Below are positions 1 to 41,273 of a DNA stretch of 41,273 bases, in pieces. How positions within the stretch are numbered: position 1 is the stretch's first letter; each line of letters begins with the position of its first letter. Below the pieces are notes generated by a model. It worked only from the letters and a program-made list of their open reading frames with translations. It was not told the origin of the DNA and did not search any database. Both the position numbers and the translations under genes were made by a program. Location: the NCBI GenBank assembly GCA_012516175.1, contig JAAYWZ010000069.1, positions 1 to 41,273 of the forward strand, in the 5' to 3' direction. Source of the DNA: Bacilli bacterium. GTDB taxonomy: Bacteria; Bacillota_I; Bacilli_A; Haloplasmatales; Haloplasmataceae.

Positions 1-70
1 TATTTCCATCTAAATATTCTTGAACTATTCTTAACTTCATTTCTTTACTTAACTTAGCTTTTCTTCCCAA
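1..70 (-). CDS. IS3-family transposase OrfA, N-terminal 23 residues only
   Basis: The reading frame starts with TTG at 70-68 and stays open to the window edge. The first residues, M-G-R-K-A-K-L-S-K-E, run into a basic helix K-L-R-I-V-Q-E-Y-L-D-G. This looks like the start of the helix-turn-helix DNA-binding domain of IS150-group OrfA proteins. An AAAGGGG ribosome binding site lies about 9 bases upstream of TTG, which supports this start; there is no in-frame ATG nearer the IS tip. Only the beginning is present, so whether the element is intact cannot be judged. Confidence 0.6.
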   Translation of the reverse strand, partial: MGRKAKLSKEMKLRIVQEYLDGN

Positions 71-141
71 ATGAAAAATCCCCTTTCTGTAGATAGTACA
101 TTTTATTTTTTAGTACTGTCTACTTTAAGGGGATCATATCA
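1..141 (-). mobile_element. Left end of an IS3-family (IS150-like) insertion sequence, partial
   Basis: The element runs off the left edge of the window. Read on the minus strand its outer end is at 141 and starts TGATATGATCCCC, followed by TTAAAGTAGACAG. This resembles IS3/IS150-group termini (TG start, then a CCCC..AAAGT..GACA-like block). The transposase OrfA start lies about 70 bases inside the tip. The outermost 33 bases (109-141) recur exactly at 10969-11001. The other end and any target duplication are outside the window. Confidence 0.75.
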
Positions 142-225
142 AATAACCCTTTTTTCTTATGGTTTTATGTTAAAATGCATATTATGGAATTTATTGTAAA
201 AAGTTAAAGAAAAAATAAAATATTA

Positions 226-254
226 CTGAAATATCAAAATAATCTTGATATAAT
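226..254 (+). promoter_or_regulatory. Promoter of tag
   Basis: Candidate -35 CTGAAA (226-231), 17-base spacer, -10 TATAAT (249-254), followed by the GGTGAGG ribosome binding site (271-277) just before the ATG at 282. Confidence 0.55.
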
Positions 255-281
255 ATGAATAAGGATTAAAGGTGAGGAAAC

Positions 282-866
282 ATGAAACGGTGTGACTGGT
301 GTTATGTAGACAATCTATACATGCAGTATCATGATGAAGAATGGGGAAAACCAGTATTCGATGATCGACGCTTATTTGAAATGTTAATCTTAGAGATGTT
401 TCAAGCAGGTCTAAGTTGGCATACCATTTTAAAAAAACGCAAGAATTTCCAAGATGCATTTGATAACTTTGATTATGTAAGAGTAAGTCAATATGATGAA
501 GAAAAGATAAATGAATTAATGAATAATCAGGGTATCATTAGAAATAGGCTGAAGATTTTAGCTGCTATTAATAATGCGAAGCAGTATATGAAAATTCAGG
601 AAGAGTACGGAAGTTTTGCGGATTTTTTATGGAGCTATGTTAATCATCATCCCATCATCAATCATTATCAAAGTCTAAAAGAAATACCAGCCACCTCAAA
701 TTTATCTGACAAAATCGCTAAAGATTTAAAAAATAAGGGGTTTAAATTTTTAGGTAGCACGATTATTTACTCATATCTTCAAGCCGTAGGTGTAGTTGAT
801 GATCACATTGATGATTGTTTTTGTAAAAATAAAGACAAAGGTGAAAATACAAGAAAATATGAGTAA
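282..866 (+). CDS. tag: DNA-3-methyladenine glycosylase I
   Basis: This protein removes 3-methyladenine from alkylated DNA as the first step of base excision repair in the cytoplasm. It has 194 residues, close to E. coli Tag (187). The zinc-site residues characteristic of Tag are at the expected positions: C4, H17, H175 and C179. The catalytic-pocket glutamate E38 lies in the F-E-M-L-I-L-E block, followed by Q-A-G-L-S-W (41-46). The N-terminal R-C-D-W-C and H-D-E-E-W-G blocks are also typical. The start is set by GGTGAGG four bases upstream. The YwqG-like gene follows 42 bases downstream with its own ribosome binding site and is probably co-transcribed. The C-terminal tail is slightly longer and charged. 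Assignment is near certain. Confidence 0.95.
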   Translation: MKRCDWCYVDNLYMQYHDEEWGKPVFDDRRLFEMLILEMFQAGLSWHTILKKRKNFQDAFDNFDYVRVSQYDEEKINELMNNQGIIRNRLKILAAINNAKQYMKIQEEYGSFADFLWSYVNHHPIINHYQSLKEIPATSNLSDKIAKDLKNKGFKFLGSTIIYSYLQAVGVVDDHIDDCFCKNKDKGENTRKYE

Positions 867-908
867 ATAATATTAGATGTTATTTATATAAGGTACGGAG
901 GAATTAGG

Positions 909-1772
909 ATGGGTTTATTCGGAAAGAAGGATGTTTTGGAGCTTATTGACGAAAGTTTCAAAAAAGAAATGCGAAGAGTGGGGTTAGAAAAATATACAGC
1001 CAAACTATTCCCAATCGCTAAACAAGCAATTTACCTTGATTTGGTAAAGATTAATGAAGAAAATATCCCTATTGGGGCATCAAAAATAGGTGGACATCCT
1101 GATATCTTTTTAGGATTTCATTGGCCAAGCAATGGTGATGTCCTTTTAGCATTTCTTGCCCAAATTAATTTAAAAGAGATAAGTAATTTGCATGATGGTT
1201 CCTTACTTCCAAGAACTGGACATCTATATTTCTTTTATGATTGTGTGAATATGCCCGAGGGTAATATTCATAGCGATAAGAATGGCTTCCGAGTATTATA
1301 TTATGATACTTCAGAACAACCATTAATACGTATAGATTATCCTGAAAAACTAAAGCACCAAAGAAATAGTATATTCCCTACCTGTCAGGTATCTTTCCGC
1401 AATAAATGGTCATTACCATCCTATGAAGAGCGTAAGTTTAATAATGATAATTATCTTAACTATATAGCACTAGAAAATGGTAAAGAAACATATTTACTTG
1501 GCTATTGTAAAAATATTCAAGGTGATGTTAGAGAAACATGTGCCATAGTTAACTTAAATATCAATCATTATGAGGAAGAAAAAATTGTGCGTACTGATTT
1601 AAAACGCATTAATAAAGATAAAGAAGAATGGATTTTATTATTCCAGTTAGATTCTGTTGAAGAGTGCAAGATGATGTGGTGTGATATGGGAATGCTCTAC
1701 TTTATGATAAAAGAGGAAGATTTGCGAAATAAGCGTTTTGATAAAACATGGTTAGTGTTACAGTGTTATTAA
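909..1772 (+). CDS. YwqG-like DUF1963 family protein
   Basis: This is a soluble 287-residue protein of unknown biochemical role. It carries the blocks typical of DUF1963/YwqG: an S-K-I-G-G-H-P-D segment near residue 60, then W-P, then F-L-A-Q-I-N-L around 85-91, and L-P-R-T-G-H-L-Y-F-F-Y around 100-110. There is no signal peptide or membrane segment. The GGAGG at 898-902 fixes the ATG. It sits directly behind tag, and a hairpin terminator follows, so tag and this gene look like a two-gene unit. Family membership is clear; no function is established, and a link with DNA repair is only suggested by position. Confidence 0.85.
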   Translation: MGLFGKKDVLELIDESFKKEMRRVGLEKYTAKLFPIAKQAIYLDLVKINEENIPIGASKIGGHPDIFLGFHWPSNGDVLLAFLAQINLKEISNLHDGSLLPRTGHLYFFYDCVNMPEGNIHSDKNGFRVLYYDTSEQPLIRIDYPEKLKHQRNSIFPTCQVSFRNKWSLPSYEERKFNNDNYLNYIALENGKETYLLGYCKNIQGDVRETCAIVNLNINHYEEEKIVRTDLKRINKDKEEWILLFQLDSVEECKMMWCDMGMLYFMIKEEDLRNKRFDKTWLVLQCY

Positions 1773-1782
1773 TCATAATATA

Positions 1783-1810
1783 AAAGGCACAATTAATTTT
1801 TTGTGCCTTT
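1783..1810 (+). terminator. Hairpin terminator after the tag/YwqG-like pair
   Basis: Ten-base-pair perfect stem (1783-1792 with 1801-1810) ending in a short T-rich flank, 10 bases after the stop codon. Confidence 0.6.
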
Positions 1811-1817
1811 ATTCATG

Positions 1818-1846
1818 TTGATGAAATTTAGTTAATCTGTTATAAT
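1818..1846 (+). promoter_or_regulatory. Promoter of the 109-residue membrane protein gene
   Basis: -35 TTGATG (1818-1823), 17-base spacer, -10 TATAAT (1841-1846). GAGGTGAT precedes the ATG at 1876. Confidence 0.55.
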
Positions 1847-1875
1847 AATGAGCAAGAAAACATCGAGGTGATATT

Positions 1876-2205
1876 ATGAGCATTTATCATGTTATTCTAC
1901 TTGTAATTGGCTTTCTTTATAGTGTCATGACTATTCTTGCCTGTATCAGCCAGTACTTTTTCAAAAAAGTTACTCCAGTTAATAACACGGTTATGCTTGT
2001 TGGTGGTGTAGTTCTCTTTACTTCTTTGTTACTATTTTTGTTAGATAGAAGAGAAATCCTTATTCCTGTTATCGTAAGTTTAGTTATTATTCATATAGCT
2101 GCTATTCTAAATGGATTATATATGTATAAGAAAGTTAACTTATCACATCATATTGCTCGTTTCTGTATATCCGCTGTTATTATTGCATTATACTTAATAG
2201 GTTAA
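1876..2205 (+). CDS. Small four-helix membrane protein of unknown function
   Basis: The 109-residue protein is almost entirely hydrophobic. Four membrane spans can be seen, at about residues 4-27, 38-56, 62-82 and 92-108, joined by short basic or polar loops (F-K-K-V, D-R-R-E, Y-K-K-V). No catalytic or transport motif is recognised. It has its own promoter and a strong GAGGTGAT ribosome binding site, and ends in a terminator hairpin, so it is probably a monocistronic gene. No family is assigned. Confidence 0.7.
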   Translation: MSIYHVILLVIGFLYSVMTILACISQYFFKKVTPVNNTVMLVGGVVLFTSLLLFLLDRREILIPVIVSLVIIHIAAILNGLYMYKKVNLSHHIARFCISAVIIALYLIG

Positions 2206-2233
2206 AAAATCACGAGTTCTCCTCGTGATTTTT
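2205..2233. terminator. Bidirectional terminator
   Basis: Twelve-base-pair stem (2205-2216 with 2222-2233) with a five-base loop and A/T runs on both sides. It separates the convergent membrane protein gene (+) and the 62-residue gene (-), and overlaps the 3' end of the latter. Confidence 0.8.
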
Positions 2234-2398
2234 GTTTAAACTTAAGATCTTTTTAATCTTATTATATACAATCTCAACTTCTTCTTTAAAACTAGGATCT
2301 TCTTGCTTCAATAGTTCTTCTGCCATTTCTAAATCTTCTTTAGTATAAAAATTCTTAGCCTTTAACTTTTCTAATTGTTGTTTATGACTACGGTTCAT
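2210..2398 (-). CDS. Small charged protein, 62 residues, unknown
   Basis: The protein is rich in Lys and Glu and probably all helical; the E-K-L-K, D-L-E-M-A-E-E-L-L and V-Y-N-K-I-K-K-I blocks suggest amphipathic helices or a short coiled coil. It starts with ATG behind GGTGAG at a sensible distance, 24 bases after the stop of the SRAP gene and on the same strand, so it is probably co-transcribed with it. The stop lies in the bidirectional terminator stem. No family is recognised. Composition and context support it as real rather than chance. Confidence 0.6.
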   Translation of the reverse strand: MNRSHKQQLEKLKAKNFYTKEDLEMAEELLKQEDPSFKEEVEIVYNKIKKILSLNKNHEENS

Positions 2399-2405
2399 TA
2401 TCTCA

Positions 2406-2433
2406 CCCTATCTTAGTATAAACTAGGATAGGG
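2406..2433 (-). promoter_or_regulatory. Intercistronic hairpin over the SRAP stop codon
   Basis: CCCTATC (2406-2412) pairs with GATAGGG (2427-2433), and an inner TAGT/ACTA extends the stem. On the transcript it includes the SRAP stop (2425-2423) and abuts the GGTGAG of the next gene, so it could couple or damp translation of the 62-residue protein. The structure is seen; the role is inferred. Confidence 0.4.
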
Positions 2434-3100
2434 GTCTTATACATTCTGGTGACTCGAATCTCGCATTATTTACAACTTCTGATACCCGGTAAGCAGTCAT
2501 TTTCGTATCAGGATAAGGCACTAACAATGATTTTAGTAACTCTAAATCAGATATTCGAGGATTTAACCATAGTTTTTCCGTTTCTTCATTAAGGATTACT
2601 GGCATGCGGTCATGAATATTTTTCATTAAATCATTTGGATTAGTTGTTAAGATGGTACAAGTAAACTGTTTGGTACCATCTTCTAAAATATTCGCATTCC
2701 ATAAACCAGCAAACACCATAAGTTTACTATCGTTAAGGATAATTCTATATGGTAGCTTTTGATTACCAAACTTCTGCCATTCATAAAAGCCATCAGCTAA
2801 AATGATGCAGCGTTGCCTTCTGAAAGCATCTTTAAACATTGGTTTCTCATCGATGGTTTCTGCTTTCGCATTAATGGCCATGAATTTATTATCTTTTGCC
2901 CAATGTGGTACATAACCCCATTTTAGTGGTCCAATCCGATTTTTCTTACCATCATTTATAATCGCTAAGACTTGATTTGTTGGGGCGATATTATATCTTG
3001 GTAAATAATAATCAATATCCTCTTCTTCGATATCATAGCGGTCTTTAAGAATGGTGATTAGATCTGTTTTATCTAAAGTAAAAGTGATGCGTCCGCACAT
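2423..3100 (-). CDS. SRAP-domain abasic-site protein (YedK/HMCES family)
   Basis: SRAP proteins form a stable thiazolidine crosslink with abasic sites in single-stranded DNA through Cys2, shielding them during replication. Starting at the ATG at 3100 gives M-C-G-R-I, so Cys2 becomes the N-terminal residue once Met is removed. The frame extends about 20 codons upstream, but that start would abolish activity, and GGAGG lies 6-7 bases before the chosen ATG. Key residues follow the YedK spacing: C2, N77, E107 (in D-G-F-Y-E-W) and H163 (in I-H-D-R-M-P). Length is 225 residues, normal for the family. It is divergent from the DUF4250 gene and upstream of the 62-residue gene. Confidence 0.93.
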   Translation of the reverse strand: MCGRITFTLDKTDLITILKDRYDIEEEDIDYYLPRYNIAPTNQVLAIINDGKKNRIGPLKWGYVPHWAKDNKFMAINAKAETIDEKPMFKDAFRRQRCIILADGFYEWQKFGNQKLPYRIILNDSKLMVFAGLWNANILEDGTKQFTCTILTTNPNDLMKNIHDRMPVILNEETEKLWLNPRISDLELLKSLLVPYPDTKMTAYRVSEVVNNARFESPECIRPLS

Positions 3101-3152
3101 ATTATCCTCCATATCATAAATAGGTTCATTTTTTATTCTATAATGAATTATT

Positions 3153-3181
3153 ATTATATTCAATGTTTATGAATAATTGAA
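3153..3181 (-). promoter_or_regulatory. Promoter of the SRAP gene
   Basis: On the minus strand: -35 TTCAAT (3181-3176), 17-base spacer, -10 TATAAT (3158-3153). Its -35 overlaps the -35 of the divergent promoter at 3177-3205. Confidence 0.55.
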
Positions 3182-3205
3182 TATTATTTTGAGTAATGTT
3201 ACAAT
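3177..3205 (+). promoter_or_regulatory. Promoter of the DUF4250 gene
   Basis: -35 TTGAAT (3177-3182), 17-base spacer, -10 TACAAT (3200-3205). Confidence 0.5.
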
Positions 3206-3232
3206 AGGAGTAAATAGAGGTGGGTGAATATT

Positions 3233-3439
3233 ATGGATAACGAAAAGATTCTCCAAATGAGTGACGAAATGTTGCTGAGTTTTATTAATGCTAAGTTAAG
3301 AGTATATTATAAGAACTTACCAGAGTTATGCGAGGATTTGAATTTAGATCCAGATGTGATTGTTGATCGTTTAAAAGCGATTAATTATATTTATAGTGCA
3401 CAATTAAATCAATTTGTCCATAAAGATTCGCTTATTTAA
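3233..3439 (+). CDS. DUF4250 family small protein
   Basis: The protein has 68 residues from the ATG at 3233. A GTG at 3224 would add three residues, but AGGTGG is better spaced for the ATG. The blocks M-L-L-S-F-I-N-A-K-L-R, L-P-E-L-C-E-D-L-N-L-D and the C-terminal N-Q-F-V are those of DUF4250, a short family of unknown function common in Clostridia and Bacilli. The pattern suggests a small helical fold that may resemble a helix-turn-helix. It stands alone between a divergent promoter and a strong terminator. Family recognised; function unknown. Confidence 0.8.
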   Translation: MDNEKILQMSDEMLLSFINAKLRVYYKNLPELCEDLNLDPDVIVDRLKAINYIYSAQLNQFVHKDSLI

Positions 3440-3441
3440 AG

Positions 3442-3465
3442 CTACACATTTGTGTAGTTTTTTTA
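3442..3465 (+). terminator. Rho-independent terminator of the DUF4250 gene
   Basis: CTACAC (3442-3447) pairs with GTGTAG (3452-3457), followed by an eight-base T tract (3458-3465). Confidence 0.8.
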
Positions 3466-3481
3466 TTTTCAGGGAATTAAA

Positions 3482-3524
3482 AATAGAATATTCTATTCAA
3501 AATATATAGAGATTATTATATAAT
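3482..3524 (+). promoter_or_regulatory. Promoter with a 16-bp palindrome over the -35
   Basis: -35 TTCAAA (3496-3501), 17-base spacer, -10 TATAAT (3519-3524). A perfect palindrome, AATAGAATATTCTATT, occupies 3482-3497 and overlaps the first bases of the -35, a typical repressor position. Which regulator binds is unknown. Confidence 0.55.
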
Positions 3525-3550
3525 AGTAGTAATAACTTAGGAGGTATAAT

Positions 3551-4393
3551 ATGAAGTTTTTTCAAAAGATCTATGCTTTATCGACAAAAGGATTTGGATT
3601 TGCGTTACTATCCTTATTATTATCAGGTCTATTCTATGCAATTTCAATTGTCGTTGTTCTGAATACTCATTTATTACCTGTCCTCACATCTGGTCTAGAT
3701 TCCTTTGCGAAAGAGACAGGTTGTGCAATTGTTGAGTATGAATTGGACTGTTATGAAGATTATTATGAATATGAAGGCCTAATTATTGATTTAAACTTTA
3801 ATGATGAGGATGCTAAAGATCTTAGCCCTGAGACGGTTGTCTTTACAAAATCAAAAGTTTATTATGGCGGTAATGCCTTTGAATATCAAACTTTAATTGA
3901 TGCGATGAAACTTGAACCTAACCAAACAATGGATGAGTTAATAGATACTATTGAAGGATTTGTTAAAAAGACAAGCGTTAGAAACATCTTTACTATAACA
4001 ATCGTAGCGACCATCTATTACAGTCTTGCCCATCTCGTAATGGCTTCAATTGTGCAATCAATGATTAAGAAACGTACTGGTGAAAATAAATTTAGTCAAG
4101 CATATAAACTTACTGCTTACATCGCTTTACCTTACATTGTATTTAATGCTTTAACGCGAATGGTCATCAGTGCTTCACTCCCAGGCTTAATCTCATCAAT
4201 TATTACTAACTTCTTGCCACTCATTGGTTTAGCTTCTCGCATTGGTATTGATTTAGGTATTTTATCACTGCTTACAGCACTCGTGTTGAAATATGGTTTA
4301 CCTAAACCAGAGCTACAGGATGAAGTTATCGAGGGAGAGGTTGTAGTAACCTCACCCGTAGAAGAAAATATTGAAGATAATATTCAAGTATAA
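3551..4393 (+). CDS. DUF1189-like integral membrane protein
   Basis: The protein has 280 residues. It starts with a short basic N-terminus (K-F-F-Q-K-I-Y-A-L) and a first membrane helix at about 18-42, then a roughly 100-residue acidic extracytoplasmic region. Four more helices lie between about 148 and 246, and the tail is acidic and cytoplasmic. This layout, and the N-terminal F-F-Q-K-I-Y start, resemble the DUF1189 family of Bacillota membrane proteins. GGAGG sits 6 bases before ATG. It has its own promoter with a palindrome and its own terminator, so it is probably monocistronic. Function unknown; the family call is by pattern. Confidence 0.6.
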   Translation: MKFFQKIYALSTKGFGFALLSLLLSGLFYAISIVVVLNTHLLPVLTSGLDSFAKETGCAIVEYELDCYEDYYEYEGLIIDLNFNDEDAKDLSPETVVFTKSKVYYGGNAFEYQTLIDAMKLEPNQTMDELIDTIEGFVKKTSVRNIFTITIVATIYYSLAHLVMASIVQSMIKKRTGENKFSQAYKLTAYIALPYIVFNALTRMVISASLPGLISSIITNFLPLIGLASRIGIDLGILSLLTALVLKYGLPKPELQDEVIEGEVVVTSPVEENIEDNIQV

Positions 4394-4413
4394 TACCGGA
4401 TGTCTCCGGTATT
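4392..4413 (+). terminator. Terminator hairpin after the DUF1189-like gene
   Basis: Nine-base-pair stem (4392-4400 with 4405-4413), loop TGTC, overlapping the stop codon. The T tract is interrupted. Confidence 0.6.
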
Positions 4414-4478
4414 ATGTTTATTTTGAGGAAAATCGCTTATAATTAGGATAGATAATATTATATTATTAGGTGATGCTT

Positions 4479-5504
4479 ATGAAGTGGCGTATGCATGGTG
4501 CTAATCCAGAAAAACTTTATGAGCAATTTGGGATTCCCATGCCGGAAAAAGTGATTGATTATAGTGATAATGGTAATGCGATTACCAGAACAAAACCATT
4601 CAATATTAACTATGAAGCTTTATTTAATGACTACCCTGATGATGAGGTAAGAAGATTAAAAGAAATCATTTCCGTTAAAGATCAAGTACCAATCGAAAAC
4701 ATCCTTTTTGCGAATGGCACAAATGAGTTAATCTATATTCTTGCTTCGTATTATCAAAATCAAACAGTTGCAGTTTTTCATCCCACCTATTCTGAATATG
4801 AAAAAGCGTTTAAAGCTTATGATGCTAAAGTTGAACATGTCTTTGATTTTACGGAAATTAAAGAACATCATCGAGCTATAATCATCTGTAATCCGAATAA
4901 TCCCACAGGAAGATTCTTTGACTATAGTATTATGAATGAAGTGGTTATGAAACTTGCAAGTCATAATACAGATATCATTATCGATGAAGCTTATATCGAC
5001 TTTATGCCTAAAGCGAAACGCACCTTAGATATAGTTAATTATCGTAATGTATATCTACTTAGGAGTCTTACTAAATTCTTCAATATGTCAGGCTTAAGAA
5101 TTGGTTACGTATTAAGTCATAAAGATAATATCGAAAAGATAAAAAGACGCCAACCTACCTGGAGTGTAAATAGTATCGCCCAAGCTGTTTGTGAAGTCTA
5201 TTTAAATGATGAAGATTTCATAAGGCGTACGAAAGAATTTTATCAAGAAGAACGAAATCGTTTCTTTAAAGAAATCACTAAACTTGGTTTCAAATATCTA
5301 CCTAGTGATGTTAACTTTTTCTTAATGGAAGTAGAAGATGATATTGATATAATTAAGTACTTATTAGAAAAAGGTATTGTTGTCCGTCATACCCGTAACT
5401 TCCCAAGGTTAGATGGAAAATATATTAGGATTTCACTGAAATCAAGAGAAGAAAATGATTATTTACTTGATGCCTTAAGAAGTTATGTAAGTAAACGTAA
5501 ATAA
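4479..5504 (+). CDS. PLP-dependent class I/II aminotransferase, HisC/CobD-like
   Basis: This is a fold-type I PLP enzyme of 341 residues. The Schiff-base lysine is K199 in S-L-T-K-F-F, followed by the phosphate- and substrate-binding S-G-L-R-I-G-Y. Upstream are the N-P-N-N-P-T-G motif and D-E-A-Y (the Asp that contacts the PLP nitrogen). The start M-K-W-R-M-H-G-A-N-P recalls threonine-phosphate decarboxylase (CobD) and histidinol-phosphate aminotransferase (HisC), which share this fold. No histidine or cobalamin gene is nearby, so the substrate is unresolved. The ATG at 4479 is chosen over the upstream GTG/ATG because AGGTGATG is spaced for it. It stands alone between two terminators. Confidence 0.8.
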   Translation: MKWRMHGANPEKLYEQFGIPMPEKVIDYSDNGNAITRTKPFNINYEALFNDYPDDEVRRLKEIISVKDQVPIENILFANGTNELIYILASYYQNQTVAVFHPTYSEYEKAFKAYDAKVEHVFDFTEIKEHHRAIIICNPNNPTGRFFDYSIMNEVVMKLASHNTDIIIDEAYIDFMPKAKRTLDIVNYRNVYLLRSLTKFFNMSGLRIGYVLSHKDNIEKIKRRQPTWSVNSIAQAVCEVYLNDEDFIRRTKEFYQEERNRFFKEITKLGFKYLPSDVNFFLMEVEDDIDIIKYLLEKGIVVRHTRNFPRLDGKYIRISLKSREENDYLLDALRSYVSKRK

Positions 5505-5527
5505 AAAGGTTGGTTAGCCAACCTTTT
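5504..5527 (+). terminator. Rho-independent terminator after the PLP enzyme gene
   Basis: Ten-base-pair perfect stem (5504-5513 with 5518-5527), loop TTAG, partly T-rich flank. Confidence 0.75.
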
Positions 5528-5552
5528 ATTATTATGGTATAGGGGTAAAGTT

Positions 5553-6907
5553 ATGTTAAGAAAATATATCGCTCCCAAAATTTTCTATAAAGAACTATTC
5601 ATTATCATTATCCCAATTATTATTCAATTCTTTGTGCAAAATTTTATCAACTTTCTTGATAATATCATGGTAGGTCAATTAGGGGAAGGAGAAATCGCTG
5701 GAGTTGCAGTTGCCAATCAATATTATAAATCTTTTATCCCATTTTAGTATCAATTTGTCAAGGTGCCGCGATTTTTACCGCCCAATATTATGGTCAAGGT
5801 AATTATCAGGAAGTACAAAAAATCTTTTCCATTAAACTTATTTTTCCGAGTTTAGCTACCTTATTCTTTTTCTTTGTTGGAGTATTATTTCCCCAAAGAA
5901 TTATTGGATTCTTTGTCGATGCAAATCTTGATGCCTATAAACATGGTGTAAAATATCTAAAAATCGTCATATGGAGTTATCTACCATTAAGTATTAGTAG
6001 TGCCTTTGCCTTCACTTTACGTCCACTTAAACTTACGCATATCCCTATGATTGCGGTTATAGTGGGAATGAGCACAAATGCGCTCCTTAACTTCTTATTA
6101 ATTTATGGTTTTTGGATTTTTCCTGCCTTAGGAGTTGAAGGAGCAGCCATAGCGACGGTCATTGCGCGTATCATGGAGTTAATTGTCTACATAGTATTAT
6201 TTTTTAAGAATGATTATCCTTTTAAGACGAAAATTGCTAATTACTTTAAAATAGATTTAGATTTAGTCAGAAAGACTTTTGTGAAGGTTGTACCATTATT
6301 CTTTAATGAAGTTTTATTCACTTCAGCATTAACCATTATCTTTAAAACCTACAGCAACTTAGGGCAAAAGGAAATCGCCGTTATTAATATTGCTGATGTG
6401 ATAAGTCAGATTGTCTATATACTCGCTAGTGGCTTAGGTACAGCAGCTAATATCTTTGTTGGTATCCATTTAGGTAATAATGAACTTAAAGAAGCCGAAG
6501 ATAACGCTAATTACTTGTTAGGCTATTCAGTAGGGATGGGAATCATCATAACCTTTATCTTAAGCATCATTTCCTTCATCGTTCCACACTTCTACAATAT
6601 CCAACCCCAAACTAAGGTATTAACAACATATGCAATTCTTATCCACGCCTTTATGGCTCCAGTAACGATGTTAACAAGGATACCCTTCTTTGTGTTACGG
6701 AGTGGGGGGAGGGTATATGAAGTTTTACTTTTAGATGCCATTTTCATGTGGATAGTGAAAGTACCTGTTGCCATAATCTGTGGTTATGTTCTTCATTTCC
6801 CCATCTTACCACTCTTTTTGGCGGTAGAAGCGACCAGGATCTTAAATGCGACTATTAGTATGGCATTATATAAAAAGAAAAGATGGCTAACTAACCTCAC
6901 ATCTTAG
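5553..6907 (+). pseudogene. MATE-family multidrug exporter, disrupted by a one-base frameshift
   Basis: MATE proteins export cationic drugs using a Na+ or H+ gradient. The first frame gives residues 1-64, including the N-terminal I-D/D-N-I-M-V-G-Q-L-G block of the first MATE helices, and then hits TAG at 5745-5747. The next frame (open from 5744 to 6907) continues the homology without a gap, with L-V-S-I-C-Q-G-A-A and A-Q-Y-Y-G-Q-G-N. Adding one T to the TTTT run at 5742-5745 restores one reading frame of 451 codons, the usual MATE length with 12 spans. A later in-frame ATG (6047) would miss the first third of the protein. The 3' end overlaps the stop codon of the convergent ABC permease. Either a recent pseudogene, a phase-variable tract, or a homopolymer error. 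Confidence 0.85.
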
Positions 6908-7677
6908 GAACCTGTAGATAAGTAATGTTTAACGCCATAATTCCATATCAAAATGCAAGGGATGATAAAGAGTATGCCTAGTAAGGGAGTAAAGGCATAA
7001 ATGACCTGATTATTTTTACCTAAGACATAAAGAAGTGGTAAGTAATTAACTACACCATAAGGTATTACAAAGGTAAAAAGCTTTTTCACCCAATCCTTAT
7101 ATATATTGATGGGATATTGGGAGATTTCTCTTCCTCCATCAGTTAGGATATTGATTACTTCTAACCCTTCAATAGTAAAGAAACATAGTGTTGCACCAAT
7201 CATGTAAATTCCCGCAAAAATAAAGATGCCACTAATAATCATTAATATAAATGTGAGTATCTTAATGATATTCCAATCAATTTGCACTTTTGTAAGTGCA
7301 ATAATAAAAATTACCACTGCTTGAAATAAACGACCAATACGGGTAAATTCAAATTGACTTCCTAGAACTTGCACTATTGTTGACCGTGGTCTAACTAGGA
7401 TGCGGTCAAAGTCACCTGTTACAACTAAGCGAGAAAAATTATCGAAGCCCCGCACAAAACATTCAGTTAGAGAAAAGGCTATATGAATAATTACATAACA
7501 AAGGGCTACTTCCCACAAGGACCAGCCCTTTATTTCCTGGAAGCGTTGAAATAAAAAATATATTCCTAAGAATACTGAGAAGGGAACAAAGATTTGACCA
7601 ATGGATAGAAGGATAAAACTGGTGCGATATTCTAATTGACTTTTAAATAAGATTTTTACATATTTCCAATACAACAT
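6904..7677 (-). CDS. ABC-2 type permease, DUF990 family (second subunit)
   Basis: This 257-residue integral membrane protein has about six hydrophobic spans. The cytoplasmic segment G-D-F-D-R-I-L-V-R-P (near residue 90) is the hallmark of the DUF990/ABC-2 permease family. It is last in a three-gene exporter operon: ATPase (9449-8481), first permease (8484-7681), then this one 3 bases later. The pair of unequal permeases plus one ATPase is the standard composition of this family, which includes poorly characterised exporters. Its substrate cannot be read from sequence. The TAA stop shares two bases with the TAG of the convergent MATE gene. Confidence 0.85.
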   Translation of the reverse strand: MLYWKYVKILFKSQLEYRTSFILLSIGQIFVPFSVFLGIYFLFQRFQEIKGWSLWEVALCYVIIHIAFSLTECFVRGFDNFSRLVVTGDFDRILVRPRSTIVQVLGSQFEFTRIGRLFQAVVIFIIALTKVQIDWNIIKILTFILMIISGIFIFAGIYMIGATLCFFTIEGLEVINILTDGGREISQYPINIYKDWVKKLFTFVIPYGVVNYLPLLYVLGKNNQVIYAFTPLLGILFIIPCILIWNYGVKHYLSTGS

Positions 7678-7680
7678 CTC

Positions 7681-8484
7681 TTATCCTCCTTGAATCACTA
7701 AGCGTTTGAGGGCTTTATTCATCCACAATTTACCGATGATATATAGGATAATGATCCAGACAATTTGTATTAAAATACTAATTATAGCTTCGTTATGGGT
7801 GATACTTCCCACATAAATTCTAAAGGGTAAGTCAGTTGTATAACGGAAGGGTAGAAAATAAATAATTCGCTTCAGTGCTTCAGGCATTAAAGGTATTGGG
7901 ATAATTAACCCTGCCAGAAACTCACCAATAACCCCAAAAATGAGAATTGAACCAGTGCCTGATAAGGTATAAAACATTGAAATATAAATTAACATCGATA
8001 ATGCTACCACTATTAATACCCCTAATACTAGGGTGATGATAAATAGTATAAAGCTAAAAGCATCAGGTGGTAGGACAAAATTATATGGATAAGGTAACAA
8101 GGAGGTAACAATGAGAATCGGTAGAAACCTTAATAAAGCACTAGAAGTGCGTTGGGCAAGGAGTCGTGCATACCAAAATTCATAGAGTTTAATGGGACGT
8201 AAGAGTTCTACCGCAATATCGCCTTTGGTAATCTGATTAATGATTTCACTATCGCGAAACCATAACATAATTAGGGCAAGAAAAGCTTGTTGAAGCCACA
8301 TCATATTAACTAATTGATGAAAAGTAATGGGTTGTGGTGTAGAACTACTAGCATAAAAGGCTTCAAAGATTAAGATATACATGAAACCCCAGAAGAACTG
8401 GGTTAAGACTCCCGCTAAAGCCGCTGTCCGATACTGTAACCCACGGATAAAACGCATCTGAAAGAGGACTAAATAACTCCTCAT
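7681..8484 (-). CDS. ABC-2 type permease, DUF990-like family (first subunit)
   Basis: The protein has 267 residues and about six membrane spans. It carries the corresponding family signature K-G-D-I-A-V-E-L-L-R-P in the first large cytoplasmic loop. R-Y-T-T-D-L-P-F-R-I-Y near the C-terminus is also typical of the partner permease in these systems. Its ATG overlaps the ATPase stop codon by four bases (ATGA type), which implies translational coupling, and the second permease follows 3 bases after its stop. The three proteins should form one heteromeric exporter. Confidence 0.85.
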   Translation of the reverse strand: MRSYLVLFQMRFIRGLQYRTAALAGVLTQFFWGFMYILIFEAFYASSSTPQPITFHQLVNMMWLQQAFLALIMLWFRDSEIINQITKGDIAVELLRPIKLYEFWYARLLAQRTSSALLRFLPILIVTSLLPYPYNFVLPPDAFSFILFIITLVLGVLIVVALSMLIYISMFYTLSGTGSILIFGVIGEFLAGLIIPIPLMPEALKRIIYFLPFRYTTDLPFRIYVGSITHNEAIISILIQIVWIIILYIIGKLWMNKALKRLVIQGG

Positions 8485-9449
8485 AATTGATACTCCTTAT
8501 ATAATTTCACGATGATATCTTCAATCGGAAGATGATTGATATCGATATCTTCGATTTGAACATATTCGGAAACCTTATCGATTATTTGCGGTAGCGATTG
8601 TTTGTTCGTATTTATCATAAACCTTAATTGGTTTCCATTGATGTTTTCAATGGGGAAGTCAAAGGGCTTAAACTGTGTTGAATAAGTTATGACCATTGTT
8701 TTTTCGCTACCAAACTTTAGTTTTACTTCATCTAAAGTACCATCAAGAAGGATCTTCCCTTTACCAATCAAGATAATACGATTCACTAGTTCTTCAATAT
8801 CACGCATATCATGGGTTGTAAGAATAACTGTTACTTGTTTCTCTTGATTAATCGTCTTGATGAAGTTTCGCACTGCTTTTTTCGATACGGCATCTAAGCC
8901 AATCGTTGGTTCATCGAGAAACAAGATTTTCGGATCATGAAGTAAAGCTGCCCCCATCTCACAGCGCATTCTTTGACCTAAACTTAATTGACGAACAGGA
9001 GTATTTAATAATTCCTTTAGTTCTAAAGTTTCCGTTAAGAGTTCAAGATTATTCTGATAGACATTAGTAGGTATCTTATAAATATCTTTGAGTAACTGAT
9101 AAGAATCGATGACGGGGACATCCCACCATAATTGTGTTCGTTGCCCAAACACCACGCCAATATGTTTTACATATTCTTTTCTATCCTTCCACGGTGTGTA
9201 ACCTATTATGTTACAAGTACCATTATCAGGGACTAAAATGCCACTGATGACTTTTATGGTAGTGGATTTACCAGCTCCATTTGGGCCAATATAACCGACA
9301 ATTTCACCTTGCTTAATATTAAAAGAGACGTTATCTAAGGCTTTAACAATAGTATATTCTCGCCTTACTAGATGTTTTAAAGCCTCGATAACGCCTTTGT
9401 TTCGTTTTGCGACTTGAAAAGTTTTAGTTATTCCTTCAACTTGAATCAT
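8481..9449 (-). CDS. ABC transporter ATP-binding protein for the DUF990-type exporter
   Basis: The ATPase subunit has 322 residues. It shows Walker A G-P-N-G-A-G-K-S-T-T, the signature L-S-L-G-Q-R-M-R, Walker B I-L-F-L-D-E-P-T-I-G-L-D and the switch H in T-T-H-D-M. The insertion before the nucleotide domain (A-L-K-H-L-V-R-R-E-Y) and the G-V-V-F-G-Q-R-T-Q-L-W-W-D Q-loop region are characteristic of the ATPases that pair with DUF990 permeases. The start at 9449 follows AAGGAGG; an upstream in-frame ATG would include that site in the coding region. A consensus promoter precedes it. Substrate unknown. Confidence 0.9.
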   Translation of the reverse strand: MIQVEGITKTFQVAKRNKGVIEALKHLVRREYTIVKALDNVSFNIKQGEIVGYIGPNGAGKSTTIKVISGILVPDNGTCNIIGYTPWKDRKEYVKHIGVVFGQRTQLWWDVPVIDSYQLLKDIYKIPTNVYQNNLELLTETLELKELLNTPVRQLSLGQRMRCEMGAALLHDPKILFLDEPTIGLDAVSKKAVRNFIKTINQEKQVTVILTTHDMRDIEELVNRIILIGKGKILLDGTLDEVKLKFGSEKTMVITYSTQFKPFDFPIENINGNQLRFMINTNKQSLPQIIDKVSEYVQIEDIDINHLPIEDIIVKLYKEYQL

Positions 9450-9484
9450 AAGTTCCTCCTTAAACAAGAAACTACAACTGAAAT

Positions 9485-9513
9485 ATTATAACAATATCAT
9501 TAACATTTTTCAA
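9485..9513 (-). promoter_or_regulatory. Promoter of the DUF990-type ABC operon
   Basis: On the minus strand: -35 TTGAAA (9513-9508), 17-base spacer, -10 TATAAT (9490-9485), about 36 bases upstream of the ATG. Confidence 0.7.
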
Positions 9514-9523
9514 TGCACCAATA

Positions 9524-9553
9524 AAAATATCGAACCAGAAGGTTCGATATTTT
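9524..9553 (-). terminator. Terminator of the lipoprotein operon
   Basis: Thirteen-base-pair perfect stem (9524-9536 with 9541-9553), four-base loop, T run on the minus-strand side. It separates the lipoprotein cluster from the ABC operon promoter. Confidence 0.85.
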
Positions 9554-9558
9554 AATGA

Positions 9559-10324
9559 TTATTCGTATTGTAATTGAATTTTATAAACTGCTCGATCATT
9601 ATATTCGGTTAGTGTATATAAATTATCAGTATAACCATTAATAATATCTTTACGATCAAGGATTTTAACTTTTCTTTGTGGCTCACTAAAGTAACTAACT
9701 GTATAATCGTAGGAGATAATACAATAAGCCATATCTTGATGAAGGGTTATTTCATTAAGCAAGTTGTCTAAGTTAAGAGTATTATAAGCAAGTTTATTAA
9801 AATCTTGGTCAAATTGAATTATCTCATAACTGATTAATTTTGGCATATAACTAAAATTCACTTTAAAGACAATCTTTTCATTAACCTGATTAAAATTAAG
9901 ACTGTAACCTAAGGATTGAGTACCTTTTACGTCATAATTGGCACATGTAGGTGTAGTTTGATCTAATTCTTTTATTTCCCCAGTTTTCTCTAATTAATGA
10001 AGTGATATAGTAACATTTATATTTGGGAGTTAAATGATAGTAGATATCATGTTCGGTAATATTAACTCCATCTTTATCACGATATTTATTTACTTTTATC
10101 TCATAAATAAATGAACTTAGTTCACCATCAAGATAGTAATAATCAACAATGGTGTTATCGATAAGAGAATGATTGTATAAGGTTATTTTTACACCTACAT
10201 AATTCGTTAGAGGTCTTATTATACTTCTTTCTTTTGTTGTTATTTCTGATGTTAATACTAATTTACAGCTTGAAAGTAGAAACATAAGTGTTAAGGATAT
10301 AATCGCTAAATATACTCTTTTCAC
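9559..10324 (-). pseudogene. Lipoprotein copy B', frameshifted
   Basis: This is a paralogue of the 252-residue lipoprotein at 11787-11029. It starts with GTG at 10324, overlapping the stop of copy A' as GTGA. The signal peptide ends at S-S-C (lipobox). The frame follows copy B up to L-I-R-E-N, then diverges and stops at 9932. The homologous continuation (N-G-E-I-K-E-L-D, P-T-C, then V-N-F-S-Y-M-P and so on to 9559) lies in the next frame. Alignment with copy B places one extra base at about 9983, so the lesion is a single insertion. The conserved Cys pair (Y-K-C and P-T-C) is still readable across the break. Real decay or a base-call error cannot be told apart here. Confidence 0.85.
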
Positions 10325-10968
10325 GCTGTTTTCCCCTCAGTTTCTGTTGTAAACTTTAGTGTTATTATCTGGCGTTCATTATTTTGATTGAGACTGATAG
10401 TGGAGTAATTGTACATTTTGTTAGCTTTACTTACGATTTTACTGCGATTAATAAGTTCACGTACATAATAAGGTTCGCCGTTTGCGTCAATGTATTTCAT
10501 ATTTAAGAGTAAATTTGAGGTATCCTTTGAGATGTTTATTGGAATATCATTACTAGTTACATCTATCATGTAATTATCGATTTTGCTATACTCAGCATCA
10601 AATTCAACTACCTCAATGCTTTCAAGATAATCAATATCTACAAATTTCAACATAATATAATATGTAAAGTTTTTGGCTATGTATGTTATTTCTTTTTTAT
10701 CATCGCAAATGGTTTCGGGTGTACCTTCTACTATCTCATCTTTGTCATTATAGAAAACAAAACTATAAGTGACGCATTGATACTTATCTAAGTCAAAATA
10801 ATAATCACCTGTTATCGTTTCACTTTCATTAAAAACAACATGGGAATGGATATTCTTTATATAAATACTTCTAGTTAATGTTACATCTTTATTAATACCT
10901 AAATCGTAATTTATGATGTAATAATCATAATTATAATCATCTAATTTCAGCTTTACTGCATATGGTAG
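10321..10968 (-). pseudogene. Lipoprotein copy A', 5' end lost at an IS end
   Basis: Reading the minus strand from 10968, an open frame matches lipoprotein A (12548-11784) from its L-P-Y-A-V-K-L-K-L-D segment to the C-terminus (compare K-P-Y-A-I-K-L-K-L-D in A). It keeps Y-Q-C-V and T-I-C-D-D, the conserved cysteine pair. The signal peptide and lipobox are missing: homology stops exactly where a 33-base IS end (10969-11001) begins, and that IS end contributes an in-frame TGA. The first ATG (10653) would leave only the C-terminal 110 residues, unexported. It is therefore a truncated gene. Its 3' end overlaps copy B', the same arrangement as in the intact A-B pair. Confidence 0.85.
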
Positions 10969-11001
10969 TTTAGTACTGTCTACTTTAAGGGGATCATATC
11001 A
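10969..11001 (-). mobile_element. Solo 33-base IS3-family end
   Basis: Identical to the outermost 33 bases (109-141) of the IS at the left of the window, in the same orientation. The IS body should lie at coordinates below 10969, but lipoprotein A' sequence starts there instead. The rest of the element and the 5' part of A' have been lost, leaving a scar. Confidence 0.8.
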
Positions 11002-11028
11002 GAATATAATCTTCTTTTGTTTATGTTT

Positions 11029-11787
11029 TTAACTATTTGTTGGTTCAACTTTGAACTGAATAATGTAAAATGCTCGTTCATCATTCTCAGTTAGAGTATA
11101 AAAACGTTCAGTATAGCCATTAATGATATCTTTGTGATCAATTATTTTAACATCACTTTGACTAACCTCACCCTCTAAATACTGATATATGATTTTACAG
11201 TAGGCAGTGTCTTGTTGGATGATATATTCATCAGAGATATTATCTAAGGTAATTGTCTTAGAAACAAGTTTATTGTGACTTTGGTCATATTCAATTACCT
11301 CATAGCTTATAAAGTTGGGCATAAAACTAAAGTTAACCTTAAAAATTATCTTTTCATTTACTTTGCTATCTTTATAACCATAGCCTATGGAATGGGAGAA
11401 TTTAGCCATAAAATCCGTACATGTTGCAGTACTGCTATCTAACTCTTTAAGATCACCATTTTCTCTAATCAATGTAGTGATATAGAAACAGTTATACTTG
11501 GGAGTTAAATGATAGTTTATTTCATGTTCTATTACTTGAGCACCACTATCATCTTGATATTCTTTAACACTGACATCATAAATATAGAGACCTTTTTCAC
11601 CATCAATGTAGTAATAGTCAACAAGTGGATCATTAATGAAATTATCAAGTATACTGATTTTTACACCAACATATTCGATCGTTTTGTTTTCTGTCGTTGT
11701 TTTTTCTGTAGTAGAGGAAACTAGTTCACAACTTGAGATAAAGAACAAAGTAACAAATACAATTAATACTAAATATACCCTTTTCAT
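11029..11787 (-). CDS. Lipoprotein B, unknown family
   Basis: This 252-residue lipoprotein has a basic N-terminus, a hydrophobic segment and lipobox I-S-S-C (Cys20), followed by a Ser/Thr/Glu linker. The mature part looks all-beta, with a conserved pair of cysteines: Y-N-C (near 100) and A-T-C-T-D (near 120). V-N-F-S-F-M-P-N-F-I-S-Y-E-V-I-E-Y-D is shared in pattern with lipoprotein A, so A and B are themselves distant paralogues. It overlaps the stop of A by ATGA. The next copies (A', B') are degraded, so A and B are the functional pair. No known domain is recognised. It is probably anchored outside the membrane and made under control of the XRE regulator upstream. Confidence 0.75.
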   Translation of the reverse strand: MKRVYLVLIVFVTLFFISSCELVSSTTEKTTTENKTIEYVGVKISILDNFINDPLVDYYYIDGEKGLYIYDVSVKEYQDDSGAQVIEHEINYHLTPKYNCFYITTLIRENGDLKELDSSTATCTDFMAKFSHSIGYGYKDSKVNEKIIFKVNFSFMPNFISYEVIEYDQSHNKLVSKTITLDNISDEYIIQQDTAYCKIIYQYLEGEVSQSDVKIIDHKDIINGYTERFYTLTENDERAFYIIQFKVEPTNS

Positions 11788-12548
11788 ACTGCTAACCCCT
11801 CATTCTGTACTGAGAATCTTAATACAATGGATTGTCGGACATTTTCTTGATTCAAACCAATAACGGGATAATAGGAGTACTTATTATTTAATCCCTCAAT
11901 CTCGGTGCGATTTACTAGTTTACGCACATAGTAAGCTTCGCCGTTCTTGTCAATGTATTTTTTATTGATTAGAAAATCCTTGGCATCTTTGGAGATAAAG
12001 ACAGATATTTCAGGATTATTTAAATCGATGCGCTGGATTTTAAGTTTGTTGTCATGTTTATCAAACTCAACAATTTCAATACTTTCTAGTATGTCGACAT
12101 CTACAAAATTCATCGTAAACGAGTGACTATAATTATTGGACGTGTAAGATATGTGGGCTTGATCTTCGCAAAACATTTCCGGATTATGCTCTTCAATTTC
12201 ATCATTTTCGTTAATGAATAAGTAACTTAAAATCACGCATTGATAACGATCCATATCGAAATGATAATTACCTGTGATAATTTCTTTATCATTACCAATT
12301 AGATGGATATGAACATTACTATAAAAATGACTAGTAGTAAACTTTTTATCTTCATCGTCCCCTCGATAATAAGAAGTTACATAATAATCTATTGTATTCT
12401 CATCTAACTTGAGTTTTATGGCATATGGCTTTCGAATTATATCTTGATTGGTACTAGTTTCAGTTGTTTTATCAATATATACTAATTGACACCCTAAAAG
12501 TATCAAGATGGTAAATGAGAATATCAAGTATTTAATTAATTTAGTCAT
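11784..12548 (-). CDS. Lipoprotein A, unknown family
   Basis: This 254-residue lipoprotein starts at the ATG at 12548 (M-T-K-L-I-K), preceded by GGAGAGG and overlapping the stop of the XRE gene by 8 bases. Upstream in-frame Met codons lie inside the XRE gene and would spoil the signal peptide. The lipobox is L-L-G-C. The mature part has the same skeleton as B: Y-Q-C-V, then M-F-C-E-D, then M-N-F-V-D-V-D-I-L-E-S-I-E-I-V-E-F-D. The cysteine pair is conserved in all four copies and may form a disulfide. It is translationally coupled on both sides (XRE-A-B). Function unknown. Confidence 0.75.
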   Translation of the reverse strand: MTKLIKYLIFSFTILILLGCQLVYIDKTTETSTNQDIIRKPYAIKLKLDENTIDYYVTSYYRGDDEDKKFTTSHFYSNVHIHLIGNDKEIITGNYHFDMDRYQCVILSYLFINENDEIEEHNPEMFCEDQAHISYTSNNYSHSFTMNFVDVDILESIEIVEFDKHDNKLKIQRIDLNNPEISVFISKDAKDFLINKKYIDKNGEAYYVRKLVNRTEIEGLNNKYSYYPVIGLNQENVRQSIVLRFSVQNEGLAV

Positions 12549-12774
12549 CGTTATCCTCTCCATCATTATCATCATCAATAAATTTTATAATATCACCTGG
12601 TTCACATTTGAGGACTTTACACAACTTATTTAAAGTGGAAAATCGAATCGCTCTTGCTTTATTACTACGAAGGATAGAAAGATTCGCTTCGGTAATGCCG
12701 ATAATATCCGCTAATTCTTTTGAGGTGAGATTATTTTTCTTAATAATCTCATCCAAATTGACATAAATACTCAT
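12541..12774 (-). CDS. Small XRE-family regulator (YozG-like)
   Basis: The helix-turn-helix protein has 77 residues. L-D-E-I-I-K-K-N-N-L-T-S-K-E-L-A forms helices 1-2, I-T-E-A-N-L-S-I-L-R-S the recognition helix, and R-F-S-T-L-N-K-L-C-K-V-L-K-C-E-P-G-D-I the typical end. This is the short Cro/CI type usually encoded next to DUF2975 membrane proteins. Here it follows the DUF2975-like gene by one base. The end is odd: an 11-residue acidic tail made almost only of Asp, Asn, Gly and Glu. It probably binds the inverted repeats at the operon promoter; this is inferred from position. Confidence 0.9.
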   Translation of the reverse strand: MSIYVNLDEIIKKNNLTSKELADIIGITEANLSILRSNKARAIRFSTLNKLCKVLKCEPGDIIKFIDDDNDGEDNDD

Positions 12775-12775
12775 G

Positions 12776-13831
12776 TTAGATTGTTAAACTATTTTCTGTA
12801 TAGATTTCATAACTTTGACGCATTACCAAAGCAAGTAAGTAAAACACAAGTGTCAGAGTAAGAGATGTAAAAGGGAAGTCGATTGATAACTTTAGATTCT
12901 GAATATTGTTTTTAAAAATTAACTGATATACATTATTTATTAACTGATAAGCGAGATTGGCAATAAAGTAAATGAGGAATAAGGAACTGCAATTCTTAAG
13001 TAACATTACATTATCAATCGAAAAGAGAATTTCATTTGTATAATTGACTAAGAGATCATGTAGGTTGCGTAATACTCTAGAGATTAGAAAAAACATTAGG
13101 TAGTATGAAAAATACTCGAAAATGATTAGGACAATTTCATGTCCTTTTCCATATTGGATATTACTTAAATTGTTAACTTCATTTTTAATCATTATCGGAA
13201 TAATATAGAAAGCAAAGATAAAGAGAAAAGTATAACAAATTCTTTGGATTACTAATAAGAATTTGGCTGCCTTAAAGAGGTTTAGTGGCTGTTCTTTATT
13301 CTTTATTAAGAAACGATAGACTAGATAGAGAATTACGACAAGGATTAATACTAAGATTAGACCTAAATAAATAATTTTACGATAATTCTGAAGAAAATTC
13401 TCGATTTCTTCATGGAGGAAGTTTATTGAATCTAAGGGGCTCGTGATAAGCGTTGGATTGATTAATAAATAGATGATAACACCAGTAAGGATACTAATTA
13501 TTATATAGAAGAATAAATCAATTATCTCTATGCATTTCTTATTTTTATAACAGCAGTAAAGATAAATAATTACAGGGATTAAACTGATTAAACCAAATAA
13601 GGTTAAAGCTAGGGCATTCCCAACAGCTCCTGTTAATGCTAGGGATTTTAATGTGTTACTTATGAATTTAAAGGGATAAAGCATTATTTCTAGGAGAATG
13701 GTAAAGTTGGTAGTAGAGAAATTACTTAGCAATCCTAATATAACGAGCACAAGGGCAAGAAGAATCAATGATATGAAGTTAATGGTACTTTTCTTGTAGT
13801 CGTAGAAAAGATAGAAGATTTTTGTTAACAT
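12776..13831 (-). CDS. Polytopic membrane protein with a DUF2975-like C-terminal half
   Basis: This 351-residue protein has about eight hydrophobic spans. The C-terminal ~160 residues (four spans, ending in A-L-V-M-R-Q-S-Y-E-I-Y-T-E-N-S-L-T-I) resemble DUF2975, whose members are normally only about 160 residues and pair with a YozG-type XRE gene, as here. The N-terminal half adds four spans with the block L-T-G-A-V-G-N-A-L-A and is not part of that family. The ATG at 13831 is chosen because GGAGG lies directly before it; the frame extends 24 codons upstream into the inverted-repeat region. It is first gene of the regulator and lipoprotein operon. It may act as a sensor or partner of the regulator; no function is known. 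Confidence 0.65.
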   Translation of the reverse strand: MLTKIFYLFYDYKKSTINFISLILLALVLVILGLLSNFSTTNFTILLEIMLYPFKFISNTLKSLALTGAVGNALALTLFGLISLIPVIIYLYCCYKNKKCIEIIDLFFYIIISILTGVIIYLLINPTLITSPLDSINFLHEEIENFLQNYRKIIYLGLILVLILVVILYLVYRFLIKNKEQPLNLFKAAKFLLVIQRICYTFLFIFAFYIIPIMIKNEVNNLSNIQYGKGHEIVLIIFEYFSYYLMFFLISRVLRNLHDLLVNYTNEILFSIDNVMLLKNCSSLFLIYFIANLAYQLINNVYQLIFKNNIQNLKLSIDFPFTSLTLTLVFYLLALVMRQSYEIYTENSLTI

Positions 13832-13844
13832 AGGACCTCCAATA

Positions 13845-13909
13845 AAATTATTGTTTTTCGATAATTCTATTACTATTATATACATTAAATTATCGAAAAA
13901 CAATAATTT
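13845..13909 (-). promoter_or_regulatory. Operator-promoter: 22-bp inverted repeat around a consensus promoter
   Basis: Two perfect 22-base arms, 13845-13866 and 13888-13909, are separated by 21 bases. Each arm contains TTATCG-A5-CAATAA, itself a near-palindrome (TTATYG-N5-CRATAA). On the minus strand the -35 TTGTTT (13903-13898) lies inside the upstream arm, the -10 TATAAT (13880-13875) in the spacer (17 bases apart), and the second arm covers the transcript start and leader. Two dyad sites placed this way fit repression by a Cro/CI dimer, most likely the XRE protein of the same operon. Confidence 0.75.
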
Positions 13910-14078
13910 GTTGTAAATTTTTATTAAAATAGTGATTTAACTAACAACAATATTATTTATTGTCTAATTATATAAGATAAAAGCGAATAAATATTGAATT
14001 AATTTTAGAGAAAGTACTGTTAATAACAAGAAATATTTGCTATTATTATGATAATCAATAAAAGTAAAGGGGGATTGT

Positions 14079-15461
14079 ATGAACACGAATAATCTTAAGG
14101 AATACCTAGCATTATTAACGCCATACACAGAACTCCGTGTGCAAGCTAATAGCACGATGAGCATGGCTTTTCTGAATGGTAACATGATAAGTAACAGCCA
14201 AAACCGCAACCATGGTGTTAGTGCCCGTGTTTACAAGAATGGTTCTTGGGGTTTTGCGTCTAATTCTGTTGTTGATGATGCTGGTATCAGAGCCGCGCTT
14301 AGTGAAGCGGAAAATAATGCGAGGTTTTTAGATTCGCGCTTAGATATGCGCAAAGCCATTTTTAATCCGACAGTCGGGAAGATGGAAAAGGATTTTCGCA
14401 GTACGAAAAGGTCATTAAGTCAAGGTGAAATCAAGGAATTTATCAAATTACTTGATAATTATATAGCAAGCAAATATCCAAATGTTATGCAACGTTATGT
14501 GGGTATCCAATTCCTTTCCATGGAAAAAAATCTTGTTACTAGTGACGGCGTTGAGTTCTATTCTTTTATTCCTCGAACTGCCATTCCTGTGCAACTAACT
14601 GTAGTTAAAGATGGAGTACCAGTAAATCTCCATGAAGTTTTCGGTGGTTTGGGCGAAGCCCAAGACTTCCTCGATAACCCGGAAAACTTCTATCCAAAAA
14701 TTGATAAATTATATCAAGAATTAGTTAATAAGAGCGAAGGTGTAATGCCTAAAGCGGGATTATGTGAGGTAATTTTAGCGAGCGATATCGCTGGTATCTT
14801 AGCCCATGAAGCGATTGGTCATACCACGGAAGCCGACTTAGTTTTAGGCGGTTCCATTGCTGCGGAATACATGAATAAAGAAGTTGCTTCACCTTTAGTA
14901 ACCCTAGTGGACTTTGCTCATACCTATAACGGTAAGACTCTAACGATGCCCATTTATATGGATGATGAAGGGGTCGTCGCAGAAGATGTCGTTATTATTG
15001 AAAATGGTATCTTAAGAAACTACATGCATAATAAAGAATCAGCCCGTATCTTTGGTACAGAACCTAAAGGTAATGCTCGAGCTTGGCAGTTTAATGATGA
15101 ACCATTAATCAGAATGCGGAATACTGCCATTTTACCTGGAAATGACAAGTTAGAAGATATGATTGCCTCCATTGAAGATGGTTACTTCTTAACTAAGACA
15201 GGTAATGGCCAAGCTGATACCACAAGTGAATTCACTTTCTCTGTTAACATGGGTTATGAAATTAAGAATGGTAAGCTCGGTAGAGCCATTAAGGATTCTA
15301 CAATCTCTGGTATTGCCTTTGATGTCTTAAAGAGCGTAACGATGGTATCCGATGAGATGACTTGGTCCGGTGCTGGTGGCATGTGTGGTAAAAAACAACC
15401 CATTCCTGTTGGTATGGGCGGACCATCGATTAAGTGTAAAGTAAATATCGGGGGTGAGTAA
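14079..15461 (+). CDS. tldD: Metalloprotease TldD
   Basis: TldD is the catalytic subunit of the TldD/TldE zinc protease, which degrades unfolded or modified peptides and in some bacteria matures ribosomally made peptides. The protein has 460 residues. The zinc motif H-E-A-I-G-H occupies residues 243-248 (HExxxH), with E251 close by. The C-terminal G-x-x-x-G-G-M-C-G-K-x-Q-P-I-P-V-x-x-G-G-P block is highly typical. The ATG follows AAAGGGGG. tldE overlaps its 3' end. No convincing promoter was seen in 13910-14078, though that gap is A/T rich. Confidence 0.95.
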   Translation: MNTNNLKEYLALLTPYTELRVQANSTMSMAFLNGNMISNSQNRNHGVSARVYKNGSWGFASNSVVDDAGIRAALSEAENNARFLDSRLDMRKAIFNPTVGKMEKDFRSTKRSLSQGEIKEFIKLLDNYIASKYPNVMQRYVGIQFLSMEKNLVTSDGVEFYSFIPRTAIPVQLTVVKDGVPVNLHEVFGGLGEAQDFLDNPENFYPKIDKLYQELVNKSEGVMPKAGLCEVILASDIAGILAHEAIGHTTEADLVLGGSIAAEYMNKEVASPLVTLVDFAHTYNGKTLTMPIYMDDEGVVAEDVVIIENGILRNYMHNKESARIFGTEPKGNARAWQFNDEPLIRMRNTAILPGNDKLEDMIASIEDGYFLTKTGNGQADTTSEFTFSVNMGYEIKNGKLGRAIKDSTISGIAFDVLKSVTMVSDEMTWSGAGGMCGKKQPIPVGMGGPSIKCKVNIGGE

Positions 15462-15462
15462 T

Positions 15463-16755
15463 ATGGCTAATAAGGAAATTTTAAAACACACTTTAGCACG
15501 TTTGGAAAATATTGTTGATAAATGCCAATGTAGCACAAGTGTTAACCGTAAATATGAACTAAATCTCGAAAATGGACAAATCTCCTTATTAAGAACCACC
15601 ATCGATCATCAATACTCCGTGACTGTCATTAAGGACCAAAAACAAGGTTCCATTACAATTAATAAAACCGATGAACAAAGTGTAAATGAAGCCATTGATA
15701 AAGTCGTGGAAATTTGTGCGAATTCCGAAGTTGATGAAGCTTATGACATCGCACCCTTCCAAGAACCAAAAGTCTTTGTCAGTGGTGATCGTGAACCGAA
15801 TTTAAACAAGATGTTTGACCTGTTACAAGATTATGTGGAACAAGTTAAAGTTAATTTCCCAACTATTAAGTTAATGGATACAGCCATTAGTTTTACTATT
15901 AGTACGAAACATTTAATGAATTCTAATGGTGTCGATTTCACCGAAACTGAAGGTTACTACGATTTTTCTAGTATGTTTGCGGCAAAAGAAGGAGATAAGA
16001 GTTCATCCTTCAACTATACTGGTTATTATGTTAAAAAACTGGAAAAAGCCTTATTAAGTTATGGTACCTTAAAACGTGTACTTACGGAAACTACTGGTCA
16101 AATCCATACTAAAGGTATACCAGATAAATTTAAAGGTGATGTTATCATTACCCCTGATTGTATGAGCATGTTAGTTTTCTTCGTGGTAAATGTATACCTA
16201 TCTAATATGCCGCTTATTTCTAAAACCAGTCCATTACTTAATAAGCTTGATGAACAGGTTGCTTCACCTTTATTTACCCTCCATGCTGCTCCAAGAGATG
16301 AACGTATTGTTAAGGGGTATCAAGTTACTAATGATGGCTTTGAAGCCCAAAACATGACCATTTTTGATAAAGGTGTGCTCAAAAATTATGTCCTTAACCA
16401 ATATGGAGCTAATAAAACCGGACTTCCTCGTAGTGCGAATGTCGGTGGTTGTTACATCGTTGATAGTGGTGCTACTCCACTAGAAGAAATGATTAGGAGT
16501 TGTAAGCGTGGAGTCTTAGTACATCGAATCTCAGGTGGAAATCCTAATAATAATGGGGATTTATCAGTAGTATTAAAGAACAGTTATTATATCGAAGATG
16601 GTGAAATTAAATATCCATTAAATGAAACAATGATTACCCTAAATCTTAAAGATGCTCTAGCAAATATCACGGAAGTTTCTAAGGAACAAGTGAACTTTGG
16701 TCACGAAATCTATCCCTATATTAAAGTCAAAGATGTATTAATATCTGGTAAATAG
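15463..16755 (+). CDS. tldE: Metalloprotease subunit TldE (PmbA)
   Basis: This is the partner of TldD, 430 residues long, lacking the HExxxH motif as expected for the E subunit. Typical blocks are present: S-N-G-V-D-F near residue 150, L-P-R-S-A-N-V-G-G and a G-D-x-S repeat region near the C-terminus. The start is taken at the ATG at 15463, immediately after GGGGGTGA at the end of tldD. A GTG at 15454 would overlap tldD and has a poorer site. The two subunits are encoded together and should form a heterodimer in the cytoplasm. A strong bidirectional terminator follows. Confidence 0.93.
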   Translation: MANKEILKHTLARLENIVDKCQCSTSVNRKYELNLENGQISLLRTTIDHQYSVTVIKDQKQGSITINKTDEQSVNEAIDKVVEICANSEVDEAYDIAPFQEPKVFVSGDREPNLNKMFDLLQDYVEQVKVNFPTIKLMDTAISFTISTKHLMNSNGVDFTETEGYYDFSSMFAAKEGDKSSSFNYTGYYVKKLEKALLSYGTLKRVLTETTGQIHTKGIPDKFKGDVIITPDCMSMLVFFVVNVYLSNMPLISKTSPLLNKLDEQVASPLFTLHAAPRDERIVKGYQVTNDGFEAQNMTIFDKGVLKNYVLNQYGANKTGLPRSANVGGCYIVDSGATPLEEMIRSCKRGVLVHRISGGNPNNNGDLSVVLKNSYYIEDGEIKYPLNETMITLNLKDALANITEVSKEQVNFGHEIYPYIKVKDVLISGK

Positions 16756-16762
16756 ATAATAT

Positions 16763-16790
16763 AAAAGGATTACCTAGTGGTAATCCTTTT
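16763..16790. terminator. Bidirectional terminator after tldE
   Basis: Twelve-base-pair perfect stem (16763-16774 with 16779-16790), loop TAGT, A run on one side and T run on the other. Confidence 0.85.
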
Positions 16791-16793
16791 GTA

Positions 16794-16973
16794 TTAGCCT
16801 AACCAAAATCTATCCCAATTACTGCGTGTTGGTTTAATCATTCTTTTACTCGTTCTATTATAGTTGCGATGAGAATAAGGTTTATTATGCTTATTTTTTA
16901 ATAGGTAGTAAGTTTTCTTAAACTCATTGATTAAACCATAGATTTCCATAAGAAGTTTTACATCAAGTTCCAT
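16794..16973 (-). CDS. Small basic protein, 59 residues, unknown
   Basis: The start at 16973 (M-E-L-D-V-K) follows AAAGGTGAAAG. The open frame extends further upstream, but without a ribosome binding site. The first half is a predicted helix (L-L-M-E-I-Y-G-L-I-N-E-F-K-K). The second half is very basic and Tyr/Asn/Arg rich, ending in W-D-R-F-W-L-G. It is convergent with tldE and shares its terminator. No family is recognised. It could be a small nucleic-acid-binding protein; a role as a TldD/TldE substrate is only a positional guess. Confidence 0.5.
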   Translation of the reverse strand: MELDVKLLMEIYGLINEFKKTYYLLKNKHNKPYSHRNYNRTSKRMIKPTRSNWDRFWLG

Positions 16974-17097
16974 ACTTTCACCTTTTAACATTCTTGTTAT
17001 ATATTTATGCAAAAAATTTAAAAAGGGAAGGACACTTTTGATAATTGACAAGATTATTAATCAAAAGTACAATGAAGACATGTAGGAAGGTGAAAAA

Positions 17098-17868
17098 ATG
17101 AGCATTATAAAAATAACTGATTTATCGATGAAATATGATAGTAATTTTGTCTTAAATAGTATTAACCTTGATGTAAAGGAAGGGGAAATCATAGGTTATA
17201 TTGGACCTAATGGGGCAGGTAAATCAACAACCGTAAAAATCATGTTAGGTTTAGTTACAGGCTATACTGGTAAAGTAGAAATCTTTGGAGAAAACATTGC
17301 TTTAGGTAATGTCGGATATAAAAAGCGTATTGGGTATGTTCCAGAAGCTGCGGAAATCTACGATAATTTAACTGCTCGTGAATACTTATCCTTTATTGGT
17401 GGATTGTATGGTCTAAGCGATAATGATGTCGATGTTAAAGCTAAGGAACTAATGAAGTTATTTGATATTTATGATTTCTATGATCAACGCATTAATACCT
17501 ATTCTAAAGGGATGCGTCAAAAGGTAGTTATTATCTCTAGTCTACTGCATAATCCTGACCTTTTATTCCTTGATGAGCCCTTATCAGGACTTGATGCGAA
17601 TACAGTGATGGTTATTAAAGAATTACTCTCTCTTTTTAGCCAAAAAGGAAAAACCATCTTTTACTCTTCCCATATTATGGAAGTTGTAGAAAAGATTAGC
17701 AATCGTATTATTTTAATCAATAAAGGACAAATTGTAGCTGATGGTAGTTTTGAAAATCTTAAAGATCAAGTACATGGTTCCACCCTCGAACAAATCTTTA
17801 ATGAGTTAACTGGTTTTAATCAACATGAAGATATCGCCAAAAACATCTTGGCTGTTATAGAGGGATAA
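17098..17868 (+). CDS. ABC transporter ATP-binding protein
   Basis: The ATPase has 256 residues. Walker A is G-P-N-G-A-G-K-S-T-T, the signature is Y-S-K-G-M-R-Q-K, Walker B is L-L-F-L-D-E-P-L-S-G-L-D, and the switch His is in S-S-H-I-M. Sequence style is that of ABC-2 type exporters (EcsA/YtrB-like). It is the first gene of a three-gene unit: the permease starts 1 base after its TAA, and the acetyltransferase overlaps the permease. The ribosome binding site is GGAAGGTG. Substrate cannot be read from sequence. Confidence 0.9.
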   Translation: MSIIKITDLSMKYDSNFVLNSINLDVKEGEIIGYIGPNGAGKSTTVKIMLGLVTGYTGKVEIFGENIALGNVGYKKRIGYVPEAAEIYDNLTAREYLSFIGGLYGLSDNDVDVKAKELMKLFDIYDFYDQRINTYSKGMRQKVVIISSLLHNPDLLFLDEPLSGLDANTVMVIKELLSLFSQKGKTIFYSSHIMEVVEKISNRIILINKGQIVADGSFENLKDQVHGSTLEQIFNELTGFNQHEDIAKNILAVIEG

Positions 17869-17869
17869 T

Positions 17870-19534
17870 ATGAAAGATTTTCTAACATTAAAGATTCTCG
17901 ACCGCTTTCAGTTTATCTTTAAGAAACTAAAGGTTGATTATCCTACGCTAAGAAAAATTCTCCAAATTAAATTCATTATGGATTCACGGAGAGTTCCAGT
18001 AAGTGTGGGACGAACAAAAAAACAGGCTGATAAAGACTTTTTTCATATCTCCTTATTGATTTATGCTTTTATGGGATTTTTTACGATGGTACCCCTTGCG
18101 ATCGTGCTCAATAACAAAATGGCGCTTATGACATTTATTTTTGGACTTATAATGTTTCTGTTATTAATGACTGTTATTGCTGATTTTTCTAGTGTTTTAC
18201 TAGATGTGCGAGATAAATCCATCATCTTAACTAAACCTGTTAATCCTAAAGTATTAACAGTGGCTAAATTCATTCATGTCTTTAGATATTTATTCCTGGT
18301 GACTATATCATTAGTAGGACCTGTGATGGTAACTCTACTAATTAAGTATACTTATCTAGAAGGTACCTTATATGCCTTACTCTTTGTCTTATTGTTTATC
18401 TTTGAAGTAGTGTTACTAAATCTCTTTATCATTGTTTTCACTACCTTGTTATACTTATTCATTTTAAGATTTTTTAGCGGGGAAAAACTTAAAGATATCA
18501 TCAACTATATCCAAATCTTTATGACTTTAGTTATCTCCATAGGTTACCAAATCATTGGGCGAGCTTTTGAAATCACTGAAATATTCGATATTGAATTTAC
18601 TAGTAAATGGTATCATTATCTTCTCATGCCTTTCTGGTTTGGCGGACCATTTGAACTATTCTTTGAAGCAAATTATGATATTTCGATAATCATCTATACT
18701 ATACTCATTATCATAATTCCGATTACTGCCTTTATTATTTACACTAAATCTCTAGGAACTTTTGAAAACAGTCTACTAAAACTAAATCAAGGGGATAAGC
18801 AAAAACCCTATAAAGAAAAACGCAAGTTTATCACTAACATCATCAATAAAACCCCTGAAGAACGTAACTTTTACCGCTTTAGTTATCAAATGCTTAAGAG
18901 TGAACGTGATTTTAAACTACGGGTATATCCATCTTTAGGTTTGTCCATGGTTTTTCCTTTCCTCTTCATGTTTCAGTCAGGATTTGATTTAACTAAACTG
19001 GCTGATTCTAAACAATATCTAAATCTCTACTTCTGTGCTTTCATGATGCCCATGGTAACATATATGTTACGTTATTCAAAAAATTATAAAGCAGCTTGGG
19101 TCTTTTATAGCACACCTATTAGTGACTTTTCTGTCTTTAAAAAAGCTGCACTTAAAGCTTTTCTCATGCGATTATTAGTACCCATTTATTTAGTCGAAAG
19201 TGTTATCTTTACATGCATTTTTGGTATTAGGATAATTCCCGATTTAGTTGCCATCTTTTTCACGATTTTGATCTTTACGATTATTTGTTACAGGGTGTTT
19301 GGTAATTTCATACCATTTTCACAACCTGTGGAAAATGCCAACAAAGGGCAAACTGTCGTATTCTTTATTATAACAGCGATCCTAGGGCTAATGGTTGGTA
19401 TCCATTATGCTGTAACCTTATTTCCAATTTTAATTTATCCTTATAACTTTATTCTTCTAATCATCACGATATTAGCCTGGAAAAAAGGTTTAAACGGAAA
19501 GGTAAATATCAATGGACATCATCGATATAATTAA
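17870..19534 (+). CDS. Large ABC-2 type permease
   Basis: This 554-residue polytopic membrane protein has an N-terminal cytoplasmic region with basic residues. A first set of spans lies between about 60 and 310, a charged central loop at about 310-370 (E-K-R-K-F-I-T-N-I-I-N-K-T-P-E-E-R-N-F), and a second set to the C-terminus. Two half-permeases in one chain agree with a single permease gene following a single ATPase gene. No periplasmic binding protein is present, so export is more likely than import. The 3' end overlaps the start of the acetyltransferase by 23 bases. Confidence 0.8.
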   Translation: MKDFLTLKILDRFQFIFKKLKVDYPTLRKILQIKFIMDSRRVPVSVGRTKKQADKDFFHISLLIYAFMGFFTMVPLAIVLNNKMALMTFIFGLIMFLLLMTVIADFSSVLLDVRDKSIILTKPVNPKVLTVAKFIHVFRYLFLVTISLVGPVMVTLLIKYTYLEGTLYALLFVLLFIFEVVLLNLFIIVFTTLLYLFILRFFSGEKLKDIINYIQIFMTLVISIGYQIIGRAFEITEIFDIEFTSKWYHYLLMPFWFGGPFELFFEANYDISIIIYTILIIIIPITAFIIYTKSLGTFENSLLKLNQGDKQKPYKEKRKFITNIINKTPEERNFYRFSYQMLKSERDFKLRVYPSLGLSMVFPFLFMFQSGFDLTKLADSKQYLNLYFCAFMMPMVTYMLRYSKNYKAAWVFYSTPISDFSVFKKAALKAFLMRLLVPIYLVESVIFTCIFGIRIIPDLVAIFFTILIFTIICYRVFGNFIPFSQPVENANKGQTVVFFIITAILGLMVGIHYAVTLFPILIYPYNFILLIITILAWKKGLNGKVNINGHHRYN

Positions 19535-20051
19535 TGATGGTGAAAAATATAAAAGCCAAATGATGCAGCTTTTACAAAGTACTTTCGCTTGTTACGAGAG
19601 TGATGAGAATGCTAAACTCGAGGTTGAAGATTTACTAAATCCAGAACGTATTTGTTTAGGATTAGTTAATGGCGATACTTTAGTTGGCTTAATAGGGGGA
19701 ATTCCTACTTATAATGGGAATGTTTATGAATTACACTTATTAGTTATTCATCAGGACTACCGAAGACAGGGTTATGGCTCAAAACTCTTACAAGTATTTG
19801 AAGTTGAAGTAAAGAAACGCGGTGCCTATACCATTTATTTAGGTAGTGATGATGAATATAATCAAACAAGTCTAGCAAATCAGGATTTATATGTTGATTT
19901 ATGGGACAAGGTTAAAAATATCAAGAATCTCAACAATCATCCCTATGAGTTTTACCTGAAAAATGGTTATACAATTGTAGGAGTAATGCCCGATGCGAAT
20001 GGTTTAGGTAAACCTGATATCTATCTCGCGAAGCGGGTAAGAGATAAGTAA
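19512..20051 (+). CDS. GNAT acetyltransferase, AAC(6')-Ii-like
   Basis: This 179-residue GNAT enzyme resembles the chromosomal aminoglycoside 6'-N-acetyltransferase AAC(6')-Ii of Enterococcus. Shared blocks are N-P-E-R-I, E-L-H-x-L-V-I, the acetyl-CoA loop Y-R-R-Q-G-Y-G-S-K-L-L, T-I-Y-L-G-S-D-D, L-Y, and the diagnostic H-P-Y-E-F-Y-x-K-N-G-Y with V-G-V-M-P-D-A-N-G and K-P-D-I-Y-L-A-K. The ATG lies within the end of the permease gene (23-base overlap) behind AAAGG. Coupling to an exporter suggests a toxin-handling unit, but this family also acts on other amines. Resistance is inferred, not shown. Confidence 0.8.
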   Translation: MDIIDIINDGEKYKSQMMQLLQSTFACYESDENAKLEVEDLLNPERICLGLVNGDTLVGLIGGIPTYNGNVYELHLLVIHQDYRRQGYGSKLLQVFEVEVKKRGAYTIYLGSDDEYNQTSLANQDLYVDLWDKVKNIKNLNNHPYEFYLKNGYTIVGVMPDANGLGKPDIYLAKRVRDK

Positions 20052-20055
20052 GAAT

Positions 20056-20088
20056 GAAACAAGAGTATCAATGTGATACTCTTGTTTC
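20056..20088 (+). terminator. Strong terminator after the acetyltransferase gene
   Basis: Fifteen-base-pair perfect stem (20056-20070 with 20074-20088) with a three-base loop, then CTTTAT. Confidence 0.85.
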
Positions 20089-20113
20089 TTTATCTATAAA
20101 GAAATTCATTTCA

Positions 20114-20989
20114 TTATTTTTCAATAAATAAGGTATTATTTAAATTTAAATGATGAATGAAATCTTTAATATCATTTAATTGTTTACGATAATCATCAAT
20201 GATACTTTCATCAAAATGGCGAAACATTTTTAAGTCAAAAGTATCTACTCTTGTATCGATAGCGATATATAAGAGATTATTGATAAAAGAAAAAGTGATA
20301 CGATTATGATATTTACGGTCTAGTTCTAAGAGTTTCTCCATAAAGTGGGGTGTGAGAATATAGAATGCTTCGTGTTCATTATCGGAAAAAACGGATAATT
20401 CCTTATTAAATTCCACTGATTCTGTTTTTACGCGCTTCCAACCAAGGAGTCCATCAAAAAAGGAGGGTTGATTAATCAGGATATTAGATTTAAACTTCTT
20501 ATTAAATTGAAACTTATAAACTCTTCCTTGGAAAACGGTAACTACATGGGTATGTTTACCACTATGACGCACATCTTCTAAAGTTACATCAGCTGCTTCA
20601 AAGGCAACTCCTTCATAAACACCTTTCATGTAGTCTTCAGAATAGTAGCGATCTTGTCGTTTTAAGATTTTTGCACCATAAACTTCTTCAGAAGAGAAAC
20701 CTTTACGTGGGTCATATTCACATCCAGGATATATCTGTTCTATTTCTTTAATGAGATATTTACTCTTAAACTCATGACTTAAGTCTTTAAACTTTTTTGA
20801 TGCATAGCCTGCTATTAATCCCCCACCTATGAACCCAGCAAGTAATATTGGTACTGCTCCCCCATAAGTTGCTGCTCCTAGCGGCACCCATAAGATAAAA
20901 CTAATTCCTAACATGATATAACCAAATATCGCTTGGTTTTCTAGTTTCTTTTTCCTCGTTAGAAAGTATTGTAAGTCTTTGTCATCCAT
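20114..20989 (-). CDS. DUF3137 family membrane protein
   Basis: The protein has 291 residues from the ATG at 20989, which GAGGTG precedes by six bases. It opens with a short charged N-terminus and two membrane spans (about 20-62), followed by a soluble domain of about 220 residues. The blocks Y-E-G-V-A-F-E-A-A-D-V-x-L, V-F-Q-G-R-V-Y, E-S-V-E-F-N-K and A-F-Y-I-L-T-P-H-F-M-E are those of DUF3137. Function of the family is not established. It is transcribed away from the DUF1576 gene, whose start is about 100 bases away; the shared intergenic region must hold both promoters. Confidence 0.85.
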   Translation of the reverse strand: MDDKDLQYFLTRKKKLENQAIFGYIMLGISFILWVPLGAATYGGAVPILLAGFIGGGLIAGYASKKFKDLSHEFKSKYLIKEIEQIYPGCEYDPRKGFSSEEVYGAKILKRQDRYYSEDYMKGVYEGVAFEAADVTLEDVRHSGKHTHVVTVFQGRVYKFQFNKKFKSNILINQPSFFDGLLGWKRVKTESVEFNKELSVFSDNEHEAFYILTPHFMEKLLELDRKYHNRITFSFINNLLYIAIDTRVDTFDLKMFRHFDESIIDDYRKQLNDIKDFIHHLNLNNTLFIEK

Positions 20990-21088
20990 CAATAACACCT
21001 CGCTAACATTATAACATTCAACTTTCATCCGATAAAGGAATTATTAACGAAATTTAGACCGAAACTATAAATAACATATGATAGCGAG

Positions 21089-22320
21089 GTGTTAGATATT
21101 ATCAAATGGTTTCTTTATGCCTTTACATTTAGCTTGTTTATATTTGGACTTATGACTGATAGTTTGATAAATATATTAAATGGTTTAAAATCAATCATGA
21201 TATCTCGCAATATCCTCATAACCGATTACTTCCTCGTAGGGGGGATTGGGGCAAGTTTTATTAATGCGGCACTTCTTACCTTTATTTGTCTATTCTTAAT
21301 CCAAATTACGAAAACGAAGATTACGGGAAGTGGGATTGCTGCCATTTTCTCTGTTTCTGGTTTTGCGCTTTTTGGGAAGAATCTTGTTAATGTGTGGTTT
21401 ATGTTTCTCGGAGTAATAATCTATACATTAATTAAACGTGAGAAAATTAGTGACCATCTGTATAGTGCTTTTTTTGGGATGGCGATGGCCCCACTTACAA
21501 GCGAGTTTATCTTTTCAAAATGGTTACCGTTAGAAACAGGCATAATTTTAAGTATAGTTGTCGGGATATTCACTGGTTTAATCATCGTTCCGTTATCACG
21601 TTATTTCTACCGTTTTCATCAAGGGTATTGTTTATATAATACAGGGTTAACTGCAGGATTAATAACGACAATTATCATCAGTATTATGCGATCGGATATA
21701 GTTTAACACCCCATTTATTAGTTTCTAATGGTGATAACCTCCTTATCGGGAGTTTTCTCCTTATCTTATTTGTCTTAATGATTATAGTGGGAATAGTAAC
21801 AGATAATACTGCCTTACGTAATTATCCCCAACTATTTAAGGAAACAGGTAAATTAATGTCAGATTATTTATCTAAGTATGGATTTAGTATCACGATGATT
21901 AATATGGGATTTACGGGGCTGCTTTCCTTAGGATATGTGTTACTTGTTGGTGGTAAGTTAAATGGTCCTGTAACTGGAGCTATTCTAGTTGTTATTGGAT
22001 TTAGTGCCATGGGTAAGCATCCAAAGAATGTTTTCCCAATACTTCTTGGTGTGGGGATCGGTGCAGTAACTAAAATTTGGAACATCAATGATACATCCAT
22101 CATATTAGCAGCGCTTTTTGGGACCTCTTTAGCACCACTTGCGGGTGAGTTTGGTTTTTTTGTGGGGCTTGTGGCTAGTTATATTCATCTATCTGTTACA
22201 GTAAATGTGGTTAGTTTGCATGGTGGATTGAATTTATATAATAATGGTTTTGCGTCAGGATTAGTAGTAGCATTCCTCTATCCAATTATTAGAACATTTT
22301 CACGTAGATTAAATAAATAA
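21089..22320 (+). pseudogene. DUF1576 family membrane protein, disrupted by a frameshift
   Basis: The first frame encodes 205 residues with about six spans and ends with TAA at 21704-21706. The homology resumes in another frame (G-Y-S-L-T-P-H-L-L-V-S-N-G-D-N-L-L-I-G), open from about 21694 to 22320. The two halves resemble one another: each has a G-F-A/G-F-S, L/M-G-K, N-V, P-L-A/T-G-E-F, H-x-G-x-x-L-Y-N-x-G pattern, as expected for a protein with an internal duplication. Restoring one base near 21690-21694 gives a single frame of 411 codons. The first ATG of the second half (21778) has no ribosome binding site. Lesion or sequencing error; role unknown. Confidence 0.75.
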
Positions 22321-22406
22321 TTAATTGCCGAAAACAATAGTTAATTTATCAAGTTTATATTATAATAGTATATAAGCGTTAAAAATAGTTTTATATGGGT
22401 GGTAAA

Positions 22407-23801
22407 ATGAAAGTAAGAACAGTAATCATTACCTTTACAATTATTGGAATACTAACTATTTTTGTTATAAATCATTACTTAACTAATGGTTATGCGATTA
22501 CCTTTATAGAAAAAAACAATATTGCCCCAACTTCACGGGTTAGAGAACTGACAGAAGTCCTTTTACCAGTTGCCTATTATGAATTTGATGAACGTACGGA
22601 ATATTGGGGTTATATTGATGAAAGTGGCGAAGTAGCCATCGCTTTTGAATTTCAAGAAGCTTATGATTTTGATGAAAACTATCTCGCTATCGTTAAGAAA
22701 AACAATCGCTATGGTTTGATTAATACTCGTGGGGAAAGAGTCTTAAACCATTTATATCAACACATCCAATATTTAGGTGAAGATATTTACTATTTAGAAT
22801 CAAGTAATTTTACTGGTTTTATCAAATATAATGATGCTGAGAAAAACTATACAACAATTAAGGAAGTAAAATATGATTTCGTTGGTAGTTTTTCGGAAGG
22901 ATTAGCCTATGTGGTCCGTGATAAAAAAGTTGGTTATATCGATGCCACTGGCACTGAAGTTATTCCCCTTACTTACACTTATCAAGAAGACTTTAACTAT
23001 AGTTTTATGAATGATTATGCATTCGTGCATCAAAATGGTAGGATTGGTATAATTGATAAGAATGGTGATTTTGTCGTTGAACCACAATATGATGAAGTAA
23101 TTAATGAGTATACTTTAAGTTTAGATTTCCAAGACCTTTATTTATCCCATTTTGAAATAATCCCTTTTAGAAAAGATGATAAATGGGGTTACATGGCACC
23201 TAATGGTACAATTATCCTCAATCCAATTTATGATGAAGCTTATCCATTTATTGAAGGTTTAGCAATAATTAGACGTGATCATAAATATAACTATATTAAT
23301 AATTCTGGCGATTTATTGCTTAATGACGATGTTGATCTCGCTAAAGATTTCTATAATGGTTATGCGGTTGTCGCTAACAAGAAAAAAGCGGGTCTAATTA
23401 ACACTAACGGCGAACTCCTCATCGATTTAACTAATGATTATATTGGTGTAGTTAATCAAGGTCGAGTCCTCATCGTTAATAAATCCAATAATAAGTATTA
23501 CAATATTAATAATCTAGAGGACTACTTCACGATTTCTTCTAAAGCTGGTGATGACTTTACTGATTGTGGGGTCTTCTTTGCGAAAAATGAAAATGATTCA
23601 TATAAATCCTATGTGATTTATGATTATCAAGGAAGACGTATCTATGAAGAGATTACTCCTTATGAATACTCCCAAATTACTTATCATGGTAAGACTTATA
23701 TTGTGATGCACGCTTATGAAAAAGCTTCTAATTTAGAGTATTTAACCTATTTAGATGAAAATGGTAATCTATTATGGAAAGTTTATAAGGGTACTAATTA
23801 A
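22407..23801 (+). CDS. WG-repeat protein with N-terminal membrane anchor
   Basis: The protein has 464 residues. A single hydrophobic segment at about 5-27, without a lipobox Cys, acts as a signal anchor, so the rest lies outside the cell membrane. The body contains many copies of the roughly 35-residue WG (KWG) beta-repeat, with cores such as Y-W-G-Y-I-D-E-S-G-E, R-Y-G-L-I-N-T-R-G-E, K-V-G-Y-I-D-A-T-G-T, R-I-G-I-I-D-K-N-G-D and K-W-G-Y-M-A-P-N-G-T. Such repeats are usual in surface proteins of Bacillota; their ligands are unknown. The ATG at 22407 is preferred (GGGTGG upstream); ATG at 22395 would add four residues. A TATAAT lies at 22361-22366 without a clear -35. Confidence 0.85.
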   Translation: MKVRTVIITFTIIGILTIFVINHYLTNGYAITFIEKNNIAPTSRVRELTEVLLPVAYYEFDERTEYWGYIDESGEVAIAFEFQEAYDFDENYLAIVKKNNRYGLINTRGERVLNHLYQHIQYLGEDIYYLESSNFTGFIKYNDAEKNYTTIKEVKYDFVGSFSEGLAYVVRDKKVGYIDATGTEVIPLTYTYQEDFNYSFMNDYAFVHQNGRIGIIDKNGDFVVEPQYDEVINEYTLSLDFQDLYLSHFEIIPFRKDDKWGYMAPNGTIILNPIYDEAYPFIEGLAIIRRDHKYNYINNSGDLLLNDDVDLAKDFYNGYAVVANKKKAGLINTNGELLIDLTNDYIGVVNQGRVLIVNKSNNKYYNINNLEDYFTISSKAGDDFTDCGVFFAKNENDSYKSYVIYDYQGRRIYEEITPYEYSQITYHGKTYIVMHAYEKASNLEYLTYLDENGNLLWKVYKGTN

Positions 23802-23840
23802 TAATAAAAAATCGTAATGACTTTTGATATTATATATAAA

Positions 23841-23865
23841 AAATAAACCGCAAGGTTTATTTTTT
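23841..23865. terminator. Bidirectional terminator
   Basis: Nine-base-pair stem (23841-23849 with 23854-23862), GCAA loop, T run on both strands. It serves the WG-repeat gene (+) and the MFS gene (-). Confidence 0.85.
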
Positions 23866-23890
23866 GTTTAAATAGAAAAAAGTGTTATAA

Positions 23891-25027
23891 TTAAATTGTC
23901 AACTTAGATTTTGCTAGCCGAATGATAATTGAAGTAATTATCGCCATGATAAATAAAATTAACCAAGGAAGGATATTATTAATTCCAAAATGCTGCATCA
24001 GTTCACCACTTAACCAACTACCAAAAGCACTACCTAAACCAAAACTTAAATGGGAGATGCTATAGTAAGCACCTGTCATTTTTTCATCAGCTAACTTACT
24101 AGTTAAGGCATCAAGACTAGGCGCAATGAACATCTCACCTATTATGAAAATTAGGGAACTGAATAAGAGTAAGCTAAAGGATTTTGCTTGTCCCATGAGT
24201 AATAATCCTATTCCAAAGGCGATTACGCCTATACTTAAAGAGTTCAGGTATGAAGTCTTTTTGATAATTCGTCGCGTTATAAATCTTTGCGCGATTATCA
24301 CAAAGACACTCGTTATACTAAAAATTATACTAATAATACTTAGATTAACTAGAAAAGATTTACCTTTAAGAGGTAAGATTACTCTTAACTGAATATAAAG
24401 AGCCCAAATGATGAAGGCAAGGATATTGAGTAAGATAAAGCGCCGATTCTTGCTTAACTCTTTGAAAGGCAAGTGGTTATTATTCTTTTTGGTATTTGGT
24501 AACTTAAAGATGAAGATAGTAATCAATCCATATATGATGGATGAACTGATGAAATAAATAGGGAAGGACAACTTGGCAAATAATAAGGGTACTAAACCTC
24601 CAATGGCTACCCCAAGATTAGCCACGATACCTCTCTTAGAGAAAGCTAAAGTCTTATCAACATCATCTAGTTCTGATATTAGCGCTTTTAGGGTGGGTGG
24701 GAAAACACCTGAACCTAAACCTTTAAGAATTTCAAAGATGATTAAGAAATGATATGATTTACTTAATCCATAAAAGATTAAACTAACTGTAGTTATGATT
24801 ACACCAATAAAAAGGACAAGTTTTCTGCCAATTTTATCTGAAAGAAAACCACTAATCAGTGAGCTAAACTGATAACAGATACTACCTATACCTATTAGTA
24901 AGCCAATTTGACGAAAGGATAGTTTTTGCTTAGTATTAAGTAAAATTGGGAGGATGGGGATATAAATATAATCAGCTAGATGCACTAAGAACACACTGAT
25001 TAAAATATAAGTTAACTGTTTCTTCAT
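23891..25027 (-). CDS. Major facilitator superfamily transporter
   Basis: The protein has 378 residues and about 12 membrane spans. It carries the MFS loop 2-3 signature G-F-L-S-D-K-I-G-R-K and a related one after span 8. A-P-S-L-D-A-L-T-S in the second half resembles multidrug-type MFS exporters. The ATG at 25027 is chosen over 25033 because AAGGAG is too close to the latter. It is divergent from namA, 76 bases away. Substrate unknown. Confidence 0.85.
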   Translation of the reverse strand: MKKQLTYILISVFLVHLADYIYIPILPILLNTKQKLSFRQIGLLIGIGSICYQFSSLISGFLSDKIGRKLVLFIGVIITTVSLIFYGLSKSYHFLIIFEILKGLGSGVFPPTLKALISELDDVDKTLAFSKRGIVANLGVAIGGLVPLLFAKLSFPIYFISSSIIYGLITIFIFKLPNTKKNNNHLPFKELSKNRRFILLNILAFIIWALYIQLRVILPLKGKSFLVNLSIISIIFSITSVFVIIAQRFITRRIIKKTSYLNSLSIGVIAFGIGLLLMGQAKSFSLLLFSSLIFIIGEMFIAPSLDALTSKLADEKMTGAYYSISHLSFGLGSAFGSWLSGELMQHFGINNILPWLILFIMAIITSIIIRLAKSKLTI

Positions 25028-25103
25028 CTTCATTCTCCTTTATATTCGTATATATTTTGTGTTAATTATGAATGTTTATAAATCAATGTGATGGAGGTAA
25101 AAA

Positions 25104-26123
25104 ATGAGTAAATTATTTTCATCAATCACTATTAAGGATTTAACATTAAAGAATCGCTTTGTGATGGCACCAATGTGCATGTATAGCACTAAAGGTGATG
25201 GCCACTTAACACCCTTCCATTTTCTCCACTATAATACAAGAGCCGTTGGTGGCGTAGGACTAATCATTGTGGAAGCAACTGCAGTAGAACCGCGTGGTAG
25301 AATTACTCACAACGATTTAGGTATTTGGGACGATGCCTTTATTGACGGCTTCAAACAGCTAACTAGTGAAGTAAAGAGTAATGGTGCTAAAATTGGGATT
25401 CAGCTTGCTCATGCGGGAAGAAAAGCTGATTTACCTGGTGAAGAAATAATCGCAGCTAGTCCTATCCGCTTTAATGATCATTATCAAGTACCTAAAGAGA
25501 TGACGAAGGAAGATATTCATACAGTTATCAAGTGTTTTAAGGATGCGGCTTTACGTGCCAAGTTAGCTGATTTTGATATAATTGAAATTCATGCTGCTCA
25601 TGGGTACTTAATTAATCAGTTCCTCTCCCCCTTGACTAATAAACGTACAGATGAGTATGGTGGTAGTATTGAAAATCGTGCTCGAATTCTTGTCGAAATA
25701 GTTAAGGCAGTGCGTGAAGTGTGGTCTAAAGAAAAACCTTTAATGGTAAGAGTATCAGCAATGGACTTTAAAGAAGGTGGTAACACTGTTAATGATATTA
25801 TCGAAATCATTAAATTAATTAAGGATGATGTTGATATCATCGATTGTAGTACAGGTGGTGTCGTTAGTGATGCGAAAATTAATGCTTATCCTGGCTATCA
25901 AGTAAAATATGCTGAAGAAATAAAAAAAGCTACTGGACTTCTCACAGTAGCGGGTGGTTTAGTCACCACACCAGAGATGGCTAGTGAAATCATTGATAAT
26001 GAAAGAAGCGATATGTTGTTCTTAGGTCGGGTATTATTAAGAGAACCATATTTTGTTTTAAATGCAGCTAAAAAGCTTAATGTTGATTATTCTTGGCCAT
26101 TCCAATATGTTCGGGGTAAATAA
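25104..26123 (+). CDS. namA: NADPH dehydrogenase NamA (YqjM), Old Yellow Enzyme family
   Basis: This FMN-dependent enoate reductase has 339 residues, the length of B. subtilis YqjM. The N-terminal M-A-P-M-C-M-Y-S carries the Cys (C25) and Tyr (Y27) that define the YqjM class, and I-E-I-H-A-A-H-G-Y-L carries the two substrate-binding His. R-T-D-E-Y-G-G-S-I-E-N-R-A-R is the usual OYE block, and the C-terminal W-P-x-Q-Y motif is also typical. It acts on electrophilic alkenes and nitro compounds, giving a detoxification role next to the MFS exporter. GGAGG fixes the start. Confidence 0.95.
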   Translation: MSKLFSSITIKDLTLKNRFVMAPMCMYSTKGDGHLTPFHFLHYNTRAVGGVGLIIVEATAVEPRGRITHNDLGIWDDAFIDGFKQLTSEVKSNGAKIGIQLAHAGRKADLPGEEIIAASPIRFNDHYQVPKEMTKEDIHTVIKCFKDAALRAKLADFDIIEIHAAHGYLINQFLSPLTNKRTDEYGGSIENRARILVEIVKAVREVWSKEKPLMVRVSAMDFKEGGNTVNDIIEIIKLIKDDVDIIDCSTGGVVSDAKINAYPGYQVKYAEEIKKATGLLTVAGGLVTTPEMASEIIDNERSDMLFLGRVLLREPYFVLNAAKKLNVDYSWPFQYVRGK

Positions 26124-26143
26124 AGCGTTTTACATAAAAGCAA

Positions 26144-26171
26144 TTGACAAATTGATTATCTTTTATATAAT
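26144..26171 (+). promoter_or_regulatory. Promoter of the RsgA-like gene
   Basis: -35 TTGACA (26144-26149), 16-base spacer, -10 TATAAT (26166-26171): close to consensus, so the gene is probably well expressed. Confidence 0.75.
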
Positions 26172-26210
26172 TTAGTTAAATGATAGTTTTCAAAATTTTT
26201 GGAGGAATTA

Positions 26211-27059
26211 ATGAGTCTACAACAATATTTACAAGTATTAGGTGAAAATACTAATTCTGGTAGAGTGGTCGCATTTGATGGAGAAAATTATCACATCATC
26301 ACCCACCAAGGCTTAAACACAGTATCATCGAAACAGTTTACACTCGGCGATATCGTAACAATAACAGATGAACAGTTTAGACTAGCACCCCGCAAGAATC
26401 GTTTCCAATATAAGCAGCTTTCCTTCGCCAATTTTGATTGCGTCTTTTTCCTCCATTCTTTAACTGATGAAATCGATTATCCAGTTTTATATGATTTAAT
26501 CGTTAAAGTGTGGGATTGTGGGGTTACTCCTTATCTAGTTCTATTTAGTAATGGGAATGATCAGAAGAAGGTCTTTGAGATTAAGAGTGCTCTTCCAGGG
26601 GTAGATTATTATCTCATTGATAATAGGGAAACTGTCAAAGAGAAGTTGAGTAAACATTTACGACCTAATCGGGTAATCTCGGTGATTAGTTTCGCTAATA
26701 GCTTAACTTATGATTTTCTTGGTCAATTTAGTAGAGAAATCCATTACCAGCAAGAAGTAGTCCCAGTTGAAAATGGCCCCATTTTCTTAATAATTAACAC
26801 AGATATTAATGAGAAAAAGGGTAATTTCGATGAAGACTTCTTAGATATCGACCAGTTGGCTGAGAAATGCCGCTTTAAGGATTGTAAGCACCTAACCGAG
26901 CCGGGTTGTAAGGTTCGCGAAGGGGTAGAACGTGGGTTTATTAGTCGCGAGCATTATGAAAATTATCTTCGACAACATAATCTCTTAACTTTTGATGAAG
27001 AAGAAAGTTTTGAGCGGAATAATAAAAAGTATAAACATAAAGATCGCAATCTCTATTAA
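26211..27059 (+). CDS. RsgA-like protein without GTPase motifs (pseudo-GTPase)
   Basis: The protein has 282 residues. The domain order matches RsgA/YjeQ, the circularly permuted GTPase that helps mature the 30S subunit: an OB-fold-like N-terminus (G-R-V-V ... G-D-I-V-T, 1-60), a central domain and a C-terminal zinc knuckle C220-x4-C225-x-H227-x5-C233 within F-K-D-C-K-H-L-x-E-P-G-C. Where RsgA has G4 (NKxDL), G1 (P-loop GxSGVGKSS) and G3 (DTPG), this protein has V-L-F-S-N-G-N-D (111-117), V-I-S-F-A-N-S-L-T-Y (155-166) and I-I-N-T-D-I-N (194-200). All nucleotide motifs are gone, yet the frame is intact. GGAGG sets the start. Probably a ribosome- or RNA-binding paralogue; a true rsgA should exist elsewhere. 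Confidence 0.8.
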   Translation: MSLQQYLQVLGENTNSGRVVAFDGENYHIITHQGLNTVSSKQFTLGDIVTITDEQFRLAPRKNRFQYKQLSFANFDCVFFLHSLTDEIDYPVLYDLIVKVWDCGVTPYLVLFSNGNDQKKVFEIKSALPGVDYYLIDNRETVKEKLSKHLRPNRVISVISFANSLTYDFLGQFSREIHYQQEVVPVENGPIFLIINTDINEKKGNFDEDFLDIDQLAEKCRFKDCKHLTEPGCKVREGVERGFISREHYENYLRQHNLLTFDEEESFERNNKKYKHKDRNLY

Positions 27060-27080
27060 CTTTGGTTAATAGAGATTTTT
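27048..27080 (+). terminator. Terminator of the RsgA-like gene
   Basis: Thirteen-base-pair stem (27048-27060 with 27065-27077) including the stop codon, then a short T run. Confidence 0.8.
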
Positions 27081-27104
27081 AATTTATCAAGAAATCTGTA
27101 TTAG

Positions 27105-27133
27105 TTGACTTTAAACTTACTTAGTAATAAAAT
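27105..27133 (+). promoter_or_regulatory. Promoter of the NAD salvage operon
   Basis: -35 TTGACT (27105-27110), 17-base spacer, -10 TAAAAT (27128-27133). TTAGT occurs on both sides of the spacer start (27101-27105 and 27121-27125, 20 bases apart), a possible site for the operon's own Nudix-HTH regulator. Confidence 0.55.
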
Positions 27134-27165
27134 AATAATAACAAAATGATAATAAGGAGGAGGCC

Positions 27166-28059
27166 ATGGAAAGCGAAGCTCAATTTTTAAAGAACTATGA
27201 TCCAAGTAAATATGAGCGACCCTCTGTCACTGTTGATGTATTGGTGTATACAGTAATGAATGAAGAAATAGATAATTATCGAAAACTACCAAAAAAAGTT
27301 TTGAAGGTGCTGCTTATTAAAAGAAAAAATCACCCGTTTAAAGATTGTTGGGCGATTCCTGGAGGTTTCGTGGAAATAGATGAAAGTTTAGAAGAAGCAG
27401 CTTTAAGGGAATTGAAAGAAGAAACAAATATTGACAACATCTATATTGAACAGTTATATACCTATGGTGATGTAAATCGTGACCCGCGCACCAGAGTGAT
27501 TAGTTGTTGTTACATGTCACTAGTTGATAGTAGCAAATGTAATATTCAGGCTAATGATGATGCGAAAGAGGCTCGATGGTTTACAATCGAGTATAAACTA
27601 ATTGCTGAACAAAAGAATATTAATAATGATGGCTATACTAAGACGAAAACCTATAAACTAACTCTTACTGATAAAGATTTAGTGTTAGAAGCTATCATTA
27701 ATACCATTATTACTTCAAAAGGTCGAAATGTAGCGATGAAACGAGAGATTGTTTCATCAAATAACATCGCATTTGACCATGCCTTAGCGATATCTTATGG
27801 TATTGAACGCTTGCGAAATAAGATTGAGTATACCGATATCGTCTTTAATCTCATGCCTGAGGAATTTACCTTAACAGAACTTCAACAAGTGTATGAAGTC
27901 ATATTAGATACAGAACTTTTAAAAGCAAACTTTAGACGTAAAATCCAAGACATGGTCCAAGAAACTAATAACTATACCCGCGATAAAGGTCATCGACCAT
28001 CAAAATTATATCGGTTTAATCCTCATTGGATTGATTTGCATATTGAAAGGAGAAACTAA
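27166..28059 (+). CDS. Nudix hydrolase with NrtR-like winged-helix domain
   Basis: The protein has 297 residues. The Nudix fold (about 20-160) contains a complete catalytic box: G67-x5-E73-x7-R81-E-L-x-E85-E86. The usual Gly near the end is replaced by Asn (N88). The C-terminal part (about 225-290), with E-F-T-L-T-E-L-Q-Q-V-Y-E-V-I-L and F-R-R-K-I, is the winged-helix domain of the NrtR family, repressors of NAD biosynthesis that sense ADP-ribose derivatives. Because the box is intact, it may both hydrolyse (for example ADP-ribose) and regulate. It heads an operon of NAD salvage genes, as NrtR genes often do. GGAGGAGG precedes the ATG. Confidence 0.85.
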   Translation: MESEAQFLKNYDPSKYERPSVTVDVLVYTVMNEEIDNYRKLPKKVLKVLLIKRKNHPFKDCWAIPGGFVEIDESLEEAALRELKEETNIDNIYIEQLYTYGDVNRDPRTRVISCCYMSLVDSSKCNIQANDDAKEARWFTIEYKLIAEQKNINNDGYTKTKTYKLTLTDKDLVLEAIINTIITSKGRNVAMKREIVSSNNIAFDHALAISYGIERLRNKIEYTDIVFNLMPEEFTLTELQQVYEVILDTELLKANFRRKIQDMVQETNNYTRDKGHRPSKLYRFNPHWIDLHIERRN

Positions 28060-28061
28060 AT

Positions 28062-28724
28062 ATGGATAAGGAGAAGTTTTTAAAGGCTAGTGGTGTGATT
28101 CTAGAGACGCTCTATGATGAGTTTACAAGTCTACCAATTCTTAACTTCACCGAGTTAGATAAGGATAAAACAGCACTAATCATCGTTGATATGATCAATG
28201 GTTTCGTTAAAGAAGGTGCCTTAAGTAGTCCGCAAATGGCTAGTTTAACACCAGAAATCGTGAAATTGACGAAAAAATTTAAAAATGAAAAACTAAAAAT
28301 TGTGGCTTTGGCGGATAATCATCCTGAAGATTCAGTGGAATTCTGTGCTTATCCACCTCACTGCATTAAAGGTACAAGTGAAAGTTTCGTTATTGATGAA
28401 CTTCAAGAAGTAGGTGGATATGAACTCATTGAAAAGAATTCTACGAATGGCTTCTTAGAACCAACATTTCAAGACTGGCTAAGTAGTCACCCTGAAATTG
28501 ATACTTTTATTATTACAGGTGGTTGTACGGATATATGTGTGCTTCAATTAGCTTTAACACTTAAGATGCACTTCAACCGCTTAAATAAAAAAACTAGAAT
28601 AATTGTACCTACTAATGGAGTAAACACTTATGATTTAGGTACACATTTTTCCTCTTTAATGCATCTTTTTGCGCTCTATAATATGCGCTTAAATGATATA
28701 GAAATCGTAAAAGAAGTAAAATAA
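28062..28724 (+). CDS. pncA: Nicotinamidase (isochorismatase-like hydrolase)
   Basis: This enzyme converts nicotinamide to nicotinate in NAD salvage. It has 220 residues. The catalytic triad of the family is visible: Asp in I-I-V-D-M-I-N-G-F, Lys in E-K-N-S-T-N-G-F, and Cys in G-G-C-T-D-I-C-V-L-Q. The metal-site residues are in A-D-N-H-P and P-P-H-C-I-K-G-T. The ATG is 2 bases after the Nudix stop, and the next gene encodes the enzyme that uses its product, so the assignment to nicotinamide is well supported by context. Confidence 0.9.
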   Translation: MDKEKFLKASGVILETLYDEFTSLPILNFTELDKDKTALIIVDMINGFVKEGALSSPQMASLTPEIVKLTKKFKNEKLKIVALADNHPEDSVEFCAYPPHCIKGTSESFVIDELQEVGGYELIEKNSTNGFLEPTFQDWLSSHPEIDTFIITGGCTDICVLQLALTLKMHFNRLNKKTRIIVPTNGVNTYDLGTHFSSLMHLFALYNMRLNDIEIVKEVK

Positions 28725-28741
28725 ATATAGCGAGGTAGAAA

Positions 28742-30187
28742 ATGGACATTAAACGTAATCTAACATTATTGACCGATTTTTATGAAATTACCATGGGTAA
28801 CTCTTTCTTCACTAATGGCAAGAAGGATGTTATTGGCTATTTTGATCTCTTCTTTCGGGATAATCCTGATAATGGCGGATATGCCATTATGGCAGGTGTT
28901 CAACAAGTAATAGAATATTTAGAGAACTTAAAATTTGATGATGAAGATATTGAATATTTACGTAAGAAAAACATGTTCAATGAAGAATTCTTAGAATATC
29001 TACGTAACTTCAAATTTAGTTGTTCTGTCTGGGCAGTAGAAGAAGGCACACCAATCTTTCCCTATGAGCCCATTCTAGTCGTCAAGGGACCGATGATTCA
29101 AGCACAATTAATTGAGACAATGTTACTTGTCACCATTAATCATCAAAGTCTGATTGCGACGAAAGCTAGTCGGATTGTGCAAGCTAGCCAAGGTAGAGCG
29201 GTGATGGAGTTTGGCGCTCGTAGAGCCCAAGGATATGATGCGGCTATCTATGGTGCTCGTGCTGCTTTTATCGCTGGTTGTGTTGGTACCTCTTGTACTA
29301 TCGCAGATGAATTATTTGATATACCTGCATTAGGTACCATGGGGCATAGCTTTATTCAATTATTTGATTCGGAACTAGAGGCATTTAGAGCTTATGCACG
29401 AACTTATCCAGATAAGTGTGTATTATTAGTAGATACCTATAATGTCTTAAAATCTGGTGTACCTAATGCGATTAAAGTGTTTAAGGAAGAAGTTGTACAG
29501 CGAGGATATCGACCTGTAGGAATTAGAATAGATAGCGGTGATATCGCCTACTTATCAGCAGAAGCTCGCAAAATGCTTGATGAAGCAGGATTTCCAGATT
29601 GTAAAATTGTGGCTTCAAACTCTTTAGATGAATACATTATTCGGGACCTAATTAGCCAAGGTGCCCAAATTGATCAATTTGGGGTTGGGGAAAGATTAAT
29701 TACTGCCAAGTCTTCACCCGTCTTTGGGGGGGTATATAAATTGGCAGCTATTGAAGAAAATGGTACAATTGTGCCGAAGATAAAAATTAGTGAAAATATT
29801 GCGAAAATTACTAACCCAGGTTTTAAACAAGTCTATCGGTTCTATGATGAATCTACTAATAAAGCTTTGGCTGATGTGATTGCGTTACATGATGAGGTAA
29901 TTCCCGAAAATGGACCCTACGAGATTTTTGATCCCATAAGTCCATGGAAACGCAAGACCTTGACTAACTACAAGTTGCGTAAACTACTTGTCCCAATATT
30001 TATCGATGGTAAATGTGTTTATAAATCACCAACCTTAAAAGAGTTACAAGCTCGTTGTAAGTTTGAACTAAGTACATTATGGGATTCAGTGTTACGCTTT
30101 GAAAATCCCCATCAATACTACGTAGATTTATCAAAACCACTGTGGGATTTAAAGAATGAAATGATTTATACACATTCATTAAAATAA
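28742..30187 (+). CDS. pncB: Nicotinate phosphoribosyltransferase
   Basis: This enzyme makes nicotinate mononucleotide from nicotinate and PRPP. It has 481 residues, of the longer Gram-positive type. Typical blocks are L-T-D-F-Y-E-I-T-M near the start, F-G-A-R-R-A-Q-G-Y-D-A-A-I-Y-G-A-R-A-A, G-T-M-G-H-S-F-I, D-T-Y-N, and R-I-D-S-G-D-I with A-S-N-S-L-D-E toward the phosphate-binding C-terminal half. It lies 17 bases after pncA with GAGGT before the ATG. With pncA it completes the two-step salvage of nicotinamide. Confidence 0.95.
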   Translation: MDIKRNLTLLTDFYEITMGNSFFTNGKKDVIGYFDLFFRDNPDNGGYAIMAGVQQVIEYLENLKFDDEDIEYLRKKNMFNEEFLEYLRNFKFSCSVWAVEEGTPIFPYEPILVVKGPMIQAQLIETMLLVTINHQSLIATKASRIVQASQGRAVMEFGARRAQGYDAAIYGARAAFIAGCVGTSCTIADELFDIPALGTMGHSFIQLFDSELEAFRAYARTYPDKCVLLVDTYNVLKSGVPNAIKVFKEEVVQRGYRPVGIRIDSGDIAYLSAEARKMLDEAGFPDCKIVASNSLDEYIIRDLISQGAQIDQFGVGERLITAKSSPVFGGVYKLAAIEENGTIVPKIKISENIAKITNPGFKQVYRFYDESTNKALADVIALHDEVIPENGPYEIFDPISPWKRKTLTNYKLRKLLVPIFIDGKCVYKSPTLKELQARCKFELSTLWDSVLRFENPHQYYVDLSKPLWDLKNEMIYTHSLK

Positions 30188-30202
30188 AAAGGTGAAAAAA
30201 GC

Positions 30203-31459
30203 ATGCGAATTAAAGTCCCTCACTTTTCTTTAGTAATCCTAATCGGACCTAATAGTAGCGGGAAATCAACTTTTGCGGAAAGACACTTTCAAAACAGTGA
30301 AATTGTGTCTTTAGACTATTGTCGCTACTTAATAAGTGATGCACCTAAGGAGACCCTTGCAACCGCAAAAGCATATGAGTTAATGAACGAAATTATCGAT
30401 AAAAGACTTAGTATGAAGAAACTAACTGTGGTTGATGCTCCTAATGTCCTTAAACATCAACGTTTAGAACTACTTAATCTCGCTAATCTGCATCATGCCC
30501 TTACTGTCGCCATTGTATTGAATTTACCAAAAGAGGTAATAATAGCGAATAATCGTAGTAATGATTTTCCCATTGATGATAACATTATTAATTATCAGTT
30601 GCATCAATTAGAATTAAGTTTACCAAATCTAAAACAAGAGGGCTTTAATTCTGTCTATATCATTAATTCAGTAGAGGAGCTTATGAAAACGGAAATAACA
30701 CAAGCACCATTGTTCTGTGATAAACAAACAGAATCAGGACCTTTCGATATTATTGGAGATATTCATGGTTGTTTTGATGAACTAGTGCTATTACTTAAAA
30801 AATTAGGATATGTGATTGAAGATTACCATGTAACTCATCCTGAGGGAAGGAAAGTCGTTTTTGTCGGTGATTTAGTTGACCGAGGACCAAAAAGTGTTGA
30901 AGTACTAAAACTCGTGATGGGTATGGTTAAAGATGGTCTAGCTTTTTGTGTTCAAGGTAATCATGATAATAAACTATATCGGATGCTTTCGGGGCATAAT
31001 GTGATAGTAAATCATGGTCTTGAACTTACCCGCCAAGAACTAGACCAAGCTACGGAAACTTTTCGTAATGATGTAAAGGAATTCTTAAAAGATTTACCAA
31101 CACATGTAATCCTTGATTATGGTAAATTAGTGGTTGCTCATGCTGGTATTAAGGAAGAATATATTGGTAGACATTCTAAAGAAATCAAAGCCTTTACATT
31201 ATATGGTGATACCACAAAAGAATTAGATGAATGGGGATTACCTGAACGGCGCTTATGGTCGAATGATTATAAAGGCAATGCCTTAATCATTTATGGGCAT
31301 ACACCAAATCTTGAACCAGTTATGATTAATAACACTATAAATATTGACACAGGATGTGTCTTCGGTAATAAACTAACAGCTTATCGTTATCCTGAAGGCG
31401 AATTTGTTTTCGTTGAAGCCTTACAAAAATACGCTAGTTATCCAAGACCATTACGTTAG
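30203..31459 (+). CDS. Pnkp-like polynucleotide kinase/phosphatase lacking the ligase domain
   Basis: The protein has 418 residues and two domains. The kinase domain (1-160) has P-loop G15-P-N-S-S-G-K21-S22, D38 and R41 at the numbers known for Clostridium thermocellum Pnkp, and V-V-D-A-P-N-V. The phosphatase domain (about 180-400) is of the calcineurin type: G-D-I-H-G (185-189), G-D-L-V-D-R-G-P, G-N-H-D, A-H-A-G and Y-G-H-T-P. Clostridial Pnkp continues with a roughly 400-residue ligase domain and pairs with Hen1 in RNA repair; both are absent here. It sits inside the NAD salvage operon, 15 bases after pncB. It could heal RNA ends for a separate ligase or act on another phosphoester. The chemistry is supported, the substrate is not. 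Confidence 0.85.
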   Translation: MRIKVPHFSLVILIGPNSSGKSTFAERHFQNSEIVSLDYCRYLISDAPKETLATAKAYELMNEIIDKRLSMKKLTVVDAPNVLKHQRLELLNLANLHHALTVAIVLNLPKEVIIANNRSNDFPIDDNIINYQLHQLELSLPNLKQEGFNSVYIINSVEELMKTEITQAPLFCDKQTESGPFDIIGDIHGCFDELVLLLKKLGYVIEDYHVTHPEGRKVVFVGDLVDRGPKSVEVLKLVMGMVKDGLAFCVQGNHDNKLYRMLSGHNVIVNHGLELTRQELDQATETFRNDVKEFLKDLPTHVILDYGKLVVAHAGIKEEYIGRHSKEIKAFTLYGDTTKELDEWGLPERRLWSNDYKGNALIIYGHTPNLEPVMINNTINIDTGCVFGNKLTAYRYPEGEFVFVEALQKYASYPRPLR

Positions 31460-31472
31460 AGGGAGGAAAATT

Positions 31473-31982
31473 ATGAAAGCCTTGGATGTAATCTATACAA
31501 GGCGGAGTATACGCCGGTTTACTGGTGAAGTAATTAATGAAGAATTATTGACAAAAATATTAAAGGCTGGTTTTCAGGCACCATCTGCCCATAATCGCCA
31601 GCCTTGGGAATTTGTGGTTATTAATGATAAAACTAAGTTAAAGCGAATTATGGAATTTCATCGTTATGCGCAAATGGCTGAATCTAGTGGTTGTGGTATC
31701 TTAGTCTGTGGGGATAGTATTAAGCAACCCACTTTAGGCTTCTTGGTTGAAGATTGTAGCGCAGCCATTCAGAACATCTTACTAGCTATTCATAGTTTGA
31801 ATCTTGGTGGTGTTTGGTGTGGTGTATATCCAAAGGAAGACTTAATGGAAAACTTCTCGAAATTATTAGAACTACCACCTCATATTATTCCTGTGGGTTT
31901 TGTGGTAGTAGGGCATAAAGATGAAGAAAAACCACCAAGAGATAATTTCGATGTAAATAAGATACACTATAATAAATGGTAA
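31473..31982 (+). CDS. Nitroreductase family FMN oxidoreductase
   Basis: The protein has 169 residues. The family start, Y-T-R-R-S-I-R-R-F (FMN phosphate contacts), is followed by A-P-S-A-H-N-R-Q-P-W-E-F and the later A-I-Q-N-I-L-L-A and G-G-V-W-C-G. It is short for the family, like the nitroreductases of Clostridia that reduce quinones or nitro compounds with NAD(P)H. The ATG at 31473 follows GGGAGG. It is the last gene of the NAD operon, 13 bases after the Pnkp-like gene, with a strong terminator behind it. Confidence 0.88.
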   Translation: MKALDVIYTRRSIRRFTGEVINEELLTKILKAGFQAPSAHNRQPWEFVVINDKTKLKRIMEFHRYAQMAESSGCGILVCGDSIKQPTLGFLVEDCSAAIQNILLAIHSLNLGGVWCGVYPKEDLMENFSKLLELPPHIIPVGFVVVGHKDEEKPPRDNFDVNKIHYNKW

Positions 31983-32009
31983 AAGAGTGGGAATCCACTC
32001 TTTTATTTT
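31981..32009. terminator. Terminator of the NAD operon, shared with the convergent lipoprotein gene
   Basis: Ten-base-pair perfect stem (31981-31990 with 31995-32004), loop GAAT, then A-T5. Confidence 0.85.
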
Positions 32010-32857
32010 TACTCACCTGTTATTTCTTTAATAAAGTTTTCATCGCTATTTGTTTTATTAATAGAGATGAAACTAAAAGTATAGATTAATTTGATGTTAG
32101 TTAGATTGTCGATTGACTGCCCATGAGCTAAATCATCCATCATCTGTTGGGCGATGCTAGAAATATCATAAGTTATGCTTACTAATTCTTTTAGCGTCTT
32201 ATTGATGGTTATTGTTTGCTTAACTGGGATTTCGTAGTATTTTTCTATATTTACGCTTTCGCCAATATACAGTTCGAGAATCTCATCAAAGAGATATTGG
32301 TCTTCTTCTAAATCGTTAAGTGTAAATGTAGTTTGATAAGTGATTAGTTCTATATTATCAATAATCGTCTTTTCGCTAATCTCTACACTTTCAGGGATGC
32401 GATTTAAGGTAGTATCTAATGAGGCATTCTCTAGTTCTTCCTCTAGTTCGCTTTGTGTCATAATCGTGACTACAGGTTCTTCATCACCCCGCTTTAAATA
32501 CATGGAGTAAGTATCATTAGTTTTATTCTTAATTATTAACATTTTTATCCTTGGTGTATTTAATCCTAATGATGTAATTATCCCTTTTAGATAAAAAGGT
32601 TCATTAATCTGTTCCTGATGTGCGATTAAATAGAATCGATATAAACTCTCACCTTGTTCAAATTCCAACATTGATTCTTCTTCTAAGATGAAACTATCAC
32701 TGTTCAGGAACTTATCTTTTGCTTCAGTAAACATGCTCACAAATTGTGTATACTCATCTAACACTGTTGTTTCTATCACACTTGTTGTTTTGTTAGTAAC
32801 TTTACACCCACCTAGTACTACTACTAATAGTACTAGTAGTATGAATCTTTTTTTCAT
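32009..32857 (-). CDS. Lipoprotein of unknown function
   Basis: The protein has 282 residues. The N-terminus M-K-K-R-F, a hydrophobic segment and lipobox L-G-G-C (Cys18) are followed by a Thr-rich linker. The mature part alternates charged and beta-prone segments with many Glu and Ile and no other Cys. No domain is recognised. It is clearly different from lipoproteins A and B. GAGAGGGATGG precedes the ATG. It is convergent with the nitroreductase gene and separated from the AraC gene by a 339-base gap. Probably a membrane-anchored surface protein. Confidence 0.75.
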   Translation of the reverse strand: MKKRFILLVLLVVVLGGCKVTNKTTSVIETTVLDEYTQFVSMFTEAKDKFLNSDSFILEEESMLEFEQGESLYRFYLIAHQEQINEPFYLKGIITSLGLNTPRIKMLIIKNKTNDTYSMYLKRGDEEPVVTIMTQSELEEELENASLDTTLNRIPESVEISEKTIIDNIELITYQTTFTLNDLEEDQYLFDEILELYIGESVNIEKYYEIPVKQTITINKTLKELVSITYDISSIAQQMMDDLAHGQSIDNLTNIKLIYTFSFISINKTNSDENFIKEITGE

Positions 32858-33196
32858 TATCCATCCCTCTCTATCTATTTAATGACTACAATTATGATAG
32901 TCTGTTATAACCACCTTTAGTTTAAATTTACATTTATAATAAAGTATTCATGACGGTTATTCAAAAATAGAGTAGCTGTAAATAGGCTTTCACTTTTCGT
33001 ACTCTTTTTTCTTTATTTAATAAACTGAAAACCACTAATTAGTATTACAGTTAGTAAAAGAGCAAGAGAATAAAGCAGTTTTTCATTAATTACGCTTTTC
33101 TAATAATTAAAAGAATCAAACATAATTTTTTAAAACATCATTACTTCTATTTAATTAATTCTTAATTATTAAGTAAATGTTATATGAACTATTAAA
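32858..33196. other. 339-base gap with a hairpin and a possible decayed small peptide gene
   Basis: No full gene is seen. On the minus strand an ATG at 33086 begins M-K-N and stops after 11 codons, but adding one A to the A5 run (33083-33079) would give a 24-residue hydrophobic peptide ending at 33013 (K-L-L-Y-S-L-A-L-L-L-T-V-I-L-I-S-G-F). Just downstream, AGAGTA/TACTCT (near 33005 and 32970) with flanking A and T runs forms a long-loop hairpin. The rest is A/T-rich without recognisable signals. Confidence 0.3.
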
Positions 33197-34045
33197 TTAT
33201 GATATTTTATGGAGTTTCCGGTAATTATGAGGAGAAGTGTGCATGTATTTTCTAAAGCAGTAACAGAAGTAACTAGAACTCCCAAATCCACTCTTTATGG
33301 CAATATCTGTAATAGAATCATTCGTTAATAGTAACAATTGCTTGGCATAATTGATACGATATTTCATAAGGTATTCATTGGGCGTAATCCCCATGGTTTG
33401 TTTAAAGATGGTATGGAAATAGAAGGGACTACTATCAACGTAATCAGCAATGTCTTCTAAGAGAATTTTATTGTGATAGTTCTTTTCGATAAACTCAATA
33501 GCTTTACTGATCTTACCGTAGTAAGGTGAACTAGGTAAATAGTTTTCTTTGATTTCTTCATAGAGAGTAAACATTATGTCTAATAAATATGACTTAATTT
33601 TAATGGCACTGGATTCAGTTTCTTTAATATATTCATCAAGAATCATTTTAAACAACATTTCGAAATATTTATGATTCTTGACTTGATATACAGAGGGTAT
33701 TCGATCAAGAATTTCATTGCGATAATAGGGTTGGTAAGGGGTTTGATATTCTTTGTTAGTCATCTTAAAGATGGCTGTGTAACAAGAATAAGGTTTAAAT
33801 CCTTGGGTTTTCTCCCCAGGTCTTTTAAAACAGAGATCACCTGGTTTTAAAGGATAATGTTTTCCTTCATGAATCATTGAACCATCTGATTTAATAATAT
33901 ATTCAAACTCATAATGTTCAATATAGCGTTCATCGAATGGCTCATGTATCCAATCTTCACAGTCAAGGTTATAGACATATGAGCGAATAAGAGTTGGTGA
34001 AATATCATTTGTATCTAGGTCAATATAAATCTTCTCAATTTTCAT
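33197..34045 (-). CDS. AraC-family transcriptional regulator
   Basis: The protein has 282 residues. The N-terminal half is a cupin-like sensor (H-Y-E-F-E-Y-I ... L-K-P-G-D-L-C-F, about 43-85), usual for regulators of sugar catabolism. The C-terminal ~100 residues hold two helix-turn-helix motifs with the family blocks L-L-E-D-I-A-D-Y-V, F-Y-F-H-T-I-F-K-Q, G-I-T-P-N-E-Y-L, and I-T-D-I-A-I-K-S-G-F-G-S-S-S-Y-F. It is divergent from the oxidoreductase/TIM-barrel operon and is its most likely regulator. The start follows GGGGGA. Confidence 0.93.
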   Translation of the reverse strand: MKIEKIYIDLDTNDISPTLIRSYVYNLDCEDWIHEPFDERYIEHYEFEYIIKSDGSMIHEGKHYPLKPGDLCFKRPGEKTQGFKPYSCYTAIFKMTNKEYQTPYQPYYRNEILDRIPSVYQVKNHKYFEMLFKMILDEYIKETESSAIKIKSYLLDIMFTLYEEIKENYLPSSPYYGKISKAIEFIEKNYHNKILLEDIADYVDSSPFYFHTIFKQTMGITPNEYLMKYRINYAKQLLLLTNDSITDIAIKSGFGSSSYFCYCFRKYMHTSPHNYRKLHKIS

Positions 34046-34141
34046 GAAAATCCCCCGTTAAAATCCTCAGTTGTTAATATCATATTATCACAAGATTTTG
34101 ATATTTTAAACATTTTATTAAAAGAAATATTTAGTTAACTC

Positions 34142-34171
34142 TGGTAAAATAAGGGCGACTAAAATCGACTA
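34142..34171 (+). promoter_or_regulatory. Extended -10 promoter and a 10-base-spaced direct repeat before the sugar operon
   Basis: TGGTAAAAT (34142-34150) fits an extended -10; no clear -35 is seen. CGACTA occurs at 34156-34161 and 34166-34171, exactly one helical turn apart, at the expected transcript start and ahead of GGAGG (34179-34183). AraC proteins favour direct repeats, so this may be an operator. Confidence 0.4.
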
Positions 34172-34193
34172 TATAAAAGGAGGATTATAAGAT

Positions 34194-35273
34194 ATGAGTT
34201 TAAGAGTAGGTATTATTGGTTGTGGTGGCATTGCGTTTGGAAAGCATATGCCCAGTCTCAAGAAAATTAAAGAAGTTGAAATGGTCGCATTCTGCGACAT
34301 CGTTAAAGAAAGAGCAGAAAACGCAGCCAAACAATATGGAACACCAAATGCGAAAGTGTACACTAATTATCGGGAATTATTAGAAGATAAAACCATTGAT
34401 GTGGTACATGTTTGTACACCAAATCGCAGCCATTCTTTTATCACCGTTGATGCTTTAGCTAGTGGAAAACATGTAATGTGTGAAAAACCTATGGCTATCA
34501 ATACGGAAGAAGCAAGAAAGATGTTAGAAGCTGCGAAGAAATATGGTAAGAAGTTAACCATCGCCTATCAAAACCGTTATCGTCCTGATGCTCAATATCT
34601 TAAAGCAGAATGTGAAAAGGGTACATTAGGAGAAATATACTTTGCGAAAGCTCATGCTTTAAGAAGACGGGCTGTTCCAACTTGGGGTGTCTTCTTAAAT
34701 GAATATGAACAAGGTGGTGGACCACTTATTGATATTGGAACCCATGCCTTAGATTTAACGCTTTGGATGATGAATAATTATGAACCAAAAATGGTTACTG
34801 GTACAATCTTTAAAAAATTAGGTGAACAACGCAATACTGCCAATGCTTGGGGTGATTGGGATGTTGATAAGTTCACTGTTGAAGATAGTGCTTTTGGTTT
34901 CATCGTGATGAAGAATGGTGCAACCATTATCCTCGAATCGAGTTGGGCTTTAAATACTCTTGATGTCCGGGAAGCACAAACTACATTATGTGGTACACTT
35001 GCGGGTGCCGACATGGTAGATGGTTTAAGAATCAATTATGTCAAGAATAACCGTCAAGTTGTGGAACGTCCAGCCTTCAGTGGTAGTGGCGTAGCCTTCT
35101 ATGAAGCAAAGGATTCAGATAATCCATCTTATCTTGAAGCGAAATTATGGATTGACGCGATCTTAAATGATAAAGATCCCGTTGTTTTACCAGAGCAAGC
35201 CTTTGTAGTAACGCAAATCCTTGATGCGATTTATGAATCAGCTCGCACTGGTAAGACCATCTATTTTGACTAA
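34194..35273 (+). CDS. Gfo/Idh/MocA family NAD(P)-dependent oxidoreductase (first)
   Basis: The protein has 359 residues. The Rossmann motif G-I-I-G-C-G-G-I-A is at residues 6-14, the catalytic E-K-P-M is near 98-101, and G-G-G-P-L-I-D-I-G-T-H-A-L-D is the substrate-domain motif. Members oxidise sugars or inositols, often at C3 of a glycoside. It is the first gene of a five-gene operon with three xylose-isomerase-like proteins and a second oxidoreductase, a combination known from 3-keto-sugar and inositol pathways. GGAGG fixes the start. The exact sugar cannot be read. Confidence 0.9.
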   Translation: MSLRVGIIGCGGIAFGKHMPSLKKIKEVEMVAFCDIVKERAENAAKQYGTPNAKVYTNYRELLEDKTIDVVHVCTPNRSHSFITVDALASGKHVMCEKPMAINTEEARKMLEAAKKYGKKLTIAYQNRYRPDAQYLKAECEKGTLGEIYFAKAHALRRRAVPTWGVFLNEYEQGGGPLIDIGTHALDLTLWMMNNYEPKMVTGTIFKKLGEQRNTANAWGDWDVDKFTVEDSAFGFIVMKNGATIILESSWALNTLDVREAQTTLCGTLAGADMVDGLRINYVKNNRQVVERPAFSGSGVAFYEAKDSDNPSYLEAKLWIDAILNDKDPVVLPEQAFVVTQILDAIYESARTGKTIYFD

Positions 35274-35283
35274 GGTGATGAAA

Positions 35284-36063
35284 ATGAAACTTGGTATTAT
35301 TAGTTACGATTATTATCCTACTGGGTTAAAGTGGGTTAAAGATTTGGGATTAGATTATGTTGAGTATTGTATTAATGAAAATGCTGATAAATTCTTAGCT
35401 GAAGTACCAAATTTGAAAAATAACCTGAAAGAATTTGATATTAAGGTTGCTTCCATTGGTCGATGGGGGACAAATCGTATTGATAAGAATGGTTTAGTTG
35501 AAGATGAACTCCAAATCTCTTATCGGATGATTGATGCTTGTGAAACACTGGGTTCACCTGTGTTTGTCTGTGGATGTAACTATGTCGAAGAACTATCTTA
35601 TTATGATAATTTAACTCTGGCGATACAATACTTTAAGGCACTAATTGATTACGCTTCTCCTAAGGGAGTCAAAATTGCGGTTTATAATTGTCGCTGGAAT
35701 AATTTCATCTGCAATGATGAAACATGGCACATTGTTTTAGGTCATTTACCTGAATTGGGTATTAAATACGACCCATCCCACTGTGTCTATGCTGGTGGTA
35801 ATTACTTAGAAGAAATTAATCAGTGGGGCGAAAGAATATATCATTTCCATTTAAAGGGTTCACTATATATCAATAATCGACGTGTTGATGATCCACCGGC
35901 AGGATTAGATATGACAAACTGGAAAGCTGTAATGGGATTATTATACGCCAAAGGTTATAATGGTGTATTATCTATCGAACCACATTCAAATACCTGGACT
36001 GGTGAATTAGGTGCTAAGGGTATTGATTATACGATTAATTACTTTAAACAATTGATCTTTTAG
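35284..36063 (+). CDS. Sugar phosphate isomerase/epimerase-like TIM barrel (first)
   Basis: The protein has 259 residues and the xylose-isomerase-like (AP endonuclease 2) TIM-barrel fold. K-L-G-I-I-S-Y-D opens strand 1. K-Y-D-P-S-H and Y-H-F-H-L-K-G carry the metal and substrate residues, and S-I-E-P-H the last Glu. Unusually, the mid-barrel metal-binding Glu is not obvious in K-I-A-V-Y-N-C-R-W (strand 5), so its site differs from the other two barrels. The ATG at 35284 is preferred over 35278 because of AAGGTG spacing. Probably an isomerase, epimerase or lyase on a keto-sugar. Confidence 0.85.
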   Translation: MKLGIISYDYYPTGLKWVKDLGLDYVEYCINENADKFLAEVPNLKNNLKEFDIKVASIGRWGTNRIDKNGLVEDELQISYRMIDACETLGSPVFVCGCNYVEELSYYDNLTLAIQYFKALIDYASPKGVKIAVYNCRWNNFICNDETWHIVLGHLPELGIKYDPSHCVYAGGNYLEEINQWGERIYHFHLKGSLYINNRRVDDPPAGLDMTNWKAVMGLLYAKGYNGVLSIEPHSNTWTGELGAKGIDYTINYFKQLIF

Positions 36064-36072
36064 GTGTTTAAG

Positions 36073-36810
36073 ATGAAGATAGCAGTGCAATTATATACTT
36101 TACGGAGAGAACTTGAAAAAGACTTTTACAGTGTTATTAAACAAGTTGCGGAGTTAGGTTATGAGGGTGTGGAATTTGCGGGTTTTTACAACATTAATGC
36201 AAATGATATGCATGATGTTCTCACCAACCTAAATCTAAAGGTGGCAGGTAGCCACACAAGTTTAGAACTACTTGAGAAAAATATCGATGAAGTTATCGAA
36301 TATAATCAAATCATCGGAAATAAAGATATTGTAATTCCTTGGGCAAAGGTAGATAATATCGATGATGTTAAACATCTTATAAATAGGATTAAACCTATTA
36401 TTGGAAAACTTAAGAATGTTAACATGAATTTACACTACCATAATCACAACCATGAACTAGTACCTTATCAAGAGGGATACCTTTTAGATTATTTATTTAA
36501 TGAATTACCAGAACTATCTGCGGAAATTGATACGCATTGGGTAACACGGGCTAATGTTGAACCAATTAGTTACTTAAAGAAGTATCAAAAACGAACTAAA
36601 CTTGTCCATTTGAAGGATTTGGTTATCATTGATGGTAAACCAAATTATGCACCTTTAGGTGAAGGTATCATGGATTTAGTGGGGATAATTGACCAAGCCC
36701 AAGAAAATGGCTGTGAGTGGTTGGTGGTGGAAAATGATGAACCGAGACAAGGTGGCATCAGAGATATACAAATTAGTATTAACTATTTAAAAAAGATTTT
36801 ATCGAGGTGA
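36073..36810 (+). CDS. Sugar phosphate isomerase/epimerase-like TIM barrel (second)
   Basis: The protein has 245 residues and the same fold. I-A-V-Q-L-Y-T-L-R is a frequent start in this family, and G-Y-E-G-V-E-F-A-G follows strand 2. L-H-Y-H-N-H-N-H-E, E-I-D-T-H-W, V-H-L-K-D and V-E-N-D carry the metal and acid residues. This N-H-x-H-E plus D-T-H-W type is common in 3-keto-glycoside and inosose pathways. The ATG at 36073 is chosen with AGGTG upstream; an in-frame GTG at 36064 includes that site. It is tightly packed in the operon, 9 bases after the previous stop. Confidence 0.88.
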   Translation: MKIAVQLYTLRRELEKDFYSVIKQVAELGYEGVEFAGFYNINANDMHDVLTNLNLKVAGSHTSLELLEKNIDEVIEYNQIIGNKDIVIPWAKVDNIDDVKHLINRIKPIIGKLKNVNMNLHYHNHNHELVPYQEGYLLDYLFNELPELSAEIDTHWVTRANVEPISYLKKYQKRTKLVHLKDLVIIDGKPNYAPLGEGIMDLVGIIDQAQENGCEWLVVENDEPRQGGIRDIQISINYLKKILSR

Positions 36811-36814
36811 TCCG

Positions 36815-37780
36815 ATGAAACTTGGTGTCTTAACAAATCTTTTTAGTGACCGTCCTTTAGAAGAAGTTCTTAAGTATTTAAAAGAACGGGGCGTGCAAAT
36901 GGCGGAAATCGGAGTTGGTGGTTTCCCAGGAAATGCTCATGCCAATCCTGAAGTACTTCTAAATGACGAAAAGAAATTAAATGAATTTAAAGACTTATTC
37001 AAGAAATATGGCATGGAAATTAGTAGTTTAAGTGTCCATGGTAACCCTATACATCCAAATAAAGAGATTGCAGCGAAGTTCCATCATGACTTTGAACAAG
37101 CGGTGCTCTTAGCGGAAAAACTCGGTGTTCGTAATATCAACACCTTCTCAGGATGCCCTGGTGGATCAAAAGATGATAAAACACCAAACTGGGTAACTTG
37201 TCCATGGCCTAATGATTTCCTTCAAATTCTTGATTATCAATGGAATGAAGTGTTAATTCCTTATTGGAAAGAAGCAGTGAAGTTTGCCAGAGAACATGGA
37301 GTTGATAAAATTGGTTTAGAACTCCATCCTGGTTTCTGTGTATATAATCCAGAAACTTTACTTAAACTCCGTGAAGCAGTTGGTAAAGAAATTGGGGCAA
37401 ACTTTGACCCTAGTCATTTAATCTGGCAAGGTATTGACCCAGTAGAAGCTATTAAGGTATTAGGTGATGCGATTTTCCATTTCCATGCTAAGGATACCGC
37501 TTTAGATGAAAGTAATATTAAGGTCAATGGCGTGCTCGATACAAAACGCTATGATCGAGTCTTAGAAAGAGCTTGGGTCTTTAGAACTGTTGGTTATGGT
37601 AATGGTGAACTTTATTGGCGGCGAATTATTAGTACGCTACGCTTAATCGGTTACGATTATGCGATTAGTATTGAACATGAAGATAGTTTAATGTCTAATA
37701 GTGAAGGATTAAATAAGGCAATTGCGTTCTTAAAGAACATCTTAATTTATGAACAACCAACAGAAGCATATTGGATTTAA
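36815..37780 (+). CDS. Sugar phosphate isomerase/epimerase-like TIM barrel (third, long)
   Basis: The protein has 321 residues, longer than the other two through insertions after V-H-G-N-P (about 75) and around F-S-G-C-P-G-G (about 110). Metal and acid residues sit in L-E-L-H-P-G-F, F-D-P-S-H-L, F-H-F-H-A-K-D-T and I-E-H-E-D. This longer type is often found next to Gfo/Idh/MocA oxidoreductases. The start follows GAGGTGAT, 4 bases after the previous stop. Likely acts on a product of one of the two dehydrogenases. Confidence 0.88.
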   Translation: MKLGVLTNLFSDRPLEEVLKYLKERGVQMAEIGVGGFPGNAHANPEVLLNDEKKLNEFKDLFKKYGMEISSLSVHGNPIHPNKEIAAKFHHDFEQAVLLAEKLGVRNINTFSGCPGGSKDDKTPNWVTCPWPNDFLQILDYQWNEVLIPYWKEAVKFAREHGVDKIGLELHPGFCVYNPETLLKLREAVGKEIGANFDPSHLIWQGIDPVEAIKVLGDAIFHFHAKDTALDESNIKVNGVLDTKRYDRVLERAWVFRTVGYGNGELYWRRIISTLRLIGYDYAISIEHEDSLMSNSEGLNKAIAFLKNILIYEQPTEAYWI

Positions 37781-37796
37781 ATAGAGGTGGAATAAA

Positions 37797-38822
37797 ATGA
37801 AGAAGTATCGTGTTGGAATTGTTGGCTGCGGAGCGATTTTCCCAATGCACGCTGTGCCAGTAGCTGAATCAGAACTAACAGAACTTGTAGCTGTTTGTGA
37901 TATTAAAGAAGATCGCGCTAAGAATGCAGCAGAAAAGTTCAATGTTAAATATTACTTAGATTATAAAGAAATGATTGACAAAGAAAACCTTGATTCCATT
38001 CATATTTGTTTACCCCATTATTTACATGCACCAGTGGCAATATATGCGGCTTCAAAGAAAGTTAATGTGCTAACGGAAAAGCCCATGTCCACCAATGTCG
38101 CCGATGCTCTTTCAATGATTAAAGCTTGTGAAGATAATGGTGTAGTCTTAGGGGTTATCTTCCAAAATCGTTATAACCCTGGGGCTGTATTTATCAAAGA
38201 GAGTCTCACTAGTGGGCAATTAGGTAAAATCTATGCCGCTAAGATGAGTGTTACTTGGGACCGTAGTGACGAATATTATTCTCGTAGTGACTGGAAAGGT
38301 ACTTGGGATAAAGAAGGTGGCGGTGTCATCATCGACCAAGCGATTCATACTCTCGACCTTATGCAATGGTTTATTGGCAGTGAAGTAGAATTTGTCGATG
38401 CGAATATCGCTAATCGTATGCATGAGAAGATTGAAGTTGAAGACTCCGCCGAAGGAGTCATAAAGTTCAAGAATGGTGTCCATGGTTCCTTCTTCACCAT
38501 TAACTATTACACTGAAAATAGTCCCGTTGAAATTGAAATACATTGTGAAAAAGGTCATGTTAAGTATGTTGATGGTTTAGCTACTATTACCTATAATGAC
38601 GGTCGCGTCTTTACTGTAGGTAACAACCCTAATGAAACCTTTAATTATAATGGTGGTAAATCTTACTGGGGTGTAAGCCATGTTAAGCAAATTAGTGACC
38701 ATTATGCAAGACTTGCAAGAGGAGAAAAGCCACAAATTACTGGTTATGAAGGTATTGTCACCCAAAAAATCGTTAATGCGATTTATGATAGTGGTAAACA
38801 AAGAAAACGGATTTACTTCTAA
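37797..38822 (+). CDS. Gfo/Idh/MocA family NAD(P)-dependent oxidoreductase (second)
   Basis: The protein has 341 residues. The Rossmann motif G-I-V-G-C-G-A-I-F is followed by T-E-K-P-M-S and G-G-G-V-I-I-D-Q-A-I-H-T-L-D. It is only distantly like the first oxidoreductase, so they probably act at different steps, for example oxidation of a glycoside and re-reduction of the released keto-sugar. GAGGTGG precedes ATG. It is last in the operon, with a terminator 12 bases on. No transporter or kinase is in the operon. Confidence 0.9.
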   Translation: MKKYRVGIVGCGAIFPMHAVPVAESELTELVAVCDIKEDRAKNAAEKFNVKYYLDYKEMIDKENLDSIHICLPHYLHAPVAIYAASKKVNVLTEKPMSTNVADALSMIKACEDNGVVLGVIFQNRYNPGAVFIKESLTSGQLGKIYAAKMSVTWDRSDEYYSRSDWKGTWDKEGGGVIIDQAIHTLDLMQWFIGSEVEFVDANIANRMHEKIEVEDSAEGVIKFKNGVHGSFFTINYYTENSPVEIEIHCEKGHVKYVDGLATITYNDGRVFTVGNNPNETFNYNGGKSYWGVSHVKQISDHYARLARGEKPQITGYEGIVTQKIVNAIYDSGKQRKRIYF

Positions 38823-38834
38823 TAACATATAAAT

Positions 38835-38858
38835 GGACAGTTTTAGACTGTCCTTTTT
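38835..38858 (+). terminator. Terminator of the sugar operon
   Basis: GGACAGT (38835-38841) pairs with ACTGTCC (38847-38853), followed by a T5 run. Confidence 0.8.
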
Positions 38859-38894
38859 AATTTGTACAGATACTTATACATAGATTATTTTTGT

Positions 38895-38923
38895 TTGACA
38901 GTATATTTTTCTAATGATATCTT
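38895..38923 (+). promoter_or_regulatory. Promoter of the DUF4886 lipoprotein gene
   Basis: -35 TTGACA (38895-38900), 17-base spacer, -10 TATCTT (38918-38923). AAGGGGG precedes the ATG at 38954. Confidence 0.55.
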
Positions 38924-38953
38924 AAACTTAGAAAATTTATAAGGGGGAAACAC

Positions 38954-41050
38954 ATGAGAAAAGGCTTATATATCTTATTTACTTTTATTTTGCTTATCAT
39001 TATTGCTTCCTGTACAAATAAACCTCAAGGTAGTTAAACTACTACAACTACACAAAGAGCGACTACAACAAGTACTAGTACTACCACTACTACCAAAACA
39101 AAAGTTACGGGAATTATCTTAAAAGACACTTTAGGTACAGGCACCATTACTGACCCTTATACTGTCACAGTTGAAGTAAATAAGGTCATTTCTAAAGAAA
39201 TGAGTGTAACACCTAATGATGTCGCGCTAAATATCAAAACGAGATTAGTTAAAGTTTCTGGTCAAGATGTTTCTGGTTTATCACCAACTGATGAACTAGG
39301 GCTTTTTGTATCAGTAAACAATAAAGAGGTTAATATTACTGGGTTAATCGTTGGTGAACATTATTTTGAGTTAAGTCAAGATGATGTCAAAGTGTATGTA
39401 AAAGTAAGAGTGGATTTACCGTCAATTGATTTTAATAAACAGTTAAAAGTATTAGCAATTGGTAATAGTTTTAGCGATGATGGTATGGGGTATCTGTACG
39501 AAATCGCGAAAAACTATGGAGTAGAAGAAGTAGTGTTAGGTGTCTTATATATTGGTGGTGCACCACTATCACAACATGCGAATAATGCGCAAACTAATGC
39601 GAACGCTTATACTTATCGAAAAAACACTAATGGTACTTGGGTTAATTTAGAAAACAAGTCACTCTTATATGGCTTACAAGATGAAGCATGGGATATTATC
39701 ACCTTCCAACAAGCTAGTGGCCAAAGCGGTAATCCCAGTACTTATGAACCTCATCTAACTAATTTAATTGCTTATGTGAACCAACATAAAACTAACCCTT
39801 ACGCGAGATATTATTGGCATTTGACCTGGGCTTATCAAGCGAATAGTACCCATGCCGACTTCCCTTATTATAATCGCAATCAACTTACGATGTACAACGC
39901 GATAATAAGTACATATAATTCTAAAGTTCAACCACATTCAGAGTTTTCTGGTATTATTCCAGCTGGTACAGCGATTCAAAATATCCGCACAAGTTACATT
40001 GGTGATACCGTTACCCGTGACGGTTATCATCTAAACTATGATATTGGTCGCTATACTGCTTCACTTACCTGGTTTAAAGCATTAACTAATTTTAGTATCG
40101 ATAATATTACTTATCGACCAACAGGTGTTAATGTGTTAGATTTACCAGCGATTAAAGAAGCAGTTAACAAGGCGATTGAAAAACCTTTAGAGATAACCCA
40201 ATCATCCTTTACACAAGACCCCAGCATACCAGATTTATCCAATCATACGTTCTTAAATGACAAGTTAAATTATGTTTTAGGTTATTGGTGGTCAACTGAT
40301 AGTAATAATCTTTATACTACCGCTGATAATAGTAAATACTTCACGACTCATGATATCCGCTTATCGAAAGAAAACTTACCTGTCGGTAGCGTCTTGATTC
40401 TTGAAGAAGGTTATCAATACCGCATCAACTTCTATAAGTCATTACTTGGTCCAGTAACTGGCAACACTCGTACTGATCAACTTATCTCAAAAGTGGTAAT
40501 TATCGATGAAAGTTGGTGGGGTGACTACAGTTATGTTGGTTTTAATATTTCCCATGTAGGTGGCTCAACAAATATCACTAATACCTATCAAACCGTAGTT
40601 CAAAAATTAAGAATATATGCTGCTCCTGGTGCAGTAATACCAGGGGAAGAACCACTTCCTGAAAATAGTAGTTTATTTTCGATGAACTTTGTATTAGGTT
40701 ATTGGTTCCCGACTTCCCATACTATTAATTCCACCGCTGGAAATAGTATCAATTTTGTGGCTAGTGAGCGGCGTTATTCAAAAGCAGAATTACCAGTAGG
40801 TACAGTAATTACTATAGCATCAGGTTATCAATATCGGATTAATCTATATATGAATCTTGATGGTGACACTACAAATAATATCCGTACTGACCAATTAACC
40901 CAAACTTTTGTCTTAGATGAAAAGTTGTGGGGTAGTTTTCAATATATTTCCTTTAATGTTTCGCCAATCTATACAACTAATGTATCTAATATGGTTGCTG
41001 AAGTAGGAAGTAAACTACAAGTTTATGTGCCAAATAATGATAATGAGTAA
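38954..41050 (+). pseudogene. DUF4886 (SGNH-type) lipoprotein with an in-frame stop codon
   Basis: The frame starts with ATG at 38954 behind AAGGGGG. A signal peptide ends in I-A-S-C (Cys20), then codon 28 is TAA (39035-39037). The same frame continues open to 41050: a Thr-rich linker, an Ig-like region (about 50-160), then a DUF4886 SGNH hydrolase domain with L-A-I-G-N-S-F-S (block I, Ser near 172), W-D-I-I-T-F-Q-Q, W-H-L-T-W-A-Y and T-R-D-G-Y-H-L (Asp/His). Two C-terminal repeats follow, 139 residues apart, each with V-L-G-Y-W, L-P-V-G, G-Y-Q-Y-R-I-N and R-T-D-Q-L. The next in-frame ATG (39200) has no ribosome binding site or signal peptide. Intact it would be a 698-residue surface esterase. 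Confidence 0.8.
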
Positions 41051-41074
41051 AATGTAAGGGAGCGATAAGATAAT

Positions 41075-41113
41075 AATAGGCTTGACACTAAATTAATTAG
41101 CGTCAAGCCTATT
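41075..41113. terminator. Bidirectional terminator
   Basis: Twelve-base-pair stem (41075-41086 with 41102-41113), extended by four more pairs after one mismatch. It lies between the DUF4886 gene and the convergent EamA gene and covers the end of the latter. Confidence 0.85.
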
Positions 41114-41273
41114 TACTTTTTCTCTTCTTAAATATAAATAGACAGATATGATGATTATTAAGCCACCGATGTATTGATTAAGAATAATTTTATCTTTAAG
41201 GATTATAACTGCCATTATCGACGCAAAGACTGGTTCAAGAAGAATCGATGTTGCGATTAGCGATGGTTTAACA
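41093..41273 (-). CDS. EamA/DMT family transporter, C-terminal end only
   Basis: The frame enters from the right edge and ends with TAA at 41095-41093. It shows the last two membrane spans of an EamA (drug/metabolite) transporter. I-L-L-E-P-V-F-A-S-I-M-A-V-I-I-L-K-D is the conserved loop and span 9, and I-G-G-L-I-I-I-I-S-V-Y-L-Y is the final span, followed by a short basic tail. About 60 residues are visible; substrate unknown. Confidence 0.75.
   Translation of the reverse strand, partial: VKPSLIATSILLEPVFASIMAVIILKDKIILNQYIGGLIIIISVYLYLRREKVNRLDAN

Follow-up and report, generated by a model that had tools for sequence, protein, structure and literature searches.

A variant of the DUF2975/XRE gene pair extended by predicted surface lipoproteins, with a conserved candidate operator and a possible role in membrane-controlled autoregulation

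An operon from a member of the Haloplasmataceae joins an extended DUF2975-like membrane protein and a small XRE protein to exported lipoproteins, behind a promoter that carries two candidate operator sites. Judged from its sequence and by analogy with SdpR and SdpI, it probably encodes an autorepressor that is controlled by a membrane partner, with induction of a fast-evolving surface lipoprotein as the outcome. The XRE/YoaS-like pair is already known; the three-part form with a lipoprotein is new. In a survey of 2009, the pair of Xre and an adjacent YoaS-like membrane protein was noted as conserved and then left aside (PMC2701414), and as the lipoproteins have no family entry, the operon counts as a novel form of a pair already on record. 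The first-pass annotation did not recognize the lipoprotein-extended form as a described system; the pair alone had been listed previously, and neither Pfam nor NCBIfam contains a family for the lipoproteins. A full-text search of the open-licence literature found no study of the function of DUF2975 and no mechanistic study of DUF2975/XRE pairs. Such pairs are common, and the operator and the C-terminal tail described here give two testable handles on how they work; the lipoprotein branch is an unclassified surface-protein family seen in many gut Clostridia. A broader reading is put forward tentatively: an undescribed three-component module, widespread in Firmicutes, in which the exported lipoprotein and the extended DUF2975 protein may sense an outside agent and, via a C-terminal peptide tail, control the XRE autorepressor; the module's operator would be conserved in Bacilli and Clostridia and as far as Flavobacteriia.

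The window, by which is meant the whole stretch of 41,273 nt that was analysed, comes from a 2.26-Mb assembly (G000) that shares its family with a Haloplasma contractile MAG. All the operon genes lie on the minus strand with neighbouring ends touching or overlapping (12776/12774, 12541/12548 and 11784/11787), as had been described earlier, and they form one apparent transcription unit covering membrane protein, XRE and lipoproteins. In the direction of reading, the features are as follows.

13889-13907, minus strand: candidate operator O1, ATTATTGTTTTTCGATAAT, an exact match to the motif; it holds the -35 hexamer TTGTTT (13903-13898)
13875-13880, minus strand: -10 hexamer TATAAT, spaced 17 nt from the -35 hexamer that precedes it; the layout is the same in G001 and G002
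13847-13865, minus strand: candidate operator O2, ATTATCGAAAAACAATAAT, 42 bp from O1 and covering the point where transcription is expected to start
12776-13831, minus strand: extended DUF2975-like membrane protein, 351 aa, about eight membrane segments by hydropathy, C-terminus ...YTENSLTI
12541-12774, minus strand: XRE/HTH_26 predicted repressor, 77 aa; PF13443 with an E-value of 2.3e-21
11784-12548, minus strand: lipoprotein A, 254 aa, lipobox LLGC; AlphaFold2 model all-beta with pLDDT 87.4
11029-11787, minus strand: lipoprotein B, 252 aa, lipobox SSC; homologous to A
10321-10998, minus strand: A', remnant of a further A gene that has lost its 5' part; an open frame lacking start, signal peptide and lipobox
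9559-10324, minus strand: B', remnant of a further B gene, split by a frameshift into two frames, 10324-9932 and about 10023-9559
9524-9553, no strand assigned: terminator-like hairpin closing the operon

The ABC genes beyond the hairpin have a promoter-like site of their own (9513-9485), and a search for RNA families within the operon found none. The operon is flanked by a TldD/TldE-like pair (14079-16755) and a three-gene ABC transporter (6904-9467); this frame is kept in G001, a genome of the same genus, and occurs with insertions in G002, a Haloplasma MAG, and in G003.

The two candidate operators together form a perfect inverted repeat with 22-nt arms. Their motif, derived from Haloplasmataceae, is a near-palindrome of 19 bp, ATTATYG-N5-CRATAAT. 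Operator sequence, 42-bp spacing and promoter are all kept in G001 and G002, and the operator is present too in G136, G301, G265 and G242. A wider set of loci was obtained by scanning a genome collection with an XRE alignment and keeping the best 80 of the larger number found. Among these, the three-gene form occurs in 37 further loci besides Haloplasma and G265, mostly in Clostridia. The operator lies upstream of 36 of 37 triads (one of which is the Haloplasma locus itself), with a pair in 35 of them; among 770 shuffled regions, 1 gave a match. Such conservation is partly expected because the 80 loci were picked by XRE similarity. Paired sites stand 28-36 or 41-43 bp apart, which in most cases amounts to three or four helical turns, and in most Clostridia the sequence TTGACA lies inside the first operator site. 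Only two exact copies exist in the window genome, both at this operon; relaxing the search to two mismatches gave 120 matches against 96 in the control, mostly noise. G003 has a second exact copy, away from its XRE gene (G003:C7:45569-45587; around 4070 in L034), possibly marking a further regulon member. Some Flavobacteriia short pairs also carry the operator, and the same operator pair accompanies a short DUF2975/XRE pair in the enterobacterium Cedecea neteri (L170), which suggests a wide spread of the two-gene form.

The XRE protein is of the YozG type, matching HTH_26 (PF13443) over residues 6-68 of 77 with 76.2 bits against a threshold of 22, and is 81-82% identical to the copies in G001 and G002. 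Its gene stands next to the membrane-protein gene in the same direction (12776/12774), as in the published Xre/YoaS-like pair (PMC2701414). In the membrane protein, Pfam DUF2975 (PF11188) covers residues 244-351 only, the last 108 of 351 aa, with an E-value of 4.5e-5 and a score of 23.8 bits on the protein (hmmscan) or 27.3 bits on the translated genome, the curated cut-off being 27. Most of the long membrane protein thus matches no curated family, and even the DUF2975 match near its C-terminus is borderline at best. The long membrane proteins of Clostridia, of about 310 aa, gave no DUF2975 match, and a scan of the genome contigs with the window membrane protein alone found nothing; profile alignment of the window and Clostridia proteins gave an hhalign E-value of 1.2e-18 over 288 columns. 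Landmarks recur across the loci, namely PF-x-x-I-x(3)-L-x-x-L and a GN.

The last residues of the long membrane proteins follow the pattern E/D-N-x-L/M-T/I/F-I, and DUF2975 proteins near an XRE gene have an acidic C-terminal tail of the LT[IV] type. In 30 Bacilli DUF2975 loci, 22 proteins are tailed and an XRE gene is nearby in 20 of these, one of the exceptions lying at a contig end; an XRE gene is nearby in none of the six intact tailless loci (P = 7e-5, a nominal value only, as related sequences are not independent). This association suggests that the tail is a likely contact with the repressor, although it could alternatively be a protease or PDZ signal.

Lipoproteins A and B each have a signal peptide followed by a lipobox cysteine at Cys20, as expected of bacterial lipoproteins, and their surface location is predicted on this basis. 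Many members of the family begin with GC-x-L-[AV], and in some Clostridia members an ordinary export signal or anchor replaces the lipobox. On the alignments, A and B are paralogues: BLASTP gives 24% identity over 165 aa, and A-type and B-type alignments match each other by hhalign at 99.1% (E-value 1.8e-18, 229 columns), so the alignability noted earlier is real. The Clostridia lipoproteins match A at 5e-10 and B at 5e-14. Past the signal peptide, the AlphaFold2 models are nearly all-beta both for window A and for a family member from Clostridia (pLDDT 89.7). No function can be read from the fold, as searches of the PDB and of viral models gave no match at an E-value of 0.001 or below; a sequence search of the PDB likewise gave none. 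Matches in PHROGs were marginal, and most matches in the lipoprotein-profile search covered the signal peptide only and were discarded. No homologues were found in viral contigs, phages or plasmids.

The first-pass annotation saw in the operon a disulfide-type lipoprotein family of four members. The cysteine pair is indeed present in A, B, A' and B' (in B' when read across the frameshift), but it is absent in G265, G136 and G301 and is not conserved among the Clostridia homologues. It is therefore confined to Haloplasmataceae and is no family trait. Nor are there four intact lipoproteins, but two, A and B. The sequences of A' and B' do match A and B, but A' is without a start codon ahead of 10653 and has neither signal peptide nor lipobox, and B' is frameshifted near 9990 within a run of G; both are thus remnants, unless the shift in B' is an assembly error, as it could be. 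The truncation of A' is hard to explain in that way. The proposed order of events, an A/B duplication followed by duplication of the pair, fits a tree in which several forks are unsupported and the A proteins of G000, G001 and G002 group apart from their B proteins. The two lipoproteins of G265, a member of the Acholeplasmataceae, cluster together in the same tree, with long branches and moderate support, which suggests independent duplications there and in Haloplasmataceae.

The lipoprotein and the N-terminal extension of the membrane protein occur together. The same operon is found in five Bacilli families besides Haloplasmataceae, and its order is conserved in G001, G002, G265, G136, G301 and G242. 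All four genes are present in G002 and G265; G136, G301 and G242 have the membrane protein, XRE and one lipoprotein, and G221 has XRE and a lipoprotein at a contig edge. G001 carries two tandem units, the first of which keeps XRE but has A and B truncated, while in the second A and B are intact and both XRE and operator are missing. In G003 the XRE gene is intact and one operator remains, the membrane protein is deleted and A survives as a remnant only. Coupling was scored with profiles of the extension and of the lipoprotein in the best 80 XRE-selected loci: 39 have both, 40 neither, one the extension alone (L143) and none the lipoprotein alone. Since some of the positives served to train the profiles, it is the negatives that carry the weight of this count. 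Neither component was found in the 30 Bacilli loci picked by PF11188. The conserved neighbourhood predicted from the window thus recurs in a profile search. Scattered homologues without the regulator pair, named at the outset as what would speak against the proposal, do exist, but they number four in Bacilli (G007, G054, G155 and G162) against more than 40 coupled loci.

The lipoproteins also diverge fastest. Between G000 and G001 identity is 82% for XRE, 62% for the membrane protein and 46% for each of A and B, with the flanking TldD at 94% and the ABC ATPase at 90%; as the comparison may be between paralogues, this contrast in rate is an upper bound. Divergence, duplication and decay together fit a surface component under changing selection, although part may be paralogy.

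SdpR and SdpI of Bacillus subtilis belong to protein families other than those of the window XRE and membrane protein, and no membership of those families is claimed. The window operon most likely works like theirs, each combining a multi-pass membrane protein with an autorepressor, in the window a predicted one; the Sdp system differs in having no lipoprotein and a known toxin, SdpC. There, SdpI acts by sequestering SdpR, an autorepressor, at the membrane (PMC1626106). By analogy, the window XRE protein would bind both operators and so repress the operon that encodes it, probably with few other targets. The membrane protein would bind the repressor via its conserved tail (E-N-x-L-T-I type), taken as cytoplasmic, and this contact may hold the repressor at the membrane or free the promoter upon an outside signal. 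Cooperation with the lipoprotein would fall to the N-terminal half of the membrane protein, which is almost never encountered without it, and the lipoprotein outside the cell may catch the signal or neutralize an agent at the envelope. The short DUF2975/YozG-type pair shares the HTH_26 XRE, the C-terminal DUF2975 domain, the -LT[IV] tail and often the operator; the window form adds the extension, with further membrane segments, and the exported lipoprotein, both lacking in the short form. The earlier idea of a membrane protein and repressor controlling surface lipoproteins is well supported by the neighbourhood and the conserved paired operator, shorn of its disulfide-type family and its four intact lipoproteins. 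The LanI lantibiotic immunity lipoproteins, such as NisI and SpaI, are surface lipoproteins of similar size and offer an analogy of possible function only; the window lipoproteins have no family match, and no lantibiotic genes are seen alongside.

The membrane protein might instead sense the membrane itself, the lipoproteins being envelope-maintenance factors with no outside antagonist. Single-locus autoregulation and a module without toxin or export gene would suit this, and short DUF2975/XRE pairs without lipoprotein in other phyla indicate that the pair can sense alone. Fast divergence, duplication and decay are, however, unusual for housekeeping envelope factors, and we consider this account unlikely. 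The repeated duplication and loss of the fastest-diverging component fit a surface part that faces a changing agent, for example a rival's peptide. Much less probable is a selfish or toxin-antitoxin-like module, with XRE as the antitoxin to a harmful membrane protein or lipoprotein. The distribution in Bacilli is patchy, and Xre beside a YoaS-like membrane protein did turn up in a toxin-antitoxin survey, but the survey discarded the pair (PMC2701414). Matches on plasmids or phages are also lacking, no convincing defence family emerged (PADLOC matches were weak, the best being generic HTH models), and the second unit of G001 has no XRE yet retains the other genes. That the lipoproteins are surface proteins lying by chance behind the pair is largely refuted and hardly to be credited, the four orphans located elsewhere weighing little against near-perfect coupling with the extension across classes, in genes that usually overlap.

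Three of the orphans (L188, L098 and L099, in G054, G155 and G162) each follow shortly after a similar hydrolase gene and are perhaps a separate subfamily. In Acholeplasma granularum (L107, 3682-6181), a short DUF2975/XRE pair has an unrelated membrane-anchored protein on either side, one of 253 and one of 324 aa; these are possibly another coupled surface partner.

What the first reader, a model, noticed from the sequence alone, without database searches (positions are those of the whole stretch)
26211..27059. RsgA paralogue that has lost all GTPase motifs but kept OB fold and zinc knuckle
The protein keeps the RsgA length, order and C-x4-C-x-H-x5-C knuckle. G4, G1 and G3 are replaced by V-L-F-S-N-G-N-D, V-I-S-F-A-N-S-L-T-Y and I-I-N-T-D-I-N. 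The frame is intact and the promoter is near consensus, so it is unlikely to be a decaying gene. A pseudo-GTPase could bind the 30S subunit without GTP control, as a competitor, hibernation factor or assembly brake.
Basis: partly seen in the sequence, partly recalled or inferred. Interest (0 to 1): 0.7.

Follow-up and report, generated by a model that had tools for sequence, protein, structure and literature searches.

The report
RsgA relative stripped of its GTPase
A bacterium of the Haloplasma family carries, besides its normal ribosome-assembly GTPase RsgA, an intact and probably expressed second copy whose whole GTP-binding machinery has worn away while its two ribosome-contacting domains remain, so it may grip the ribosome without any GTP switch.

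Summary
Window 26211-27059 (+) encodes a 282-aa RsgA-type protein with an exact C-x4-C-x-H-x5-C zinc knuckle and none of G1-G5. It has a 12/12 consensus promoter and a terminator. The genome keeps a normal rsgA in its usual place (rlmN-rsgA-rpe-thiN). The protein is not a worn copy of that rsgA. It is the positional counterpart of a longer paralogue, RsgA2, which lies before the NrtR-pncA-pncB cluster in Haloplasmataceae. There the gene is intact in two genomes, half-worn in one (G1 and G4 kept; switch I and DTPG lost), motif-less in the window and absent in another. Erosion is concentrated in the G body (21% identity to intact copies, against 50% among intact copies); the OB (26 vs 34%) and zinc (40 vs 51%) domains stay near baseline. 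The reading frame is far too diverged to be unselected, and promoter and leader match those of the half-worn copy. Most likely it is a selectively kept pseudo-GTPase that binds 30S subunits, or another RNA, without nucleotide or (p)ppGpp control. The 30S binding is inferred, not shown; the basic OB loop, switch I and basic tail are lost too, so binding may be altered. New variant of a known kind.

The parts
26144..26171 (+). promoter TTGACA-16-TATAAT
   Evidence: 12 of 12 consensus matches; promoter and leader align with those of the G005 half-worn copy, score 23 against control mean -8.2, sd 6.3
26201..26205 (+). Shine-Dalgarno GGAGG
   Evidence: sequence; same TTTGGAGGAATTA leader in G005
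26211..27059 (+). pseudo-GTPase RsgA2, 282 aa
   Evidence: intact frame; RsgA fold only; placed in the RsgA2 clade with G005, G007, G002, support 97/92
26211..26426 (+). OB domain (residues 1-72), basic loop before GD deleted
   Evidence: identity to intact RsgA2 0.258 against 0.341 among intact copies; strands in model
26427..26822 (+). degenerate G domain (residues 73-204)
   Evidence: residues 73-200: identity to intact RsgA2 0.208 against 0.499 among intact copies; no Pfam match
26538..26561 (+). former G4 (T/S-K-x-D), now VLFSNGND
   Evidence: alignments
26682..26711 (+). former G1 P-loop (GSSGVGKS), now VISFA----NSLTY
   Evidence: alignments
26712..26756 (+). former switch I/G2 (RGRHTTTHREL), about 13 residues deleted
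   Evidence: alignments; similar deletion in G005
26790..26810 (+). former G3 (DTPG), now IINTDIN
   Evidence: alignments
26823..26984 (+). zinc-binding domain (residues 205-258); knuckle CRFKDCKHLTEPGC at 26868-26909
   Evidence: identity to intact RsgA2 0.403 against 0.511 among intact copies; TIGR00157 match 199-254; PDB hits
26985..27056 (+). C-terminal tail, basic charge lost (net 0; intact copies +3 to +10)
27048..27077 (+). intrinsic terminator, 13-pair stem and T run
25104..26123 (+). left neighbour: Oxidored_FMN family oxidoreductase
   Evidence: Pfam PF00724; synteny
27166..31982 (+). right neighbours: NrtR-type NUDIX regulator, isochorismatase-fold nicotinamidase-like protein (pncA), nicotinate phosphoribosyltransferase (pncB), AAA/metallophosphatase, nitroreductase-like ORF
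   Evidence: Pfam for the first four; the same gene order follows rsgA2 in G005, G002, G007

Best explanation
This is a pseudo-GTPase derived from RsgA2, the second RsgA-type protein of Haloplasmataceae. An RsgA2 with a normal G domain lost switch I and the DTPG loop, leaving no hydrolysis. In the window lineage it then lost the P-loop and G4, leaving no nucleotide pocket. The OB core, a G-domain scaffold and the zinc domain stayed under selection, and the gene has its own strong promoter. Shown: identity, placement, graded motif loss among relatives, domain-specific constraint, intact frame, shared promoter and leader with the half-worn relative. Inferred: the order of the losses, and that the protein still uses its OB and zinc domains to hold the small ribosomal subunit or a pre-30S particle (or another structured RNA). 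With no switch I and no pocket, its binding would not respond to GTP, GDP or (p)ppGpp. It would act as a nucleotide-blind occupant of the RsgA site while the true RsgA does the GTP-driven checkpoint step.
For: All G motifs are lost with the zinc knuckle exact. Fold matches are RsgA only. True rsgA is in its canonical context. Positional orthology with intact RsgA2 in G002 and G007. PF03193 falls from 184.7 bits in the intact G002 copy to 89.8 in the half-worn G005 copy to no match in the window. Identity to intact copies divided by the intact-to-intact baseline is 0.42 for the G body, 0.76 for OB and 0.79 for zinc. An unselected frame this diverged would carry stops: 0 of 1000 simulations were stop-free once G-body identity fell to 0.6 or lower. 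Promoter and leader are conserved with G005 about as well as those of the orthologous NrtR gene. Literature: OB and zinc domains are what 30S binding needs in E. coli YjeQ (PMC4436671). Deleting switch I in S. aureus Era keeps nanomolar 30S binding but makes it indifferent to ppGpp (PMC8579695).
Against: 30S binding is untested. Lost as well are the basic OB loop before GD, switch I (a contact to h44 in RsgA, PMC8579695) and the basic charge of the C-terminal tail; the C-terminal helix is needed for RbfA release in YjeQ (PMC4436671). RsgA itself binds 30S 3-6 fold better with GMPPNP than in the apo state (PMC8579695). The gene is missing at this place in G004, so it is dispensable in the family. 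Only one genome holds the fully motif-less form.
Confidence: 0.5

Rival explanations
1. A dispensable RsgA2 copy on its way to loss: constraint is relaxed, the GTPase went first, and the gene survives by chance until it is broken or deleted, as in G004.
For: Gene absent between the oxidoreductase and NrtR genes in G004 (L089); very long branch, 2.9-3.4 changes per column against 0.14-0.16 for G002/G007; half-worn state in G005; two other window genes are frameshifted.
Against: No stop or frameshift in 282 codons despite huge divergence; constraint lost in the G body but not in the OB and zinc domains; codon-position composition normal; 12/12 promoter, and the leader conserved with G005 although the proteins are only about 26-31% identical.
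Confidence: 0.22
2. Repurposed away from the ribosome: the OB and zinc domains now bind another RNA or protein, or a regulator tied to the neighbouring NAD-salvage cluster.
For: The h44-facing switch I, the basic OB loop and the tail charge are lost; stable position before NrtR-pncA-pncB in four genomes.
Against: The intact GTPase form sits in the same place in G002 and G007, so the position predates the change. The gene has its own promoter and terminator. In G003 and G006 an intact RsgA2 lies elsewhere.
Confidence: 0.22
3. Still a GTPase or nucleotide binder using unusual motifs.
For: The Rossmann-like G scaffold is predicted to persist.
Against: No P-loop lysine, no G4 Asn/Thr-Lys-x-Asp, no DxxG, no switch I threonine or catalytic histidine.
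Confidence: 0.03
4. On the history rather than the function: the motif loss arose twice, independently in the G000 and G005 lineages, rather than once.
For: rlmN-rsgA-rpe-thiN tree puts G005 with G002/G003/G004/G007 (99/98) and rejects G000+G001+G005 as a clade, p-AU 0.011; the gene tree does not reject G005 with G002/G007, p-AU 0.09.
Against: Gene trees join G000 and G005 (88/46 and 96/88); similar switch I and OB-loop deletions; shared promoter and leader absent from G002/G007. Transfer or differential loss of two ancestral copies would reconcile them.
Confidence: 0.35

Closest known systems
RsgA / YjeQ / CpgA (YloQ), circularly permuted ribosome-assembly GTPase, TIGR00157, PF03193
   Same: OB - G body - zinc domain order, exact zinc knuckle, fold matches only RsgA
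   Different: No G1-G5, no switch I, basic OB loop and basic tail lost; below the TIGR00157 cut-off and no PF03193 match
RsgA2, the longer second RsgA-type paralogue of Bacilli (354-366 aa in its closest intact kin G002/G007)
   Same: Gene position, tree placement, zinc domain
   Different: Relatives keep all G motifs; this copy is about 75 aa shorter and motif-less
Half-worn RsgA2 of JARDZP010000070.1 (Haloplasmataceae MAG, G005)
   Same: Same gene cluster, similar deletions in the OB loop and switch I, same promoter and leader
   Different: Still has GSTGEGKST and TKTD; may bind nucleotide but lacks G2/G3 for hydrolysis (inference)
Pseudo-GTPases in eukaryotes, for example septins (PMC10731463)
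   Same: Stepwise loss of hydrolysis, then binding, in paralogues that keep a scaffold role
   Different: Unrelated GTPase family, different cell role
S. aureus Era with switch I deleted (laboratory variant, PMC8579695)
   Same: Lacks switch I, so no hydrolysis
   Different: Still binds nucleotide; different GTPase; made in the laboratory

Membership tests
RsgA (active GTPase) | G1 GxxxxGK[S/T] | tested here: not met
   SFA----NSLT in its place
RsgA (active GTPase) | G4 [N/T/S]KxD | tested here: not met
   FSNG---ND
RsgA (active GTPase) | G3 DTPG and switch I HTT | tested here: not met
   NTDI; switch I deleted
RsgA (active GTPase) | over the TIGR00157 or PF03193 cut-off | tested here: not met
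   49.2 bits against 100; no Pfam match
RsgA superfamily (homology) | C-x4-C-x-H-x5-C zinc knuckle with flanking helices | tested here: met
   CRFKDCKHLTEPGC; TIGR00157 residues 199-254, 5e-13
RsgA superfamily (homology) | OB - G - zinc fold | tested here: met
   AF2 pLDDT 73.9, pTM 0.62; all nine PDB matches with E <= 0.001 are RsgA, TM 0.42-0.49, domain angles differ
RsgA2 subfamily | clade placement and gene position | tested here: met
   with G005, G007, G002 at 97/92; before NrtR-pncA-pncB
30S-binding factor | binds 30S or pre-30S | not testable with these tools
   needs purified protein and subunits
pseudo-GTPase | no nucleotide binding or hydrolysis | not testable with these tools
   all motif residues absent; biochemical test needed
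pseudogene | stops, frameshifts, uniform loss of constraint | tested here: not met
   intact frame; constraint kept in OB and zinc domains

The most novel reading that the evidence does not exclude
A natural, stringent-response-blind RsgA: a paralogue that lost its nucleotide switch so that it holds the 30S decoding region whatever the GTP/(p)ppGpp level, setting a pool of subunits aside when the true RsgA is released by ppGpp, and so a new kind of ribosome-silencing or assembly-brake factor.
Probability: 0.15. Interest if true: 0.8.

Novelty: new variant of a known kind. Interest (0 to 1): 0.5.

Why it matters
It looks like a natural experiment on what the GTPase of RsgA is for. The family shows intact, half-worn, motif-less and deleted states of one gene at one locus. 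If the motif-less protein still binds 30S, binding and the GTP timer are separable, and a nucleotide-blind form can be useful to a cell. I found no paper in the held library that mentions both RsgA and pseudoGTPase, and no other motif-less form among the top matches in 395 genomes of the class.

Tried and rejected
Decayed copy of the housekeeping rsgA: rejected, since the tree and synteny place it with RsgA2. Absence in the same-genus genome G001: cannot be used, because its assembly breaks inside the oxidoreductase and pncB genes on either side, so no close orthologue was available for dN/dS. Viral contigs gave no relative of the protein itself; RsgA2 from viral contigs served only as alignment rows. 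The genome-contig scan returned only the G005 copy and an ordinary Chloroflexota RsgA with all motifs. The phylum search gave nothing new. rpoB was not usable for the species tree because G005 lacks a match; the NrtR-pncB-phosphatase tree was unresolved. No Rfam match in the window.

Full report
What is there. The ORF at 26211-27059 (+) encodes 282 aa and starts at ATG after GGAGG. Its promoter is a full 12/12 sigma-70 match with a 16-nt spacer, and a 13-pair terminator overlaps and follows the stop. The C-terminal part carries CRFKDCKHLTEPGC, the RsgA knuckle. None of G4, G5, G1, G2 and G3 is present in the permuted order expected of RsgA. Pfam gives no match at E up to 1, and NCBIfam RsgA only the last quarter. 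The AlphaFold2 model (five sequences, pLDDT 73.9, pTM 0.62) has OB strands, an alpha/beta body and the helical end. All nine PDB matches with E <= 0.001 are RsgA. TM is only 0.42-0.49 with rmsd near 16, so domain angles are uncertain.

Is there a true rsgA? Yes. G000:C60 2259-3152 has GQSGVGKS, TKID, GRGKHTTRH and DTPG, between rlmN-type and rpe-type genes, the usual place. The genome is a MAG-like assembly of 207 contigs, 99.4% complete. The family was identified through G005, whose contig matches JARDZP010000070.1, a Haloplasmataceae MAG; the order holds this one family of eight genomes.

Where it comes from. The best relatives are the longer RsgA2 copies, not the housekeeping RsgA. A tree of 32 proteins puts the window protein with G005, G007 and G002 RsgA2 (97/92). 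In G002, G007 and G005 the same order rsgA2 - NrtR - pncA - pncB - AAA/phosphatase is found (G005 has three extra genes after rsgA2). G002 and G007 copies have all motifs. The G005 copy keeps GSTGEGKST and TKTD but lacks about 14 residues of switch I, and DTPG has become DIDE. PF03193 scores are 184.7 bits (G002), 89.8 bits ending before switch I (G005) and none (window). In G004 the oxidoreductase and NrtR genes are adjacent with about 110 bases between, so the gene is gone. In G001, the same genus, the assembly breaks exactly there. G003 and G006 have intact RsgA2 elsewhere.

Kept or decaying? Identity to nine intact RsgA2 against the average among the intact ones: OB 0.258 vs 0.341, G body 0.208 vs 0.499, zinc 0.403 vs 0.511. 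Loss is concentrated in the G body. Neutral simulation, which ignores indels and so is generous to decay, gave no stop-free frame in 1000 runs once G-body identity fell to 0.6 or below. Codon-position G+C is normal. The 72 bases upstream align with those of the G005 copy at score 23. Control pairs average -8.2 (sd 6.3), and 4 of 1664 reach 23, some of them possibly true orthologue pairs, which were not removed. G002 and G007 upstreams do not align. Promoter and leader are therefore shared by the two worn copies and kept while the proteins drifted to about 30% identity.

One loss or two? The gene trees join G000 and G005 (88/46; 96/88), but grouping G005 with G002/G007 is not rejected (p 0.09). 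A four-gene tree of the rsgA neighbourhood puts G005 with G002-G004-G007 (99/98) and rejects G000+G001+G005 (p 0.011). Shared deletions and leader favour one origin with transfer or differential loss; independent loss remains possible. This is unresolved.

How it may work. In E. coli YjeQ the OB and zinc parts carry 30S binding, and the C-terminal helix is needed for RbfA release and for stimulation of GTPase (PMC4436671). In S. aureus, RsgA binds 30S best with GMPPNP, and switch I contacts h44. Era lacking switch I binds nucleotide, cannot hydrolyse, and binds 30S at 7-10 nM whether with GMPPNP or ppGpp (PMC8579695). By analogy the G005 form may bind nucleotide without hydrolysis, and the window form neither. 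Both could sit on 30S regardless of GTP or ppGpp. Against this, the basic OB loop and the basic tail charge (net 0 here, +3 to +10 in intact copies) are also lost, so affinity or site may have changed. The mechanism is inference; identity, origin and selective retention are the supported part.

Verdict. A real and unusual protein: an RsgA2-derived pseudo-GTPase with a graded series in its family. New variant of a known kind, interest 0.5.

Noticed in passing
window 5555-6907 (+): MATE-type transporter gene is frameshifted near 5690: the N-terminal part is in another frame than the listed ORF 6047-6907. Real or assembly error not decided.
   Followed up: partly
window 21089-22320 (+): DUF1576 gene appears split in two frames (21089-21706 and 21778-22320), a single 338-aa ORF in G003.
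   Followed up: partly
L081 (G002:C8) 31-330: A second RsgA2 zinc-domain fragment lies at a contig edge in G002, separate from its intact RsgA2; truncated by the contig end or a remnant.
   Followed up: partly
L090 7146-9478: In G003 a long ORF that looks like a transposase lies between the SIMPL-like gene and NrtR, where rsgA2 sits in relatives; its RsgA2 is on another contig.
   Followed up: no
window 9559-12578 (-): Run of several related small lipoprotein-like ORFs, some apparently partial.
   Followed up: no
window 30203-31459 (+): AAA_33 kinase plus calcineurin-like phosphatase fusion (PNKP-like) in the NAD-salvage cluster of most family members with the locus.
   Followed up: no
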